The position numbers and the translations under genes were made by a program. A stretch of DNA of 64,000 nt from Candidatus Pantoea varia (GTDB taxonomy: Bacteria > Pseudomonadota > Gammaproteobacteria > Enterobacterales > Enterobacteriaceae), in contig NZ_FOVG01000001.1 in assembly GCF_900115075.1 (NCBI RefSeq), positions 2,232,001 to 2,296,000 on the forward strand, in the 5' to 3' direction. Below the pieces are notes generated by a model. It saw only the letters and a program-made list of their open reading frames with translations. It was not told the DNA's origin and made no database searches. Positions 1 to 64,000 of the stretch are shown one piece after another (position 1 is the first letter of the stretch; each line of letters opens with the position of its first letter).

Positions 1-315
1 CTGCCAGGCTTCGGTGACAAACGCCTGTAGCAGGATCACCACGCCCATGCCAAATGCGGCACGCAGCAGCATCAGTTTACGGCCTTTGCGATCGGCCAGG
101 CTGCCCCACAGGGGAGCGACCGCCGCCGAGACCACAAAGGTGATACTGAAGGTGAGACCCGACCAGAGGCTAAGAGATTCGCCCCCAGTGACGCCAAGCT
201 GCTCAAGATAGAGCGGCAGAAACGGGATAATCTGACTGATGGCCAGTCCGGTAAAAAAACAGCCAAACCAGACCGAGATCAGGTTTATCTTCCAGGGTTC
301 TATAGTGCGTGGCAT
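1..315 (-). CDS. mdtG: MdtG-type MFS multidrug efflux transporter (N-terminal part, runs off left edge)
   Basis: Only the first 105 codons are inside the window. The start codon is at 313-315. The product opens with a short cytoplasmic tail, a first membrane span, then the segment [13 protein letters not shown] and the MFS loop signature [15 protein letters not shown] between spans 2 and 3. These match the beginning of E. coli MdtG (YceE), an inner-membrane drug/proton antiporter linked to fosfomycin and deoxycholate resistance. The family call is firm. The exact paralogue is inferred from the N-terminus alone because the C-terminal two thirds are outside the window. Confidence 0.85.
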
Positions 316-749
316 GAGCAGATGATGTAAAGAGAGGGAAGGCTCAGTCTAACGCGCACATTCTCAGCGTGACCGACAAAACATGGCACAAACGGCAAAA
401 GAACGAATTCCTCTTGATTCAGCGCAATTACCGCTAAAAATTTTCCCGGCGCGAGAGTTTATAGCGTGAACCACGCGGGCGCTGGACTGCCCTGACGCAT
501 GCTTCCTAAACCAACCGTCATCAATATGGAAAAATATGTCATTCTGTTACTGACAACCCTCCACCCCGCTTCTATGTTTAAAAAACCGCCAGTTGTGGCG
601 GTGTGGCGATCTTTCTGATCGGCGCGACGTCCTCCGCAAAAAAACGGTGCAGACCGTCCAGCTACGCTGAGGCAGACCAGCTTATTTCATGCAGAGATGC
701 CCTTAATCAACGGTAAGGGATGGGGCAGTGTTTCAGCGGAGGTGGGGAA
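316..749. other. Intergenic region with two terminator-like hairpins pointing left
   Basis: No convincing protein gene is present. On the minus strand two stem-loops are each followed by a T run: one at 638-657 (5-bp stem, seven T) and one at 579-602 (7-bp stem, loop GTTG, about six T). There is no minus-strand protein gene between them and position 1012. A minus-strand promoter-like pair (TTGATT at 705-710, AAATAA at 682-687, 17-bp spacer) lies just upstream. A short leftward RNA is possible but unproven. Confidence 0.4.
579..602 (-). terminator. Intrinsic-terminator-like hairpin on the minus strand
   Basis: On the minus strand a 7-bp stem (ACCGCCA/TGGCGGT) with a 4-nt loop is followed by a T run. 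It does not follow any recognisable protein gene, so it could end a small RNA or protect the mdtG promoter region from read-through. Confidence 0.45.
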
Positions 750-1001
750 ATGAGAGTACAAGCAAACAGCGCCAGCCGTGCTATCAGCGACTATTTCAAA
801 GGCCCGAACTGGCGAACCCCGCCAGAATCCGATCTGCTGGCGGTGATCCTGCGTGAAATAATGGAAGCGGGCGAGCCCGCGACTAATAAAGTGCTGATTG
901 CGCGGGTGATCGACAAACTGGAAGTGGAAGGCGACGAGATGCAGTTGCAGCGTTACCGCACCCTGCTGGCGCAGTTGATTGACACGCAGCCAGAGAATTA
1001 A
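750..1001 (+). CDS. Small AriR/YmgB/YcgZ-family regulatory protein
   Basis: An 83-residue protein. I chose the ATG at 750 because a strong ribosome-binding site (GGAGGTGGGG) sits just before it; an in-frame ATG at 720 lacks one. The central part (SRAISDYFK, then a helix pair with LLAVILREIM and a C-terminal helix with YRTLLAQLID) fits the small all-helical AriR/YmgB family. In E. coli these proteins act as two-component connectors and biofilm or acid-resistance modulators. No DNA-binding motif is obvious. The family call is moderate and the specific role is unknown. Confidence 0.6.
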   Translation: MRVQANSASRAISDYFKGPNWRTPPESDLLAVILREIMEAGEPATNKVLIARVIDKLEVEGDEMQLQRYRTLLAQLIDTQPEN

Positions 1002-1011
1002 AAACCGCTGC

Positions 1012-1332
1012 CTACTTCACCCAGCGCAATTTATCCGCTTCGCTGACGCTGGCCCGTCCACTGCTTCGTTGAAACAGGCATAGCTCCTGTCCGCGCCTGT
1101 TTTTCATGTGCTGCTGCGGATAGCGCCCCGCCAGCAGCAGTGCGCTGTAACCTGTGTTGTCGTCATACTCAATCGGATCGCCCAGCACCTTTACTTTGCT
1201 CAGGTGACTGGCGTTAATGCACGCCTGCACCATCACCTCACGGCTCTTTTGCCAGGCCTCTTCACTGGAGGCGTGCGCCAGTGTGCTGCTGAGTAACAAC
1301 GTGGGCAGGAGTGCCCCGATTATGCGTTTCAT
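1012..1332 (-). CDS. Hypothetical secreted (periplasmic) protein
   Basis: A 106-residue protein with a clear Sec signal peptide: MKR, then a hydrophobic stretch (IIGALLPTLLLSSTLAHA) with likely cleavage after AHA, giving a mature part of about 87 residues. The mature part has two cysteines (in MVQACINAS and QELCLFQ), which could form a disulfide in the periplasm. I do not recognise the family. The gene runs tail to tail with the AriR-like gene, with only 10 bp between them. Confidence 0.6.
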   Translation of the reverse strand: MKRIIGALLPTLLLSSTLAHASSEEAWQKSREVMVQACINASHLSKVKVLGDPIEYDDNTGYSALLLAGRYPQQHMKNRRGQELCLFQRSSGRASVSEADKLRWVK

Positions 1333-1364
1333 CTTCTCCGCTCCTGTTCTGGTCCGAAGGCGCT

Positions 1365-1390
1365 AAAAAAATTCCCGCCGGGGCGGGAAT
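1365..1390 (-). terminator. Rho-independent terminator of the I78-family lipoprotein gene
   Basis: The 9-bp GC-rich stem ATTCCCGCC/GGCGGGAAT is followed on the minus strand by a run of seven T. It lies about 100 bp downstream of the lipoprotein stop codon at 1488. Confidence 0.8.
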
Positions 1391-1487
1391 AAACAAGACG
1401 AGCACTGTCTATCTGTGTGACGAGGAAGTTTTGAAGCGCGCTGCTATCCTCGCCTGCCGTTATGACAAGCCTATGACAGACTGGCCG

Positions 1488-1784
1488 TTAGCCACAATAA
1501 ACAGAGCTGATATTGCCATTTTTGTCGGCCAGGAAGTTAAGCCGGTTGAGATTGAAATCCATGGTGACGGCAGAATTATAGGGAATTGGACGCACCTGCT
1601 GTTCGAAGTGTTGACCCTGCAGCGCGGTTAACGGCTTGCCGACATAGTTCTGAAACTGAGAGGCCCCGCAGCGGTCAGCGTCGGGATCCTGCGCCACATG
1701 GGCGGTGTCAGGTTTCGTGGCGGACTGGCAGGCGGTTAAGGCGAACAGGCCCAGTATCAGAAGCCCTTTTCCATAAAATTTCAC
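1488..1784 (-). CDS. Lipoprotein with peptidase-inhibitor I78 domain
   Basis: A 98-residue protein starting at a GTG (1782-1784) behind the ribosome-binding site AGGAG. It has a lipoprotein signal with a lipobox ending LTAC (cleavage before Cys19). The mature part carries the I78 (elastase-inhibitor) pattern: CGASQFQNYVGKPLTAL, then VRPIP and a C-terminal strand ending ISSVYCG with a paired cysteine. The family comprises small periplasmic or surface serine-protease inhibitors. The in-frame upstream extension to 1832 lacks a ribosome-binding site. An intrinsic terminator follows. Target protease unknown. Confidence 0.75.
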   Translation of the reverse strand: MKFYGKGLLILGLFALTACQSATKPDTAHVAQDPDADRCGASQFQNYVGKPLTALQGQHFEQQVRPIPYNSAVTMDFNLNRLNFLADKNGNISSVYCG

Positions 1785-1994
1785 GTTTTTTTCTCCTGTT
1801 AGACGTGTAAAACCCTGTCCCAAGAGTAGCAAAGCGGGCCTGCTGACCTGAAGCCCTGAAAAGTAAAGTTGTTACAACGCTCTTCAAATCGGAGCGGTTC
1901 AGGTCACGCTTTAAGATTAATCGCACTATCTGACTAAAAAACATGCAATCAGCCACTACCCTTATAGAGGATTCATCACTCTATGGAGGTCATA

Positions 1995-2060
1995 ATGGAG
2001 CTGATCATTTTTGTTGTCTGTGCCATGTTGATGACCGCCGTGGCGGTCAAAGTGCGTTAA
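1995..2060 (+). CDS. Putative 21-residue single-span membrane protein
   Basis: A very short frame reading MELIIFVVCAMLMTAVAVKVR, preceded by GGAGG at good spacing (TGGAGGTCATAATG). The product is almost entirely one hydrophobic span, with a basic C-terminus (KVR) and a single acidic residue at the N-terminus. Its stop codon overlaps the stop codon of the convergent GGDEF/EAL gene. It resembles the class of tiny stress-linked inner-membrane proteins in enterobacteria, but I cannot assign it to a named one. Support is the ribosome-binding site and composition only. Confidence 0.5.
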   Translation: MELIIFVVCAMLMTAVAVKVR

Positions 2061-4660
2061 GCCGGTTCAGCCTGGTTTTGCGCGGTTCTTTCCAGAAGCG
2101 TACTGAATGCAGCCAGCGGCATCGGGCGACCGAGGAAGTAGCCTTGCCCCTCTTCGCACGAGAGTTGTTTTAGCTGGTTCAGCTGCGCTTCTGTCTCAAT
2201 GCCCTCTGCTGTGATGGTCAGCGCAAAAGCGCGTGCCAGCGCAATAATGCCCGCCACCACCGATTGCGCCTGCTGCGACTCCGGGAAATCTTTCATCCAG
2301 GAACGGTCGATCTTCAGACCATTAAACGGGAAGGTTTTCAGGTAGCCCAGCGCGGCATAGCCGGTGCCGAAATCGTCAACGGTTAACCTGACACCCAGTG
2401 ACCGTAATCCCTGCATCACCTCCAGCGCATGCTGCGGATGTTCGAAGGTGACGTTCTCGGTGATCTCCAGCTCCAGCCGCGTAGCAGGCAGGCCACTTTT
2501 CTCCAGCGCATGGGCCACCCGCTGCACCAGGTCGCTGGTGCGGAACTCCATGGGCGAGATATTGACCGACACATAGCGTTCCCCACCCCACCCCAGCGCA
2601 TCCTCACAGGCACTCATCAGCACCCAGTCGCTGATGGTGGCGATCAGACCACTCTCTTCCGCCAGCGGAATGAAGTGGTCAGGCGTAATCCACTGATCCG
2701 GGGCAATCTGCCAGCGAATCAACGCCTCAGCGCCCGCCAGCTGACCGGTCAGCAGTTGGTAGCGCGGCTGGTAGTGCAGGCGAAATTCATTGTTCTTCAG
2801 CGCATTCTCGATCCGCCGTGCCATTTCACGTTTATCTTCACGCTGGCTGGCCATCTCATTGGCATACCAGACCCACTGATTGCGTCCCGCATCACGCGCT
2901 TCATTCAGCGCGATATCCGCCATTTGCAGCAGCGCTTCGGGATGGCTGGCATCCTGCGGTGCAGAGGCGATCCCCATGCTGATGGTGAGATAGTGGACAT
3001 GCTGGCCGGTGCTGATGGGTTGCTGAACCTCATGCACCAGCTGAGCACAACGCTGATCGACCCGCTCACGGTTCGTTTCACGCAATACCAGCACAAATTC
3101 ATCGCCACTCAGCCGCGCCACCAGCTCCTGTGGGCCGATACAGCGCTTCAGACGCTGCGCGATCTGACTCAGCACCTCATCCCCCGCCGCATGACCCCAG
3201 GTTTCATTGATCGGCCGGAACTGATCAAGGTCGAGGGTAACCAGCGTCAGCGGCGCGTTGCCATCAGGCAGCTCAAGATGCAGCGTCAGAAACTCCAGCA
3301 GCTGCACGCGGTTTGACAGGCCGGTTAAGACGTCGTGACGCGACAGAAACTGGATGCGCGCTTCTGCTTCCATGCCCTGTGTGATGTCAGATACCGTGCC
3401 GCGAAACCCGATGCGTCGCTCATCATGCCAGATGGTTTTCGCCACCAGCTGGCCGATGCGGCGGTTGCCATGTGCGGACATAAACTGACAGCGCAGCGGC
3501 ATCTGTTGCCCGTCCTCTTCCTGACGCAGCAGCCAGGCGACCAGCGAATGGCTGGGATGCGTCAGCAGATGATCGATGTGACGCCCCAGCCAGTGGGTAA
3601 TGTCGTGGCCGGTCACGGTGTGAAAGCGCGCGGAAAGATAGATCAGACGGCCCTCTTCATCCGTCTCCCAGATCCAGTCTGACGCTGCCTCAGCAAGATC
3701 GCGAAACCGCGCTTCGCTACTGGCAAGCTCCTGCTGACTGATCACCAGCAGGGCAAAACGGCGGTCAGAGAGTATCGCATTGGAAAGCGCATGGCGGCTG
3801 ACGCGATGGGTAATCATAGCGATGATGATCGCCATCAGCATCAGCAGCGGCAACAGGAACCAGATCAGGCCCATGCCAGGCATCTTCGACGTCCAGCGCA
3901 GTACAATCGGATCGCCGCCTGGCAGCGGCTGCACCAGCCGTGGTTCACGCAGGGCATCTTCCTGACTGACGGGCAGACGCAGTTCACGCACATCCAGCGT
4001 GGTGCCCAGCGCCTGTAATTTGGCAGGTGTGAAGAGATTCACAAACACCATGATAGAGGCGGGTCCTGCCACTGGCGGCACCGTCGTCACTTTGCCGCTG
4101 CTGATAGGGGCAGCAACCACAATGGCGGGCTGATGGTTGACCAGCGCATCCCGGGTAATCGCCTGGTTGTTAAGCTTACGTGCCGCCGCAATCAGCTCCG
4201 GGGTCTTTTTGCCCAGCCAGGTTTCCAGCGGGATATCCACCAGCTGTCCATTAATCACGCTGTAAGAGGTGTGGCCCTGACCGTCGATCACGAACACGCC
4301 TTCGTAGTGATATTCTTCGTAGAGGCCCGGTCCAAAATTCTCTTCGTCAAAAGCCCAGACTTTGTTCACCCTGACATGAAGATTGCGCCAGGCCTCACCC
4401 CAGAACGCATAATCCCGGATATCCGTGATCATCGCATCCTGACGATTTTTCCACGCCTGCTGCACCAGCATCCGGTCATGATCGACCGATGCGCTGTTCT
4501 GACGCTGTGCAATCGTCAGCACCATCAGCATCGAGAGCACCAGCACACTAAACAGCAGCAGCGAAAGCGTGCGCAGGCTGCGCCGCGTAAAGCGGACAGT
4601 GCGATCTTCAGCAGCATGTCTGAATGGAGGCGAAGGTGGCGCCGGTGGGTTAAATGTCAT
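2057..4660 (-). CDS. CHASE4-PAS-GGDEF-EAL cyclic-di-GMP protein
   Basis: An 867-residue inner-membrane sensor for c-di-GMP turnover. Order: first span about 30-51, periplasmic CHASE4-type sensor about 55-255, second span about 262-283, PAS domain about 320-440 (WIWETDEEGRLIYLSARF), GGDEF domain about 445-600, EAL domain about 610-862. The GGDEF signature reads SGDEF, a variant often still active. The EAL domain keeps its catalytic motifs: EALIRW, ELEITEN, the DDFGTGY segment and TAEGIET, so phosphodiesterase activity is expected. Whether the cyclase half works or only binds GTP cannot be told from sequence. The gene stands alone, convergent with the 21-residue membrane protein. Confidence 0.9.
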   Translation of the reverse strand: MTFNPPAPPSPPFRHAAEDRTVRFTRRSLRTLSLLLFSVLVLSMLMVLTIAQRQNSASVDHDRMLVQQAWKNRQDAMITDIRDYAFWGEAWRNLHVRVNKVWAFDEENFGPGLYEEYHYEGVFVIDGQGHTSYSVINGQLVDIPLETWLGKKTPELIAAARKLNNQAITRDALVNHQPAIVVAAPISSGKVTTVPPVAGPASIMVFVNLFTPAKLQALGTTLDVRELRLPVSQEDALREPRLVQPLPGGDPIVLRWTSKMPGMGLIWFLLPLLMLMAIIIAMITHRVSRHALSNAILSDRRFALLVISQQELASSEARFRDLAEAASDWIWETDEEGRLIYLSARFHTVTGHDITHWLGRHIDHLLTHPSHSLVAWLLRQEEDGQQMPLRCQFMSAHGNRRIGQLVAKTIWHDERRIGFRGTVSDITQGMEAEARIQFLSRHDVLTGLSNRVQLLEFLTLHLELPDGNAPLTLVTLDLDQFRPINETWGHAAGDEVLSQIAQRLKRCIGPQELVARLSGDEFVLVLRETNRERVDQRCAQLVHEVQQPISTGQHVHYLTISMGIASAPQDASHPEALLQMADIALNEARDAGRNQWVWYANEMASQREDKREMARRIENALKNNEFRLHYQPRYQLLTGQLAGAEALIRWQIAPDQWITPDHFIPLAEESGLIATISDWVLMSACEDALGWGGERYVSVNISPMEFRTSDLVQRVAHALEKSGLPATRLELEITENVTFEHPQHALEVMQGLRSLGVRLTVDDFGTGYAALGYLKTFPFNGLKIDRSWMKDFPESQQAQSVVAGIIALARAFALTITAEGIETEAQLNQLKQLSCEEGQGYFLGRPMPLAAFSTLLERTAQNQAEPA

Positions 4661-4873
4661 TAAGAGTGCTCATTACACAGCCAGGGTTTGAGATGACGGG
4701 CCTGCAATACAACATGCGGTGCTGACCAGATTAGTTTCCTCAGTTATCGGCTCAGGCGTCCTGGTGTTTAGTCTGCCGTTAACATTTTGCGCTTAAATAT
4801 TGTGTTACAGCCTGACTCGACAGCGATCGGGTGCATTGCTACTATGCGCTTACCTTCGCTGGCAGAGTCGCCT

Positions 4874-5524
4874 ATGAATACCAATTCCGACAGAGTGACC
4901 CTGACGCTGTTCTACGTCGGCAGCTTTGTGGTCTATTACCTGGTTACCATGCTGATCACGCTGTTCCCTAATTACGGCGTACTGCGTAATGACGGCCTGC
5001 TGGTGCCAGTACTCTGCCTGTTTGAATTTGCCGTGATCTATCCGCTTTACCGCTTCTACTGCCAGCGCCGCACCGACTTGCCGCTGGGCGAACTCTGCAC
5101 GCTGCAAACCCTGCTGTTTACCGGTGCGCTGTTTGTGCTGATGGCGGCACAGATGCAGTTTATGCAGCCGGAAGGCTGGCTGGTCATGCAGGCCCAGCAG
5201 GGACGTAATTCGCTGCTGATCCTGCTGCTCACCGCCGTGCTGCTGGCCCCGGTATTTGAAGAGGTGCTGTTCCGCGGTTTTCTGTTGCAGGGTTTTCTGC
5301 TGTGGGCACCGCGCAGCCGCTTCGCCTGCATGCTGCTGACCTCGCTGCTGTTTGCGGTGATGCATACGCAATATGTGCACTGGCAGACGCTGATCGCCCT
5401 GACGCTGTTTTCGCTGCTGCTCTGCTATGCCCGGCTGCGGAGTAACAGTCTGGCGCTGCCCATCTTCCTGCACACACTGAACAATCTGATTGCGCTGCTG
5501 CCCGCCTGGTATTTCGCTGGCTAG
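4874..5524 (+). CDS. CPBP-family intramembrane metalloprotease-like protein
   Basis: A multi-span membrane protein of 216 residues with the CPBP (CAAX protease and bacteriocin-processing) motifs: the EEVLFRG glutamate pair and arginine, then a histidine in FAVMHTQY, and a third motif FLHTLNN near the C-terminus. These residues form the intramembrane active site in characterised members. I prefer the ATG at 4874 (MNTNSDRV) because membrane topology begins right after it. Longer in-frame starts at 4787 or 4844 have no better ribosome-binding site. Bacterial members often serve bacteriocin self-immunity or protein processing; the substrate here is unknown. Confidence 0.75.
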   Translation: MNTNSDRVTLTLFYVGSFVVYYLVTMLITLFPNYGVLRNDGLLVPVLCLFEFAVIYPLYRFYCQRRTDLPLGELCTLQTLLFTGALFVLMAAQMQFMQPEGWLVMQAQQGRNSLLILLLTAVLLAPVFEEVLFRGFLLQGFLLWAPRSRFACMLLTSLLFAVMHTQYVHWQTLIALTLFSLLLCYARLRSNSLALPIFLHTLNNLIALLPAWYFAG

Positions 5525-5695
5525 TTCCTGATTATCCTCCGCTTCTGATGTCTGACAGAGCGCCGCCTCACCCTGCTGGCGGGTCATAGCTCACACTGAC
5601 AATGCCGCCCCGTCACGTTTGTCTATACTGGATGTTAAAAAAGGGATAAAAAGCACCGCAGTCCGGACCACCAGACCGTGCAAAGGAGAGGAACT

Positions 5696-5866
5696 ATGTT
5701 GATAGGATTTGTGTTGTTAGTGAGCGCGTGCGGTTACGATGCCTGCGAAGCCCTGCCGGTCTCGGAGCGCATTTATCCGACGAAGGTCGACTGCGAAACG
5801 ATGGCGAACCGCATTCATAAAGTCCGACCGAATGTGGTACTGCTTTGTGGTGAGGTCCATCGCTGA
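5696..5866 (+). CDS. Small YebW-like (DUF1482-type) protein
   Basis: A 56-residue protein starting at ATG 5696 behind AAAGGAGAGG. It opens with a hydrophobic stretch (MLIGFVLLVSACG), followed by a short cysteine-containing domain with VSERIYPTKVDCETMA and LLCGEV. The overall pattern (hydrophobic N-terminus, CE, a strand, then a Cys-containing helix) resembles the small YebW/DUF1482 family of enterobacteria, of unknown function. The similarity is weak, so the family name is tentative. The gene itself is supported by its start site. Confidence 0.5.
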   Translation: MLIGFVLLVSACGYDACEALPVSERIYPTKVDCETMANRIHKVRPNVVLLCGEVHR

Positions 5867-5965
5867 TTCAGGGCCAGGTGCAATAAAGCCGCGCTGTAAC
5901 ATTGCAAGCTGGCGCATTAGCGTACAAAATATAAACTGTTGTTAACCATTACCGTTGTGAATCCC

Positions 5966-6199
5966 ATGAAAACATCACGCCCCCGTCGTCCTGGTGGACG
6001 CTGGGTTTACTATCTTTTGTATGATGGCATTCTGTGGCCCTGCCCCGTCCGATGGGAGTGGGAGAGCAGCTATGGCGGCTGGTTGCCATTTTACTACACG
6101 CCTACCTTTGAGTTTGTGGTGGGCGATCCCCGCAAGGCGTATCGCATTGCGCGTAGCGACGTGCGTGCCAGACAGCGGCGCGAAGATGCCTTTGTCTGA
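5966..6199 (+). CDS. Hypothetical protein, aromatic- and arginine-rich
   Basis: A possible 77-residue cytoplasmic protein (MKTSRPRRPGGRWVYYLLYD...) rich in Trp, Tyr and Arg, ending in a basic helix. No clear ribosome-binding site precedes the ATG at 5966, and I recognise no family. It lies between the YebW-like gene and the oppositely oriented small membrane-protein pair. It could be real or chance coding. Confidence 0.3.
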   Translation: MKTSRPRRPGGRWVYYLLYDGILWPCPVRWEWESSYGGWLPFYYTPTFEFVVGDPRKAYRIARSDVRARQRREDAFV

Positions 6200-6205
6200 A
6201 AGAGA

Positions 6206-6310
6206 CTATCGCCAGGGCAGCCATGAGGCTGTGAGCAGATAGAGAATCACTTCCAGTACGATAATTACCATCAGTAAGATGCCCAGCGTGTGACGGCCAA
6301 TCCCTTTCAT
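6206..6310 (-). CDS. Putative 34-residue single-span membrane protein (second of a tandem pair)
   Basis: The frame encodes MKGIGRHTLGILLMVIIVLE and ends LLTASWLPWR: a basic N-terminus, one long hydrophobic span and an aromatic, basic tail. Its ATG follows the stop codon of the upstream 35-residue gene by four bases, so the two are probably cotranscribed and translationally coupled. I find no named match. Small hydrophobic proteins of this design in enterobacteria usually bind larger membrane complexes or respond to stress. Confidence 0.5.
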   Translation of the reverse strand: MKGIGRHTLGILLMVIIVLEVILYLLTASWLPWR

Positions 6311-6314
6311 CGGT

Positions 6315-6422
6315 TCAGGCCCAGATCATGGCCGCCCAGCGGATCAGCAGCAGCGCGCCGCAAATGCATAACAGAACCAGCACCATCTTCCAGTACTTTT
6401 TGGCCGCCCGGTATCTTGTCAC
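6315..6422 (-). CDS. Putative 35-residue single-span membrane protein (first of a tandem pair)
   Basis: Starts with GTG (6420-6422) behind the ribosome-binding site GGGGAGACC. The product begins VTRYRAAKKYWK, a strongly basic cytoplasmic end, then one hydrophobic span (MVLVLLCICGALLLI) and a short tail RWAAMIWA. It is followed after four bases by the 34-residue gene. The positive-inside pattern, good ribosome-binding site and tight spacing argue for a real two-gene small-protein operon. Confidence 0.5.
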   Translation of the reverse strand: MTRYRAAKKYWKMVLVLLCICGALLLIRWAAMIWA

Positions 6423-6448
6423 CTCGGTCTCCCCTAATCAGAAAGCGA

Positions 6449-6470
6449 AGATGCGCCAGAAGGCGCATCT
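6449..6470 (-). terminator. Hairpin between osmC and the small-protein pair
   Basis: A perfect 9-bp inverted repeat AGATGCGCC/GGCGCATCT with a 4-nt loop. The following minus-strand bases (TCGCTTTC) are only partly T-rich, so it would be a weak terminator for osmC, or a leader hairpin for the downstream small genes. Confidence 0.4.
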
Positions 6471-6542
6471 GTTCCGGTCAGTAACTGGACCGGGAGGCAT
6501 AGCATAACGTCCGGGCCGCCAAAAGGCGACCCGTTGCCGGCA

Positions 6543-6971
6543 TCAGTTGTTCAGGGTGTAATCCAGCGTAATTTCCGCATTCAGAACCTGAGACACCGGG
6601 CAGCCCGCTTTGGCTTTATTGATGATCTCGTCGAAGGTTGACTCATCAATGCCTGGCAGGGAGATGGTGCTGGTCAGCGCTATTTTGGTGATGGCAAAGC
6701 CGTCGCCTTTTTTGTCCAGCGACACGTCAGCCGTGGTATCGATGCTTTCCGGTGGATGACCCGCGTCACCCAGCATCAGCGACAGCGCCATAGAGAAACA
6801 GGCTGCATGTGCTGCACCAATCAGTTCTTCCGGGTTGGTGCCTTTGCCGCCTTCAAAACGGGTGTTAAAGCCATAAGGCTGCTGGCTCAGCACACCGCTT
6901 TCGGTGCTGACGGTGCCTTTGCCTTTAATATCGCCTTCCCAGTGCGCCGAACCTTTCTTATGAATGGTCAT
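6543..6971 (-). CDS. osmC: Osmotically inducible peroxidase OsmC
   Basis: The 142-residue product is nearly collinear with E. coli OsmC, a cytoplasmic thiol peroxidase that reduces organic hydroperoxides in stationary phase and under osmotic stress. The start MTIHKKGSAHWEGD at 6971 sits behind AGGAGGAATGAC; a longer frame to 7019 lacks support. The two catalytic cysteines are present, one in AAHAACFSMAL (after the EELIGAAH motif) and one in AKAGCPVSQVL. It is transcribed alone, separated from lldD by about 55 bp. Confidence 0.95.
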   Translation of the reverse strand: MTIHKKGSAHWEGDIKGKGTVSTESGVLSQQPYGFNTRFEGGKGTNPEELIGAAHAACFSMALSLMLGDAGHPPESIDTTADVSLDKKGDGFAITKIALTSTISLPGIDESTFDEIINKAKAGCPVSQVLNAEITLDYTLNN

Positions 6972-7028
6972 GTCATTCCTCCTGTTGGTAAAGAAGCTAA
7001 GTATAGACAACTCATTCATTTTCGCAGG

Positions 7029-8216
7029 CTAACTCACCGCGCGGGGACGTGGCGTAGGGCTCTGCGGCGCCAGTAACGTCTCCGCCTGCACCAGTGAATC
7101 GCGGGTGATTTCGCCGATCGATTTTGCGCCGGTCAGCGTCATGGCGACGCGCATCTCTTTCTCAATCAGGTTCAGCAGGTTTTCAACGCCGCGCTGACCG
7201 TGGGTCGCCAGCGCATAGATAAACGCCCGTCCCAGCAGCACGCTGTCCGCGCCCAGCGCGATCATCCGCACCACATCCAGCCCGTTGCGAATCCCGCTAT
7301 CCGCCAGAATTGTGATGTCGCCTTTGACCGCATCGGCAATCGCTGGCAGCGCACGCGCAGAGGAGAGCACGCCATCCAGCTGGCGTCCGCCATGATTCGA
7401 GACCACGATGCCATCCGCGCCAAAACGCACCGCATCCCGCGCATCTTCCGGGTCGAGAATGCCCTTGATCACCATCGGCCCGTCCCAGAACTCGCGGATC
7501 CACTCCAGATCGCGCCACGAGATGGAGGGATCGAAGTTGTTCGCCAGCCAGCCGATATAATCTTCCAGCCCGGTGGGTTTGCCGAGATAGGCCGAGATAT
7601 TCCCCAGATCGTGCGGACGCCCCTGCAGACCCACATCCAGCGCCCATTGTGGATGGGTGACCGCTTGCCAGTAACGACGCAGCGCGGCGTGATTGCCACT
7701 CATCCCGGAGTGCGCATCGCGGTAGCGCGCGCCCGGCGTCGGCATATCAACGGTAAACACCAGCGTTGAACAACCGGCGGCTTTGGCGCGCTCCAGCGCA
7801 TTGCGCATAAAACCGCGGTCCCGCAACACATAGAGCTGGAACCACATCGGACGGTTGATCTGCGGAGCCACCTCTTCAATCGGGCAGACCGAGACCGTCG
7901 ACAGGGTAAACGGGATGCCTTTCAGAGCTGCCGCTCGCGCGGCCTGCACTTCCCCCCGACGGGCATACATGCCGCACAGGCCGACCGGTGCCAGTGCAAC
8001 CGGCATCGACAGAGTTTCATTGAATAATTTTGTCTCAAGGCTCAGTTCCGACATGTTCTTCAGAATGCGCTGGCGCAGCGCCACGTCAGAAAGGTCCTCC
8101 ACGTTGCGTCGCAGGGTGTGCTCCGCGTAGGCCCCGCCATCAAGATAGTGAAACAGGAACGGCGGCAGGATACGTTGCGCGGCGGCGCGATAGTCACTGG
8201 CAGCTGAGATAATCAT
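7029..8216 (-). CDS. lldD: L-lactate dehydrogenase LldD (FMN, quinone-linked)
   Basis: A 395-residue FMN-dependent alpha-hydroxyacid oxidase of the inner-membrane face that converts L-lactate to pyruvate and feeds electrons to the respiratory chain. The fold shows at once: the N-terminal [20 protein letters not shown], the FMN-binding [14 protein letters not shown], and the active-site [10 protein letters not shown] with catalytic His and Arg. The length matches E. coli LldD (396). Its ATG overlaps the lldR stop codon by one base. Third gene of the lldPRD operon, controlled by LldR. Confidence 0.97.
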
Positions 8217-8989
8217 CAGTCAGATTCCTTTGGGTTGCGTGTGTCGTTATCCGGTAAGCGGGTGATGCGCGCCTGACGCGCTTCATCTTCATGCAGGCTT
8301 TTCATGGTGGTGTGCACAAAGCCCAGATGCTGCATCGCCGCCTGACGGGCCGCGTCGGCGTCGCCCGCGAGGATCGCATCGAGCAGCGCCTGATGCTGTT
8401 CTGTCAGGCGGGCGAAAATCGCCGGCTGGGTATACATGCGCTGACGGCTTTGCATCACCGACGATTGCAGCAGCTCGAAAAAGCCACGCATGGTCTGCAA
8501 CAGCACCACGTTGTGCGACGCCTCGGCAATCGCCAGATGGAAGCGCACATCCGCCTGGGCAGCAAGATCGGGATCATCACTCTCTTTCAGCTTCAGGGTG
8601 GCGTCAAAAGCGTACTGAAGCTTCTCTTTGTCGGCGTCGGTAGCACGCAGGGCGGCGTGCCAGGCGGTGCTGGCCTCGATGGCATGGCGCGCTTCCAGAA
8701 TGTCGTAGCGGTAGTCGGGATCGTCGCGCAGCAGCTGGCGAATCGGCTCGACGATGCGCTGTTCCGACCAGGGCGCCAGCTGCTGACGGAGCCAGGTGCC
8801 GCCGCCGCGTCGGCTAATCAGCATTCCGCTGCTGATCAGCTGCTGTATCGCTTCCCGCAGCGAGGAGCGGGAGACCCCAAGCTCCGCAGCGAGCTGACGT
8901 TCGGCGGGCAGGCGCATGCCCGGCTCAAGCTGATGGTCGGTGATATACGCTCGGAGGCGCGTCACCAGCGGATCGGCATGGCTGTTCAT
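8216..8989 (-). CDS. lldR: GntR/FadR-type lactate regulator LldR
   Basis: A 257-residue regulator: N-terminal winged helix ([20 protein letters not shown]; recognition helix about 38-58) and a C-terminal all-helical FCD ligand domain with metal-type histidines. I chose ATG 8989, whose ATGA overlaps the lldP stop; a GTG at 9001 would add four residues. Position between lldP and lldD matches E. coli. Two matching palindromic operators lie upstream of lldP. LldR there represses or activates the operon depending on L-lactate. Confidence 0.93.
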
Positions 8990-10641
8990 GGGATCATCCA
9001 CGGGAAGACATAGGCCTGAAGCGTGGTAATCACACCCACCATACAGGTGAAAATCAGGCTGTGTTTGAGCGTAAACCGGAACAGGTCGGACTCTTTCCCC
9101 ACCAGCCCGACCGCCGCACAGGCGATAGCAATCGACTGCGGGGAGATCATCTTACCGGTCACGCCGCCGGTGGTATTCGCTGCCACCAGCAAGATATCGG
9201 AGACGCCAATCTGCTGCGCGGTGGTGGCCTGTAACGCGGCGAACAACGCATTCGATGAGGTATCGGACCCGGTGAGGAAAACACCCAGCCAGCCGAGGAA
9301 CGGCGAGAAGAAGGTAAACGCGTGGCCGGTGTGCGCCAGGGCCAGGGCCAGCGTCGCGGATAGGCCGGAGTAGTTGGAGATAAACGCAAACGCCAGCACC
9401 ATCCCGATGGAGTAAATTGGCAGCGCCAGCTCTTTCAGCGTTTCACCAAAGGTCTGCAGCGCCGCCCTGGGTTTCATGCGCAGGAACAGGATTGCCATGA
9501 TCGCCGCAATCAAAATGGCGGTGCCGGTGGCGGAAACCAGATCCAGTTTATAGATCGCCGGATAGGGCGTGGCGCTGCCGACCACCGGCGGCATCCGCGC
9601 CACTAGCTCATTCAGCATCGGCACCGGCACCGCCAGCACCCAGTCATAGAGCGCACCGCCTTTAGCGAACAGCGCTTTAAACGGCGGGATGCTCCAGAGC
9701 GTAACGGTGGCGGTAAGAAACAGGAACGGCATCCACGCGCGAATGACCTGCCCCAGCCGATACTTCTGCGGAGGCAGCAACGGATCGCCCTGCTTTGCCT
9801 CTGCATCAGCAAAGCGGAAAATGCGCACCGGTTTCCAGACCCGCAGAAACAGCGTCAGCGAAATCAACGAGGCGAGCGACGAGATGATATCCGGCAGCTC
9901 CGGCCCCAGGAAGTTGGAGCTGAGGAACTGGGCAATGGCAAAGGATCCACCGGCGACAACGACCGCCGGCCACGTCTCTTTCACGCCGCGCCAGCCATCC
10001 ATAATCGCCATAATCCAGAACAGCACAATCAGGGTCAGCAGCGGCAGCTGGCGTCCGGCCATCTGGCCGATGGCAAAGCTATCCAGCCCGGTCACCTGGC
10101 CCGCCACGATAATCGGGATACCCATCGCGCCAAAGGCGACGGGCGCAGTATTCACAATCAGACAGAGTCCGGCGGCGTAGAGCGGATTAAAGCCGAGGCC
10201 TACCAGCAGCGCGGCCGTAATCGCCACCGGCGCACCAAAGCCCGCCGCGCCCTCCAGGAAGGCCCCGAACGAGAAGCCGACAATCAGCATCTGCAGACGC
10301 TGATCGGGCGTAATCGACAGGATTGAAGCGCGGATAATATCGAACTGGCCGGTTTTGACCGAGATTTTGTAGACGAAGACTGCGGCGACAATGATCCAGG
10401 CAATAGGCCACAATCCATAGAAAAAGCCATACACCACGGCAGCCAGTGCCTGTGCAGTCGGCATCTGATAGAGAAACAGCGCCACCAGCAGCGCCAGCAC
10501 TACGGTGGTGGTGGCCGCCAGGTAGCCTTTCATCTTCAGCTTAATCAGCGCAAAGAAGAAAAAGAGAATCGGGATCAGTGCGACCAGGCTTGAGAGCCAG
10601 ATATTACCCAGCGGATCGTAGTTTTGTTGCCAGATCTGCAT
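8986..10641 (-). CDS. lldP: L-lactate permease LldP
   Basis: A 551-residue, twelve-plus-span inner-membrane proton symporter for L-lactate (also glycolate and D-lactate), the same length as E. coli LldP. The start [20 protein letters not shown] at 10641 aligns with the E. coli start and has GGAG upstream; the frame extends further only as non-homologous residues. Conserved blocks include [15 protein letters not shown] and [18 protein letters not shown]. First gene of lldPRD, overlapping lldR by four bases. Confidence 0.97.
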
Positions 10642-10709
10642 GCCAGTATCTCCAGAGGAAGAGGTGACGTGGAATGCAGCCGTGAAACTGCATGCCATCC
10701 GCCCCAGGA

Positions 10710-10722
10710 TTGGTCAGACCAA
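10710..10722. promoter_or_regulatory. LldR operator, promoter-proximal
   Basis: A perfect 13-bp palindrome TTGGTCAGACCAA lies 69 bp upstream of the lldP start. It is a FadR/PdhR/LldR-class half-site pair (TTGGTnnGACCAA type). A second copy lies 124 bp further upstream. Confidence 0.8.
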
Positions 10723-10833
10723 ACTGCTATGTCGGGGCTTATGGCAACAGATAGTTAATGTATTGTTAATCTATGGCAACATAAGATGCGCGAATTTTCC
10801 CGGAGTGTGAACCAGAGAAAAATATTGCCGGGA

Positions 10834-10846
10834 TTGGTCGGACCAA
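10834..10846. promoter_or_regulatory. LldR operator, distal
   Basis: A perfect 13-bp palindrome TTGGTCGGACCAA, differing from the proximal operator only at the central base. It lies almost at the 3' end of the neighbouring transporter gene (stop at 10849). The spacing is compatible with the two-operator, looping-type control described for E. coli lldPRD. Confidence 0.75.
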
Positions 10847-10848
10847 AA

Positions 10849-12021
10849 TCAGGAATTCACCTCGGGAAAGGCGCGCTGATAGCTGCGCGGATGGAAACGC
10901 AGATTCAATCCAATCAACAGCAGCGTGACGGTCGCCTGCAGAATCCAGACGCTGGTGAAGTCACCCGTGATCGCATGCAACTGTCCGGCGATAAACGGCA
11001 TGCTGCCCGCAATAATAAAACCGACGCCCTGCATGAAGGCCACGAGCCGCGCGCCAGCCTGAGGCTGCTCCAGATGATCCAGCGCCAGCACCAGTGCCAG
11101 TGGAAACGCCCCGCCCAGCCCAAAGCCCGCGATCCCCGCCCAGAGCCACGGAGCCAGTTGTGGCGCGAACAGGAAGCCGAGCATACCGCTGAACTGCATC
11201 ACCAGGGTCAACAGCAGCAGCGGACGGCGATCGCGACCCCGCGCCAGCAACGGCAGCAGCAGTGCTCCGGTGACCTGACAGCCGATCATCATGCCAAGCA
11301 GGGAACCGCCCGCCTGCGCGCTCCAGCCGAGCTGATGGTAAAAATCGGGCAGCCAGGCGACGCAGATGGCGTAACCGCCGTTCACCAGAGCAAAGCTCAA
11401 CGCCAGGGTCCATGCGCGGGTTTTTCGCCACAGCGAAGGCAGCTCTGCTGCCGCTGTCCGGACTGCGGGTGACGTGGTGGTGATAAACAGCCAGAGCAGG
11501 ATAGCCAGCAGCACCGGCAGCGCCCAGCTACTCAGCGCGCCCTGCCAGCCAGAATGCGCACTCAGCCACGGCGAGATCGCCGCGCCAATCCCGCCACCGC
11601 CCATCAGAGCCGCTGCCCACAGTCCGGTCACGCCCGCACTGCGGCTGCCAAAGCGCTGACGGATCAATCCCGGCATCGCCATCTGTACAATGCCAATGCC
11701 CGCCCCACCCGGCACGGCAGTCAGCACCAGCCAGCGGCCGTCAGTGACAAACAGCCGACTCACCAGCGCCAGCAACAGCAGCAGTAAACCACCCAGCAGC
11801 AGTCTGCGCACCGCAAAGCGCTGCATCAGCGGGGCGCTGATTAACGCAATAGCGCCCATCATCATCATTGGCACCGCTGGCAGCAGCGAGGCCGCCAGCG
11901 GTGACAGACCGATGCTCTGCCGCAGCTGGCCGAGTAACGGGCTGACTGAGGTCATCAGCGGTCGCATATTGAGTCCGGCCAGCACCAGCGCCACCAGCAG
12001 CAGGTTGTTCTCTCTCTTCAT
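10849..12021 (-). CDS. MFS transporter of the CynX/NimT family
   Basis: A 390-residue major facilitator with twelve predicted spans. The family hallmark near the N-terminus (LVLAGLNMRPLMTSVSPLL) is the CynX/NimT/YeaN pattern, and the loop between spans 2 and 3 is reduced. Characterised relatives move cyanate or 2-nitroimidazole-like compounds, so the direction and substrate here are open. It is divergent from a LysR-type gene with an 87-bp shared intergenic region, which suggests that regulator controls it. A cytosine-deaminase-like hydrolase follows the regulator, so all three may handle one N-containing compound. Confidence 0.8.
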   Translation of the reverse strand: MKRENNLLLVALVLAGLNMRPLMTSVSPLLGQLRQSIGLSPLAASLLPAVPMMMMGAIALISAPLMQRFAVRRLLLGGLLLLLLALVSRLFVTDGRWLVLTAVPGGAGIGIVQMAMPGLIRQRFGSRSAGVTGLWAAALMGGGGIGAAISPWLSAHSGWQGALSSWALPVLLAILLWLFITTTSPAVRTAAAELPSLWRKTRAWTLALSFALVNGGYAICVAWLPDFYHQLGWSAQAGGSLLGMMIGCQVTGALLLPLLARGRDRRPLLLLTLVMQFSGMLGFLFAPQLAPWLWAGIAGFGLGGAFPLALVLALDHLEQPQAGARLVAFMQGVGFIIAGSMPFIAGQLHAITGDFTSVWILQATVTLLLIGLNLRFHPRSYQRAFPEVNS

Positions 12022-12108
12022 CTGAGATCCACACCGTTAAAAGTTGCCAGCCTGGCAGCAGTCGCTACTATCTGGAAATGAAATATTACTCTGCCAGGTA
12101 GTGAAAAA

Positions 12109-12969
12109 ATGAATCGTCAGCCGATGTTTACCCCACAGCAGCTGCTCAGCTTTGTGGCGGTGTGCGAAACCGCCAGCTTTACCCGCGCCGCCGACCGGGT
12201 TCATCTGTCGCAGTCCACCGTCAGCCAGCAGGTGCGGCGGCTGGAGGAGATGGTAGGCAAAGAACTGCTGGTACGCTCGTCGCATCAGGTGCAGATCACC
12301 GAAGAGGGCGAAAAACTTCTGGGTTACGCCCGGCGGATTATCGCCCTGAATGGCGAAGCGCACGATGTGCTGAGTGACCAATGGCGCGATGGCGTGCTGC
12401 GTCTCGGTGTGCCGGAAGATTTCGCCGCGCCTACCGCCGGTCTTCTGGCGCACTTCAGTCGTGACCATCCGCAGCTGCGGCTGGATGTGATGAGCGGCAT
12501 GCAGGTAGAGCTGCGGCGCGCCTGGCAGCGTGAAGAGCTGGACATCATGCTGATTAAGCAGCCTTACGGCGAGCGTCCGCTGGCGTCGCGTCCTGAACCG
12601 CTGCTGTGGCTCGACAGCGCAGAGTGGCCCTGCTTTGAGCAGACGCCGGTGCCGCTGGTCCTGTTTCCGCAGCAGGGGCTCTATCGCGATGAGGTCTGTC
12701 AGACGCTCGACGCGCTGGGCCGTAGCTGGCGCATTGGTTACAGCAGCGCCAGTCTGGTCGCGCTGGCCGCTGCCAGTGCTCAGGGACTGGGACTCACGTT
12801 ACTGCCCGCCAGCTGCCGCCTGCCGCAACATCGGGTACTGGGTCCTGAACAGGGTCTGCCGGTGATTGATACCTTTGAACTGGCGCTATTCTGCCGTCAT
12901 CCGCAGGATCCGCTGCAGCGAGAACTGGCGGAGTCACTGGCGGCGTTTGGTCAGCTGCGCTGGCAGTGA
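12109..12969 (+). CDS. LysR-family transcriptional regulator
   Basis: A 286-residue LysR regulator. The N-terminal winged helix about 7-66 contains AVCETASFTRAADRVHLSQSTVSQQVRRLE in several conserved blocks, followed by a linker helix and a substrate-binding domain (about 90-280) beginning LRLGVPEDFA. Orientation, divergent from the CynX/NimT-like transporter, is the usual arrangement for LysR regulators controlling a neighbouring transporter. The exported amidohydrolase gene downstream on the same strand may be a further target. Inducer unknown. Confidence 0.88.
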   Translation: MNRQPMFTPQQLLSFVAVCETASFTRAADRVHLSQSTVSQQVRRLEEMVGKELLVRSSHQVQITEEGEKLLGYARRIIALNGEAHDVLSDQWRDGVLRLGVPEDFAAPTAGLLAHFSRDHPQLRLDVMSGMQVELRRAWQREELDIMLIKQPYGERPLASRPEPLLWLDSAEWPCFEQTPVPLVLFPQQGLYRDEVCQTLDALGRSWRIGYSSASLVALAAASAQGLGLTLLPASCRLPQHRVLGPEQGLPVIDTFELALFCRHPQDPLQRELAESLAAFGQLRWQ

Positions 12970-13059
12970 GATATCGAATAGTCGTCAGTGGAAAATAACG
13001 CAGCAGGCTGAACCCGCGTTTGTCAGATTAAGACCTTGTTCACTTTGCAGGAGCCTCTG

Positions 13060-14448
13060 ATGCCCATTTCCCTTTCGCCGAGCCGCCGTGATTTCCTGGG
13101 ACAAAGCGTTCGCTGGACCGCCGCTGGCGGCTTGCTGGCCGCCGGTCTCGGTCAGGCCAGTGCCGCCACCTCCTCATCTTTGTCCGTCCTCAATCCCGAC
13201 CAGCCCGCCGCACTGCCACAGCAGGAACACTACCTGCTGCGCAATGTGCGGCTGGAAGAGGGCTTTATCCGTGAGGATGACGAAATCGTCGCAACCCGGA
13301 CCGGTCTTTACGACATCAGCGTGCGCGACGGTAAAATTGACCAGCTGACGCCCGCAGGCCTGGGGGACAGCTCACTGCCATCCTGGGATGCGCAGGATGC
13401 CCTGCTGCTGCCCGCCACCCGGGATATGCACATCCACCTGGATAAAACCTTCTACGGTGGCCCGTGGCAGGCTCCGCGTCCGCGTCAGGGCAAAACCATC
13501 ATGGATATGATTGCGCGCGAACAGGTGCTGATTCCACAACTGCTGCCGCACTCCCAGGCGCGCGCCGAAGGATTGATCGCCCTGCTGCACGCCAAAGGCA
13601 CCACCCGCGCCCGCAGCCACTGCAACATCGATCCGGTCAGCGGCCTGAAGAGCCTGGAACATCTGCAGGCCGCGCTAGCCCGTCACCCCGATTTTCCCTG
13701 CGAGATCGTCGCCTTTCCGCAACACGGTCTGCTGCACTCGCAGGTTGATGGGCTGATGCGCGAGGCGATGCAGCACGGCGTTGAGTATGTCGGCGGGCTG
13801 GATCCCACTAACGTCGATGGTGCCATGGAGAAGTCACTGGATGCGATGTTCCAGATTGCGCTCGACTACCAGCGCGGCGTGGATATTCACTTGCATGAGA
13901 CCTCCCCGGCTGGCGTAGCGGCGATTCAGTACATGATTGACACCGTAGCGAAGAATCCGCTGCTGAAAGGCCAAGTGACGCTGAGCCACGGTTTCGCGCT
14001 GGCGACCCTGACCGGCAGTGCACTGGACAAGATGATCGAAGGGCTGGCGGAACAGCAGTTCAGCATCGCCTCCACGCTGCCGATCGGCAAGCTCACCATG
14101 CCAATTCCGCAATTGCAGGCAGCAGGCGTGAAAGTGATGACCGGCACCGACAGCGTCATCGATCACTGGTCGCCGTTTGGCACCGGCAGCATGCTGGAAA
14201 AAGCGAATCTCTACGCGCAGCTCTATCGCGGCTCCGATGAGTTCTCACTGTCGCGGGCGCTGGCGATCGCCACAGACGATCGGCTGCCACTCTCTGCCCA
14301 GGGCGAACGTCAGTGGCCCGCGCCGGGCGATGAAGCGAGCATGATGCTGGTCGCGGCGAGCTGTTCCGCCGAAGCCGTAGCCCGGATCTCGCCTGTAGTC
14401 GCGACCTTCTCGCGCGGTAAACCGGTCTTTGCGCTGGCATCGGCCTGA
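13060..14448 (+). CDS. Tat-exported amidohydrolase (cytosine-deaminase-like)
   Basis: A 462-residue metal-dependent hydrolase. It starts at ATG 13060 behind GCAGGAG and carries a twin-arginine signal SPSRRDFLGQ plus a hydrophobic region and an AxA-type site near ASA (about 33-36), so it is likely exported folded to the periplasm. The amidohydrolase motifs are present: HIHLDK (His124, His126), SHCNID, HLHETS, LSHGF and GTDSVIDHWSPFG. The layout follows the CodA-like deaminase branch. Substrate unknown; the neighbouring CynX/NimT-type transporter and LysR regulator suggest use of an amide, nitrogen heterocycle or nitrile-type compound. Confidence 0.8.
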   Translation: MPISLSPSRRDFLGQSVRWTAAGGLLAAGLGQASAATSSSLSVLNPDQPAALPQQEHYLLRNVRLEEGFIREDDEIVATRTGLYDISVRDGKIDQLTPAGLGDSSLPSWDAQDALLLPATRDMHIHLDKTFYGGPWQAPRPRQGKTIMDMIAREQVLIPQLLPHSQARAEGLIALLHAKGTTRARSHCNIDPVSGLKSLEHLQAALARHPDFPCEIVAFPQHGLLHSQVDGLMREAMQHGVEYVGGLDPTNVDGAMEKSLDAMFQIALDYQRGVDIHLHETSPAGVAAIQYMIDTVAKNPLLKGQVTLSHGFALATLTGSALDKMIEGLAEQQFSIASTLPIGKLTMPIPQLQAAGVKVMTGTDSVIDHWSPFGTGSMLEKANLYAQLYRGSDEFSLSRALAIATDDRLPLSAQGERQWPAPGDEASMMLVAASCSAEAVARISPVVATFSRGKPVFALASA

Positions 14449-14566
14449 AACATTCACGGTGCTACATCCGTTTTTCAGACGGCCAACCCAACGTAAAGCG
14501 ATGGGGGCCACCCCCCCGTTTCACAGAGCCAGAATCAACTGGCCGCGAGCCAGCCCTGCGCCCCCC

Positions 14567-14599
14567 AAAAACAACAGAGCCTCCACAAGGGAGGCTCTG
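14567..14599 (-). terminator. Rho-independent terminator of the small gene at 14623
   Basis: The 10-bp stem CAGAGCCTCC/GGAGGCTCTG is followed on the minus strand by TTGTTTTT. It sits 24 bp beyond the stop codon of the 72-residue protein gene and also lies in the gap after the amidohydrolase gene. Confidence 0.75.
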
Positions 14600-14622
14600 C
14601 ATTTACCTGAGCGGAGTGCGTG

Positions 14623-14841
14623 TTATGCGCTTTTGGCCCATTTATCGTTCGACATTAGTTCCATTGCCAGCGCGTATAAGCGACGATCTTCCTGATCACA
14701 GGGCTCATCTTCCGCATAACACGCAATCATCGAAGCGATCTTATCAGCTGATAAGCTCTCTCCATGAATATGCAGTGTCAGTACGGCGCGGCCTACTATT
14801 TTAAGCACATTTTCATGTGGTCCCTGGATGCGATTACTCAA
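14623..14841 (-). CDS. Small hypothetical protein, possibly FumD/YdhZ-like
   Basis: A 72-residue, mostly helical acidic protein that appears to start at TTG (14839-14841) behind GAGGG. The core VLKIVGRAVLTLHIHGESLSADKIAS recalls the small FumD (YdhZ, DUF2767) family in two blocks (VVGKVVLEM and a following helix), but identity is low and I hold this loosely. It has its own terminator and lies alone, so it is probably a regulated single gene. Function unknown. Confidence 0.45.
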   Translation of the reverse strand: MSNRIQGPHENVLKIVGRAVLTLHIHGESLSADKIASMIACYAEDEPCDQEDRRLYALAMELMSNDKWAKSA

Positions 14842-15254
14842 TGCAAATACCCTCTACCGGTCGTTGTACCAGGAATATGGCGCGCTAAATATAAAGCAAT
14901 TAGCTCAGGATTTTTATCGGCATGGAGAGGGATATTTTTTAATGATTAATTCCATTACTGGAGGAGTTATTAAGGAATTATCTGATTAACAATGAAATTA
15001 ATATTTAAAAACGACGACTTATAAAATAATGAATGGCCTTGATAAGTTATCCCTATGATATAAAAACCTTTACAGCCAGCCAATCCATAAAAAAAAACCA
15101 CCTTTTAACGTTAAAGTTCAGTTTATTCCTAAGCGCACCGGCAGAGATAGTTTCATACCGTTAACCATCGAGGTTCCCGTTGCTGTCAGCCGTGCTTTCT
15201 GCCAGACTTGCCCCGCAATAATGCCCTACACTTTCAGCCTCAGAGGCCGCGCCC
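14842..15254. other. AT-rich intergenic region upstream of dbpA
   Basis: About 410 bp, clearly more AT-rich than its surroundings, with several A runs (for example around 15090-15100). I see no protein gene, tRNA or clear terminator. It probably holds the promoters of dbpA and of the small minus-strand gene. Confidence 0.5.
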
Positions 15255-16637
15255 GTGACCGCTTTTTCTACCCTCAATTCGCTCCCCGACAGCCAGCTCG
15301 ATAACCTGCGCGAGATGGGCTACACCAGCATGACGCCCGTGCAGGCCGCTACGCTGCCCGCCATTCTGCAGGGACGCGACGTGCGTGCGCAGGCGAAAAC
15401 CGGCAGCGGCAAAACGGCTGCCTTTGGTATTGGTTTACTGCACCGTATCGACAGCACCCGCTTTCAGACGCAGGCATTAATCCTCTGTCCGACTCGTGAA
15501 CTGGCGGATCAGGTGGGCAATGTGCTGCGCCAGCTGGCGCGCTTCACCCGCAACATCAAAGTTCTCACGCTGTGTGGAGGACAACCGATGAGCGCCCAGC
15601 GTGATTCGCTGGTGCATCCACCGCATATCGTGGTCGGCACGCCTGGCCGTATCCTCGACCACATCAACCGTGAAAACCTCAAGCTGGACCAGCTCAATAC
15701 GCTGGTACTGGATGAGGCGGATCGCATGCTGGAAATGGGCTTCCTCAATGATATGGAAACCATCATTGAAGCGACGCCCGCCTCGCGCCAGACGCTGCTC
15801 TTTTCCGCTACGTGGCCCGACGGCATTACGGCTATCAGCACCCGCTTCCAGCGTGATGCGCTGAGCGTCGTGACTGAAGATGTCAGTGAACTGCCCTCAA
15901 TCGACCAGCAGTTCTTTGAAGCCAGCCACAATGAAAAACTGGGTCTGCTCATGGCACTACTCAGCGATCGTCAGCCTTCATCCTGCGTGGTCTTCTGCAA
16001 CACCAAACGCGAATGTGATGATGTTGCGGCGGCGCTTAACGCGCGTGATATCAGCGCCCTGCCACTGCATGGTGACCTGGAACAGCGGGATCGCGAACGC
16101 GTACTCATCCGCTTCGCAAACGGCAGCGGTCGCGTACTGGTCGCCACCGATGTCGCCGCACGCGGACTCGACATCAAATCGCTGGCGATGGTGGTCAACT
16201 ACCAGCTCGCCTGGGATCCTGAAATTCACCTGCACCGCATCGGTCGTACCGCACGCGCAGGTGAACATGGCGTTGCTGTCAGCCTGGTCGCTGCCGATGA
16301 GATGGTGCGCGCCCATGCACTGGAAGATTTCCTGCAACAGAAACTGCCGTGGGTCTCTGCCAGCACGCTGAAAAAAGGCAGCAGCAAACCGCTGCCAGCC
16401 GCCATGATGACGCTGTGCATTGATGGTGGCCGTAAAGCCAAGATACGTCCGGGAGATATTCTGGGTGCGCTGACCGGTGAAGCGGGTTATCGCGCGGATC
16501 AGATCGGCAAAATTGTCCTGACCCCGACCCATGCCTACGTGGCGATTGAAGCGAGCCAGGCCAAAGCGGCACTGGTGAAACTCAAGCAGGGTAAAATCAA
16601 AGGCAAAACCTGCCGGGCAATTCTGCTGAAAGACTGA
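15255..16637 (+). CDS. dbpA: ATP-dependent 23S rRNA helicase DbpA
   Basis: A 460-residue DEAD-box RNA helicase that acts in 50S subunit assembly and is specifically stimulated by 23S rRNA helix 92. It begins with GTG at 15255 (VTAFSTLNSL), as the E. coli start context does. Visible motifs: Q motif region GYTSMTPVQ, Walker A AKTGSGKT, PTRELA, TPGR, DEAD, SAT, then RecA2 motifs ATDVAARGLD and HRIGRTAR. The C-terminal RNA-binding domain (TLCIDGGRKAKIRPGDILGAL to KIKGKTCRAILLK) distinguishes DbpA from other DEAD proteins. Confidence 0.96.
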   Translation: MTAFSTLNSLPDSQLDNLREMGYTSMTPVQAATLPAILQGRDVRAQAKTGSGKTAAFGIGLLHRIDSTRFQTQALILCPTRELADQVGNVLRQLARFTRNIKVLTLCGGQPMSAQRDSLVHPPHIVVGTPGRILDHINRENLKLDQLNTLVLDEADRMLEMGFLNDMETIIEATPASRQTLLFSATWPDGITAISTRFQRDALSVVTEDVSELPSIDQQFFEASHNEKLGLLMALLSDRQPSSCVVFCNTKRECDDVAAALNARDISALPLHGDLEQRDRERVLIRFANGSGRVLVATDVAARGLDIKSLAMVVNYQLAWDPEIHLHRIGRTARAGEHGVAVSLVAADEMVRAHALEDFLQQKLPWVSASTLKKGSSKPLPAAMMTLCIDGGRKAKIRPGDILGALTGEAGYRADQIGKIVLTPTHAYVAIEASQAKAALVKLKQGKIKGKTCRAILLKD

Positions 16638-16645
16638 ATAAAAAT

Positions 16646-16667
16646 GGGCGAGGTTATTACCTCGCCC
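16646..16667. terminator. Bidirectional terminator between dbpA and the OB-fold gene
   Basis: An 8-bp stem GGGCGAGG/CCTCGCCC with a short AT loop. The minus strand continues ATTTTTATTC, a good T tract for the convergent OB-fold gene; the plus strand continues GATTTCTT for dbpA. Confidence 0.8.
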
Positions 16668-16673
16668 GATTTC

Positions 16674-17066
16674 TTATGGCTCTTCGATTTGTGTCACATG
16701 CAGAATGGTTTTATCCCCTTTGCCCTGTACCTTGCCACTGACACGTACTTTGTCTTCCGCGGTGTAGGTTTTACCATCAAAGGTCTTCTTCGGGGCAATA
16801 ATCGGTAACGTACCGGTGTTGTCGCGGAACTGATAGCGCTCGCCCTGTTCTTTCTTCACGATGTACCCTTCCAGCGTCACATACCCGCCCTGACGGAAAT
16901 CGCGGATCTGATCAATATGTGTCTGACCGGTATCTTCTGAGCCTTTATAGCCAGCATCCTGCTTGTGCTGTGGCGGTGGCGTATCACCCGCTTTGTATCC
17001 GCCCTCTTCAGCCGACACACCCGCGCTCATCATCACCAGCAACGACGCTAAAATCACTTTTTTCAT
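16674..17066 (-). CDS. YgiW/YdeI-family periplasmic OB-fold stress protein
   Basis: A 130-residue exported protein. The start MKKVILASLLVMMSAGVSAEE at 17066 follows AAAGGAGTGTGAA; cleavage is expected after VSA. The C-terminal half (GGYVTLEGYIVKK ... YQFRDNTGTLPI ... KVRVSGKVQG) is the BOF-type OB fold of the YgiW/YdeI family, implicated in tolerance to peroxide, metals and antimicrobial peptides. The linker contains two GYKAGD/GYKGSE-like short repeats. Convergent with dbpA. Confidence 0.85.
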   Translation of the reverse strand: MKKVILASLLVMMSAGVSAEEGGYKAGDTPPPQHKQDAGYKGSEDTGQTHIDQIRDFRQGGYVTLEGYIVKKEQGERYQFRDNTGTLPIIAPKKTFDGKTYTAEDKVRVSGKVQGKGDKTILHVTQIEEP

Positions 17067-17160
17067 TTCACACTCCTTTATTGGAAAGGTGTCCATGTTG
17101 AACCTTCAGGGTTAAGCCTGGCACAATAATTGGCGTCCGTTTTATTTCACCCTTCTCTTC

Positions 17161-17187
17161 TCACCTTTTTCCATTTGCTGCCGATAA
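17161..17187 (+). promoter_or_regulatory. Sigma-28 (FliA) promoter of cheV
   Basis: A perfect flagellar -10 element GCCGATAA at 17180-17187. The -35 position at 17161-17168 reads TCACCTTT, 5 of 8 with consensus TAAAGTTT, at the standard 11-bp spacing. It lies 46 bp upstream of cheV. Confidence 0.7.
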
Positions 17188-17233
17188 CCTGTTCACACCC
17201 TATTTCACCAGCTGCGTTAATGCAGAGGCAACC

Positions 17234-18196
17234 ATGGATAATTTTCAGAAAGAGATCGATGAGAGAGCGAACCTCGCATTATCGAACAAGTTTGAGCTGC
17301 TGCTGTTTCGCTTAGGTTCTGATCAGCTGAAAGGCAAGTCTGAGCTGTTTGGCATTAACGTTTTCAAGCTGCGTGAAATTGTACCAATGCAGACCATCAC
17401 CAAAGCCGCGGGAATGAGTTCGCCGCTGCTGGGTATGGCCAGTATTCGCGGTCAGTTCATTCCGGTCATCGACCTGCCTGCTGTGGCAGGTTGTGTACCC
17501 GAAACCGGCCTTAACCTGCTGCTGGTCACCGAGTATGCCCGTAACACCCAGGCGTTTGCCGTGGAATCCGTGGATAACATCGTGCGTCTCGACTGGAGCC
17601 AGGTCCATACCGCTGAAGCCGGTATCGGCGGTCGCAACATTACCAGCATCGCCTGCCTGGACACCGATAAGCAGGGCAGCGAGTTGGCGATGGTGCTGGA
17701 CGTTGAGCAAATCCTGTATGACATCATTCCGTCGTCACGCGGCGTCGAGCCTGAAGCGGCCAAACCGCGCGCCTTCAACTACCGCCCGGGTGCGGTCGCG
17801 ATTGTGGCAGAAGATTCCAAAGTCGCGCGTCAGCTGCTGGAGCAGGGACTGAAGAGCATGGGCATTCCGGCGCTGATGTTTAACACCGGCCTTGATGCCT
17901 GGGAAAAAATTAAGCTGCTAAGCCAGGAAGTGCAGGCTTCAGGCGAGTCGATTCACGACAAAATTGCCCTGGTACTGACCGATCTGGAGATGCCCGAGAT
18001 GGATGGCTTTACGCTGACCCGCAACATCAAGCGTGACCCGATTCTGAAAACGCTGCCGGTCGTGATCCACTCCTCACTCTCTGGCAGCGCCAACGAAGAC
18101 CACGTGCGTAAAGTGGGTGCCGACGGCTATGTGGCGAAGTTTGAGCTGAATGAACTTTCAGACGTGATTTTCAACGTTCTCGAGACTGCCCGCTAA
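17234..18196 (+). CDS. cheV: Chemotaxis coupling/adaptation protein CheV
   Basis: A 320-residue cytoplasmic protein that fuses a CheW coupling domain (about 15-170) to a response-regulator receiver domain (about 185-318). The receiver has the acidic pocket (AEDS), the phospho-acceptor aspartate in LTDLEMPEMDG, and the conserved Ser/Thr and Lys near the end (VIHSSLSG, YVAKFE). CheV links chemoreceptors to CheA and tunes signalling. It is preceded by a sigma-28 promoter and followed by a small membrane protein and then a chemoreceptor, so it belongs to the flagellar regulon. E. coli K-12 lacks CheV; Salmonella has it. Confidence 0.93.
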   Translation: MDNFQKEIDERANLALSNKFELLLFRLGSDQLKGKSELFGINVFKLREIVPMQTITKAAGMSSPLLGMASIRGQFIPVIDLPAVAGCVPETGLNLLLVTEYARNTQAFAVESVDNIVRLDWSQVHTAEAGIGGRNITSIACLDTDKQGSELAMVLDVEQILYDIIPSSRGVEPEAAKPRAFNYRPGAVAIVAEDSKVARQLLEQGLKSMGIPALMFNTGLDAWEKIKLLSQEVQASGESIHDKIALVLTDLEMPEMDGFTLTRNIKRDPILKTLPVVIHSSLSGSANEDHVRKVGADGYVAKFELNELSDVIFNVLETAR

Positions 18197-18276
18197 GCGA
18201 ATGCGGGCCGCTAAGAATGCCCGCCGCGCTTTTAATTTTTAGACAGCGGAATCGCTGACCTGACCAGGAACCGACT

Positions 18277-18426
18277 ATGCACATTGAAACTTTACCTGTT
18301 ACGCCAGCACCTGCTACTCCTTCTCCTCAAAAGGTATTGCGTGGCCGTTTACGTCAGCTGGCCTGGATTAGCGCCGTCAGTTTAAGCGTCGCGTTCTGGG
18401 TAGGCCTCTACTTTTTAGTTTTCTGA
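18277..18426 (+). CDS. Putative 49-residue single-span membrane protein downstream of cheV
   Basis: Starts at ATG 18277 behind CAGGAACC. The protein has a proline-rich N-terminus (LPVTPAPATPSPQ), a basic patch (RGRLRQ) and a C-terminal hydrophobic span ending FWVGLYFLVF. It lies 80 bp after cheV and is closed by a strong terminator 24 bp after its stop codon, so it may be read from the cheV promoter. I do not recognise the family. Confidence 0.5.
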   Translation: MHIETLPVTPAPATPSPQKVLRGRLRQLAWISAVSLSVAFWVGLYFLVF

Positions 18427-18449
18427 ATCCATTCATGTTTGTCTGGATC

Positions 18450-18485
18450 GGGCTGTCAGCATCACTGCTGACAGCCCTTTTTTTT
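18450..18485 (+). terminator. Rho-independent terminator
   Basis: An 11-bp stem GGGCTGTCAGC/GCTGACAGCCC, 6-nt loop, followed by eight T. It ends the cheV/small-protein transcript. Confidence 0.92.
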
Positions 18486-18574
18486 GCCTGAATTTCGCCT
18501 CCGATCATTTGTTAACCCTTTCTGATGCTTTTCACTGATTATTTATTCACGCGCCGTTATTACTTAAAAATTAT

Positions 18575-18601
18575 TAAAGGTACAACTGCGTGTTCCGATA
18601 A
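18575..18601 (+). promoter_or_regulatory. Sigma-28 (FliA) promoter of the chemoreceptor gene
   Basis: TAAAGGTA, exactly 11 bp, then TCCGATAA; consensus is TAAAGTTT-N11-GCCGATAA. It lies about 126 bp upstream of the methyl-accepting protein start. Confidence 0.8.
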
Positions 18602-18727
18602 CTGTATGCGCGAGATCACCTTTTTGCCTGCGGCTGTGACCACAGACATCAGCAAGGCACTGCGCACAACAGCAGGGAACCTGAGCGTTGCTAACAAATT
18701 GATTAATAATAAAGCGGGGAAAATAAC

Positions 18728-20305
18728 ATGGTCAGTATCAAGAATATGAAGGTCGGAATGCGGCTCGCAGCAGCCTTCGGTATTATTGTGACGTTACTGA
18801 TAGTGATTGGCGTAACATCCATTACCAGAATTAACAGTATTAATACGGCGATCTCATCGATCGTTGACGATCGCTATGTGAAAGTACGACTGGCATTTGA
18901 TGTGCGCGATGGCGTCAACGATCAGATCAAATACCTGCGCGGCATGGTGATCGACACAAATCGTCCGGACATGAACGTGAAGCGTTATGGCCAGCTGGAT
19001 GAAGCCACGCAACGCACCAATCGCGCGATGAAAAAGATCGAAGACATTCAGGTTACGCCAGTAGGTAAGAAAAAGATCGCCGGTCTGCTGGATTCGTCAC
19101 AGGCATTTGAGAAAGTTAAGGCCGAACTGATTACCCTGATCAAAGCGGGCAACGTTGATGCCGCCAGCACTTATGTGCTGAAGTCGATGACGGCTACCCA
19201 GAATAAATTCCTGCAGGATGCCGTGGATTTTGCCAACTCTCAGGACGCACAGCTTCGCACTGAAGGTCAGGGGATTGTGGAAAATGGTCAGTCTGCCATC
19301 TCCATCACGCTGATATTCTCCGCATTGGCGATTCTGGCCTCTATCATGCTGGGCTACTTCCTGACCCGATCGATTGTCCGTCCGCTGGTTGCAGCCGTTA
19401 ATGTGGCTGAACGCGTTGCCGCAGGCGATCTGAGCACGCAGATGCAGGTGACTTCACGCGATGAAACCGGCGTCCTGATGCAGGCGCTGCAGCGCATGAA
19501 CGATAACCTGCTGTCGATCGTCACCGAAGTGCGTACCGGTTCCGACACCATCGCGGTTGCTTCTAATCAGATCTCCAGCGGTAACCTTGATCTCTCAACC
19601 CGCACAGAACAGCAGGCCAGTTCGCTGGAAGAGACCGCCTCTGCCATGGAGCAGATGACCTCGACCGTGAAACACAACGCCGATAACGCCCGTGAAGCTA
19701 ATCACCTGGTGTCGACTACCACCAGCGTGGCGCGTGAAGGTGGCGTGGTGATGGAGAAGGTTATTGAGAAGATGGAAGCAATCGCCCTCTCCTCTCGCAA
19801 AATTGTCGACATCATCAGCGTTATCGACTCCATCGCCTTCCAGACCAATATTCTGTCCCTCAACGCCGCGGTTGAAGCAGCCCGCGCCGGTGAACAGGGC
19901 CGTGGCTTTGCGGTAGTGGCGAGCGAAGTACGTAATCTGGCGCAGCGCTCAGCGTCAGCAGCCAAAGAAATTAAGGTTCTGATTGAAGATTCTGTCGCTA
20001 AAGTTGATGAAGGCAGCAAGCTGGTGACACATGCCGGTTCAACGATCGGTGAGGTGGTGAACAGCGTGCAGAGCGTGGCGAACATCATGAGCGAAATCAC
20101 CATTGCCAGCAGCGAACAGAGCAGTGGCATCAATGAAATCAATCAGGCGATTACCCAGATGGAAGCAGTAACGCAGCAGAACGCCGCACTGGTTCAGGAA
20201 GCATCAGCCGCCTCTCAGGCACTGCAGGATCAGGCAGAGCGTATGGCACATGCAATGAGCGTGTTTAATACCGGCAAGCTCTCACTGCAACCCGTACTGC
20301 GCTAA
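18728..20305 (+). CDS. Methyl-accepting chemotaxis protein with 4-helix-bundle sensor
   Basis: A 525-residue inner-membrane chemoreceptor. First span about 11-31, periplasmic four-helix-bundle (4HB_MCP/Tar-like) domain to about 190, second span about 191-213, HAMP domain about 214-266, then a long signalling coiled coil. The hairpin tip matches the highly conserved kinase-control region (IAFQTNILSLNAAVEAARAG, then GRGFAVVASEVRNLAQRSA). The C-terminus ends NTGKLSLQPVLR with no NWETF-type pentapeptide, so it is a low-abundance type that would rely on other receptors for CheR/CheB tethering. Ligand unknown. Sigma-28 promoter upstream. Confidence 0.93.
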   Translation: MVSIKNMKVGMRLAAAFGIIVTLLIVIGVTSITRINSINTAISSIVDDRYVKVRLAFDVRDGVNDQIKYLRGMVIDTNRPDMNVKRYGQLDEATQRTNRAMKKIEDIQVTPVGKKKIAGLLDSSQAFEKVKAELITLIKAGNVDAASTYVLKSMTATQNKFLQDAVDFANSQDAQLRTEGQGIVENGQSAISITLIFSALAILASIMLGYFLTRSIVRPLVAAVNVAERVAAGDLSTQMQVTSRDETGVLMQALQRMNDNLLSIVTEVRTGSDTIAVASNQISSGNLDLSTRTEQQASSLEETASAMEQMTSTVKHNADNAREANHLVSTTTSVAREGGVVMEKVIEKMEAIALSSRKIVDIISVIDSIAFQTNILSLNAAVEAARAGEQGRGFAVVASEVRNLAQRSASAAKEIKVLIEDSVAKVDEGSKLVTHAGSTIGEVVNSVQSVANIMSEITIASSEQSSGINEINQAITQMEAVTQQNAALVQEASAASQALQDQAERMAHAMSVFNTGKLSLQPVLR

Positions 20306-20317
20306 TCTCTTTCAATG

Positions 20318-20341
20318 GCCCGCTTCGGCGGGCTTTTTTTT
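20318..20341 (+). terminator. Rho-independent terminator of the chemoreceptor gene
   Basis: Stem GCCCGC/GCGGGC with a TTCG loop followed by eight T, 13 bp after the stop codon. Confidence 0.92.
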
Positions 20342-20460
20342 GCCTGATGCCAGACAGTGGATGGATTACAGGGTGCTCACAGTGGGAGTCATACAGGTGA
20401 AAGCAGAGGTAAACGGGCAGGATTAACGAGGAGGTTTGAGGTTTGAGCCTGGAAAACGCA

Positions 20461-20490
20461 AAAACAAAAAAGGCCGCCAGAGGCGACCTT
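20461..20490 (-). terminator. Rho-independent terminator of the csp-ymcF transcript
   Basis: On the minus strand a 9-bp stem (AAGGTCGCC/GGCGGCCTT, one G-T pair) is followed by TTTTGTTTTT. It lies about 45 bp beyond the stop codon of the YmcF-like gene, so both genes share it. Confidence 0.82.
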
Positions 20491-20535
20491 TCATTACAGT
20501 AAATGCAACAACGCTATAAAGCTCACTAGCCTTTA

Positions 20536-20700
20536 TCAGAGAGCGCGAGGCTGGCTCTGAATTGCAATCCTTGCCAGATTCACCTGAATCACAGCAGATT
20601 TGCAGAAAATGCATTTCGCTCCATGCGGGTTGGCTCTTGTAACATCAAAATGTGATGTACGAAACTGTGAGCCATTACAGTGAGGACATTTAAAAGTAAT
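20536..20700 (-). CDS. YmcF-like cold-shock small zinc-ribbon protein, apparent AUU start
   Basis: The frame directly behind the csp gene encodes a 54-residue protein with two CxxC pairs, KCPHC and KCIFC, separated by RTSHFDVTRANPHGA; this fits a small zinc ribbon. It has no ATG, GTG or TTG near its N-terminus. The best start is ATT at 20698-20700, seven bases behind AAGGA, giving MTFKCPHC. The csp stop codon lies only nine bases before it. E. coli carries similar small genes (ymcF, ynfQ) right behind cold-shock csp genes. Role unknown; cold induction is inferred from the shared leader. Confidence 0.72.
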   Translation of the reverse strand: MTFKCPHCNGSQFRTSHFDVTRANPHGAKCIFCKSAVIQVNLARIAIQSQPRAL

Positions 20701-20709
20701 TTTCAGTCC

Positions 20710-20922
20710 TTAGAGACCAACAACGTTCGCAGCAGCTGGGCCTTTGGCGCCATTTTCTACTGTGAATTCAACTTGCTGACCTTCATCTAATGAACGGAAA
20801 TCGGTGCCCTGGATTGCAGAGAAATGTACGAATACATCTTTGCTGCCGTCTGCAGGAGAAATGAAACCGAAGCCTTTCTCTGCGTTAAACCATTTAACGG
20901 TACCGCGAATTTTGTTAGACAT
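20710..20922 (-). CDS. CspA-family cold-shock protein
   Basis: A 70-residue single-stranded nucleic-acid chaperone with both RNP motifs: KGFGFI and VFVHF, preceded by VKWFNAEKG. It ends AAANVVGL, typical of the family. Length and sequence lie between CspA/CspB and CspE/CspC, so I give no letter. Its long cold-box leader is of the cold-inducible CspA type rather than the constitutive CspE/CspC type. Binds RNA to melt structures that block translation at low temperature. Confidence 0.93.
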
Positions 20923-21119
20923 GCTTAAATCCTTAATATATCGAGCCTTCCGGCATAATGGCCTGAGAACAGATTTTAATCAGAACGTAAGAGAAGACTC
21001 AAAAAGAAGGGATGTCTCGCGACAAACTTAGAGATGAGAACTGCTTTGGTTACTTACTTTGATAGTGTCTGTTAATCAAACCGACGATTCATTAGGCCAC
21101 AGTTCTCACAGTGACGCAA
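20923..21119 (-). promoter_or_regulatory. Promoter and long cold-box 5' leader of the csp gene
   Basis: Minus-strand promoter: -35 TTGCGT (21114-21119), 17-bp spacer, -10 CCTAAT (21091-21096). The transcript would begin near 21085, giving a leader of about 160 nt. At its 5' end is TTTGATTAACAGACA (21066-21080), matching the E. coli cspA cold box (TTTGACGTACAGACC-like). Nearer the start codon is CCATTATGCCGGAAGGC, similar to the conserved CCATATCGCCGAAAGGC of cspA. Known cspA leaders act as temperature-sensing mRNA switches. Confidence 0.78.
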
Positions 21120-21254
21120 CTCCTAATTCAAATTAATCACTATCAGCCTTTTGAAGAAGATAAAAGAAGAAGGCTGTGCCAGGGAGCCAGTCTGGTTCAA
21201 CCGTGTCCCATGGCTTGCTTACCGCCTGGAGAGAAGCGGAGATAACCTCCGATC

Positions 21255-21282
21255 AAAAAAGGGCGAGGCTGAAGCCTCGCCC
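21255..21282 (-). terminator. Rho-independent terminator behind the tailspike gene
   Basis: Inverted repeat GGGCGAGGCT/AGCCTCGCCC with a 2-nt centre; on the minus strand it is followed by six T. It lies 15 bp after the tailspike stop codon. Confidence 0.88.
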
Positions 21283-21297
21283 AAAACGTGCCGATCA

Positions 21298-23052
21298 TCA
21301 ATCGTAGTAAGGAACCTTGCGGTCCACGCCGTTGATATTGATCAGCACAAAGCCGGTCGGAGCGGTCTTATTGGTCGGCGTACCCGCAGCAGTTGCGAGC
21401 GTAACCACCCCTTTCTCGTTAGCACCGATACCCGCCAGTCCATTGTGCATGCCGAAACGTGCAGCGGGTTTGAGGTTGCTGATTTTGGTGATGTCATCAA
21501 CCACCGTCATATCCGACTGGAACAGCGAACAGGAACCGGTATCGAAGCGTGTCGGACCGGTGGTCTTCAGGTTGAACATGGTCTCGCCGCTGTTGGCTTT
21601 CAGCTTGACCCAGATTACGGCATAGGTGGTCCCTACCCGGCCATAACGAATGTCCAGCACGGAAGGCTGCCCCATGTGGTAAGCATCGGCCCAGACCGTC
21701 TCCAGTCGCTGCAGGTTGATCAGGGTTTTACCGGTGGCAGGCATATTTACCGGTGAACCGGCGGTGCCGGACGGCGTGGTGGCATCCGCTTTACCGATCA
21801 GCTCCATCACCCATTGCTGGTTAGGCGCAGGGAAATAGAGCTGCCCCAGCCGATACCAGTTATCGGTAGCGGTGTTGTTCACCACTTTATAGCCGCTGTA
21901 ATAGCCGGCACGCACCGAACCGGTCATGAACGTGCCGTAGTTCTCATCACGACGGTAGCCATATTCAAAGGTCGATAACCATTTGTTTCCGGCCACATCA
22001 TTGGTGATTTTCGCTCCCGCCTGCAGATTGATATGACGCATCACCACGCGGGCATTGTTGAGATTGAGCGGCGTCGCGCAATCTTCAATGTTGAGCGTTT
22101 CGATGTTCCAGCCACCGTCCGACAGGTCACCCGGGTTAGTCGTGTGCTCAATCCAGACGTTGCGCATGACCCCCTGTGTGACGCGCGGCATATAGAGCGT
22201 GGCATCACCGTAGCCCGACTGGAAGTTGGCATTACACAGTTCAATGGCGGTTGAGTGGTCCCAGTTCCCCTTCGGTGTGTTTGACCAGCCGACATCAAAC
22301 ACGCGTGAATAGGTACTGGAGCTGTAGATCTGATCGAATTTACTGTCGAGCGTATCCTGCAGCTTAAAGACGGTTCCGCCGGTACTTTGCGCCTTGAAGC
22401 AGAAGATGTTGACGATCTGACCTCCGACAATCGTATTTTCGAAGAACGGCTGAACGTTACTGCACTGTTCAGGCGTGACGGTGACTTTAAGAGTGGTGTC
22501 GACAGTCCCGGCGTTAGCCTGCCCGTGCCAGCAGATGCCCTTAATGACGATTTTGCGCGCATTAACCTTAAACACCGGATTAGCGCTTTTGTCAGAGATA
22601 ATGGTGGTGCGCGGTGACGATCCGAGTTCGATATCATCACCTGCCAGACCAAAAAACGGCAACTCTGTAGTGGTAAGATCGATGGGTGAAATCAGGAAGC
22701 GTCCACCCGGAAAACGCACCGGCATAGCTTTCGCATAGGTGTTGTAAGTCTGCGTCCATGCCAGCATCCGCTTAAAGGCATCAGTATCATCGGTGACGCC
22801 ATCCCCTTTCGCGCCAAAGTGCAGCACATTCACTTCAGCAGGATCGTTGATAGTACGCTTCCAGTAGAAGCCGTTGCCTATCGCTACCGTACCGCCATCA
22901 TCTTTCAGCGGTGTTGTGCTGAGGAAACCGACAAAGTTAGCGCCTCCACGAAAGCCCGAATCTTTGTCGTAATAGCGTTTAAGGATCGCAACTTCACCTG
23001 ATTTCGGTGGAACAGTGGTGCGCAGTTCAGCAAAAGAGTTAACTTCGATCAT
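21298..23052 (-). CDS. Phage tailspike / polysaccharide-depolymerase-like protein
   Basis: A 584-residue phage-type protein starting at ATG 23052 behind GAGGAGG. The N-terminal about 90 residues (SGFRGGANFVGFLSTTP, then NGFYWKR) look like a particle-attachment or neck domain. The tailspike hallmark FGAKGDGVTDDTDAF (about 97-111) opens a pectate-lyase-type right-handed beta-helix. The C-terminal part would be the trimerisation/receptor region. Such proteins cut capsule or exopolysaccharide; a stewartan/amylovoran-like or colanic-type polymer is a guess. It lies last in a block with Rz1, Rz, holin and endolysin genes, with no other virion genes nearby. Confidence 0.8.
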   Translation of the reverse strand: MIEVNSFAELRTTVPPKSGEVAILKRYYDKDSGFRGGANFVGFLSTTPLKDDGGTVAIGNGFYWKRTINDPAEVNVLHFGAKGDGVTDDTDAFKRMLAWTQTYNTYAKAMPVRFPGGRFLISPIDLTTTELPFFGLAGDDIELGSSPRTTIISDKSANPVFKVNARKIVIKGICWHGQANAGTVDTTLKVTVTPEQCSNVQPFFENTIVGGQIVNIFCFKAQSTGGTVFKLQDTLDSKFDQIYSSSTYSRVFDVGWSNTPKGNWDHSTAIELCNANFQSGYGDATLYMPRVTQGVMRNVWIEHTTNPGDLSDGGWNIETLNIEDCATPLNLNNARVVMRHINLQAGAKITNDVAGNKWLSTFEYGYRRDENYGTFMTGSVRAGYYSGYKVVNNTATDNWYRLGQLYFPAPNQQWVMELIGKADATTPSGTAGSPVNMPATGKTLINLQRLETVWADAYHMGQPSVLDIRYGRVGTTYAVIWVKLKANSGETMFNLKTTGPTRFDTGSCSLFQSDMTVVDDITKISNLKPAARFGMHNGLAGIGANEKGVVTLATAAGTPTNKTAPTGFVLININGVDRKVPYYD

Positions 23053-23098
23053 AGAATCCTCCTCAGGATCACAGAGATATCGCGCTGAAATCAGCGCA

Positions 23099-23335
23099 CT
23101 ACTTAGCCGCAGCCGGATGGCCGCAAAGGGAGTCCCACATGTCGTTGTGGGTGTTGATGGCGCGCACCGTACGAACGTCCATTTTTTGCGCGTCATCGCC
23201 GTAGGTATAAAGAGGGGAAAAAAGTACGCAGGCAGAGTCGGTGATTGCTACCGGCTCAGGGTTTGTTGTATTTCGACTGCTGCAGCTTGTCGCGAGCAGC
23301 AGTGTCATCAAGGCTATGGTTGTCGGTCGCCACAC
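23099..23335 (-). CDS. Rz1-like spanin lipoprotein (embedded out of frame in Rz)
   Basis: A 78-residue frame starting at GTG (23333-23335) behind GAGGAGGCTAACC, inside the Rz gene in another reading frame. It has a short signal (basic start, IALMTLLLATSC) with a lipobox-like cysteine, then a mature part extending beyond the end of Rz. The nested arrangement and lipoprotein signal are typical of outer-membrane spanins, which join Rz to fuse the membranes in the last step of phage lysis. The mature part is less proline-rich than lambda Rz1. Confidence 0.65.
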   Translation of the reverse strand: MWRPTTIALMTLLLATSCSSRNTTNPEPVAITDSACVLFSPLYTYGDDAQKMDVRTVRAINTHNDMWDSLCGHPAAAK

Positions 23336-23549
23336 GGTTAGCCTCCTCGCGGTTGTGTTGTTGCTGTTGCGCCACCGCGCTAACGCGGGACGCCTCCTGT
23401 TGCGCGTTATCGACGTCAGAACGCGCTTTTTGCTGCACCTGGCCGATTTTCTTGCCGCCAAAATAACTGGCGCCCAGCGCCGCCAGGACGCCAGCCAGTG
23501 CGGCCAGCCAGTGCCAGCTGCCGCCCAGTAAGGTGGTAATCAGAGTCAT
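23256..23549 (-). CDS. Rz-like inner-membrane spanin
   Basis: A 97-residue protein with one N-terminal span (HWLAALAGVLAALGASYFGG), then a charged coiled coil (KARSDVDNAQQEASRVSAV, QQQQHNREEANRVATDN). This is the Rz spanin design. Its ATG overlaps the holin stop codon by four bases, and Rz1 is nested in it. Shorter than lambda Rz (153). Confidence 0.7.
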   Translation of the reverse strand: MTLITTLLGGSWHWLAALAGVLAALGASYFGGKKIGQVQQKARSDVDNAQQEASRVSAVAQQQQHNREEANRVATDNHSLDDTAARDKLQQSKYNKP

Positions 23550-23893
23550 GGTTTCGCTCCTTCCGCCTGCTCCTTCGCGTTGAGCAGGTTTTTCTGTCGA
23601 ACAAACTGGGCAATCACCCCCATTGCCACCATGAACGCGCCCACCAGCCCGAGGTAGTTGTGCGGCAGAATCGATTTCACGTCCTCCGGCAGCACGGTCC
23701 AGGCATCAACGGCGGCAGACGGAAACGACTGCGCCCAGGCGCTGAGCATGGAACCCAGCGACGCGAGCCAGACAGACCAGGTTTTGAAGAGCAGGCGGGC
23801 ATGGGAGACAAACTGCAGGGTGGTAAAGCGCTGCAGCAGCAGCAGAATGATGATTGCCGTCAGCACGGCGACGAGAAACATGAGCCATCTCAT
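23546..23893 (-). CDS. Phage holin-like membrane protein
   Basis: A 115-residue protein with three hydrophobic segments: about 3-20 (LMFLVAVLTAIIILLLL), about 40-56 (WSVWLASLGSMLSAWA) and about 80-95 (YLGLVGAFMVAMGVIA), and a charged C-terminus. Location between endolysin and Rz, with four-base overlaps on both sides, supports a holin that forms lesions in the inner membrane to release endolysin. The exact holin family is not certain. Confidence 0.7.
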   Translation of the reverse strand: MRWLMFLVAVLTAIIILLLLQRFTTLQFVSHARLLFKTWSVWLASLGSMLSAWAQSFPSAAVDAWTVLPEDVKSILPHNYLGLVGAFMVAMGVIAQFVRQKNLLNAKEQAEGAKP

Positions 23894-24357
23894 AGCAGCC
23901 CCCTGTAAATCGCATAGGTTCCGGTGCGCATCATCTCCGCGTGACGACGGGCGCGGCCCGGCGTCTGACGCGCCCAGAGGCTATTCATCATCGCGTCAGC
24001 CGCATCACTAAACTGTTCAGCGGCGATAGCGGTAAGCATGTTTTTGAACTGCAGGACGCCATCGACGCCCAGCTGATAGGTCATGCTCAGCAACACATCG
24101 GTGCGGGCGTCGTTGCACTTTGTCAGCGCATTGCGCAGCAGGTCCCTGCTCTGCATCTCCTGAACTTTGTTCTCAAGAATGCACTGCTTCCAGACGTCAC
24201 CGACGCGCCGTGGCACGCGGAAGGTGTAATTACTCAGCGACGCCCCCTTTGGCCCGATGCGGATGCCACCCGCCACCGTGGGAAAGCCCAGCGTGTCGAG
24301 ATAGGGCGTATCCACATACCCCTCTTCAAAATTCAGTACTGCGATGATCTGGCTCAT
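23890..24357 (-). CDS. T4-type endolysin (lysozyme, GH24)
   Basis: A 155-residue muramidase. The catalytic triad spacing of T4 lysozyme (Glu, nine residues on Asp, six further Thr) is present in FEEGYVDTPYLDTLGFPTV. The downstream blocks NNALT-like (LLRNALTKCNDARTDVLLSM) and SLWARQTPGRARRHAEMMRTG fit the family. It has no signal-arrest anchor, so release would need the holin that follows. The sequence reminds me of lysozymes from Erwinia phages such as phiEa1h. First gene of the lysis block, behind GAGGAG. Confidence 0.85.
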   Translation of the reverse strand: MSQIIAVLNFEEGYVDTPYLDTLGFPTVAGGIRIGPKGASLSNYTFRVPRRVGDVWKQCILENKVQEMQSRDLLRNALTKCNDARTDVLLSMTYQLGVDGVLQFKNMLTAIAAEQFSDAADAMMNSLWARQTPGRARRHAEMMRTGTYAIYRGLL

Positions 24358-24539
24358 AACGACTCCTCAATGACGGGTTAAGGCAATTCAGCCTTGTGAA
24401 AAGAAATACATAACGCCTGCTGATCATTACCCTGTCCGGCGCAGCAGAAGGCCTTACTGACCCTGCAGCAAAACTGAACAGTAATTCAGCAGATTGCGCC
24501 CAGTGAGAGCTGGAGATAACGAAGAGTTAGCCGGAACGG
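24358..24539. other. Intergenic region upstream of the lysis genes
   Basis: About 180 bp between the endolysin start and the terminator of the basic-protein gene. It should hold the promoter of the lysis/tailspike operon. I found no convincing -35/-10 pair or phage-type promoter by eye. Confidence 0.4.
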
Positions 24540-24561
24540 AAAAAAACGCTTTCTTCGCGTT
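24540..24561 (-). terminator. Rho-independent terminator of the basic-protein gene
   Basis: On the minus strand a short stem AACGC/GCGTT is followed by five or more T, immediately after the stop codon at 24562-24564. Short stem, so moderate strength. Confidence 0.5.
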
Positions 24562-24840
24562 TCAGCTCACCGCGTAGAGGTGAACATGCGGAAGACAGCA
24601 ATTGTCGAAACTGGGTGTTTCCTGACTGGTAGCGCGGGGTGCAGTGATTGCGCGATCAACGCGCGGGGCGACCTGACGCTGGCAGATTTGCTCTGCACGT
24701 CTCAGGGTGGGTGTTTCAGTTGGGAAGTTCAGGGCCTGGTCGATACTTTGTTTCAGGCTGCTGAGAGGTTGGCGCCGCCGATGGCGACGTGTACGTGCGT
24801 TGCCCATAAAAACGCTTTTGCCATAGTGAATTATCGCCAT
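24562..24840 (-). CDS. Hypothetical basic protein in the phage island
   Basis: A 92-residue protein with a strong start: CAGGAGGAGTT before ATG 24840. The N-terminus is very basic (NARTRRHRRRQ), followed by a helical stretch (SSLKQSIDQALN) and a low-complexity C-terminus. No known family recognised; the basic patch could bind nucleic acid. The frame stays open upstream to 25023 but without a start signal. It lies between the repressor and the lysis genes, the position of late regulators or antiterminators in lambdoid phages; that role is only a suggestion. Confidence 0.5.
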   Translation of the reverse strand: MAIIHYGKSVFMGNARTRRHRRRQPLSSLKQSIDQALNFPTETPTLRRAEQICQRQVAPRVDRAITAPRATSQETPSFDNCCLPHVHLYAVS

Positions 24841-25263
24841 AACTCCTCCTGTGAATGAGTATTTGGCGATGGGGTGGCAGGCGCGAGCTTTCGGCGAACC
24901 GAACGGGCCCGAATGTCGCATATTGCGATCGCACGCTCGCCGCCCGACTGCATCAGCAGTCAGGTGGAAAGTAAGCGAGGGGAAATAAACGGCATCTGAC
25001 GACGCTGCATTTTGCGCATCCACCCCATCCCAAAGTTCACTGACTTTTGGGTGGTATGATTCGCGCTTGTGCAGCGCCTCAATTGTTTAAGAGCGGGTCA
25101 TCCGTGAAAAGAACTGCGTCGTTCATCCATATCCAAATTATTAACAGGTTCTTATGCTTTATCAAACACTGTTGGTTAATTTTTTATTTACCGCTGGTTA
25201 AATTTATGAATTTATGCCGATTATTTTTTTGCAGGCCTTCTGCGAAAAATGCCAGAAGCGGCC
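24841..25263. other. Intergenic region between repressor and basic-protein genes
   Basis: About 420 bp with no convincing protein gene. The part at 25130-25230 is AT-rich. At 25029-25051 is an imperfect inverted repeat CCCAAAGT-N6-ACTTTTGGG that could be an operator. A second interrupted inverted repeat (AGGCCTTCTG/CAGAAGCGGCCT) at about 25232-25263 abuts the repressor stop codon and may act as its terminator. Confidence 0.4.
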
Positions 25264-25995
25264 TTAGCCGAGGATTTGATAGTGGCGCGCCTGACACATG
25301 ATCACTTTCGCCAGTACCTTCAGGCTGGTGACGTCATCATGATTGAGATACCAGGTTTCATAGCGTTTATTATCTGATATTACAGCAATTTTCTTATGCT
25401 GCAGCTGCAGGCGCTTGAGGTAGAGTTGCTCATCGAGGGTAAAAATATAGATGCCGTCACCGTCAAACATCCGCACGCTGATGTCCACAAACAGCTGATC
25501 GCGCGGGGCAAAGGTGTCGGCCATTGAGTCGCTGTTAATCGCGATTAACCGGATGTTTTCCGCCGGGCGGCCGTTGAACAGCACGCGCGCCTCATCCAGA
25601 CCATATTCGATCGCCTGGATAGTCTCGACAAACTCATCACGCGCGGGCATTCCCGCAGCGCTGCGCTGACCAATGTCGAGACTATCAACCCGAAACACAT
25701 TCTTTTGACGGGTGAGTGGACTTAGCGTCACCGGCTCAGCAGGTTGTTCCATACCGTACTGCAGCCACTCTACCCTGACGCCCAGCAGCTGGCTGAGTGC
25801 CAGTAAATTGCCGCCATCAGGGACTGACTGCGCGTTAAACCACTTCCACACTCCCGGCGTTGAAATTTTGCAGCCTTGCTGCTGGAGGGCCCTTGCAACC
25901 TGTTTGTTTCGTCCATGTCCGGCAATGCCGGCACTCTCACAGGCCGCTATCAGCCTGGCAGTGAAAGCTTGTCTTGTACTTTCTTTTTTAACCAT
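25264..25995 (-). CDS. Phage-type repressor with HTH and S24 (LexA-like) domain
   Basis: A 243-residue regulator. The N-terminal helix-turn-helix about 25-75 includes VARALQQQGCKISTPGVWKW and LLALSQLLGV. The C-terminal S24 domain about 120-235 has the Ser nucleophile in NSDSMADTF, the EPRD-like segment APRDQLFVD, and a Lys in LYLKRLQL. An Ala-Gly in SAAGMPARDE, between the two halves, could be the autocleavage site. Such repressors hold prophages or tailocins silent until RecA-dependent cleavage. No cro-like gene is seen on the other side. Confidence 0.82.
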   Translation of the reverse strand: MVKKESTRQAFTARLIAACESAGIAGHGRNKQVARALQQQGCKISTPGVWKWFNAQSVPDGGNLLALSQLLGVRVEWLQYGMEQPAEPVTLSPLTRQKNVFRVDSLDIGQRSAAGMPARDEFVETIQAIEYGLDEARVLFNGRPAENIRLIAINSDSMADTFAPRDQLFVDISVRMFDGDGIYIFTLDEQLYLKRLQLQHKKIAVISDNKRYETWYLNHDDVTSLKVLAKVIMCQARHYQILG

Positions 25996-26303
25996 TAGTT
26001 AATAATCAGCCATAGAAGAGATACTGGATGTTATTTTCATTATTGCTACCAGTTCATTTTATATTACCGCTCGTTTACTACCTAACCGGTTTATCAAGCA
26101 TTTCTAATTATCATTATCCGCTTCAGCCTGCGGCTGACCAAAAAATATTGTCTCAGGCCGCTGAAGGCCCCTGATTTCAGGAATGTTCCGTAAGAAATTG
26201 CGTGAATATCCGCCAGCATAATGGCCAGCGGCGGTCGGTGTGGAACGGAAATGAATCTGACGCGCAGAAAACTCTATCTTTCACTGGTCCGGAAAATGGC
26301 GCT
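25996..26303. other. Intergenic region between phage repressor and proA
   Basis: About 300 bp. No protein gene and no tRNA-Thr (thrW) sequence, although in E. coli K-12 thrW follows proA and is a prophage integration site. The part at 26000-26110 is AT-rich and should hold the repressor promoter. Confidence 0.4.
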
Positions 26304-26334
26304 AAAAAAAACGGGAGTCTGTGAAAGACTCCCG
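26304..26334 (-). terminator. Rho-independent terminator of proBA
   Basis: A 9-bp stem CGGGAGTCT/AGACTCCCG with 5-nt loop, followed on the minus strand by eight T. It lies 22 bp after the proA stop codon. Confidence 0.95.
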
Positions 26335-26355
26335 CTTTGTTAAAAATTATCGTCG

Positions 26356-27609
26356 TTATGAGCGGAGCGTATCGTCCCCCCATGCAATCCATTTATAGGT
26401 GGTCAGCGCCTCTAATCCCATCGGTCCGCGGGCGTGCAGTTTCTGGGTACTGACCGCCACTTCAGCGCCCAGGCCGAACTGTCCGCCATCGGTAAAGCGG
26501 GTGCTGGCGTTGACATAGACTGCTGAGGAGTCGACCTGACGGACAAAACGCGCGGCGTTGCGGGTGTTGCGTGTCAGAATCGCATCCGAGTGCTGAGTGC
26601 CGTGCGTACGGATGTGATCGATTGCCTCATCCATATCCGCCACTAATTTGACGTTAAGATCCAGCGACAGCCACTCATCATTGTACTGCTCCGGATTAAC
26701 CGGTTTGACCGGAGCCGGACCTTGCTGCAGCTGCGCCAGCACGTTGCTGTCAGCATGCAGCGCGATCCCTTCCTGCGCCATTCGCGCGCTAAAGGCAGGC
26801 AGAAAACGCTCGGCCATCGCCTGATCCACCAGCAGCGTTTCCAGTGAGTTACAGGCGCTGGGACGCTGCTTTTTGGCGTTGACGATCAGATCAAGTGCCG
26901 GTTCGATCTCCATCGTCTCATCAATGTAGATATGACAGACGCCAATGCCGCCGGTAATCACCGGAATGGTGGAGTTTTCACGGCACAGCTTGTGCAGTCC
27001 GGCTCCGCCACGCGGGATCAGCATATCGACGTAGCGATCCAGCTTCAGCAGCTGATTCACCAGCTCGCGATCCGGATTTTCAATCGCCTGAACGATAGCC
27101 GCCGGTAAACCGTGCTGCTTCAGCGCGTTCTGAATAACCCGGACGGTGGCCGCATTGGTGCGCCAGGTCTCTTTGCCGCCGCGCAGAATAGCGGCATTGC
27201 CGGTTTTCAGGCACAGGCTGGCGACATCAACCGTGACGTTGGGACGTGCCTCATAAATCACCGCAACAACACCCAGCGGCACGCGACGACGTTCAATGCG
27301 CAGGCCGCTGTCGAGCTGACCGCCATCAATTAACTGCCCCACCGGATCGGCCAGCTGACAGACCTGGCGCACGTCGCTGGCGATGCTGCTGAGGCGTTGC
27401 GGATTGAGTGTCAGCCGGTCTAGCAGCGCGGCGCTCATACCGTTCTGACGCGCATCGGCTAAATCCAGCTCGTTGGCTGCCAGAATGTCTGCGCTCTCTG
27501 CCTCCAGACGGTCGGCAATGGTCATCAGAACCTGATTCTTTTCTGCCGTCGACAGATCGGCCACGGTGTAAGCTGCGGCACGCGCCGCTTTTCCCATCTC
27601 TTCAAGCAT
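26356..27609 (-). CDS. proA: Gamma-glutamyl phosphate reductase ProA
   Basis: A 417-residue cytoplasmic enzyme of proline synthesis, same length as E. coli ProA. It reduces gamma-glutamyl phosphate with NADPH to glutamate semialdehyde, which cyclises. The catalytic cysteine lies in [15 protein letters not shown]; other family blocks include [21 protein letters not shown] and [17 protein letters not shown]. Starts 11 bp behind proB in the same transcript and is followed by the operon terminator. Confidence 0.97.
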
Positions 27610-27619
27610 TGTCCGCTCC

Positions 27620-28723
27620 TTAACTGACGATCATGTCGTCGCGGTGAACCGCCACCGGGCCATATTCATATCCCAGGATCTCGCTGATCTGCTGGCTGTG
27701 ATGACCAGCGATCATCCGCATCGCGTCGCTGTTGTAGCGTGAAACGCCGTGAGCGATATCCCGCCCCTGCAGACTGCGAATACGGATCACTTCGCCGCGC
27801 GAGAAATTCCCCTGGATCGCCCGGATCCCTTTCGGCAGCAGCGAACTGCCACGCTCGATGATAGCCGCCAGTGCACCGTCATCGACGGTAAGTTCGCCCG
27901 CCGGTGGCGCACCGAAAATCCAGCGTTTGCGGTTCTCCAGCGGCGACTGCTGCGCATGGAAGCGCGTGCCGACCGGCTTACCGTCAATCACATCGCTGAT
28001 CACGCCGCTGCGGCTGCCCGAGGCGATGATCACATCAATACCGGCGCGGCAGGCCACATCCGCCGCCTGAAGCTTGGTCGACATACCGCCGGTGCCGAGA
28101 CCCGATACGCTGTCGCCCGCCAGGGCGCGCAACGCATCATCAATCACATGCACGTCACTGATCAGCTCAGCCTCAGGATTGTTACGCGGATCGGCGGTGA
28201 AGAGCCCCTGCTGATCGGTCAGCAGCAGCAGCTTGTCGGCCCCGCCGAGCATCGCCGCCAGCGCAGAGAGATTGTCGTTGTCGCCCACTTTGATTTCAGC
28301 GGTGGCGACAGCATCGTTCTCATTGATGACCGGCACAATGTGGTTATCCAGCAGCGCACGCAGCGTGTCGCGGGCATTCAGGAAACGTTCGCGATCTTCC
28401 ATGTCGGCACGGGTCAGCAACATCTGACCAATATGGATACCGTAGATAGAAAAGAGCTGTTCCCATAGCTGAATCAGACGGCTCTGCCCCACCGCAGCCA
28501 GCAGCTGCTTTGAGGCGATGGTCGGTGGCAGTTCGGGGTAACCCAGATGTTCGCGTCCGGCGGCCATTGCGCCAGACGTAACGATCACAATGCGGTGGCC
28601 TGCGGCATGCTGCTGCGCGCACTGACGAACCAGTTCCACCATGTGCGCCCGATTCAACCGGCGAGAGCCACCGGTGAGAACGCTGGTACCCAACTTGACC
28701 ACTAAGGTCTGACTGCCACTCAT
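27620..28723 (-). CDS. proB: Glutamate 5-kinase ProB
   Basis: A 367-residue enzyme, same length as E. coli ProB, that phosphorylates glutamate as the first, proline-inhibited step of proline synthesis. N-terminal amino-acid-kinase domain: [22 protein letters not shown], then NENDAVAT and [11 protein letters not shown]-terminal PUA domain about 275-367 ([20 protein letters not shown]). Divergent from phoE across 238 bp, as in E. coli. Confidence 0.97.
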
Positions 28724-28868
28724 ATTTCCTGCCGTAGTGAAAAATTTTTACGAAAGGACGTTTTAACAGGAGTCGATAAGGAAGCCAACAGCCAGCGGGG
28801 GAAAAGCACGAAATTACGCGGACAAGGGCGTAGACCAAAAGTTCAGCCTTAACAAGAAATCACGAAAA

Positions 28869-28886
28869 GTGTCATAAAAAGTTCAT
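28869..28886 (+). promoter_or_regulatory. Pho box upstream of phoE
   Basis: GTGTCATAAAAAGTTCAT against the PhoB consensus CTGTCATAAAACTGTCAC: the first half-site is nearly perfect and the second is weaker. It lies 76 bp upstream of the porin start, a suitable place for PhoB activation in phosphate limitation. Confidence 0.65.
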
Positions 28887-28961
28887 CGCTGACGGGTAAA
28901 AAGTCCGTGTTTTACAAAAACTTTCATTTATTTACGGCGTTCACATTGGGATTGATAGCAA

Positions 28962-30074
28962 ATGAAGAAAAGCACACTGGCACTGCTCCTCTCCACGCTG
29001 ACGCTGGCTTCTGCCGCGCAGGCTGCCGAAATCTATAACAAAGATGGCAACAAACTGGACTTATACGGCAAAGTTAAAGCTGAGCACTACATCAGCGATA
29101 ATGCCAGCCAGGATGGAGACAAGTCCTATACCCGTATCGGCTTTAAGGGCCAGACACAGATTAACGACCTGATGACCGGTTACGGTCAGTGGGAGTATCA
29201 GTACAACGTTAACAACTCCGAAGGCAGTGACGCCAACAACGGCAACAAAACCCGTCTTGGTTTTGCCGGTCTGAAATTCTCTCAGTACGGTTCGGTAGAT
29301 TATGGTCGCAACTACGGCGTGCTGTATGACGTGGAAGCCTGGACCGACGTGTTCCCGGAATTCGGCGGTGACGGTACAGCCCGTTCTGATAACTTCATGA
29401 CCCAGCGCGCCACCGGCGTCGCGACTTACCGCAACAACAACTTCTTTGGTCTGGTCGATGGCCTGAAGTTTGCGCTGCAGTACCAGGGCAAAAATGACGC
29501 TACCAGCACCAACACCCGTACTGACATTAACCGTCAGAATGGTGACGGTTACGGCGCCTCACTCGGCTATGCCTTGGGTGATTCAGGTGTGAGCCTGATG
29601 AGTGCCATCACCTCATCTGACCGTACCAACCAACAGCAGGCACGCGCCTACGGCGGCGGTGACCGTGCGGATTCCTGGGGCGCAGGCGTGAAGTATGATG
29701 CCAACAGCGTCTACCTGGCCGCAATCTATACCGATACCCGCAACATGACGCCAATCAGTGGCACCAACCGTAATACTGGTGCTGCCGTCGCGGGCGCAGC
29801 CAACAAAGCGCAGAACATCGAACTGGTTGCGCAGTATCAGTTTGATTTCGGCCTGCGTCCGTCAATCGGCTACGTACAGACCAAGGGCAAAGATATCGAA
29901 AACGGTATCGGCGATGCGGATCTGGTGAAATATATCGATGTAGGCGCGACCTACTACTTCAACAAAAACATGTCAGCCTTTGTTGATTACAAAATCAACC
30001 AGCTGGATGACGACAACGCGCTGTCGCTTAACAACGATGACATCGTCGCGATGGGTGTGACTTACCAGTTCTGA
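28962..30074 (+). CDS. phoE: Outer-membrane porin PhoE (OmpC/OmpF/PhoE family)
   Basis: A 370-residue porin with signal peptide [21 protein letters not shown] and mature start [16 protein letters not shown], sixteen-strand trimeric barrel pattern, constriction loop 3 with PEFGGDG, and the C-terminal assembly signal VTYQF. OmpC, OmpF and PhoE are hard to separate by sequence. I call PhoE because the order crl-phoE-proBA and the upstream Pho box match E. coli. It would let anions such as phosphate through. The loop about 250-270 is longer than in E. coli PhoE (351). Confidence 0.85.
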
Positions 30075-30126
30075 TTTCAGGCTTATGCCACACAGCATAA
30101 GCTACAGAATTTGTGAGCGTAAAAGT

Positions 30127-30160
30127 AAAAAAGGGCGAGTGTTTCCACTCGCCCTTTTTA
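30127..30160. terminator. Bidirectional terminator between phoE and crl
   Basis: A long stem AAAAGGGCGAGT/ACTCGCCCTTTT with 6-nt loop; T runs flank both sides, serving phoE on the plus strand and crl on the minus strand. Confidence 0.93.
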
Positions 30161-30184
30161 CGCCTTTTTTAACCGAACCCCCTA

Positions 30185-30586
30185 TCAGGCGCTCAGCTTT
30201 ACCGGCTTCTCATCGAAGTCGCTGGCTGGGATCAAATCCAGCTCGAACTCCTTCAGCATCGCTTTCAGACGGGTATGGAAATTTCGTAAGGTCTCTTCCA
30301 CGCGCGCCGTGTTCTCTTTGCCTTTAATGGTTGCCACCGACCAGTCACCCTCTTTATCGAACAAACCGATATGGTAGACATAGGTAAAATGGTCAGCCTG
30401 CGCTTCCAGCTCCATCCACCAGCCCCAGAACTCACGCAGTTCCGGTGCAGGTTTCACATTGATGCAGGCAGCCAGGCAGTCGAAGAAGAACCGGGTTTCG
30501 CTACATTTCCCATCGCGAATATAAGGCCCAAGCTCCGTAAAGCGCTTAAGCAGTCGACTGCGGGGATGACCACTTGGTAACGTCAT
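30185..30586 (-). CDS. crl: Sigma-S binding factor Crl
   Basis: A 133-residue protein, same length as E. coli Crl. It binds RpoS and helps sigma-S compete for core RNA polymerase, activating curli and stationary-phase genes. The start [20 protein letters not shown] at 30586 aligns with E. coli; the frame is open further upstream without homology. Conserved blocks: [28 protein letters not shown] and the C-terminal DEKPVKLSA. Confidence 0.95.
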
Positions 30587-30743
30587 GCTGATTCTCCATA
30601 GGTTTTGACCGCTATACAGTCTTGATTTTCCGGGCGGCCAGCGCGACGTCGCGCCGCAGGGGCAAGATAACGTCAGGTTTCGCTTAGCGACCGCCCGGAA
30701 GAATTCCGCTACTAGTTGTAGCAAATACTGTAAATTTTGCCAG

Positions 30744-31991
30744 TTACCTTTTTAAACGCTTCTCCAGCCAGTCGCAAATTTCATTCAGCGCCTTGTCAAA
30801 ACTGGCCATCATCGGCTTCACCGGAATCAGCAACGCTTTACCGTCTGAGGAAGAGTTCGCGATCAGCTTGCTCTCCTCTTCCGGGCTGAAGAGATCGTTC
30901 TGCCAGTAACCCGACAGCATCGGCGTCGGTGTCCGGCGGCCCAGCAATCCCTGAGTTTTAAGCGAATATCGGTTGAGTTCAGTGCGCAGCGCGCTGTCGG
31001 AGGCGGTTGCCATGCCCAGCCGGCTCGCCAGCATATCCATGTACATATCCGGGATCTCATCCTGCAACGCCGTCTGCGTCAGCAGCGCATGCACAATCGG
31101 GCCAAGACAGGCCACGCCGCGCAGCCGCTGCGATTCCAGATAGGCCAGCCGCACCGCGACGTTAGCGCCGAAGCGATAACCAAACGCCGCCACGCGGGTA
31201 TGGTCGATCCAGGGCACATTGGTCAAATCGCGTAGCACCTGCTGATGCAGGAAACTGGTGTCCTGATTCAGCGTCCATTTCACCGAGTTACCCACGGACG
31301 GCACATCAATGGTCAGCATCGCAATGCCGCGCGGCGCGAGATAGTCATGGAACAGACGATAGTGATCGCTCTGTAACGAGTCGAGCGCGCCACAGAACAG
31401 CACGGTGGGATAAGGGGCTTCCACGTCAGGCGGCATGTGCAGAAAGCCGCTGACCGGGCTGCCGCCAGGGATGGCAAAGGTCAGCGGCTTCAGCTCGCCT
31501 GGCAACCGTTGCGTTGCCTCTTCATAAGCGCGGTTCGCCAGCGTCTGTGCCTGGTCGGCCAGCTCATCCCCTTTGATGTAGGGGTAAGCAGCGACACTAT
31601 AGAGATGCGCCGCGTGCAGCCAGTAGTCGCCCGCCTCACTGTCTTCGGTGGCTTCCAGCGCTTTCTGCTGCCAGATACCCGCCTGCTTACACCATTCGAA
31701 ATGCCAGTTGCCACCGCGGAAACCGATCACCGTGTCGAGCAGCGCCTCATCAGTATGTTCAACGTTGCTGATAGCGATACGCGCCAGCACTTCGCTGATC
31801 TCCTGCGGCGTCAGGCCACGCCACGTCCACATCAGCTTATTCAGCATGCGATACCAGCCGCGATGGCTGTCGCCATCCAGCGCAGAGTGGACATCCGGGG
31901 TAGCGTGATGATGACGGCGAACGAGGGACGAGGTTTCAGGATGTTTAAAGCGCGGCTTGAAAAGCTCCTCGCTGAGATTTTTGCTCGACAT
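30744..31991 (-). CDS. frsA: Esterase FrsA (YafA)
   Basis: A 415-residue alpha/beta-hydrolase (E. coli 414). The start [20 protein letters not shown] at 31991 follows CAGGAGAAGTGAGT. FrsA was linked to EIIA-Glc and to the balance of fermentation and respiration; esterase activity is known from the family. The nucleophile elbow, normally GxSxG, here reads [11 protein letters not shown], so a classical serine is not evident at that place; E. coli FrsA has the same feature. Lies between crl and gpt as in E. coli. Confidence 0.92.
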
Positions 31992-32067
31992 ACTCACTTC
32001 TCCTGCAACAGAACGGCAATGGCTAAGTGTACTGTACGGCAATTCGGGGTGCGAGGCTCAGAAAGCA

Positions 32068-32091
32068 CAACGCCCGGAAAACCGGGCGTTG
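32068..32091 (-). terminator. Hairpin between gpt and frsA
   Basis: A perfect 10-bp stem CAACGCCCGG/CCGGGCGTTG with AAAA/TTTT loop. The minus strand continues TGCTTTCT, a poor T tract, so termination after gpt may be partial and frsA may be partly cotranscribed. Confidence 0.6.
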
Positions 32092-32106
32092 TCTGATGTG
32101 TATCAA

Positions 32107-32565
32107 TCAGTTTTTTACAATCGGCGGGATGTAGACCACGCCCATATCCCACGGCTGCTCGATCCAGGTATCCTGCGGAATATCGACGATGTAATCATCA
32201 ACCAGAGAGCGGCCGGCTGGTTTAGCGAAAATGGTGCAGAAACGCGCTTTCGGGTACATCTCGCGGATTGCCTGCGCAGTGCCGCCGGTATCGACCAGGT
32301 CATCGATCACGATAAAGCCTTCACCGTCGCCTTCTGCGCGCTTCAGGACTTTCATTTCACGCTGATGATCGTGGTCATAGCTGGAGATGCAGACGGTATC
32401 AACGTAGCGGATACCCAGTTCACGTGCCAGCAGCGAAGCCGGTACCAGACCGCCGCGGCTCACCGCGATAATGCCTTTCCACTGTTCAACAGGAAGCAGG
32501 CGCTGAGCCAGTTTGCGGGCATGGATCTGAAGCATGTCCCAGGTAACGACGTATTTTTCGCTCAT
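32107..32565 (-). CDS. gpt: Xanthine-guanine phosphoribosyltransferase Gpt
   Basis: A 152-residue purine-salvage enzyme, same length as E. coli Gpt. It joins xanthine, guanine or hypoxanthine to PRPP. The PRPP-binding loop is [13 protein letters not shown], and the N-terminal block [20 protein letters not shown] aligns with E. coli, which sets the start at 32565. The base-recognition end [13 protein letters not shown] is present. Confidence 0.96.
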
Positions 32566-32818
32566 AAATAGAAATCCCAGCCAACCGAGGTGGCGTAAAA
32601 ATGTGCAACGGGGAAAAGGTTGCGCGAGATTATAAGGAGTTGACGCACTAAAAACCAGCACCCGCGCACTGGTTGCGGCTTTTTAGCGCGTCTGAGAGCG
32701 CACCCGGTAAAAAACAGTGATATTCTCAGGCCTGGCTCGTCAGATTCTCTGACGGCGATTTTTCACTGGAAACTCGCGATGTCCGGCCTCGCCGGTACAC
32801 TGACACAGGAGACCTGTC

Positions 32819-34276
32819 GTGTCTGAATTGTCTCAACTCTCTCCACAGCCGCTGTGGGATATTTTCGCTAAGATCTGCTCCATTCCCCATCCCTCTTTTC
32901 ACGAAGAAGCGCTGGCGAACTACATCACTGGCTGGGCTAAAGAGCAAGGCTTCTGGTGTGAGCGCGATCAGGTCGGCAACATCCTGATTCGTAAGCCCGC
33001 CACCGTAGGGATGGAAAACCGTACCCCGGTTGCGCTTCAGGCGCATCTGGATATGGTGCCGCAGAAAAATAACGACACCGTTCATGACTTCACCAAAGAT
33101 CCGATTCAGCCGTGGATTGACGGCGAGTGGGTGAAAGCGCGTGGCACCACGCTGGGCGCGGACAACGGCATCGGTATGGCTTCTGCGCTGGCGGTGCTGG
33201 CTGACAACAGCCTGACGCATGGCCCGCTGGAAGTGCTGCTGACCATGACCGAAGAAACCGGCATGGATGGCGCTTTCGGTCTGCAACCCAACTGGCTTCA
33301 GGCTGAAATCCTGATCAACACCGACTCCGAAGAAGAAGGTGAGATCTACATGGGTTGTGCAGGCGGTATCGACTTCGTCTCCTCCCTGCCGCTGACCCGT
33401 GAAGCCGTGCCTGCTGAGTTCCAGATCCTGAAGCTGACGCTGAAAGGACTGCGTGGCGGTCACTCTGGTGCCGATATTCATATGGGCCTCGGCAACGCCA
33501 ACAAACTGCTGGCGCGCTTCCTGGCGGCCCACGCGGCTGAACTGGATCTGCGTCTGCTGGCCTTCAGCGGCGGTACGCTGCGCAATGCAATTCCACGTGA
33601 AGCCTTCGCCACCGTTGCGGTCGAAAGCCACAAAGCGGATGCGCTGAAATCAGCGGCGGCACAGTTCCTGAGCGCCATCAAAAACGAACATGGCATCAAA
33701 GAGCCGAACATCGCCCTGGTCACCGAGCCGCTGGCGCATCAGGGTGATGCCCTGAGCACTGACAGCCGCGATCGCTTCCTGAACCTGCTGAACAGCACGC
33801 CAAACGGCGTGATCCGCAATTCAGATGTGGCGAAAGGCGTGGTCGAAACCTCACTGAATATCGGTGTGGTGACGATGGAAAACGATCACGCAGAGATCAA
33901 CTGCCTGATTCGCTCGCTGATCGACACCGGCCGCGATTATGTGGTGCAGATGCTGACCTCACTGGGCCAGCTGGCCGGCGCGCAGACCAAAGCAAAAGGC
34001 GGCTACCCAGGCTGGCAGCCGGATGCGGACTCCGCCATCATGGCGTTGACCCGTCAGACCTATATCGCACTGTTTGATAAGACCCCGAACATTCAGGTGA
34101 TTCACGCCGGTCTGGAGTGTGGTCTGTTCAAAAAGCCTTATCCGGATATGGATATGGTATCGATTGGGCCGACCATCACCGGGCCGCACTCCCCTGATGA
34201 GCAGGTTCACATCGACAGCGTTGGCCTTTACTGGAAACTGCTGACCACCCTGCTGAATGTGGTGCCAGAAAAGTAA
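32819..34276 (+). CDS. pepD: Aminoacyl-histidine dipeptidase PepD (peptidase D)
   Basis: A 485-residue cytosolic M20 metallopeptidase (carnosinase), same length as E. coli PepD, starting with GTG at 32819 (VSELSQLSPQPLWDIF). Two-metal ligands lie in LQAHLDMVPQKN, GADNGIGMAS, TMTEETGMDGA and NTDSEEEGEIY, with the late His in GPHSPDEQVH. It splits dipeptides with N-terminal residues before His and others. Divergent from gpt as in E. coli and ended by a clear terminator. Confidence 0.96.
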   Translation: MSELSQLSPQPLWDIFAKICSIPHPSFHEEALANYITGWAKEQGFWCERDQVGNILIRKPATVGMENRTPVALQAHLDMVPQKNNDTVHDFTKDPIQPWIDGEWVKARGTTLGADNGIGMASALAVLADNSLTHGPLEVLLTMTEETGMDGAFGLQPNWLQAEILINTDSEEEGEIYMGCAGGIDFVSSLPLTREAVPAEFQILKLTLKGLRGGHSGADIHMGLGNANKLLARFLAAHAAELDLRLLAFSGGTLRNAIPREAFATVAVESHKADALKSAAAQFLSAIKNEHGIKEPNIALVTEPLAHQGDALSTDSRDRFLNLLNSTPNGVIRNSDVAKGVVETSLNIGVVTMENDHAEINCLIRSLIDTGRDYVVQMLTSLGQLAGAQTKAKGGYPGWQPDADSAIMALTRQTYIALFDKTPNIQVIHAGLECGLFKKPYPDMDMVSIGPTITGPHSPDEQVHIDSVGLYWKLLTTLLNVVPEK

Positions 34277-34295
34277 TTCTGTCACAAAAAAAGTC

Positions 34296-34320
34296 AACCA
34301 GGCTCCGGCCTGGTTTTTTT
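34296..34320 (+). terminator. Rho-independent terminator of pepD
   Basis: Stem AACCAGGC/GCCTGGTT, loop TCCG, then seven T, 20 bp after the stop codon. Confidence 0.95.
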
Positions 34321-34536
34321 ATGCCTGTGACTTTTCACCAGCATAATTCGCTGCCTTTTTCGCGCTTTACCCTACTATTCCGCCACGTTCCCACGCTTCG
34401 CTGGTCACAGCCGCCATTATGTCCAGATGTCTGGATGGCTAATAAGATTTCGTGCTAGCTTATGCGCTTTCGGCTGTTGCCGCGCCTGAAGGTTCAGGAA
34501 AAAATGCGGCCAGTGTTTCTTCAGGAGAGTAATGAC

Positions 34537-36042
34537 ATGCCAGGGTTAAACTGCCTTGAGATGCGTAACATCTCCATCGCTTTTGGCGGGTTTGCCGCGC
34601 TATCGTCGGTGGATTTCCGCAGTGAGGGCCATTCGGTTCATGCGCTGACCGGCGCTAACGGCGCGGGAAAGTCCACGCTGATGGCAATTCTTTCCGGCGC
34701 GCACAGCCACTACAGCGGCGAGATCCTGCTGGACGGTGAGCCGGTCTCTATCCGCACGCCGCGCGATGCGAAACAGCTGGGTATCCATCTGGTTCAGCAG
34801 GAAGTCGATGTCGCCCTGGTGCTGCAACTCAGCGTAGCGGAAAACATTCTGCTGGATCGGCTGGCAGAGCCAGGCCACCGCTATCGCTGGGGCGAGATCC
34901 GCCGTCAGGCGCGGGCCTTGCTGGCTCAGCTCGACGTGGCGCTGGACGTCAACCGGCTGGTGGAGCGCTGCACCCTGGCGGAGAAACAGCAAATTCTGCT
35001 GGCGCGGGCGCTGTCGCATCACTGCCGCTTCCTGATTCTCGACGAACCCACTGCCCCGCTGGATCAGCATGAAAGCGAGCGGCTGTTTGCCGTGGTACGT
35101 CGCCTGAAGGCCAGCGGCATCGGCGTGGTGTTTATCTCTCACCGCATCCATGAACTCAAAGCGATCTGCGACCAGCTGACGGTGCTGCGGGATGGCCGGT
35201 TGATCGAAACCGGCCCGATGGCGGCGCTGAGCGGCGAACAGATCGTAGAGAAGATGCTGGGCCATCAGCTGACCGATATCTTCCCGACCCGCCGTGCACA
35301 GCAGGTACAGCCGCTGCTGCTGGCGGTTGAGGGACTGCACGATGAGCAACTGCTGCAGGATATCTCGCTGCGGCTGCACAAAGGCGAAATTCTGGGGATT
35401 GCCGGACTGGCCGGTGCGGGCAAAACCGAACTCTGTAAAGCGCTGTTTGGTGCCAGCAAAAGCCGCGTCAGTCGCGGGGAACTGCACGGTCAGCCGTGGC
35501 AGCCCCGTTCGCCGCACGACTCCGTCAGTCGACGCATGGCGCTGGTGCCGGAAGAGCGGCGTAAAGAGGGGATCTTTATTGATGAGTCGGTGGCGATGAA
35601 CCTCAGCGTCAGCGCGGACGACAGCTTTTCGCGCTGGAGCCTGTTCGGGCATCGCCAGGCGTGGCGCTGGGCGGAGCAGGTTATTCAGCAGTTACAGGTG
35701 CGCACCACTGGCCCGGCACAGACACTGCGACGCCTTTCCGGCGGCAACCAGCAGAAGGTGGCGATTGGCAAATGGCTGCGCAACAACGCTGACGTGCTGA
35801 TCTTCGATGAGCCAACCAAAGGCGTCGATATCAAAGCCAAAACCGAACTGTTCACCCTGATCGACAACCTGGCGCGCGAGGGTAAAGGCATCATCTACGC
35901 GTCGGGTGAATTTTCTGAACTGGTCGGCTTATGCGACCGGATTTGCGTGCTCTGGGATGGACGCATTGTGGCCGAGCTGGCTGCACGCGACGTCACCGAA
36001 GAGACGCTTTTGCTCTATTCCACCGGAGGAACCCCTGCGTGA
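34537..36042 (+). CDS. Sugar-type ABC importer, double ATP-binding protein
   Basis: A 501-residue protein with two fused ATPase domains, as in RbsA/MglA/XylG. Domain 1 about 8-240: Walker A GANGAGKST, degenerate signature CTLAEKQQ, Walker B LILDEPTAPLD. Domain 2 about 262-495: degenerate Walker A GLAGAGKTE, true signature LSGGNQQK, Walker B LIFDEPTKGVD. Such asymmetry is normal for the family. I chose ATG 34537 (MPGLNCLEMRN) behind CAGGAG. The next gene, the permease, overlaps by four bases. Substrate unknown. Confidence 0.9.
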   Translation: MPGLNCLEMRNISIAFGGFAALSSVDFRSEGHSVHALTGANGAGKSTLMAILSGAHSHYSGEILLDGEPVSIRTPRDAKQLGIHLVQQEVDVALVLQLSVAENILLDRLAEPGHRYRWGEIRRQARALLAQLDVALDVNRLVERCTLAEKQQILLARALSHHCRFLILDEPTAPLDQHESERLFAVVRRLKASGIGVVFISHRIHELKAICDQLTVLRDGRLIETGPMAALSGEQIVEKMLGHQLTDIFPTRRAQQVQPLLLAVEGLHDEQLLQDISLRLHKGEILGIAGLAGAGKTELCKALFGASKSRVSRGELHGQPWQPRSPHDSVSRRMALVPEERRKEGIFIDESVAMNLSVSADDSFSRWSLFGHRQAWRWAEQVIQQLQVRTTGPAQTLRRLSGGNQQKVAIGKWLRNNADVLIFDEPTKGVDIKAKTELFTLIDNLAREGKGIIYASGEFSELVGLCDRICVLWDGRIVAELAARDVTEETLLLYSTGGTPA

Positions 36043-37040
36043 GCAGCAAAGAAACCAGCCTGAATCTGACCCCCTCGCCGTGGCGTCACCAGTTGTTCGA
36101 CTTTCTCTATAAATGGGGCATGTTGCTCACGGTGGTAATCCTGATCGCCGCCTTTGGCCTGGCCTCCGACAGCTTCCTTGAACCCAATAACATCATCAAT
36201 ATTCTGCGATCCATTGCCATTGTTACGGTGATTGCGATCGGCGTCTCGATCTCGCTGACCGTGGGCGGCTTCGATCTGTCGGTCGGCTCGACCGCCTCGC
36301 TGGCCAATGCGTTAGTGATTTCGCTGTTTGTCTGGTACGGCTTCGGTACGACCACCGCGATCCTGATCACCCTGGCACTCTGCACCCTGGTCGGGCTGTT
36401 TAACGCCTTCCTGATTGTGATCCTGCGCATCCCCGACATGCTGGCGACGCTGGCAACACTGTTTGTGATTCAGGGTGTGGCGATGACCTACAGCTTTGGC
36501 GGATCGATCACCGAGAACATGGTGCTGCCGAGCGGTGATATGGCGGAAGGCACCATTCCGGCCACGTTTGGCCTGCTCGGCCAGGTGCCCACCATCGTCA
36601 TCATTATGCTGGTCGTCACCGTCGCCGCGCAGCTTGCGCTGTCCCTGACCAAACACGGTCGGCGGATGTACGCGCTGGGCGGAAATCCGGAAGCGGCGCG
36701 CCTCTCCGGCATCCGTACCACCCGCTACCGGGTGCTGGCGTATGTGATCGCCTCCCTGCTGGCTGGCCTGGGCGGCATCCTGCTCGCCTCGCGTATCGGT
36801 TCATCGCAGGTGAATGCCGGTAGCGGCTACCTGATGGATGCCGTCGCGGCAGCGTGGATTGGCTTCTCACTAGCAGGCTCCGGCAAACCCAATGCGCTGG
36901 GCACGCTGGTCGGCGCGGTTATTCTCGGCGTGCTGCAGAACGGCCTGGTGATGCTCTCTGTTCCCTATTACGCCATGGACATTATTAAAGGGCTGGTGCT
37001 GGCTTTAGCACTGGCGATCACCTATATCCAGCGCCGCTGA
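36039..37040 (+). CDS. Sugar-type ABC importer, permease (RbsC/YtfT-like)
   Basis: A 333-residue inner-membrane permease starting at GTG 36039, which overlaps the ATPase stop (GTGA), with GGAGGA upstream. About nine spans; family block VGGFDLSVGSTASLANAL, the central loop ALGGNPEAARLSGIRTTRYR that contacts the ATPase, and a C-terminal VILGVLQNGLVML. A BPD_transp_2-type ribose/xylose/galactofuranose transporter component. No ligand can be deduced. Confidence 0.9.
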   Translation: MSSKETSLNLTPSPWRHQLFDFLYKWGMLLTVVILIAAFGLASDSFLEPNNIINILRSIAIVTVIAIGVSISLTVGGFDLSVGSTASLANALVISLFVWYGFGTTTAILITLALCTLVGLFNAFLIVILRIPDMLATLATLFVIQGVAMTYSFGGSITENMVLPSGDMAEGTIPATFGLLGQVPTIVIIMLVVTVAAQLALSLTKHGRRMYALGGNPEAARLSGIRTTRYRVLAYVIASLLAGLGGILLASRIGSSQVNAGSGYLMDAVAAAWIGFSLAGSGKPNALGTLVGAVILGVLQNGLVMLSVPYYAMDIIKGLVLALALAITYIQRR

Positions 37041-37065
37041 GGCGCGTTTACCGGAGTTGATAACA

Positions 37066-38133
37066 ATGCAAAAAATAACACTCTCGCTGCTGGCCCTGAG
37101 CCTGCTGAACGCCAGCGCCGCCTTCGCGGACACGGTCACCCCGGTGCCTGCGGCTATCGCCAGCCATGATGGCCCAATCCGTATTGCAGTGATCCGCAAC
37201 CTCGGCTCCGATGACAACACCACCCAGTTTGTTGCTGGTGCCATTCAGCAGGGGCGCCAGCTGGGCTTCAAGGTCAGCACCTTCCTGAGCAACGGCGACG
37301 ATGCGCGCTTCCAGGATTTCGTGAATCAGGCGATCAGCCAGAAATATGACGGCATCGTGCTGTCGCACGGTAAAGCGCCCTACGCCAGCGGCCTGGTGAA
37401 GCGCATTGCCGACGCGGGCATCAAACTGTCAGTATTTGATACGCCGGTGGATAGCCCGATTCCGGGCGTCACCGTCACCGCCCAGGATGACGCTTCACTG
37501 GCGCAGCTGTCGCTGGGCCAGCTCATCCATGATTTCAACGGCAAGGCGAATATCGTCAAGCTGTGGGTCGCCGGTTTCCCGCCGATGGAACGCCGTCAGG
37601 TCGTGTATGAAAAACTGCTGAAAGAGAATCCGGGCATTCATCAGCTGGAGTCGATTGGTGCAGTTTCAACTGATGTTCAGGGCGATACCGCCAACAAAAT
37701 TGGTGCGATTCTGGCGAAATACCCGAAAGGCAAAATCGACGCGATCTGGGGTGCGTGGGATGCCTTCAGCCAGGGCGCTTACAAAGCGCTGCAGGAGAAT
37801 GGCCGAACCGAGATCAAGCTCTACAGCATTGATGTCTCGAATCAGGATTTGCAGCTGATGCGGCAGAAGAACAGCCCATGGGTACAGACGGTGGCGGTCG
37901 ATCCTAAAACTATCGGCGCGGTGAATATGCGGCTGGTGGCGAAGAAGATTGCCGGTGAAGAGACGCCCGCGACTTACCAGTTTAAAGCCGCATCGATCTC
38001 TCAGCAGCAGCTCAGCAGCCAGCCTGGCGCAGTGAACGTCGCGTCGCTGAACAAGATCATTCCGGGCTGGGGCAGCAACGAGGATTTCGTCGCGCCGTGG
38101 TTTGCCACCCTTGAGGCGAAATATAAGAAGTAA
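37066..38133 (+). CDS. Sugar-type ABC importer, periplasmic binding protein
   Basis: A 355-residue exported protein starting at ATG 37066 behind CGGAGTTGATAAC; signal peptide MQKITLSLLALSLLNASAAF with cleavage near AFA. The mature part is a two-lobed periplasmic-binding-protein type I (RbsB/XylF-like): FVAGAIQQGRQLGF, KYDGIVLSHG, DAIWGAWDAFSQGAYKAL. The last gene of a three-gene importer with no kinase, isomerase or regulator nearby. Confidence 0.88.
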   Translation: MQKITLSLLALSLLNASAAFADTVTPVPAAIASHDGPIRIAVIRNLGSDDNTTQFVAGAIQQGRQLGFKVSTFLSNGDDARFQDFVNQAISQKYDGIVLSHGKAPYASGLVKRIADAGIKLSVFDTPVDSPIPGVTVTAQDDASLAQLSLGQLIHDFNGKANIVKLWVAGFPPMERRQVVYEKLLKENPGIHQLESIGAVSTDVQGDTANKIGAILAKYPKGKIDAIWGAWDAFSQGAYKALQENGRTEIKLYSIDVSNQDLQLMRQKNSPWVQTVAVDPKTIGAVNMRLVAKKIAGEETPATYQFKAASISQQQLSSQPGAVNVASLNKIIPGWGSNEDFVAPWFATLEAKYKK

Positions 38134-38169
38134 TCCAGCGTCAGCCTGGCCGATGGGTGAGGCTGACCG

Positions 38170-39225
38170 TTACAGACCCAGCAGCAGCTGACGCTCAAGC
38201 TGGGGATCCACCATGGTGACATGCAGTCCCACCAGCCGTACGCCGCGCCCGGCACGACGCTCATCCCAGGTTTTCCGGGCGATGGCAATCATGTCCTCTT
38301 TATTCAGTACCGGCCAGATATGCTCCTGGGTCGTCTGCTGAAAATCACTGAACTTGAGTTTGACGCCCTGACGCGCCACCTGCTTGTCGGGTCGGATCTG
38401 CGTCAGCCGGCGATCCAGTTCGGCATAAAGAAAATCGATAATCTCCAGGCAGGCATCCCAATCGCTGATATCTTCCGCCAGCGTGCGTTCTACTCCCAGC
38501 GATTTTCGCTCACGCTCCACGATGACGCTGCGGTCATCAATGCCATTGCTGCGCTCCCACAGCACCCGGCCAAACTTACCAAAGCGCTTGAGCAGCAGCG
38601 CCAGATCGGCCTTCTGCACGTCGCCGCAGGTTACCAGCCCCATCTCTTCCAGCTTTTTGGCCGAGACCTTACCAACGCCGGGGATCTTCGCCAGCGGCAG
38701 CGTCAGCAGAAAACCGGCCATCTCCGGCGGGGTAATGACGAACTGTCCGTCCGGCTTATTCAGATCAGAGGCGATCTTTGCCAGAAACTTAATCGGGGCG
38801 ATGCCCGCTGAAGCGGTCAGCCCGGTTTCCCGGCAGATGGTGGCGCGGATCGCCTGCGCCATCAGCGTGGCAGAGCCGTGACAGTGCGGGCTGTCGGTGA
38901 CATCCAGATACGCTTCATCAAGGGAGAGTGGTTCGATCAGCGGGGTGTAGCGGGTAAAAATGTCGCGGATTTGTGCGGAGGCTTCTTTATAGGCGTCGAA
39001 GCGTCCTGGCAGCAGACGCAGATGCGGGCATAATTTCAGGGCCATGCCGGTTGGCATTGCGCTGCGCACGCCAAATTTCCGGGCCGGATAGTTAGCGGTG
39101 CTGATCACGCCACGACGTTCGCGACTGCCACCAATGGCGATCGGGATGTCGCGCAGCTGGGGATTATCACGCATCTCCACCGCGGCATAGAAGCAGTCCA
39201 TATCGACATGAATGATTTTACGCAT
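38170..39225 (-). CDS. dinB: DNA polymerase IV (DinB)
   Basis: A 351-residue Y-family translesion polymerase, same length as E. coli Pol IV. The start [20 protein letters not shown] at 39225 gives catalytic Asp8; the [10 protein letters not shown] block supplies the other carboxylates (Asp103, Glu104). Helix-hairpin-helix [17 protein letters not shown], little-finger domain, and a C-terminal beta-clamp-binding tail QLLLGL. A LexA box lies 14 bp upstream. Error-prone on clean DNA, accurate opposite N2-dG adducts. Confidence 0.97.
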
Positions 39226-39238
39226 ACCCCCTCCAGCA

Positions 39239-39254
39239 CTGGATAAGTATACAG
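39239..39254. promoter_or_regulatory. LexA (SOS) box of dinB
   Basis: On the minus strand CTGTATACTTATCCAG, matching the consensus CTGT-N8-ACAG with one mismatch and close to the E. coli dinB operator. Damage-induced expression follows. Confidence 0.9.
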
Positions 39255-39469
39255 TTGGCAGGGGTAACTGCAATATTTGTCGCGCCCACAATTAAAGTTT
39301 ACAAATTTGTGGCCGAATATCCTTCAGTAAATCGCGAATTTGGCTGACGCCGTCTTGCTAAAAAAACAGACAATGTTTAATGTTGCGCTGCGGTAGCGGA
39401 CAGTTCCGATAATGCAAACAGAGACGCACAATTTGCGTCATGTTCTCTTCACCTCAAGGTATACACAGC

Positions 39470-40213
39470 ATGGGCAAAATCGCACTCCTGTTTGCGATGA
39501 TTTTACTGCCAGCCCTCAGCATGGCAATGACACCCGACCCCGTCTCAACGGTATCGGTCAGCAAAGAATTAAAGAAGCAGTTACTGGGTACCCCGGTTTA
39601 TATCCAGATCTTCAAGGAAGAACGCACACTCGAACTCTACGGCAAAATCGGTAACGAATACCGCCTGCTGGATACCTACCGCATCTGTAACTTTTCTGGT
39701 GGCCTTGGCCCGAAACGCCGTGAAGGCGATTTCAAAAGCCCGGAAGGTTTTTACAACGTGAAGCTGAGTCAGTTGAAGCCGGATAGCCGCTTTTATCGCG
39801 CCATCAACATAGGCTTCCCGAATCAGTTCGATCGGAATCAGGGCTACAGCGGCAACTATCTGATGATTCATGGCGACTGTAAGTCGATCGGCTGCTATGC
39901 AATGACTAACGCCTATATGGATGAGATTTTTACTTATGTGAACGCGGCGCTGCGTAATGGCCAGCAGGATGTCAGCATCAGCATCTATCCGTTCCGCATG
40001 ACCGACAGCAACATGCAGCGTCACCGTTACTCCAGCGATGCCAGTTTCTGGCAGCAGTTACAGCCGGGATACGCTTACTTTGCTAAATATCACCAGCCGC
40101 CGATGGTTAATGTCGCCAGCGGTAAATATGTGATGAACAGCAGCCCGGCACCGGTTTTAGCCAGTCCCGAAGCGGCTTCCCGTTCATTCCTGGCGCTCTC
40201 CAAGGCAGAATAA
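39470..40213 (+). CDS. dpaA: YafK/DpaA homologue, YkuD-fold protein that releases Braun's lipoprotein
   Basis: A 247-residue exported protein (E. coli YafK 246). The start MGKIALLFAMILLPALSMAM at 39470 gives a signal peptide. The YkuD active site is HGDCKSIGCYAMT, with the nucleophile cysteine at GC. E. coli YafK, renamed DpaA, cleaves the link between Lpp and peptidoglycan despite its L,D-transpeptidase fold. The 3' end overlaps that of yafJ by 30 bp, convergent. Confidence 0.93.
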   Translation: MGKIALLFAMILLPALSMAMTPDPVSTVSVSKELKKQLLGTPVYIQIFKEERTLELYGKIGNEYRLLDTYRICNFSGGLGPKRREGDFKSPEGFYNVKLSQLKPDSRFYRAINIGFPNQFDRNQGYSGNYLMIHGDCKSIGCYAMTNAYMDEIFTYVNAALRNGQQDVSISIYPFRMTDSNMQRHRYSSDASFWQQLQPGYAYFAKYHQPPMVNVASGKYVMNSSPAPVLASPEAASRSFLALSKAE

Positions 40214-40951
40214 CGCCCATTCACCTGGCGCAATCCGCTGCCAGGTTTCATTGGCCGTCAGTGGCTGCGTAGCAATCACCGTCACCACGTCATGCGGCGT
40301 GGTGTGCTGCTGAAAATCGACCTCCACATCCTGATCCAGTAACTGCGCCCGGCCGAACGGTGCGCGGCGGGTGATCCAGAACAGGTTGGTGGAGCAGAAG
40401 GCCATCAGATACCGGCCATCAGACAGCAGCATGTTAAACACGCCCTTCTGTCGCAACGTTACAGCCAGCTCACCGATAAAACGAAACACCGTAGGCCAGT
40501 TGCCCGGCGTGCGCGGATAGCGTGTCGCCAGCTGATGCAGGATCCAGCAAAACGCCTTCTCGCTGTCCGTTTCGCCTACCGGCCGGAATGTGCCGGTCTC
40601 CAGCTGACGATACCCCCTGAGCTGACCGTTGTGCGCATAGGTCCAGTTACGGCCCCACAGCTCGCGGGTAAACGGGTGCGTGTTTTCCAGCGACACCTGA
40701 CCGCGATTCGCCTGGCGGATATGCGCCACCACCGAATGCGATTTGATCGGATACTCCTGCACCAGACGCGCAATCGGCGAGTTAAAGCTCGGCAGCGGAT
40801 CTTTAAACGTACGGCAACCTTTATCTTCGTAAAAGGTAATGCCCCAGCCATCTTTGTGAGGCCCGGTTCCACCGCCACGCTGAACCAGTCCGGTAAAGCT
40901 GAAACAGATATCCGTGGGAACATTGGCGCTCATCCCGAGCAATTCGCACAT
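40184..40951 (-). CDS. yafJ: Class II glutamine amidotransferase YafJ
   Basis: A 255-residue protein (E. coli 255). I chose ATG 40951 so that Cys2 becomes the N-terminal nucleophile (MCELLGMSANVPTDICFSF), required for the Ntn-hydrolase fold; an in-frame ATG two codons earlier would block this. Conserved HKDGWGI, VAHIRQAN, AHNGQLRG and GETDSEKAF bind glutamine. The acceptor is unknown. The last 30 bp overlap the convergent yafK/dpaA gene. Confidence 0.92.
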   Translation of the reverse strand: MCELLGMSANVPTDICFSFTGLVQRGGGTGPHKDGWGITFYEDKGCRTFKDPLPSFNSPIARLVQEYPIKSHSVVAHIRQANRGQVSLENTHPFTRELWGRNWTYAHNGQLRGYRQLETGTFRPVGETDSEKAFCWILHQLATRYPRTPGNWPTVFRFIGELAVTLRQKGVFNMLLSDGRYLMAFCSTNLFWITRRAPFGRAQLLDQDVEVDFQQHTTPHDVVTVIATQPLTANETWQRIAPGEWALFCLGERQE

Positions 40952-41002
40952 AGCCACCGCCTCTGATTTTGCGGCCTCCCGTCAGGCAGGAGGCCAGCGC
41001 TG

Positions 41003-41581
41003 TTATTTCACCATTTCTTTTTCGATCAGCAGCATCAGGATGTGGATCACTTTAATGTGGATCTCCTGGATGCGATCGGCATAACCAAAGTGTGGCACCC
41101 GGATTTCAATGTCGGCACTCCCTGCCATCTTACCGCCATCTTTACCGGTCAGGGTGATCACTTTCATCCCCTGCGCACGGGCAGCTTCTATCGCTTTAAT
41201 GATGTTGGCAGAGTTACCGGAGGTTGAGAGGCCCAGCAGTACATCGCCCGGACGCCCGACCGCTTCCACATAACGTGAGAAGACATAGTCATAACCAAAG
41301 TCATTACTGACGCAGGAGAGATGGCTGACATCAGAGATGGCAATCGCCGGATAGCCAGGACGATTTTCACGGTAGCGACCCGTCAGCTCTTCGGCGAAAT
41401 GCATCGCATCGCAATGTGAACCGCCATTACCACAGGAAAGCACCTTGCCGCCGGCCTTAAAGCTGTCAGCCAGCAGTACCGCAGCACGTTGGATCGCATG
41501 GATATTGGCGTCGTCGCTGAGAAATTTATTCAGCGTATCAGCAGCTTCATTAAGCTCAGAGCGGATGATGTCCTGGTACAT
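41003..41581 (-). CDS. gmhA: Sedoheptulose-7-phosphate isomerase GmhA
   Basis: A 192-residue SIS-domain enzyme, same length as E. coli GmhA (LpcA). It makes D-glycero-D-manno-heptose 7-phosphate, the first step towards the heptoses of lipopolysaccharide inner core. Conserved [27 protein letters not shown] and [11 protein letters not shown] blocks bind sugar phosphate; the C-terminal Glu/His ([13 protein letters not shown]) complete the active site. Divergent from fadE as in E. coli. Confidence 0.97.
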
Positions 41582-41797
41582 AGGGATGTCCTTTTTTAGG
41601 AGAGGTTAATCGCAGCAAGTTTAACGGAATGGCCGTTAAGCGCAAAGCGTCATGCCATGTCCGGGCTGGGAGCGACGGCAATTATCATTGCCGCAGGTGA
41701 TGCAAAAATGGGCTAAAAACGGTTTTTGTGAGGCAGGTTGTAATTGCGATGTAAACAAATTGATAAATCCGGCCAACTACTCTAAACCTCTCTACAT

Positions 41798-41814
41798 AAC
41801 AGGTCAGACCTCTT
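41798..41814. promoter_or_regulatory. FadR operator upstream of fadE
   Basis: AACAGGTCAGACCTCTT compared with the FadR consensus AACTGGTCNGACCTGTT type: about 15 of 17 positions fit, with the central GGTCnGACC intact. It lies 20 bp upstream of the fadE start, as expected for a repressor of beta-oxidation. Confidence 0.75.
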
Positions 41815-41834
41815 ACTACTTGGAGCTGTTCATT

Positions 41835-44285
41835 ATGATGGTTGTCTCGATACTTGCCACGGTGGCGCTGATTGGCGCCCTCTTCTATCACCGCCTGTCG
41901 TTACGGCTCAGCAGCGCAATCCTGTTGCTGTGGACTGCGGCGATGGCTGTTGCTCATCTCTGGACGCCGTGGCTGCTGCTGCCGCTGGCGATCATCCTGC
42001 TGCCGTTTAACCTGCCGCCGCTGCGTCGCAGCCTGTTTTCAACGCCGATCTTTCAGCGCTTTCAGAAGGTGATGCCGCCGATGTCACGCACCGAGAAAGA
42101 AGCCATTGATGCGGGCACCACCTGGTGGGAAGGCGATCTGTTCCAGGGCAAACCGGACTGGCAGAAGCTGCACAACTATCCGCAGCCGCGCCTGACCGCC
42201 GAAGAGCAGGCCTTTCTCGATGGCCCGGTTGAAGAAGCGTGCCGCATGGCCAACGATTTCCAGATTACCCATGAGCTGGCCGATATGCCGCCGGAACTCT
42301 GGGCTTACCTGAAAGAGCATCGTTTCTTCGCGATGATCATCAAGAAAGAGTATGGCGGACTGGATTTCTCCGCTTATGCGCAGGCCTGCGTGCTGCAAAA
42401 ACTGTCGGGCGTCTCAGGGATTCTGGCGATTACCGTAGGTGTGCCTAACTCACTGGGTCCGGGCGAACTGCTGCAGCACTACGGCACCGAAGAGCAGAAA
42501 AATCACTATTTACCCCGGCTGGCACGCGGCGACGAGATCCCCTGCTTTGCGCTGACCAGCCCGGAAGCGGGTTCAGATGCCGGGGCGATCCCTGATACCG
42601 GCGTTGTCTGCATGGGTGAATGGAAGGGTCAGCAGGTGCTGGGTATGCGCCTGACCTGGAACAAGCGCTACATTACGCTGGCACCGATCGCCACCGTGCT
42701 GGGCCTGGCATTTAAACTCTCCGACCCGGACCATCTGCTTAGCGACAATGAGAATCCTGGCATTACCTGTGCGCTGATCCCGACCAACACGCCCGGCGTG
42801 GAAATCGGCCATCGCCACTTCCCGCTTAACGTGCCGTTCCAGAACGGACCGACGCGCGGCAACGATATCTTTGTGCCGATTGACTATATTATCGGCGGTC
42901 CGGAAATGGCCGGTCAGGGCTGGCGGATGCTGGTGGAATGTCTGTCAGTGGGCCGCGGTATTACGCTGCCATCGAACTCGACCGGCAGCCTGAAAAGCGT
43001 GGCACTGGCGACAGGCGCGTATGCCCATATCCGGCGTCAGTTCCGCGTCTCTATCGGTAAGATGGAAGGGATTGAAGAGCCGCTGGCGCGCATTGCCGGT
43101 AACGCTTATGTGATGGATGCGGCGGCCACGCTGATTACGGCCGGTATTATGCAGGGTGAAAAACCGGCGGTGCTGTCAGCGATTGTTAAATATCACTGCA
43201 CCCATCGCGGTCAGCGCGCGATTATCGACGCCATGGATATTGCCGGTGGTAAAGGCATTATGCTCGGCAACAGCAACTTCCTGGCCCGTGCTTATCAGGG
43301 TGCACCTATCGCTATTACCGTGGAAGGCGCGAACATTCTGACGCGCAGCATGATTATCTTCGGACAGGGCGCGATTCGCTGTCATCCTTATGTTCTGCAG
43401 GAGATGGCGGCAGCAGCCAGCAACGATGTGAACGCCTTTGATCAGGCGCTGTTCAGCCATATCGGTCACGTGGGCAGCAGCACCATGCGCAGCCTGTGGC
43501 TGGGCTTAACCGCCGGACGTACCAGCGCCAGTCCGACCCGCGATGGCACTCGCCGTTATTACCAGCACCTGAACCGCATCAGTGCCAACCTGGCGTTGCT
43601 CTCTGATGTGTCGATGGCGGTACTGGGTGGCAGCCTGAAACGTCGCGAGCGTATCTCGGCGCGTCTGGGCGATGTGCTGAGTCAGCTTTATCTCGCCTCG
43701 GCGACGCTGAAACGCTATGACGATGAAGGCCGTAACGAAGCGGATATGCCGCTGGTTCACTGGGGCGTGCAGGATGCGCTGCATCAGGCGGAAGTGGCCA
43801 TCGACGATCTGCTGCGCAACTTCCCGAATCGTCTGGTGGCGGGCGCATTGCGGATGACGATTTTTGCAGGCGGTCATCACTGCCCTGCTCCGTCTGACCG
43901 TCTGGATCATCAGCTGGCAAAAATGCTGCAACAACCGTCAGCTACACGCAGCCGTCTGGGCCGTGGCATGTACCTGACGCCGAGCGAGCACAACCCGGCC
44001 GGTCAGCTGGAACAGGCACTGCAGGATGTGATGGCGGCAGAAGTGATTCATGACAGGCTGTGCAAACAGACGAAGCAGCACCTCTCCTTTACCCGACTGG
44101 ACGCGCTGGCGAAGCGTGCGCTGGAGCAGGGCTGGATTGATGCTAAAGAGGCTGACGTGCTGCAGCGTGCTGAAGCCAGTCGTCTGCGTTCGATTAACGT
44201 CGATGAGTTTGAGCCGGAGGCACTGGCCGTCCCGGTGCCAGAGAAAGCGCCTCAGCCTGCGTCACGGACGAGTGAGGCAGCATAA
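41835..44285 (+). CDS. fadE: Acyl-CoA dehydrogenase FadE
   Basis: An 816-residue enzyme (E. coli 814), the first oxidation of beta-oxidation. I start at ATG 41835 ([20 protein letters not shown]), which aligns with E. coli and gives two N-terminal membrane spans; the frame upstream to 41652 is not homologous. FAD/acyl-CoA blocks include [38 protein letters not shown] and [20 protein letters not shown]. FadR operator just upstream, intrinsic terminator downstream. Confidence 0.97.
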
Positions 44286-44336
44286 GGTTAGCGTTAGCCT
44301 GCAGCACCGGCTCAGGGAGCAGGGCCAGAATCTGAA

Positions 44337-44361
44337 AGCCGACATCATGTCGGCTTTTTTT
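44337..44361. terminator. Terminator between fadE and mtnK
   Basis: Stem AGCCGACA/TGTCGGCT with 3-nt loop followed by seven T on the plus strand. The T run abuts the mtnK stop codon, so it mainly serves fadE. Confidence 0.9.
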
Positions 44362-45559
44362 ATCCTGCCTGACGGATGCGCGCAATCAGCGCATCCACAT
44401 CTTCTACGTGATCGGCCGCCAGAATTAGCGTGCGTCCCAGGTTAATTGCATTACGGATACAGTCGGTACGCATCGCCGGATCGGCAATCAGCTTCATATC
44501 CGCCACATGTGACATCCCCACCGTGCGGCGAATCAGTTCTGTCCCGCAGTAACCGATGGTATCGGCCCATACTTTACGCAGAAACGCTTCCGCATAGCCT
44601 GGATAAGCCAGCGCCTGATCGCGGGTTTTTTCTGCCGCCAGCGCCAGGAAGCCTGAAGCAAAGGTCGTCCAGAGGGTATGCACATCGCTGAGGCGCTGCT
44701 CACGTGCATCGGCAGCCTCACGCGGTGGCAGCAGACCCGGCAGGCCGCAGTAGTTAATCAGCAGGTTTCCTGCCGCAGTACCGACATCAAAACCGATGGG
44801 ACCAAAATAGCCAAATTCCGCATCAATCGCTTTCAGGCTACCATCAGCAACGAAAATCGAGCCGCTGTGAATATCCCCATGCAGCAGCGCTTCGGCATGG
44901 GCAAAGAAACGATGCTTAAGACCGCCCACCGCAATGCGTAGCGCATCATCATTGCGCAGGCTGGCGACCAGCGGTTCAAGTGCTTCGGGATAGCTGTTGC
45001 GCTCATGATGGGTGTAGGGATCGTTGAAGAAAAGATCTTCGGTGATTTCACACATTTCCGGATTAATGAAACGCGCCACTTCCGCTTTTTTCTGATGCGG
45101 ATGCAGGATGAAATCGGAAGTATGGAACAGGGTTTGTGCCAGATAGTCGCCTAACTGCTGAGCGGCTTCCGGATAGTAAGCGCCTTTCACCAGCTCGCCG
45201 CGCCAGATGCGATGGCTGGAGAGATCTTCCATCACCATTACCGCCAGCTCCGCATCATAATGCGTGATCTTTACGGTATGCTGCGGACAATATTTGTAGT
45301 GCTCGACCAGCGTCTGCGCTTCCAGCCGCGCACGATCCAGCGTCAGCGGCCAGGACTCCCCCACGCAGCGCACATAAGGCAGCGCCTGCTTAACGATGAC
45401 GCGACTGACGCCCTGATCGTCATAAATTTTAAACACCAGGTTGAGGTTGCCATCACCAATCTCTTCTGCGCTGCTCAGCGCGGCAGGATTGTCCACGCCG
45501 CCAAATTGTCGGGCATATTCCACAGCATCAGCAGCAGTAAAGGTACGGTATTGCGACAT
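44360..45559 (-). CDS. mtnK: 5-methylthioribose kinase MtnK
   Basis: A 399-residue kinase of methionine salvage, the same length as the Klebsiella enzyme. It makes 5-methylthioribose 1-phosphate from methylthioribose, a by-product of polyamine and quorum-signal synthesis. Phosphotransferase motifs: catalytic loop [13 protein letters not shown] (His, Asp) and metal aspartate in [17 protein letters not shown]; the N-terminal nucleotide loop [11 protein letters not shown]. Divergent from mtnA, with a MetJ-type operator between them. Confidence 0.95.
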
Positions 45560-45610
45560 TGCCTGTTCCTCATCATTCGAAGGGGGTAATTCAGGTGTAA
45601 TAAGCCGTTC

Positions 45611-45626
45611 AGACGTCTATACATCC
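45611..45626. promoter_or_regulatory. MetJ operator between mtnK and mtnA
   Basis: A perfect met box AGACGTCT (45611-45618) followed in phase by ATACATCC (5 of 8). MetJ binds two or more tandem 8-bp boxes with S-adenosylmethionine, so both divergent genes are probably repressed when methionine is plentiful. Confidence 0.8.
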
Positions 45627-45680
45627 GTTCAGCATGTTGGCACAATACGCATCATTAACGCAACATGGATTTCACCCACA

Positions 45681-46703
45681 ATGCAGACACTTAAAACCAC
45701 CAGCTTACAGGTTCGTGACAATCAGCTCTGGATTCTGGATCAGCAGGCACTGCCGCAGCAGAAGAACTGGCTGCCCGCGCACAGCGTGCCTCAACTGGTT
45801 GAACATATTCATGCGCTGCGGGTGCGCGGTGCACCGCTGATCGGCCTCTCCGCTGCATTGCTACTGGCGCTACTGGCAGAACAGGGACAGCCGCGCGCTG
45901 AACTGGCACAGGCGCTGGAGACCCTGCGCGCTGCGCGCCCTACCGCCGTCAACCTGATGAACAATCTTGACCGAATGAAAGTGGCGCTGGCTCAGCCGGA
46001 CTTTGCTCCTGCGCTGGCTCAGGAAGCCTGGCGGCTGGTGCAGGAGGATAAGCAACTGTGTGACGCCATCGCTGATGCGGGTTGCACGCTGGTGTTACCC
46101 AACAGCCAACTGCTGACTCACTGCAATACCGGTGGGCTCGCAACCGCTGGCGTCGGTACCGCGCTGGGCGTCATTGCCCGCGCCCATCAGCAGGGGCTGA
46201 TTAAGAATGTCTGGGTTGATGAAACCCGTCCGCTGTTACAGGGTGGCCGCTTAACCGCCTGGGAACTGGGCGAGCTGGCGGTTCCCTACACCCTGATTAC
46301 CGACTCTATGGCCGCCAGCCTGATGGCCCGTGGAGAGGTGAATGCGGTGTGGGTCGGCGCTGACCGCATTGCCGCCAACGGTGATGTCGCCAATAAGATC
46401 GGCACCTACAGTCTGGCGGTGCTGGCCCATTATCATCAGATCCCGTTTTACGTCGCGGCCCCGCATACCACGCTGGATCGCAGCTGTCCGGACGGCGCAG
46501 CGATTCCCATCGAGCAGCGCGCCGCCAGCGAAGTGACGGGCGTTGCCGGCAGTTTTGGCAGCGTACAGTGGGCGCCGGAAGCGGCGAAAGTCTATAACCC
46601 GGCGTTTGATGTCACGCCCGCCACCCTGATCAGCGGCTGGGTACTGGACACCGGCGTAGTCACGCCTGACCAGGTGCAGAACGGCATCTTCCAGCCGCAG
46701 TAA
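45681..46703 (+). CDS. mtnA: Methylthioribose-1-phosphate isomerase MtnA
   Basis: A 340-residue enzyme that isomerises methylthioribose 1-phosphate to the ribulose 1-phosphate. Start at ATG 45681 ([20 protein letters not shown]); the frame runs upstream but only this start fits the family. The eIF2B-like fold shows in [19 protein letters not shown]; catalytic Cys in [12 protein letters not shown] and Asp in [18 protein letters not shown]. Divergent from mtnK; convergent with mtnD. Confidence 0.95.
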
Positions 46704-46711
46704 CGCTCTGC

Positions 46712-46741
46712 GAGGCGTTTGCCGCTTATCGCAAACGCCTC
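46712..46741. terminator. Hairpin between convergent mtnA and mtnD
   Basis: An 11-bp perfect stem GAGGCGTTTGC/GCAAACGCCTC with an 8-nt loop but no T tract on either side. It may act as a transcript-end or RNA-stability structure for both genes. Confidence 0.5.
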
Positions 46742-46759
46742 ACACCCTCGGCGGACAGA

Positions 46760-47302
46760 TTACGCCAGACGCGGATAGGCATCCGCAATCTTATCGCCGG
46801 TAAAGTTCGCTACCCAGCCTTCCTGATTATCGAAAATCCGGATCGCCGTGAAGTGCGGTGACGATCCCATATCAAACCAGTGCGGCGTTCCCGCCGGCAC
46901 CGAGATCAGATCGTTTTTTTCGCAGAGGATCTGCAGGATCTCGCCATCCAGATGCAGGCAGAACAGCCCGGCCCCCTCAACAAAGAAACGAACCTCATCT
47001 TCGCCGTGCGTATGTTCAGAGAGAAACTTTTCACGCAGCACGTTTTTTTGCGGATTATCGGCACGCATACTGATCACGTCCCAGCTCTGATAGCCCTTCT
47101 CCGCCACCAGCCGATCGATCGCATGCTGATAGGCGTTGATCACCATTGCGGGATCCGGGTTTTCACCCAAATCGCGATCGGCTTCCCAGCGCTCAAAACG
47201 GACGCCTTTGGCGTTCAGGCGATCACGAATCGCTTCTGCGTCAGTGCTATGCCACACCGGCTGGCTGGCTTCGCGGTCGGTAAAAATAGTCAGTGCGCTC
47301 AT
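46760..47302 (-). CDS. mtnD: Acireductone dioxygenase MtnD
   Basis: A 180-residue cupin metalloenzyme. With iron it turns acireductone into 4-methylthio-2-oxobutanoate (the methionine precursor) and formate; with nickel it gives an off-pathway product. Metal ligands lie in [13 protein letters not shown] (two His and Glu) and TPHWFDMG (His). Third gene of mtnBCD, one base after the mtnC stop codon. Confidence 0.95.
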
Positions 47303-47303
47303 C

Positions 47304-47987
47304 CTAAATCGACTCCGGGTTAATCTGGGAAAAATCCGTCACCTGACGATGGCGGCTCTCGTCGTCCGCATCGCCACGCAGTAATTGCAACGTCTGCCAG
47401 CCTGCCTCTGCGGCGGCATCCAGCTCCTGGTGAATATCGGAGAGAAACAGCAGTTGCTCCGCTGGCTGACCTATTTCAGCGGCGATAGCGCGATAAGCCG
47501 CCACGTCGCGTTTGGCGCCGACGTGGGTGTCAAAATAGCCGCTGAACAGGCCAGTAATATCACCTTCGTCGCTGTAGCCAAATAACAATTTCTGCGCCGC
47601 AACCGAGCCGGAGGAATATACATACAGTTCAATACCCTGCGCCTTCCAGCGGGTCAGCGCAGGCAGCACGTCGGGATAGAGATGACCGGTAAAATTGCCA
47701 TTCACGTAGCCATCGCGCCAGATCATGCCCTGCAGCGCCTTCAGGCCGGTGGATTTGCGATCCTGGTCCATAAAGCCCAGCAGAATGTCCGTCACGGCGG
47801 CCAGATCGGCCTGCGGCTGACCGGCCTCTTCACGCACCGACTGCAGTGCTGCGGCGACCTCAGGCTGGTGCGCATTATCACGCAGGAAGTCCGGCAGATG
47901 CTGACGGGCATAGGGAAACAGGATGTTATGTACAAAGCGGATATCGCTGGTAGTGCCTTCGATATCAGTAACAATGGCGTGAATCAT
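47304..47987 (-). CDS. mtnC: Enolase-phosphatase MtnC
   Basis: A 227-residue HAD-family bifunctional enzyme that enolises and dephosphorylates 2,3-diketo-5-methylthiopentyl 1-phosphate to acireductone. Motif I is [16 protein letters not shown], motif [15 protein letters not shown], motif [16 protein letters not shown]. Overlaps mtnB by four bases. Confidence 0.95.
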
Positions 47988-48598
47988 GCTTTCTCCAGCA
48001 GGCGGCGTTGACGTTCACATTCAAATAAAAATTCCAGACCTTCCAGATGACGGCGCGCTTCGCTGACATCCCGGCCCCAGCAGGTTAAGCCGTGGCCGCG
48101 CAGCAGGAAGCCGTAGCGCAGCGGAAAGCGGGCGGCGTAATCTTCGATTTCTGACGCCAGCGCCGCGATGTCCTGGCTGTTGTCGAATACGGGAATCGCC
48201 AGCGTATCCAGATGGGTGTGCTGGCCGGTTAATGATTTCTGCATCTCATAGCCGTGCAGCAGCAGCGCCGCGCCCTGCTCTACCCGCGACAGCACCGTCG
48301 AATTCACCGTGTGGGTATGCAGCACCGCGCCCGCCTCGGGGAAGAGGCGATAGACCATCGTGTGCAGCCCGGTTTCTGCCGACGGCTTACGGTCAGAAAG
48401 CGACTGGCTGGTGGCAATATCGACCTCGATAAAGTCATCCCGCGTCAGCGTGCCTTTATCTTTGCCTGATTCGCTCAGCAGGCAGACATGTTCATCGCGG
48501 CGCACGGACATATTCCCGCCGGTGGCCGGTGCCCAGCCTTTTGCGCCAATCCAGTGACAGGCGGTGACCAGCTGATCTAATGGAAGACTCTGCGACAT
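47984..48598 (-). CDS. mtnB: Methylthioribulose-1-phosphate dehydratase MtnB
   Basis: A 204-residue class II aldolase-fold zinc enzyme of methionine salvage. Metal-binding histidines in [12 protein letters not shown] and [11 protein letters not shown]; the N-terminal [12 protein letters not shown] block is typical. Start at 48598 behind AAGGAACC. First gene of mtnBCD; a possible promoter (TTGAAC-N17-TACCTG on the minus strand, 48636-48664) lies in the short gap behind the immunity gene. No clear met box there. Confidence 0.95.
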
Positions 48599-48677
48599 AA
48601 AGGTTCCTTGCGGTGAAAGGTGATTCCGGGTGGCTCAGGTAACGGTCAGGGATGTGATGTTCAATTCACCCAGGCCA

Positions 48678-48977
48678 TCAAGCCAGGAGTGACTCTTCCC
48701 AGGTTTTTCTTAAACTCACGACATAATCAAACAGGCCCTGAGCATCTAAGTCATCTTCGTCAATCAGGTCAGGATTAGAGCAATAAGAATCAACAGCTGA
48801 GAATACCGAGTCAAAATAACGTTGTGTATCTTTGTTTTGTTTATCCGCTGTATCAGCATCTCTGTGTTCACGCCATGCGTTTAAGTATTTTTCCTCAAAC
48901 TCTGGCGCCGAAACAGCACCTGAAACAAACGCATCGATTAGGGCTAACATATCTGCTTCGCTTTGATCAGTAGACAT
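48678..48977 (-). CDS. Colicin-D-type immunity protein
   Basis: A 99-residue, very acidic helical protein (MSTDQSEADMLALIDAFVSG, EFEEKYLNAWREHRDAD, DLIDEDDLDAQGLFDYVVSL). This is the pattern of the colicin-immunity (ImmD-like, PF09204-type) family that plugs the tRNase active site. I chose ATG 48977 behind GAAGGT; a GTG at 48986 is an alternative. It overlaps the toxin's 3' end by 11 bp, so translation is coupled and the cell is protected as soon as toxin is made. Confidence 0.78.
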   Translation of the reverse strand: MSTDQSEADMLALIDAFVSGAVSAPEFEEKYLNAWREHRDADTADKQNKDTQRYFDSVFSAVDSYCSNPDLIDEDDLDAQGLFDYVVSLRKTWEESLLA

Positions 48978-49347
48978 TACCTTCACCTTTCAGATCGGAA
49001 ATTTGAGTTTCGGATAACTTCCATCCAGAGATGAAATTACCATCAGGTTTAGTCATTACATCAATTTTAGTTTCAGGATTGTAGTAGTGGTTAACATCCT
49101 GATTCCATCGGTATTTACCGGCGATTTTTTGTGTCAGTGGATCATCTATATGCGCTTTGAGTGTCTGTTCATATGACTTCAATCCTTCGGCATTGGGAGT
49201 GCCCGACAGGTTGAAATCCACAGCGTGCTTGAATTTTTTCTGTAGCTGTCTGGTTTCAAAATTAACAAATTCTGATGGAGGTGGCTTAGGTACTTTTGAT
49301 AACGCAGACAGATTTTCTAATTCGCTTACCGTTCTCAGCCTACCCAT
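48967..49347 (-). CDS. Colicin-D-type tRNase toxin domain (C-terminal part)
   Basis: A 126-residue frame whose C-terminal about 95 residues match the colicin D nuclease, which cuts the anticodon loop of tRNA-Arg. The known active-site set is intact: KFKHAVD (Lys38, Lys40, His41, Asp44, equivalent to colicin D Lys608, Lys610, His611, Asp614) and FISGWK (Ser107, Trp109, equivalent to Ser677 and Trp679). The frame continues upstream of ATG 49347 as AQTGASVAAGLAMGRLR, a pretoxin-like linker, so the ATG is probably not the true start: the N-terminal domain sits in the other frame (next entry). The immunity gene follows. Confidence 0.82.
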   Translation of the reverse strand: MGRLRTVSELENLSALSKVPKPPPSEFVNFETRQLQKKFKHAVDFNLSGTPNAEGLKSYEQTLKAHIDDPLTQKIAGKYRWNQDVNHYYNPETKIDVMTKPDGNFISGWKLSETQISDLKGEGNVY

Positions 49348-49361
49348 TGCAAGACCTGCCG

Positions 49362-49955
49362 CTACAGAGGCGCCGGTCTGAGCAGACCTTTGTTATCCAT
49401 GATCTGATCGAAACCGGCTGGAGCATCGCCGCCGAGCTGTCCGGCGATCTTTTTGAATCCCTCGATATTGCCGTTATAAATTCCGCCAGCAGCCAACAGC
49501 CGGCCCGCGGCTTTGCTGTTGATGGTTTTTGCTGCCTGAGCATGTTGCATCGGTGCAGCAGGGCGCACGTGATATACAGGGCGTTTCAGTTGCCAGGCTA
49601 TGAGGTGGTTGAGCCGGGAGCGAAGTAACAGAGGCAGGTCATCGGCAAGGCCGCCAGATGTCGTCAGCACACCAGAGCTGGCATAGCCGATAATATTTTG
49701 TCTCAGCAGAACGAGCTGCCCGGATTTGATGTCGTCCAGCGTGTCACGGTATGCCATCCAGGGACGCTGCCAGTGGAACTTATGATACCGGCTGACAAAA
49801 AGGGTGTAGCCCTGCGGCAAATCCCACTCCTGGATGATGCGGTTTGGCAACGCGGTATTTGCAAGATCTCGTGCCGCCGTTTCCGGGTGGATAATGTGGG
49901 GAATGTCCTCAAGGCAGATGTCGTCCAGTGACTTTGCCTGACTGTAATGAAGCAT
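49362..49955 (-). CDS. N-terminal part of the colicin-D-type toxin protein, out of frame with its nuclease
   Basis: A 197-residue frame starting at ATG 49955 behind AAAAGGGAC. The first about 125 residues (LDDICLEDIPHIIHPETAAR; GYTLFVSRYHKFHWQRPWMA) form a domain I do not recognise. The last part (AAGGIYNGNIEGFKKIAGQL, GFDQIMDNKGL) looks like the glycine-rich pretoxin linker of polymorphic toxins. It stops at TAG, but after DNKGL a shift of -1 would continue directly into the linker and nuclease. So it is either a frameshifted toxin gene or one that needs a recoding event. Delivery route unknown; no secretion signal or PAAR domain seen. Confidence 0.55.
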   Translation of the reverse strand: MLHYSQAKSLDDICLEDIPHIIHPETAARDLANTALPNRIIQEWDLPQGYTLFVSRYHKFHWQRPWMAYRDTLDDIKSGQLVLLRQNIIGYASSGVLTTSGGLADDLPLLLRSRLNHLIAWQLKRPVYHVRPAAPMQHAQAAKTINSKAAGRLLAAGGIYNGNIEGFKKIAGQLGGDAPAGFDQIMDNKGLLRPAPL

Positions 49956-49965
49956 AATGTCCCTT

Positions 49966-50133
49966 TTACGCTGCCGTTATGTGCCCAATTATCAGGCATT
50001 CCTGACAACAGGCGAAGAAGCCCTGATATCCCCGTGGTGGGTACACCAGCAGGCGGGGAGCGGAGCGACTGGCATCAGGCTGTTCTGTTGTAGTCAGAAT
50101 TTTGTGGATGTAGTGCCAGACCCGGGTAATCAC
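49966..50133 (-). CDS. Possible small leader ORF before the toxin gene
   Basis: A 55-residue open frame from GTG 50133 (VITRVWHYIHKILTTTEQPD... ending LIIGHITAA) that stops 10 bp before the toxin start. Composition looks protein-like and the position is operonic, but it has no clear ribosome-binding site and I recognise no family. It could be a remnant of a longer upstream toxin part or chance. Confidence 0.3.
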   Translation of the reverse strand: MITRVWHYIHKILTTTEQPDASRSAPRLLVYPPRGYQGFFACCQECLIIGHITAA

Positions 50134-50149
50134 ACGTCACCGCGAATAC

Positions 50150-50430
50150 TAACGACGCTAACGCGCGGAACATGGCGCATGTAAATGCTAAATGATCCGT
50201 GTGTCAGCAAGGCGGCTAGCGCGCTTATCCCGGGGAGCTTACAGGAGTAAGTGACTCGGTTAAGCAAGCGCTGCCAACAACGCTGTCGCGCGGAACAAGG
50301 CGCATGTAAATGCTAAATGATCCGTGTGTCAGCAAGGCGGCTAGCGCGCTTATCCCGGGGAGCTTACAGGAGTAAGTGACTCGGGTAAGCAAGCGCTGCC
50401 AACGACGCTGACGCGCGGATCATGACGCAT
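50150..50430. repeat. 125-bp tandem repeat, two full copies plus partial ends
   Basis: Copies at 50162-50286 and 50287-50411 differ at only a few bases; a third partial copy begins at 50412 (CGCGCGGATCATG). Each unit contains an inverted core, GGGGAGCTTACAGGAGTAAG, and GCAAGCGCTGCCAAC. The core resembles an intergenic palindromic repeat common in Enterobacterales (CACTTACTnnTGTAAGCTCC on the other strand). It lies between the toxin cassette and mtnE. Confidence 0.8.
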
Positions 50431-50432
50431 TT

Positions 50433-50448
50433 AGCCGTCTAAGCGTCT
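50433..50448. promoter_or_regulatory. MetJ operator upstream of mtnE
   Basis: Two adjacent met boxes: AGCCGTCT (7 of 8 to AGACGTCT) and AAGCGTCT (6 of 8). They lie 86 bp upstream of mtnE, immediately after the tandem repeat. Confidence 0.75.
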
Positions 50449-50533
50449 TGATTGCCAAATACTACCATCCTGTTTATAGTGGCACAAACCCCGGGTGACT
50501 CCGCATTAATCTTCGCGCTTAAGGCCTGACATC

Positions 50534-51694
50534 ATGACGCAGCACAACCTGATCCCCGAGAGCAAACTTCCTTTGCTCGGCACCACGATTTTCAGCCAGA
50601 TGAGTGCGCTGGCACAGCAGCATAACGCCATCAATTTGTCTCAGGGCTTTCCCGATTTTAGCGGTCCGGACTATCTGCAGCAGCGGCTGGCGTATCACGT
50701 CAGCCAGGGCGCGAACCAGTATGCACCGATGACCGGTGCGCTGCCGTTGCGTGAGGCGATTGCCGAGAAAACCGCGCGGCTTTATGACTATCGTCCGGAT
50801 GTCGAAACGGAGATTACGGTGACGGCGGGCGCAACCGAAGCGCTCTATGCGGCGATTACCGCGCTGGTGCGGCCGGGCGATGAGGTCATCTGCTTTGATC
50901 CCAGCTACGACAGTTATGCGCCTGCGGTAGAGTTGTCGGGCGGCGTCATGAAGCGCATGACGCTGCAGCCGCCCGCTTTCCGGGTGGACTGGCAGGCGTT
51001 TGCTGCGCTGCTGAGTGATAAAACCCGGCTGGTGATCCTGAATACGCCGCACAACCCCTCGGCTACCGTCTGGCAGCAGACCGATTTCACCGCGCTGTGG
51101 CAGGCGATTGCTGCGCACCCAATCTATGTGCTGAGCGACGAAGTCTATGAGCACATCTGCTTCGATGAGGCGGGACACGCCAGCGTGCTGGCACATCCTG
51201 ATCTGCGTCAGCGCGCCATCGCAGTGTCGTCGTTCGGCAAGACTTTCCACATGACCGGCTGGAAAGTGGGCTATTGCATTGCCCCTGCGGCAATCAGCGC
51301 TGAACTGCGCAAAGTGCATCAGTACCTGACCTTCTCGGTCAATACCCCGGCGCAACTGGCAATCGCCGATATGCTGCGTGAGCATCCGGAACACTATCTT
51401 GAGCTGCCAGCGTTTTATCGCGATCGCCGCGATCGGCTGGCGACGGCGCTCAGCAACAGCCGCTTTAAGGTGCTGCCCTGCGAAGGCACCTACTTTTTAC
51501 TGGTCGATTACAGCGCCATCTCCGATCTGGATGATGTCAGTTTCTGCCAGTGGCTGACCCGTGAAGTCGGCGTCGCCGCGATTCCACTGTCGGTGTTCTG
51601 CGCCGATGCCTTTCCCCATAAACTGATCCGCCTCTGTTTTGCCAAACAGCCGGCGACGTTAGATGCCGCCGCGGAGCGCTTATGTCAGCTTTGA
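50534..51694 (+). CDS. mtnE: Methionine aminotransferase MtnE (YbdL-like)
   Basis: A 386-residue class I PLP aminotransferase. Last step of methionine salvage: amino transfer to 4-methylthio-2-oxobutanoate. The PLP lysine lies in SSFGKTFHMTGWKVGY; other blocks are NTPHNPSATVW and the C-terminal arginine in LIRLCFAK. Length and sequence follow E. coli YbdL, which prefers methionine and aromatic residues. Overlaps yafV by 13 bp, so the two are translated together; a MetJ operator lies upstream. Confidence 0.92.
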   Translation: MTQHNLIPESKLPLLGTTIFSQMSALAQQHNAINLSQGFPDFSGPDYLQQRLAYHVSQGANQYAPMTGALPLREAIAEKTARLYDYRPDVETEITVTAGATEALYAAITALVRPGDEVICFDPSYDSYAPAVELSGGVMKRMTLQPPAFRVDWQAFAALLSDKTRLVILNTPHNPSATVWQQTDFTALWQAIAAHPIYVLSDEVYEHICFDEAGHASVLAHPDLRQRAIAVSSFGKTFHMTGWKVGYCIAPAAISAELRKVHQYLTFSVNTPAQLAIADMLREHPEHYLELPAFYRDRRDRLATALSNSRFKVLPCEGTYFLLVDYSAISDLDDVSFCQWLTREVGVAAIPLSVFCADAFPHKLIRLCFAKQPATLDAAAERLCQL

Positions 51695-52449
51695 AAATCA
51701 CGCTATTGCAGGAAACGCTGAACTGGATGGATGGCGAGGCCAACCTGCGCCATTTTGACGAGCAACTGGCCGGACTCACCGGACGCGATCTGATTGTCCT
51801 GCCAGAGATGTTTACTACCGGGTTTGCGATGGAGGCGGCGAAACGCTCGCTGCCAGAGGAGACGGTCATAGAGTGGCTGCATCAGCATGCCCGTCGCACC
51901 GATGCCCTGGTCGGCGGCAGTGCGGCGATCCAGACAGAACACGGCGCGGTAAATCGTTTCCTGCTGGTCGAGCCCGATGGGACGCTGCATCAGTATGATA
52001 AGCGTCACCTGTTCCGCATGGCGGACGAGCATCACCACTATCTGCCTGGCGAACAGCGGCAGGTGTTTGAGTGGCGCGGCTGGCGCATTCTGCCGCAAAT
52101 CTGTTACGACCTGCGCTTCCCGGTCTTCTCGCGCAACCGCAATGATTACGATCTGGCGCTCTATGTCGCCAACTGGCCTGCACCGCGTGCACTGCACTGG
52201 CAGGCGCTGCTGTTAGCGCGGGCGATTGAAAATCAGGTTTATGTGGCAGGCTGTAACCGCGTTGGCAGTGACGGCAATCAGCATCAATACAGTGGCGACA
52301 GTCAGATTATTTCACCGCAGGGGGAGATCCTCTGCGCGGGCGAGCCGCATCAGCGCGCCCGTCTGGATGCCGGGCTGTCACTGGACGCGCTCAATGCTTA
52401 CCGCGAGCGTTTCCCGGCCTGGCAGGATGCGGACCGCTTTTCGCTGTAA
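51682..52449 (+). CDS. yafV: Omega-amidase YafV (nitrilase family)
   Basis: A 255-residue carbon-nitrogen hydrolase with the Glu-Lys-Cys triad: LPEMFTTGF, YDKRHLFRM and ICYDLRFPVF. YafV hydrolyses 2-oxoglutaramate, the product when glutamine is the amino donor in transamination. Pairing with mtnE (13-bp overlap) supports a glutamine transaminase/omega-amidase route that pulls methionine formation forward. In E. coli yafV lies next to fadE; here the mtn genes separate them. Confidence 0.92.
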   Translation: MSALKITLLQETLNWMDGEANLRHFDEQLAGLTGRDLIVLPEMFTTGFAMEAAKRSLPEETVIEWLHQHARRTDALVGGSAAIQTEHGAVNRFLLVEPDGTLHQYDKRHLFRMADEHHHYLPGEQRQVFEWRGWRILPQICYDLRFPVFSRNRNDYDLALYVANWPAPRALHWQALLLARAIENQVYVAGCNRVGSDGNQHQYSGDSQIISPQGEILCAGEPHQRARLDAGLSLDALNAYRERFPAWQDADRFSL

Positions 52450-52460
52450 ACCGCCACCGG

Positions 52461-52796
52461 TTAGCTTCCGCGATAGGTTGACCACGACCAGGGCGAAATC
52501 AGAAATGGCAGGTGGAAGTGGCTGCCCGCCTCGGCAATGACAAAATCGATCTGCGCGCTGACGTAGAGTGCATCCCGACCGGCGACGGCAAAATAGTCGC
52601 CAATTTCCGCCGTCAAACGGTAATGGCCAGGCGTCAGCGGCTCAGGCGTCAGATCTTTCAGACGCCCGTCGCAGTCCGTTTCACCCTGTGAAATCGGAAA
52701 CCAGCCTTCCGGGCTGTTCTGCTCCAGTGAAATCGCCACGCCGCTCGCCGGTTTGCCCAGCGCTGTATCGAGAATATGGGTCGTTACGGTACTCAT
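52461..52796 (-). CDS. uraH: 5-hydroxyisourate hydrolase (transthyretin-like)
   Basis: A 111-residue transthyretin-fold enzyme that opens 5-hydroxyisourate, the product of urate oxidation. Signatures: N-terminal THILDTALGKPA (with a catalytic His), a GRLKDL-type middle with conserved Arg, and the C-terminal tetrapeptide YRGS. No periplasmic signal, so cytoplasmic. Overlaps uraD by four bases, last gene of the leftward purine operon; convergent with yafV. Confidence 0.94.
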   Translation of the reverse strand: MSTVTTHILDTALGKPASGVAISLEQNSPEGWFPISQGETDCDGRLKDLTPEPLTPGHYRLTAEIGDYFAVAGRDALYVSAQIDFVIAEAGSHFHLPFLISPWSWSTYRGS

Positions 52797-53287
52797 TGAA
52801 TCGTCTCCTTAAGGCGTAACAGGGTAATTTCACGCAGCTGATCCAGCGCTTCCTGCTGCTCGGTAACCTCGCTATTCTGCAACCGACGCTGCAACTCTGC
52901 CAGCATCTGCTCGCCGCTGCGCCCTTTAGCGCGAATCAGAAATACCCGGCCAAAACGCGCTTCGTACGCCTGATTCCCCTTTTGCATCGCCTCTTGCAGA
53001 GCGTGATCGGCCTGCTGCATCGCGGACTGCTCGCCGCGCGACAGCACAGATTCTTTATCCGCGCCGTTCGCGCGTTCGCCGATGCGGGGGTGCGCTGACA
53101 GTGCCGCCTCCAGCTCGGGCTGCTGCCACTGGCGAGCCAGCGCATCGGCGGTTGCCAGCAGCGCTCCGGTGGTGGCAAAAGGCCGTGCCGCCACCAGCGA
53201 CTGCTGCCAGTGCGGGATCGCCACACAGTGCCGGATGGCCGCTTGCGCCTCGTCAGCCGACAGCTGATTAAATGCGTCTAATTCCAT
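52793..53287 (-). CDS. uraD: OHCU decarboxylase
   Basis: A 164-residue helical enzyme that decarboxylates 2-oxo-4-hydroxy-4-carboxy-5-ureidoimidazoline to S-allantoin, the step after UraH. Catalytic His-Glu pair in LSAHPRIGERA; the block FGRVFLIRAKGRSGEQMLAEL is typical. Lies between hpxK (2 bp away) and uraH. Confidence 0.93.
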   Translation of the reverse strand: MELDAFNQLSADEAQAAIRHCVAIPHWQQSLVAARPFATTGALLATADALARQWQQPELEAALSAHPRIGERANGADKESVLSRGEQSAMQQADHALQEAMQKGNQAYEARFGRVFLIRAKGRSGEQMLAELQRRLQNSEVTEQQEALDQLREITLLRLKETIQ

Positions 53288-53289
53288 AT

Positions 53290-54543
53290 TCAGCTCCGTC
53301 CGGCAATCAGCGAGACCGCCTGTAAATAAGCCTGCAGCGCAGATGCCACATCGTCAACCGCCACCGACTCTGCCGGATGGTGACTGATGCCGCGATGGTT
53401 ACGCACAAATAACATGCCGACCGGCCAGCGTTCAGCGATGGCGATGGCGTCGTGCCCGGCGCCGCTCGGCAGCGACAGGCTGCGGCCCTGTACCGTTTCC
53501 ACCGCATGGCTCAGCGCCTGTTGCAGCGCGGAGTCACAGGCGGTGGCACCGATGCGATAATATTCATTCGACTCGAAGCGAATTCCACGGCGCAGCGCAA
53601 TCGCCTCAGCCTGAGTTAACAGGCTGGAGAGCAGCGTCTCCAGCGGATTATCCAGCGGACCGCGCACGTCCAGCGACAGGGACACCTCGCCAGGGATCAC
53701 ATTTACTGCACCCGGCGCACAGTTAATCGTGCCGACGGTGGCGACCAGCTGCGGGTCCTGCTCACGGGTAGCCTGCTCGATAAACACCATCCACTCGGCG
53801 GCGGCGGCCAGCGCATCTTTACGGTGCGTCATCGGCACCGTGCCTGCATGGCCCGCTTCTCCGGTGAAGCGGCAGTTGAGACGGCGTGCACCGTTGATGG
53901 CCGTGACCACACCCAGCGCCAGATCCTCCTGCTCCAGGCAGGGGCCCTGCTCGATGTGCAGCTCAAGATATCCGACGATATCCTCAACCCGCCGCGTAGC
54001 CGCCTGGATCTGTTCGCTGTCGAGCCCGACATCCGCCATCGCCTGCGCCACGGTGATGCCGTTGCCGTCCGGATGCGTCACCCAGCTTTGCGGCCAGCTA
54101 CCGGTAATACCGCGACTGCCGAGCAGCGTAATGCCAAATCGGGTACCCTCTTCGTCGCCAAAGCCAATCACCTCAATCGCCAGCGGTAAGCGGCGCTGAT
54201 GTTCATTAAGCCACTGCACGGTTTCAATCGCGCTGAGCACGCCCAGCATCCCGTCGTAGCGCCCGGCGTTACGCACCGTGTCGAGATGCGAGCCAAGTAG
54301 TAGTGCAGGCGCACCGGCTTCGGCCGCCTCATAGCGCCCACAGATATTGCCAACTTCATCCTGCCACACCTGCATCCCCGCCGCCTGCATCCACTCACCG
54401 ACGCAGGCGTTAGCGCGCAGATGTTCTGGCGAGAGGTAAACGCGGGTCAGCCCCTCTGCCGTTTCGCTGATCGCTGCCAGCGCATCGCAGCGCGCCATCA
54501 CGCGCTGTGCAGCGGTCTGGGCCTCGCTGGCGCTCATCATCAT
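53290..54543 (-). CDS. hpxK: Allantoate amidohydrolase HpxK (AllC family)
   Basis: A 417-residue M20-family metalloamidase that converts allantoate to ureidoglycine, CO2 and ammonia. Start at ATG 54543, overlapping the hpxJ stop (ATGA). Two-metal site: LLGSHLDTVRNAGRYDG, GFGDEEGTRFG, LELHIEQGPCLE and the late His in NHRGISHHPAES. Position directly behind the ureidoglycine aminotransferase matches the Klebsiella hpxFGHIJK cluster. Confidence 0.9.
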   Translation of the reverse strand: MMMSASEAQTAAQRVMARCDALAAISETAEGLTRVYLSPEHLRANACVGEWMQAAGMQVWQDEVGNICGRYEAAEAGAPALLLGSHLDTVRNAGRYDGMLGVLSAIETVQWLNEHQRRLPLAIEVIGFGDEEGTRFGITLLGSRGITGSWPQSWVTHPDGNGITVAQAMADVGLDSEQIQAATRRVEDIVGYLELHIEQGPCLEQEDLALGVVTAINGARRLNCRFTGEAGHAGTVPMTHRKDALAAAAEWMVFIEQATREQDPQLVATVGTINCAPGAVNVIPGEVSLSLDVRGPLDNPLETLLSSLLTQAEAIALRRGIRFESNEYYRIGATACDSALQQALSHAVETVQGRSLSLPSGAGHDAIAIAERWPVGMLFVRNHRGISHHPAESVAVDDVASALQAYLQAVSLIAGRS

Positions 54544-55775
54544 GCCTGGCTCCCGTAATGATCCCAGGCGGCCTGCGCGCCAGCGCCCTGCGGCGTGCGA
54601 TAACCGACATAAGTCAGCACCGTTTCCAATGCCGACAGCGTCTGCATCACGCAATCCTTGCGTGCGTTATAACCCATAGTGCCGATGCGCCAGACCTTGC
54701 CATGCAGCGGGCCAAACGAAGTGCCAATTTCAATGCCGAAATCTTCCAGCATCAGCTTGCGCACCTGATCGCCATTCACGCCCGACGGGATCATCACGCC
54801 CAGCACGTTGTTCATCTTGTTTTTCAGGTCGCCGAAGGTCTCCAGCCCCATCCCCTGAATGCCTTTCAGCATCGCTTCACCATGCAGTTTATGACGGGCG
54901 ATGCCGTTGTCCAGGCCCTCCTGCAGGATCAGACGGGCACACTCACGCGCGCCAAACAGCGCACTGGTGGCTTCGGTGTGATGGTTAAGCCGCTCCGGCC
55001 CCCAGTAATCCATGATCATGCCGAGATCAAAATAGTTGGAGTAGATCATCTCCTCTTCGCCATCCTGATGCGCCTCGGTGCGGATCCCCTGCTCAACGCA
55101 TTTACGTTTACGGATCACCGCTGCCATCTCTGCGCTCAGCGTGATTGGCGAGGTTCCGGATGGACCGCCCAGGCATTTCTGCATCCCCGCCGACACCGCA
55201 TCCAGCCCCCACGCGTCCGTTTCCAGCGGGTTGCCCGCCAGCGACGCAGTGGCATCGGTGTAGAACAGCACGCCATACTGTTTGCAAATCGCCCCCAGCT
55301 GCTCAAGCGGCTGCAGCATGGTGGTCGAGGTATCGCCCTGCACCGTGAGCAGCATACGTGGACGCACTTTTTTGATCGCATCTTCGATCTGGTCGGGGGT
55401 AAAGACTTCGCCCCACGGTACTTCAATGGTGTGAACGTCCGCACGACAGCGGCGGGCAATTTCGCACAGCAGATGACCGAAGCGGCCAAACACCGGCACC
55501 AGCACTTTATCGCCAGGGCGGATAGAGGAGAGCAGAATCGCTTCGATACCGGCACGTGAGGTGCCATCAACCAGCAGCGTCCAGCGGTTCCCGGTGCGGA
55601 ACACGCCGCGATAGAGCGCCATCACTTCATTCATGTAGTGGGTCATCGCGGGATCGTACTGACCCAGCAACTGACTCGACATGGCGCGCAGCACGCGGGG
55701 ATCGGCATTGATCGGTCCCGGTCCCATCAGCAGACGCTGTGGCGGGTTAAGTTGCGGGTATTGATTGATATCCAT
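54540..55775 (-). CDS. hpxJ: Ureidoglycine aminotransferase HpxJ
   Basis: A class V PLP aminotransferase of 411 residues. It takes the amino group of unstable ureidoglycine to glyoxylate or a similar oxoacid and yields oxalurate. PLP lysine in SAGMQKCLGGPSG; N-terminal block LLMGPGPINADPRVL and DGTSRAGIEA. Three ATG codons stand in a row; the third (55775) has the best distance to AAGGA. Fifth gene of hpxFGHIJK. Confidence 0.88.
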   Translation of the reverse strand: MDINQYPQLNPPQRLLMGPGPINADPRVLRAMSSQLLGQYDPAMTHYMNEVMALYRGVFRTGNRWTLLVDGTSRAGIEAILLSSIRPGDKVLVPVFGRFGHLLCEIARRCRADVHTIEVPWGEVFTPDQIEDAIKKVRPRMLLTVQGDTSTTMLQPLEQLGAICKQYGVLFYTDATASLAGNPLETDAWGLDAVSAGMQKCLGGPSGTSPITLSAEMAAVIRKRKCVEQGIRTEAHQDGEEEMIYSNYFDLGMIMDYWGPERLNHHTEATSALFGARECARLILQEGLDNGIARHKLHGEAMLKGIQGMGLETFGDLKNKMNNVLGVMIPSGVNGDQVRKLMLEDFGIEIGTSFGPLHGKVWRIGTMGYNARKDCVMQTLSALETVLTYVGYRTPQGAGAQAAWDHYGSQA

Positions 55776-55795
55776 CATCATTTCCTTTTTCAGAA

Positions 55796-56527
55796 TCAGA
55801 GGCGAACCGAAGAGATAAACTGCTTCAGCTCCGGTGACTGCGGCTGAGCGAACAGCGTCTTACTGTCGCCCTGCTCCCAGACGCGCCCCTGATGCATAAA
55901 GACCACACGATCGCCCACATCGCGGGCGAAGCTCATTTCATGCGTGACAAGGATCAGCGTCATCCCCTCTGACGCCAGCTGCTCCAGAACTTTAAGTACT
56001 TCACCCACCAGTTCAGGATCGAGCGCAGAAGTGATCTCATCACAGAGTAAAACTTTCGGCGTCATCGCCAGCGCACGGGCAATCGCCACGCGCTGCTGCT
56101 GACCGCCAGAGAGGCTGGCAGGATAGTAGTTGAGACGCTCGCCCAGCCCGACCTTCTCCAGCATCTGCGCCGCCAGCGCCCGGCACTCGGCGTCGCTTTT
56201 CTTCAGCACACGGCGCGGCGCCAGCATGACGTTCTCCAGCGCCGTCATGTGCGGGAAGAGGTTGAAGCTCTGGAACACCATCCCGACCGAGCGGCTGATT
56301 TCACGTGCCTGCGAGTCGCGATCGGTAATCGTCATTCCGCCGAGCTTGATGCTGCCCTCCTGATAGCCTTCCAGCCCGTTCATGCAGCGCAGCAGCGTGC
56401 TTTTGCCCGATCCACTGCGACCGATGATTGAGATCACCTCACCCATGTCGATATCCAGATCCACGCCTTTCAACACATGGTTATCGCCGTAATATTTTTG
56501 CACCTGATTAATGGTGATGAGCGGCAT
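55796..56527 (-). CDS. hpxI: Amino-acid-type ABC importer ATP-binding protein HpxI
   Basis: A 243-residue ABC ATPase of the polar-amino-acid family (GlnQ/HisP-like): Walker A GRSGSGKST, signature LSGGQQQRVAIARAL, Walker B VLLCDEITSALDPE, switch His in LVTHEM. With HpxF, HpxG and HpxH it should import a purine-derived ureide such as allantoin; substrate is inferred from context only. Overlaps hpxH by 20 bp. The letter follows Klebsiella gene order. Confidence 0.85.
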   Translation of the reverse strand: MPLITINQVQKYYGDNHVLKGVDLDIDMGEVISIIGRSGSGKSTLLRCMNGLEGYQEGSIKLGGMTITDRDSQAREISRSVGMVFQSFNLFPHMTALENVMLAPRRVLKKSDAECRALAAQMLEKVGLGERLNYYPASLSGGQQQRVAIARALAMTPKVLLCDEITSALDPELVGEVLKVLEQLASEGMTLILVTHEMSFARDVGDRVVFMHQGRVWEQGDSKTLFAQPQSPELKQFISSVRL

Positions 56528-57167
56528 TGAATTTTTTCTCCAGATACTGGCTGTAGCGTGACAGCGGATAACACATCAGGAAGTAGCCCAGCGCCACCAG
56601 CCCAAAGACTTTAAACGGTTGATAGGTCACGTTGTTCAGAATGGTGCCCGCTTTAGTCAGCTCGATGAACCCGATAATCGACGCCAGCGCCGTGCCCTTG
56701 ATGACCTGTACAGCAAATCCCACCGTCGGCGCGATACCGATGCGGATCGCCTGCGGCGCAACCACCCGCCACAGCGTCTGACCAAAGGTCAGGCCGAGGC
56801 AGCGCGACGCTTCCCACTGCCCTTTTGGCAGGGAGCGGATGCTGCCGTACCAGATATCGATAAGAAAGGCGCTGGTGTAGAAGGTCAGCGCCAGCGAGGC
56901 TGCGGTCCAGGGCGCGACATCAATGCCGAACAGCCCGACGCCGAAAAACGCCAGGAACAGCTGCATCAGCAGCGGCGTGCCCTGAAACAGCGCGGTATAA
57001 CCGCGTATTACGCGCGTCAGCCACTTACGTTGCAGCAGACGCAGAAACAGCAGCGGCAGTGTCACCAGCGTGCCGCCGACAAAGGCCACCAGCGACAGTA
57101 ACAGGGTCCAGCGCGCCGCCAGCAGCAGGTTGCGCAGGATGTCCCAGTCGGTAAAGGTCGTCATCAT
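56508..57167 (-). CDS. hpxH: ABC importer permease HpxH
   Basis: A 219-residue permease with about five spans and the EAA-type loop PKGQWEASRCLGLTFGQTLW that docks on the ATPase. Start at ATG 57167 overlaps the hpxG stop codon. Amino-acid-type HisM/GlnP family. Confidence 0.83.
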   Translation of the reverse strand: MMTTFTDWDILRNLLLAARWTLLLSLVAFVGGTLVTLPLLFLRLLQRKWLTRVIRGYTALFQGTPLLMQLFLAFFGVGLFGIDVAPWTAASLALTFYTSAFLIDIWYGSIRSLPKGQWEASRCLGLTFGQTLWRVVAPQAIRIGIAPTVGFAVQVIKGTALASIIGFIELTKAGTILNNVTYQPFKVFGLVALGYFLMCYPLSRYSQYLEKKFNAAHHH

Positions 57168-57832
57168 GATGGCTGCACTCCAAACCATTTACGGCCAATC
57201 GCCAGCAGCAGATGGCGCATCGCAATCGACAACGCCAGGTAGATCAGCGTGGTCACCAGATAGACCTCAAAACTTAAGAAGGTGCGCGACTGGATCAGGT
57301 TAGCGGCGAAGGTCAGCTCCTCATAGGAGACCTGCGACACCACCGACGACCCCAGCATCACGATGATGCACTGACTCACCAGCGCGGGATAAATGCGCTG
57401 TAACGCAGGCGGCAGCACGACCCGCAGAAACGTCTGGCTGCGGGTTAATCCCAGCACCCGGCCTGCTTCCCACTGCCCTTTAGGTGTGACCTGGATCCCG
57501 GCGCGGATAATCTCGGTGCTGTAGGCACCCAGGTTGATCAGCATCGCCAGCAGCGCCGCCTCGCCAGCGGTAAGTTTCATCCCCAGCGCAGGCAGACCGA
57601 AAACGATAAAGAACAGTTGCACCACGAACGGCGTATTGCGGATCAGCTCGACATAGATGCCCCACAGGCGGCTCATCCAGCTGGGTTTGCCACTGCGCAG
57701 CGCCGCGCCCGCAATGCCGAGCGCCACACCACCGGTCGTCGCCAGCACCGTCAGCTGGATGGTGACCCACAGACCGGAGAGCAGCTCCGGCCAGTAGGGC
57801 CACAGGGCGGGAAAGTTAAGTTGCCCGGTCAT
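57164..57832 (-). CDS. hpxG: ABC importer permease HpxG
   Basis: A 222-residue permease, homologous to HpxH, with the EAA-type loop PKGQWEAGRVLGLTRSQTFL. N-terminal HisMQ block ELLSGLWVTIQLTVLATTGG. Two different permeases indicate a heterodimeric channel. Lies 10 bp behind hpxF. Confidence 0.83.
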   Translation of the reverse strand: MTGQLNFPALWPYWPELLSGLWVTIQLTVLATTGGVALGIAGAALRSGKPSWMSRLWGIYVELIRNTPFVVQLFFIVFGLPALGMKLTAGEAALLAMLINLGAYSTEIIRAGIQVTPKGQWEAGRVLGLTRSQTFLRVVLPPALQRIYPALVSQCIIVMLGSSVVSQVSYEELTFAANLIQSRTFLSFEVYLVTTLIYLALSIAMRHLLLAIGRKWFGVQPS

Positions 57833-57842
57833 GAATCCGTCC

Positions 57843-58628
57843 TCAGGCGCCGAGGTTGGCGGGCAGCGGCGCTTTCAGCCACTCTTCTGACAGTTTATTC
57901 AGGGTGCCATCTTTGATGCCCTGCTCAATCAGCGCATTCACTTTCGCTTTCAGCGCAGGCTCATCTTTCTTCAGGCCGATAAAGCAGGGTGAATCTTTCA
58001 GCATAAACTGCGCGACGGGCGCTTTGGCCGGATTCTGGCGCGCAATAGCGGCGACGACCAGGTTACCGGTTGCGACATACTGCACCTGACCAGAGAGATA
58101 CGCAGACAACGTCGTGTTGTTATCTTCGTAGCGTTTCACCTGCGCATCTTTCGGGGCGACTTCGCTGAGCACCATATCTTCTACCGCACCGCGCGTGACG
58201 CCAATCGACTTGCCGCTCAGAGCTGACGCCGCTTTGATCTCATCGCCTTTCGGACCAAACACGCCCAGGAAGAACGGCGCATAGGCGCGGGTGAAGTCGA
58301 TCACTTTCTCACGCTCGGCATTTTTACCCATGCTGGAGATAACCAGATCGACCTTGTCGGTTTGCAGATAAGGCACGCGGTTGGCGCTGCTGACCGGCAC
58401 CAGCTGCAACTTAAGTTTCATCTGCTTTGCCAGATATTTTGCCGTGTCGATGTCATAACCCTGCGGCTGCAGGTCAGTGCCGACCGAGCCAAACGGCGGG
58501 AAGTCCTGCGGCACGGCGACACGGATGACGCCCCGTTTCTGGATATCCTGCAGTTGATCGGCCAGCGCGCTTCCCGCTTGTGCCATCAGTAATGCCGCTG
58601 TCGCAACCGCCATTAAAACTTTTTTCAT
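57843..58628 (-). CDS. hpxF: ABC importer periplasmic binding protein HpxF
   Basis: A 261-residue exported solute-binding protein (family 3). Start MKKVLMAVATAALLMAQAGS at 58628; signal cleavage near ALA. Mature part begins DQLQDIQKRGVIRVAVPQDFPPFG and has the ligand-binding blocks GYDIDTAKYLAKQ and GVTRGAVEDM. First gene of hpxFGHIJK-uraD-uraH. A family-3 protein normally binds polar amino acids; here a ureide is likely. Confidence 0.85.
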   Translation of the reverse strand: MKKVLMAVATAALLMAQAGSALADQLQDIQKRGVIRVAVPQDFPPFGSVGTDLQPQGYDIDTAKYLAKQMKLKLQLVPVSSANRVPYLQTDKVDLVISSMGKNAEREKVIDFTRAYAPFFLGVFGPKGDEIKAASALSGKSIGVTRGAVEDMVLSEVAPKDAQVKRYEDNNTTLSAYLSGQVQYVATGNLVVAAIARQNPAKAPVAQFMLKDSPCFIGLKKDEPALKAKVNALIEQGIKDGTLNKLSEEWLKAPLPANLGA

Positions 58629-58819
58629 TATGCACCCCGGTGAGATTAACGTGAAACAAAAGATTCTTTGACATGCAATCTGCAACTAATGTGCCAATCC
58701 GGGCGGCAACAAAAAAAGGCTTAAACGGCAGAGAGTTCAGCAGAATTCGGGCGTAATCGGGGCGACTACGCCGAAGAGGCGGTGTTCTGAAATGGGGCAA
58801 AGCACCAAAACGGTGCCTG

Positions 58820-59659
58820 TTAACGGTGCTCCAGCTCGTCGAACTGCTGATAAAGGTCGGCGATCTGATGAATACGCTGACGTCCCTGAGCCAGCATTTC
58901 ATGCAGCAGGGCATTGGCGATCAGGTTAACCAGACTCATGGCCGCACTGTAACTGTCGAAGGCGGAGACGCTGTCCAGCGGCGTACAGAGCTGCCAGCGC
59001 GCCAGCGCAATCACCGTCTGCGCCTGCGGCTCACACAGCGCCAGCATCGGGATACCGGCAGCCTGCAGCTGCTGCATCAGCGGACGAATGATGCGCGCAC
59101 GACGACGAAAGGCCATCACTATCACCATGTCATCCAACGTGATATCCACCAGCTCCTCAGCCAGCGTCTGGCCCGGCTGCGGCAGAATATGCACCTGCGA
59201 ACGCGCCTGCACCAGTTGCTGGCGCAGATGCAGTGCCACCGGATAGGCGTTGCGCATGCCGATGATAAAGATGCGTTTTGCCTGCGCCAGCTGCTGGATA
59301 ACCTCGTTAAAGTGTCGGGCATCCAGGCTGTTTACCCACTGCGTCAGATTTGCCATCTCCTGCTTGTAGTGGCGCGCCAGCAGGGTATTGCCCTGCACCG
59401 CATCACGATTATCGGTCAGCGGCATACCGCTCTGGCGCAGGATGCGTAACTCATCACGCATATCCTTGTACTTTTCGTAGCCCAGTCGCTTAAACAGCCG
59501 ACTGACCGTGGCTTTCGACACGCCACTGAGCCGCGCCAGCTCGGCGCTGTTGTAGCTGATCAGGTCATCGAAGTGGTCAAACACGAAGTCGGCAATGCGC
59601 TGCTCCTGCGGAGAGAGCTGGGGATAGTGACTTCTGAGTCGTTCATCAAGCTGTTTCAT
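58820..59659 (-). CDS. hpxU: RpiR-family regulator HpxU
   Basis: A 279-residue regulator starting at ATG 59659 behind AGGA. N-terminal HTH about 1-77 (SAELARLSGVSKATVSRLFKR) and a C-terminal SIS domain about 110-265 (IFIIGMRNAYPVALHLRQQL). It lies between the leftward hpxF operon and the rightward hpxW operon, as in Klebsiella, and probably controls both. The SIS ligand is unknown. Confidence 0.85.
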   Translation of the reverse strand: MKQLDERLRSHYPQLSPQEQRIADFVFDHFDDLISYNSAELARLSGVSKATVSRLFKRLGYEKYKDMRDELRILRQSGMPLTDNRDAVQGNTLLARHYKQEMANLTQWVNSLDARHFNEVIQQLAQAKRIFIIGMRNAYPVALHLRQQLVQARSQVHILPQPGQTLAEELVDITLDDMVIVMAFRRRARIIRPLMQQLQAAGIPMLALCEPQAQTVIALARWQLCTPLDSVSAFDSYSAAMSLVNLIANALLHEMLAQGRQRIHQIADLYQQFDELEHR

Positions 59660-59797
59660 AAGGCGTCCTGTAACTTTTGTTTCAGCAGAAGCTAGCACAA
59701 TTTACGCCAGGTTAACCGGCGCTTTGTCAGCCCGACGTGAAAACTGGAACAGCTCTTGCTTTGTTATGGGTTCTGTCACCCGGATAACGAGAAAGAG

Positions 59798-61384
59798 ATG
59801 ATTCAAAGCAACATGGCCCCGCAGGGGATGGCGGTGACGCCACACCATCTGGCGAGTGAGAGCGCACTCGCGGTGCTGCGTGATGGCGGTAATGCCATTG
59901 AAGCGATGGTCGCCGCTGCCGCGACTATCGCCGTGGTCTATCCGCACATGAATGGACTGGGCGGCGATGGTTTCTGGCTGATTCTGCCGCCCGGCGGCGA
60001 TCCTGTCGCGATCGACGCCAGCGGCGCAGCCGGTTCACTGGCTCACCGCGATTTCTATGCCGATCAGCCTAAGATCCCACATCGTGGGCCGAAAGCAGCG
60101 CTGACCGTGGCCGGAACGGTCAGCGGCTGGCAGGAGGCACTGACGCTCTCTGCGGAGATGGGCACCCCGCCACTGCCGCTGGCTCGTCTGTTGCGTGATG
60201 CGATTCGCTACGCCGCCGACGGCATTCCGGTGACGGCTTCACAGAGCGCAGCCACCGCGACGTTCCGCAGTGAGTTGCAGCATCAGCCCGGCTTCAGCGC
60301 CAATTTTATGCCCGATGGCGATGTGCCGCAGCCGGGCAGCCGTTTTACCCAGCCCGCCCTGGCTAACACTCTGAGCCAGCTCACCGAAGAGGGACTCGAC
60401 AGTTTTTATCGTGGCCCGCTGGCTCACCATATGGCCGATGAGATGGCCACGCTCGGCATGCCGGTCACGCTGGCCGATCTGCAGCAGCACCGTGCCCGCC
60501 GCACGACGCCGCTGCATCTCTCCCACAGCGAAGGCGACATCTGGAATATCGCCCCGCCGACGCAGGGCATGGTGTCGCTGGCGATCCTCGGCATCACCGA
60601 TCGTCTGGAGATGGCGGAGGCTGATGATGCGCAGACGGTGCACCGCATCGTTGAAGCCACCAAGAAAGCCTTTGCGCTGCGCGACAAACACATCACCGAT
60701 CCGCGTCACGTCACCGAAGATTTGCAGGCGCTGCTGGATAGCGATCACCTCGCCACGCTCGCCAGCCAGATCACCGATGGAGAAGCGGCAGGCTGGGGTA
60801 ACGGACGCGGACCGGGCGATACGGTCTGGATGGGCGTGATGGACAGCAGCGGTCTCGCCGTCTCCTTTATTCAGAGCATCTACCACGAGTTTGGCAGCGG
60901 TGTGGTGTTGCCCGGCACGGGCATTACCTGGCAGAACCGTGGGGCGGCATTCAGCCTCGATCCTGAACATTTGCTGGCGCTGGCGCCCGGCAAGCAGCCG
61001 TTCCATACCCTGAATCCTGCCGCCGCACGGCTGAAAGATGGCCGGACAATGGTGTATGGCGCAATGGGCGGAGATGGACAGCCGCAGACTCAGGCGGCGA
61101 TTTTCACCCGCCATGTGGTTCAGGGCCTGCCGTTACAACAGGCGGTCAGTGCGCCGCGCTGGCTGCTGGGCCGTACCTGGGGGCAATCGTCAGACTCGCT
61201 GAAACTGGAAGGCCGTTTTGACGACGAAACGGTATTGATGCTGCGTCTTTGGGGACATGAGGTGGAGCTGCTGCCGGACTTCAGCGAATCCGTGGGCCAC
61301 GCGGGCGCTATTGTACGTCACAGCAACGGCATGTTTGAGGGCGCAAGCGATCCGCGCAGTAACGGCAGTGCTGCCGGTTTTTAA
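59798..61384 (+). CDS. hpxW: Oxamate amidohydrolase HpxW (gamma-glutamyltransferase fold)
   Basis: A 528-residue Ntn-hydrolase. The precursor self-cleaves before a threonine to form two subunits; here the likely site is GDTVWMGVMDSSG (family pattern GxTTH-like). Other blocks: N-terminal GGNAIEAMVAAAATIAVV and GLGGDGFWLIL, late GGDGQPQTQ. I chose ATG 59798 (MIQSNMAPQG). Klebsiella HpxW hydrolyses oxamate to oxalate and ammonia. No signal peptide, unlike periplasmic Ggt. Confidence 0.88.
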   Translation: MIQSNMAPQGMAVTPHHLASESALAVLRDGGNAIEAMVAAAATIAVVYPHMNGLGGDGFWLILPPGGDPVAIDASGAAGSLAHRDFYADQPKIPHRGPKAALTVAGTVSGWQEALTLSAEMGTPPLPLARLLRDAIRYAADGIPVTASQSAATATFRSELQHQPGFSANFMPDGDVPQPGSRFTQPALANTLSQLTEEGLDSFYRGPLAHHMADEMATLGMPVTLADLQQHRARRTTPLHLSHSEGDIWNIAPPTQGMVSLAILGITDRLEMAEADDAQTVHRIVEATKKAFALRDKHITDPRHVTEDLQALLDSDHLATLASQITDGEAAGWGNGRGPGDTVWMGVMDSSGLAVSFIQSIYHEFGSGVVLPGTGITWQNRGAAFSLDPEHLLALAPGKQPFHTLNPAAARLKDGRTMVYGAMGGDGQPQTQAAIFTRHVVQGLPLQQAVSAPRWLLGRTWGQSSDSLKLEGRFDDETVLMLRLWGHEVELLPDFSESVGHAGAIVRHSNGMFEGASDPRSNGSAAGF

Positions 61385-61396
61385 CAGGAGCGAATC

Positions 61397-61579
61397 ATGA
61401 ATCAACACGACTGGGCAAGCTACATCGGCCATATGGAGCAGATCCTGCAACTGGAACTGGATGACGCGCGCCGCGCTGAACTGCTGATCCAGCTATCGCG
61501 CATCGCGGAGATGGCTGCGCCGCTGATGGCGTTTCCGCTGGACGACCGGCTGGAAGTGGCAGGAGTATACCAGGCATGA
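61397..61579 (+). CDS. hpxX: HpxX small subunit (AtzG-like, DUF4089)
   Basis: A 60-residue protein (MNQHDWASYIGHMEQILQLE ... PLDDRLEVAGVYQA) of the GatC-like AtzG type. AtzG proteins bind and stabilise AtzE-type amidases, and the next gene is such an amidase, overlapping by four bases. By analogy HpxX is its structural partner. Confidence 0.82.
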   Translation: MNQHDWASYIGHMEQILQLELDDARRAELLIQLSRIAEMAAPLMAFPLDDRLEVAGVYQA

Positions 61580-62973
61580 GATTAGGTGACATTTCAATTC
61601 AGAGCCTGCAACGGGCGATCCAGCAGGGTGAGATCAGCGCGCTGGAGGTGGCGAAGAGCACGCTGCAGGCTGTTGAGCAGCACAATCCGGCGCTGAATGC
61701 CTGGACAGAAGTAACCGGGCCGCGCATGTTAAAAGAAGCCAGTGCGATTGATGCGCAGCGGCAGCGTGGCGAAACTCTGCCTCCGCTGGCGGGCATCCCG
61801 TATGCGGTGAAAAACCTGTTTGATGTGGCGGGTCACAGCACGCTGGCCGGTGCCAGCCTGTTCCACGATCGCCCTGCAGCATCGGCAGATGCGTTTGCCG
61901 TCGGGAAACTGCGTCACGCTGGCGCACTGCTGTCGGGCATGCTGAACATGGATGCCTACGCCTATGGTTTTACCACCGAAAACAGCCACTATGGTGCGAC
62001 ACACAATCCGCGCGATCTGAGTCGCGTGGCGGGCGGCTCGTCAGGCGGTTCTGCGGCTGCCGTCGCCGCCGGGCTGGTCCACTTTTCGCTGGGCACCGAC
62101 ACTAACGGCTCGATTCGGGTGCCCGCGTCGCTGTGCGGTATTTTTGGTCTCAAGCCAACCTTTGGCCGTCTGTCACGCAGCGGCAGTCATCCGTTTGTCG
62201 CCAGTCTTGACCATATCGGTCCGCTGGCTCGGCGGGTTGAAGACCTGGCGCTGGTGTATGACCTGTTACAGGGCGCAGACCATGCCGATGCGTTTCAGGC
62301 CGTTCGTCCTCTGGCCACCACGCTACCGGGGCTGTCACAGGGCAGCGAAGGATTACGCTGCGGCGTGCTGGGCGGTTTTTTTGCCCGCTGGTGTGATGAG
62401 GATGCCCGCGCTGCCGTCGCGGTGGTTGCGGCAGCGCTTGGGGCACAGGAAGAGGTGCTGATGCCGGACGCGGAGCTGGCCCGCTCTGCGGCGTTTATCA
62501 TGACCGCCGCCGAGGGTGGCAATCACTATCTGCCTGCCCTGCGTCAGATGCCGGAGCAGTTTGAACCGAACTCACGCGAGCGTCTGCTGGCGGGTGCCAT
62601 GATGCCAGGTGCCTGGTATGTGCAGGCGCAGCGTTTCCGCCGCCATTTCCAGCAGCAGGTGTTACCGCTGTTTGATCGCGTCGATGTGCTGATCGCTCCG
62701 GCGACTCCCTGCAGTGCGATTACCATCGGTCAGCAAACCCTGACGATTCAGGGTGAATCGCTGCCCGCCAAAGCGAGCATGGGGATGCTGACGCAGCCGA
62801 TCTCCTTCCTGGGATTACCGGTCTGTACCGTGCCGCTGGCGACCCGAAGTGGCCTGCCGATTGGATTACAGCTTATCGCCCGGCCGTTTAACGAAGAGGC
62901 GGTGTTACGCGCCGCCTGGGCACTGGAACAACAGGGCATTACGATACCGCAAATGAATATGGCAGGAGCCTGA
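61576..62973 (+). CDS. hpxY: HpxY amidase (AtzE family)
   Basis: A 465-residue amidase-signature enzyme with the Ser-cisSer-Lys triad: Lys in PYAVKNLFDVAG, cisSer in VAGGSSGGSAAAVAAG, nucleophile Ser in GTDTNGSIRVPAS. AtzE relatives hydrolyse 1-carboxybiuret. In this cluster the natural substrate is probably oxalurate. Overlaps hpxX and hpxZ. Confidence 0.88.
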   Translation: MRLGDISIQSLQRAIQQGEISALEVAKSTLQAVEQHNPALNAWTEVTGPRMLKEASAIDAQRQRGETLPPLAGIPYAVKNLFDVAGHSTLAGASLFHDRPAASADAFAVGKLRHAGALLSGMLNMDAYAYGFTTENSHYGATHNPRDLSRVAGGSSGGSAAAVAAGLVHFSLGTDTNGSIRVPASLCGIFGLKPTFGRLSRSGSHPFVASLDHIGPLARRVEDLALVYDLLQGADHADAFQAVRPLATTLPGLSQGSEGLRCGVLGGFFARWCDEDARAAVAVVAAALGAQEEVLMPDAELARSAAFIMTAAEGGNHYLPALRQMPEQFEPNSRERLLAGAMMPGAWYVQAQRFRRHFQQQVLPLFDRVDVLIAPATPCSAITIGQQTLTIQGESLPAKASMGMLTQPISFLGLPVCTVPLATRSGLPIGLQLIARPFNEEAVLRAAWALEQQGITIPQMNMAGA

Positions 62974-63353
62974 TGAACAGAGAGATTAATTTACCGCAGG
63001 TGCTCACCGAGGTGACGGCGCAGTTTTATCGCTACGAGCAGGCGCTCGTCAGCAATGACGTGGATGAACTGGATGCGCTGTTCTGGCATGACACGCGAAC
63101 CGTGCGTCTCGGCGCGGGTGAGAATCTGTATGGCATTGATGAGATTCGGGCCTTCCGTGCCGCGCGTCCTTCTGCCGGGCTGAACCGGACGCTGCGAAAC
63201 ACCGTGATTACCACTTTTGGTGAGGATTATGCGGTCTGCAGCACCGAGTTTACCCGTACCGGCAGCGATAAGATTGGCCGTCAGCAGCAGACCTGGGTGC
63301 GAATGCCCCACGGCTGGTGCATCGTGGCGGCGCAGGTCAGTCTGATGAGCTGA
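62973..63353 (+). CDS. hpxZ: HpxZ (AtzH-like, SnoaL/NTF2 fold)
   Basis: A 126-residue protein of the DUF3225/AtzH type (RYEQALVSNDVDELDALFW, GIDEIRAFRAARP). AtzH acts after AtzE as a dicarboxyurea deaminase. The set HpxX-Y-Z therefore mirrors AtzG-E-H in the same order. Its ATG overlaps the hpxY stop codon. Confidence 0.83.
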   Translation: MNREINLPQVLTEVTAQFYRYEQALVSNDVDELDALFWHDTRTVRLGAGENLYGIDEIRAFRAARPSAGLNRTLRNTVITTFGEDYAVCSTEFTRTGSDKIGRQQQTWVRMPHGWCIVAAQVSLMS

Positions 63354-63358
63354 CGGCA

Positions 63359-63396
63359 TCCGGCGCTTCGCCCGGTTGAGTGGAGCAAGCGCCGGA
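63359..63396. terminator. Hairpin between convergent hpxZ and puuE
   Basis: A 10-bp perfect stem TCCGGCGCTT/AAGCGCCGGA with an 18-nt loop, no T tract. Possibly a shared transcript end. Confidence 0.4.
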
Positions 63397-63402
63397 ACCG
63401 GC

Positions 63403-64000
63403 TTACGGTGCCGGGTGGGTCGCGATCCAGTGGTCAGCAATCTGCTGGCGGGTACAGATCCAGACGTCGTCGTGCTGCTGGATGTGATCGAGGAAGTTCT
63501 GCAGCGCGCGGAATTTGCCAGGGCGCCCCAGCAGGCGGCAATGCATGCCGATCGACATCATCTTCGGCGCCGTTTCCCCCTCTTCGTACAGCACATCGAA
63601 GCTGTCACGCAGATAGGTGAAAAACTGCTCGGCGGTGTTAAAGCCCTGCGGAGAGGCAAAGCGCATGTCGTTGCACTCCAGGGTGTAGGGAATAATCAGG
63701 TGCGGTTTCACCGTGCCATCCTGACAGGTAACCTGGGTCCAGAACGGCAGATCGTCGCCGTAGTAGTCACTGTCGTAGCTGAAACCGCCCTGCTCTACCA
63801 CCAGCCGACGGGTGTTAGGACTGTCGCGGCCGGTGTACCAGCCGGTAGGCGCTTTACCAAACAGATCCACCAGCACATCGACCGCCTGCTGCATATGCTG
63901 ACGTTCGGTTTTTGCATCCATGCCCTGATAGTGGATCCAGCGCCAGCCGTGGCTGACCACATCGTAATCCGCCTGTTTGATCGCCTCGACGACTTCCGGA
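63403..64000 (-). CDS. puuE: Allantoinase PuuE (C-terminal part, runs off right edge)
   Basis: The visible about 199 C-terminal residues belong to the polysaccharide-deacetylase-like, metal-independent allantoinase PuuE (HpxB). Diagnostic blocks: VVSHGWRWIHYQGMD, GWYTGRDSPNTRRLV, YDSDYYGDDLPFW, PYTLECNDMRF and SIGMHCRLLGRPGK. It opens the allantoin ring to allantoate, which HpxK then uses. The frame stays open to base 64000; the start lies outside the window. Confidence 0.93.
   Translation of the reverse strand, partial: PEVVEAIKQADYDVVSHGWRWIHYQGMDAKTERQHMQQAVDVLVDLFGKAPTGWYTGRDSPNTRRLVVEQGGFSYDSDYYGDDLPFWTQVTCQDGTVKPHLIIPYTLECNDMRFASPQGFNTAEQFFTYLRDSFDVLYEEGETAPKMMSIGMHCRLLGRPGKFRALQNFLDHIQQHDDVWICTRQQIADHWIATHPAP

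What the first reader, a model, noticed from the sequence alone, without database searches (positions are those of the whole stretch)
48678..49955. Colicin-D-type tRNase toxin/immunity cassette with an intact active site but a split reading frame
The nuclease keeps every residue known to matter in colicin D (KFKHAxD plus SGW), and the acidic immunity gene overlaps it. Its N-terminal 197-residue part is in another frame: it stops at TAG (49362) while the nuclease frame is open from the same spot. A -1 shift in a short window, which also holds the inverted repeat GGTCTGCTCAGACC, would give one protein of about 325 residues. The N-terminal domain is unknown to me and carries no colicin translocation domain, signal peptide or PAAR/Rhs part. 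It could be a silenced toxin, a recoded one, or a sequencing error. A retained immunity gene next to a broken toxin would be an orphan-immunity defence.
Basis: partly seen in the sequence, partly recalled or inferred. Interest (0 to 1): 0.8.

Follow-up and report, generated by a model that had tools for sequence, protein, structure and literature searches.

The report
Frame-broken tRNase effector, intact immunity
A recently acquired gene for a bacterial weapon protein that would cut the transfer RNAs of rival cells has lost its reading frame in this genome, while the gene that protects against the toxin is still whole; this looks like ordinary decay in a known kind of weapon.

Summary
On the minus strand, 48678-49955 encodes a 197-residue carrier part, a colicin-D-type nuclease in another frame, and an overlapping acidic immunity protein. 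Relatives settle the split. G195 has the same carrier and nuclease in one frame of 329 residues. From an anchor upstream of the join, 22 of 22 relatives stay open for at least 139 codons, the window copy for 7. So the gene is broken; recoding has no support. The carrier ends in a linker that elsewhere follows Hcp, the type VI secretion (T6SS) tube protein. It is thus a T6SS-type polymorphic effector rather than a colicin. It lies in a 1.5-kb insert, absent from all 49 of 59 congeners that could be judged (my tally). At 12 loci with a close immunity homologue the immunity frame is whole in 12, but a complete effector gene is present in only 2, or 3 counting one cut by a contig end. Best reading: a recently acquired, inactivated effector on its way to an orphan immunity gene. 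Sequencing error is unlikely, not excluded. T6SS delivery, tRNA cutting and protection are inferred.

The parts
48630..50152 (.). Inserted islet, absent from congeners with both flanks on one contig
   Evidence: Blast of the window against congener G296 leaves this stretch unmatched, flanks 9 bp apart there
48678..48986 (-). Immunity gene, intact (colicin-like immunity, PF09204); ATG start possible at 48977
   Evidence: 55.7 bits, cut-off 22; pI 4.05
48967..49347 (-). Nuclease part of the effector, open frame of 126 aa from an internal ATG (Colicin_D, PF11429)
   Evidence: 65.6 bits, cut-off 25; PDB colicin D chains 1v74, 1tfo, 5znm, 1tfk
49339..49385 (-). Stretch between conserved anchors in which the reading frame is lost
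   Evidence: 47 nt here against 48 nt in 20 relatives chosen as in frame; frame open 7 codons here, 139 or more in 22 of 22 relatives
49375..49388 (.).
49380..49556 (-). Conserved linker, shared with Hcp fusions and other carrier types
49362..49955 (-). N-part: type-A carrier domain plus linker, 197 aa, ends at TAG
   Evidence: no Pfam match at E below 0.2 and no NCBIfam match; type-A relatives aligned

Best explanation
The locus is a horizontally acquired effector-immunity islet. Its ancestor made one protein of about 325 residues: a type-A carrier domain, a conserved linker with a short hydrophobic segment, and a colicin-D-type ribonuclease. That protein was most likely loaded on the type VI secretion machine (inferred from the linker shared with Hcp fusions), injected into neighbouring bacteria and cut their tRNA (inferred from homology), while the overlapping immunity gene protected kin. 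In this genome a small length change in the linker broke the frame (shown in the sequence as held). The carrier now ends at a TAG, so the nuclease should no longer be delivered (inferred). The immunity gene is whole (shown) and could still protect against neighbours with the intact weapon (inferred). The islet is on the way to becoming an orphan immunity gene.
For: One frame across the join in relatives: same carrier and nuclease in G195, same nuclease behind another carrier in G165, each with an overlapping immunity gene; 22 of 22 relatives open for 139 or more codons past an upstream anchor, the window for 7. Linker shared with Hcp domains (two tested, PF05638 and TIGR03344) and with annotated TssD/Hcp1 genes. 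Own genome has 2 TssC and 5 Hcp matches. Insert absent from all 49 congeners that could be judged (my tally). Nuclease dN 0.10 and dS 1.71 against G165. Immunity frame whole at 12 of 12 close loci, effector complete in 2 or 3. 51 neighbouring gene pairs without a broken frame.
Against: The window gene has no Hcp part and is not next to T6SS genes. TssC co-occurrence is no support once genomes under 3.0 Mb are dropped: 34 of 36 against 100 of 121, p = 0.11. No second isolate was available to confirm the break. The 12-locus set was found with the immunity protein, which favours intact immunity genes. Among the 8 loci found with the nuclease, 5 damaged effector genes and no damaged immunity gene would occur about one time in four by gene length alone (my arithmetic).
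Confidence: 0.7

Rival explanations
1. Sequencing or assembly error: the gene is intact in the organism and the effector works.
For: One draft assembly of 12 contigs; no other stop in either part; nuclease, carrier and immunity otherwise conserved.
Against: 51 of 65 G296 ORFs have a window counterpart over more than 93% of their length, over 52,194 coding nt; no homopolymer over 3 at the place. The other 14 ORFs were not checked one by one.
Confidence: 0.13
2. Split into a self-directed toxin-antitoxin-like pair: the nuclease is still made from the internal ATG at 49347, 14 nt after the TAG, and the immunity protein must neutralise it inside the cell.
For: An ATG in the nuclease frame follows the TAG closely; nuclease motif and immunity gene are intact.
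Against: That ATG is not conserved: the methionine before the glycine-basic pair is I or L in several relatives. Nothing shows expression. The arrangement is found in this genome only among those looked at.
Confidence: 0.07
3. Programmed frameshifting gives the full-length protein.
For: A 28-nt overlap of the two frames with an inverted repeat nearby.
Against: No slippery heptamer of the X XXY YYZ type, repeat absent from 20 of 20 relatives, relatives need no shift.
Confidence: 0.03
4. The type-A carrier is not a T6SS cargo but belongs to conjugative elements, which carry or deliver it.
For: 452 of 72,556 plasmid records hold it, 433 typed conjugative; in R478 it lies beside TraG- and TrhH-type genes; transfer-like neighbours in G186 and in L091/L092 (gene labels recalled).
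Against: The linker is shared with Hcp fusions. 54 of 60 plasmid rows spread over the ranking are the same 64.7% match, so few independent cases. The window copy, its paralogue on C10 and several others have no transfer genes nearby.
Confidence: 0.1

Closest known systems
Hcp-ET specialised T6SS effectors of Enterobacteriaceae (Ma et al. 2017; that paper is not held, seen only through passages of PMC6730261 and PMC8262886)
   Same: Same linker between N-terminal carrier and exchangeable C-terminal toxin in the Hcp fusions found here; immunity gene behind; some lie among metabolic genes
   Different: The carrier is type A, not Hcp; the toxin is Colicin_D; the frame is broken
Colicin D and its immunity protein
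   Same: Nuclease domain and immunity family, gene order with the immunity gene behind the toxin
   Different: No match to colicin translocation or receptor domains, not on a small colicin plasmid, different N-part
CdiA-CT EC3006 and Kp342 (PMC9990079, passages)
   Same: Colicin_D-family nuclease used in contact-dependent killing
   Different: CdiA carrier and CDI delivery; reported to cut elsewhere on tRNA
Orphan immunity islet SAIDI-1 of Salmonella Typhi (PMC7400221, passages)
   Same: Immunity genes kept without the cognate effectors
   Different: Large mosaic islet; here one immunity gene still beside its broken effector
Tde1 with glycine zipper (PMC10240207, passages)
   Same: Glycine-rich hydrophobic stretch in a nuclease effector of the T6SS
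   Different: Resemblance only; homology not tested; ours lies between carrier and toxin

Membership tests
Colicin_D nuclease domain (PF11429) | Profile match over the curated cut-off | tested here: met
   65.6 bits against 25
Colicin_D nuclease domain (PF11429) | Catalytic histidine motif aligned with colicin D | tested here: met
   KFKHAVDF aligned with KYKHAGDF
Colicin_D nuclease domain (PF11429) | Cuts tRNA | not testable with these tools
   needs an assay
Colicin (diffusible bacteriocin) | Colicin receptor, translocation or inner-membrane-transport domains ahead of the nuclease | tested here: not met
   N-part and intact relative L010 match no such family
Colicin-type immunity protein (PF09204) | Profile match over the curated cut-off | tested here: met
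   55.7 bits against 22
Colicin-type immunity protein (PF09204) | Neutralises the toxin | not testable with these tools
   needs an assay
Hcp-ET specialised T6SS effector | Hcp domain in the same protein | tested here: not met
   no Hcp match in the N-part; so not filed as a member
Hcp-ET specialised T6SS effector | Secretion that needs the T6SS | not testable with these tools
   needs an assay
T6SS-type polymorphic toxin sharing the Hcp-fusion linker | Shared linker, exchangeable carriers and toxins, immunity gene behind | tested here: met
T6SS-type polymorphic toxin sharing the Hcp-fusion linker | T6SS genes in the same genome | tested here: met
   2 TssC and 5 Hcp matches; co-occurrence over genomes of 3.0 Mb or more not significant
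Programmed frameshift gene | Slippery site, and the overlap kept in relatives | tested here: not met
   none of X XXY YYZ type; relatives read in one frame
Orphan immunity gene | Intact immunity ORF without an intact cognate effector gene | tested here: met
   window; other loci. True only if the break is not a sequencing error
Orphan immunity gene | Protects against a neighbour's toxin | not testable with these tools
   needs a competition assay

The most novel reading that the evidence does not exclude
The type-A domain is an undescribed delivery module, matching no family in Pfam or NCBIfam, that carries exchangeable toxins. On some conjugative plasmids and in a transfer-like region of Mixta it sits among transfer genes and may be injected along with, or timed by, conjugation, so that these elements carry their own antibacterial warhead.
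Probability: 0.12. Interest if true: 0.7.

Novelty: new member of a known kind. Interest (0 to 1): 0.36.

Why it matters
It shows a weapon caught losing its toxin while the antidote stays whole; relatives reach the same outcome by what look like insertion sequences and deletions. It also exposes carrier domains joined by one linker to many toxins, including copies on conjugative plasmids annotated only as HNH endonuclease or hypothetical protein. Whether that carrier rides a T6SS or a conjugation machine can be tested directly.

Tried and rejected
Recoding was considered and rejected. My first spacing count looked only for anchors in one frame, so it could not have shown a broken relative; one search repeats it with an upstream anchor only. 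The AlphaFold2 model of the N-part from 3 sequences had mean pLDDT 36.6 and no fold search was made with it. Type-A and type-B carrier domains: profile comparison probability about 5%, homology not shown. T6SS co-occurrence was dropped as evidence after the genome-size control. Phage records: 1 hit, to the linker of an Hcp1-family gene. IMG/VR: no relative of the nuclease; for the N-part one contig, and with the alignment five loci: two with type-A carriers (one the same contig), two with type-B carriers, one cut at the linker. E. coli genomes: 853 of 5426 hold a partial match, none covers 80% of the cassette. Nuclease on plasmids: 50 records, all under 60% identity; in the 30 listed, mostly colicin D or pyocin-type names. 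PHROGs: only the linker matches, two families of unknown function. Papers: no paper held all of IncHI2, type VI secretion, effector, plasmid and HNH; listings gave nothing seen on this carrier. Passages only were seen of PMC9040868, PMC3942780 and PMC12605009; none seen mentions this carrier or linker. The inner-membrane-transport domain named in PMC9040868 (PF06958) did not appear among our Pfam matches.

Full report
What is there. The minus strand of 48678-49955 holds three open frames: a 197-residue N-part (49362-49955), a 126-residue nuclease ORF (48967-49347) and an immunity ORF (48678-48986) that overlaps it. The nuclease matches Colicin_D at 65.6 bits and the immunity protein its colicin-type family at 55.7 bits, both far over cut-off; the N-part has only a chance-level Pfam match (E 0.22) and none in NCBIfam. 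The nuclease aligns with the solved colicin D domains over residues 26-112, histidine motif and SGW included. The nuclease frame is open from 49392 and overlaps the N-part frame by 28 nt.

Relatives read through. In 246 genomes of the family the N-part or its linker was found in 36 and the nuclease in 11. In G195 the same carrier type and the same nuclease form one frame of 329 residues; in G165 the same nuclease follows another carrier in one frame; in both an immunity homologue overlaps the end of the toxin gene. Twenty distinct relatives that carry two anchors in one frame have 48 nt between them; the window has 47. That search could not have found a broken relative, so it was repeated with an upstream anchor only: 22 of 22 relatives stay open for 139 or more codons beyond it, the window copy for 7. 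No slippery heptamer of the standard type occurs, no homopolymer exceeds three, and the exact inverted repeat is absent from the 20 relatives. The gene is broken relative to its family; recoding has no support.

Error or mutation. The window is collinear with congener G296, the large blocks being 93-96% identical. Of 65 G296 ORFs of at least 100 residues, picked by a simple length rule, 51 have a window counterpart over more than 93% of their length, 52,194 coding nt in all. One of these pairs differs in length (133 against 179 residues, the window's being the longer). Of the other 14, 2 were partial (one at the window edge) and 12 had no counterpart; they were not checked one by one, and some lie beyond the window's end. 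An error at just this place is unlikely, but reads are needed: no second isolate was available.

Recent arrival. One search covered 60 genomes of the genus including the own one. For 49 of the 59 congeners its list shows both flanks on one contig (my tally), always at most about 0.2 kb apart; the other 10 (G240, G246, G258, G263, G267, G279, G283, G291, G294, G297) could not be judged. By G296 the insert is 48630-50152. G+C is 0.40 for the nuclease, 0.42 for the immunity gene, 0.55 for the carrier and 0.57 for the window. Against G165 the nuclease has dN 0.10 and dS 1.71, so the domain was under constraint over that divergence.

What kind of protein. The last third of the N-part is a linker that elsewhere joins other N-terminal domains to other toxins: a type B, two further types by eye, and Hcp. 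Two of the Hcp fusions were tested and match T6SS_HCP and the NCBI TssD model; E. coli and Salmonella genes annotated TssD or Hcp1 family share the linker. In ten proteins scanned, C-terminal parts matched Colicin_D in 2, DUF6883 in 1 and, below cut-off, HNH in 2; the C-terminal parts of the other 5 matched nothing. Hcp proteins with C-terminal toxins are known T6SS effectors (PMC6730261 and PMC8262886, passages). The window gene has no Hcp part, so it is not filed as a member of that group; that it works like one is inference. The own genome has two TssC and five Hcp matches. A crude association of carrier or linker with TssC (34 of 36 against 102 of 210, p = 4e-8) falls to 34 of 36 against 100 of 121, p = 0.11, when the 89 genomes under 3.0 Mb are dropped; I do not use it. 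Types A and B are not shown to be homologous and the structure model of the N-part failed.

Toxin lost, antidote kept. The immunity protein has matches in 3 of 61 genomes of the genus and 18 of 392 of the family, the own genome counted in both. Twelve loci match at E below 2e-17; nine weaker matches were left out, one of which (G068) has stops inside. The immunity frame is whole in 12 of 12. The effector gene is complete in one frame in 2 (G165, G195). In G230 carrier end, linker and nuclease are in frame, but the contig ends upstream and a stop falls a few residues early. In 2 the nuclease is complete but the gene is frame-broken (window, G190). In 3 only the last 23 to 40 nuclease residues remain (G067 and G297 beside transposase-like ORFs, judged by eye; G246). 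In 4 no such nuclease was found by tblastn (G041, where a carrier fragment runs into the immunity gene; G189; G376, behind an Hcp-like fusion with another toxin; G446). This set was found with the immunity protein and so favours intact immunity genes. The 8 loci found with the nuclease at 64% identity or more also all keep the immunity frame, 5 with damaged effector genes, 6 if G230 is counted; by gene length alone five such cases would fall this way about one time in four (my arithmetic). The pattern is suggestive, with precedents in print (PMC7400221, passages; rare cases in PMC12594252, passages).

Mechanism. Most likely the ancestor was injected by a T6SS and cut tRNA in the prey; which tRNA is open, because related CdiA domains cut elsewhere (PMC9990079, passages). 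The break separates carrier from toxin, so delivery should be lost, while the immunity gene can still protect. Shown here: domains, split, intact relatives, insert, whole immunity gene, repeated loss elsewhere. Inferred: delivery route, activity, protection, advantage.

A side lead. The type-A carrier or its linker occurs in 452 of 72,556 plasmid records, 433 typed conjugative, but 54 of 60 rows spread down the ranking are the same 64.7% match, so there are few independent cases; replicon typing was seen for three records only (IncHI2A for R478). In R478 the gene, annotated HNH endonuclease, lies among a lytic transglycosylase gene, TraG- and TrhH-type genes. G186 has a similar neighbourhood, and L091/L092 (the second with the contig length of a Mixta mediterraneensis record) what looks like an integrative element (labels recalled). 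Whether such elements deliver these toxins or merely carry them is untested.

Noticed in passing
50151-50433: A 125-nt repeat in two tandem copies (96% alike) plus the start of a third; related copies lie at many dispersed places in congeners. The insert's right end falls at the first copy.
   Followed up: partly
L078:12001-13578 (R478): Type-A carrier with an HNH-annotated toxin and a YrhA-family neighbour, next to conjugation genes on an IncHI2A plasmid.
   Followed up: partly
L004:5327-6896: Own genome, contig C10: a paralogous type-A gene in one frame with a weak HNH match, with a small ORF behind it and transposase-like ORFs beside it.
   Followed up: partly
L102:4488-5875: E. coli MCJCHV-1: a gene annotated tssD with the same linker and a small ORF behind it, among metabolic genes near metE, much like the window's islet.
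   Followed up: no
L094:4952-7745 (G190): Two effector cassettes in tandem, HNH-type and Colicin_D-type; the second has its carrier in another frame than the nuclease.
   Followed up: partly
L119:113-1779 (G376): A colicin-D-type immunity homologue behind an Hcp-like fusion with a different toxin and a small ORF, like an immunity array.
   Followed up: no
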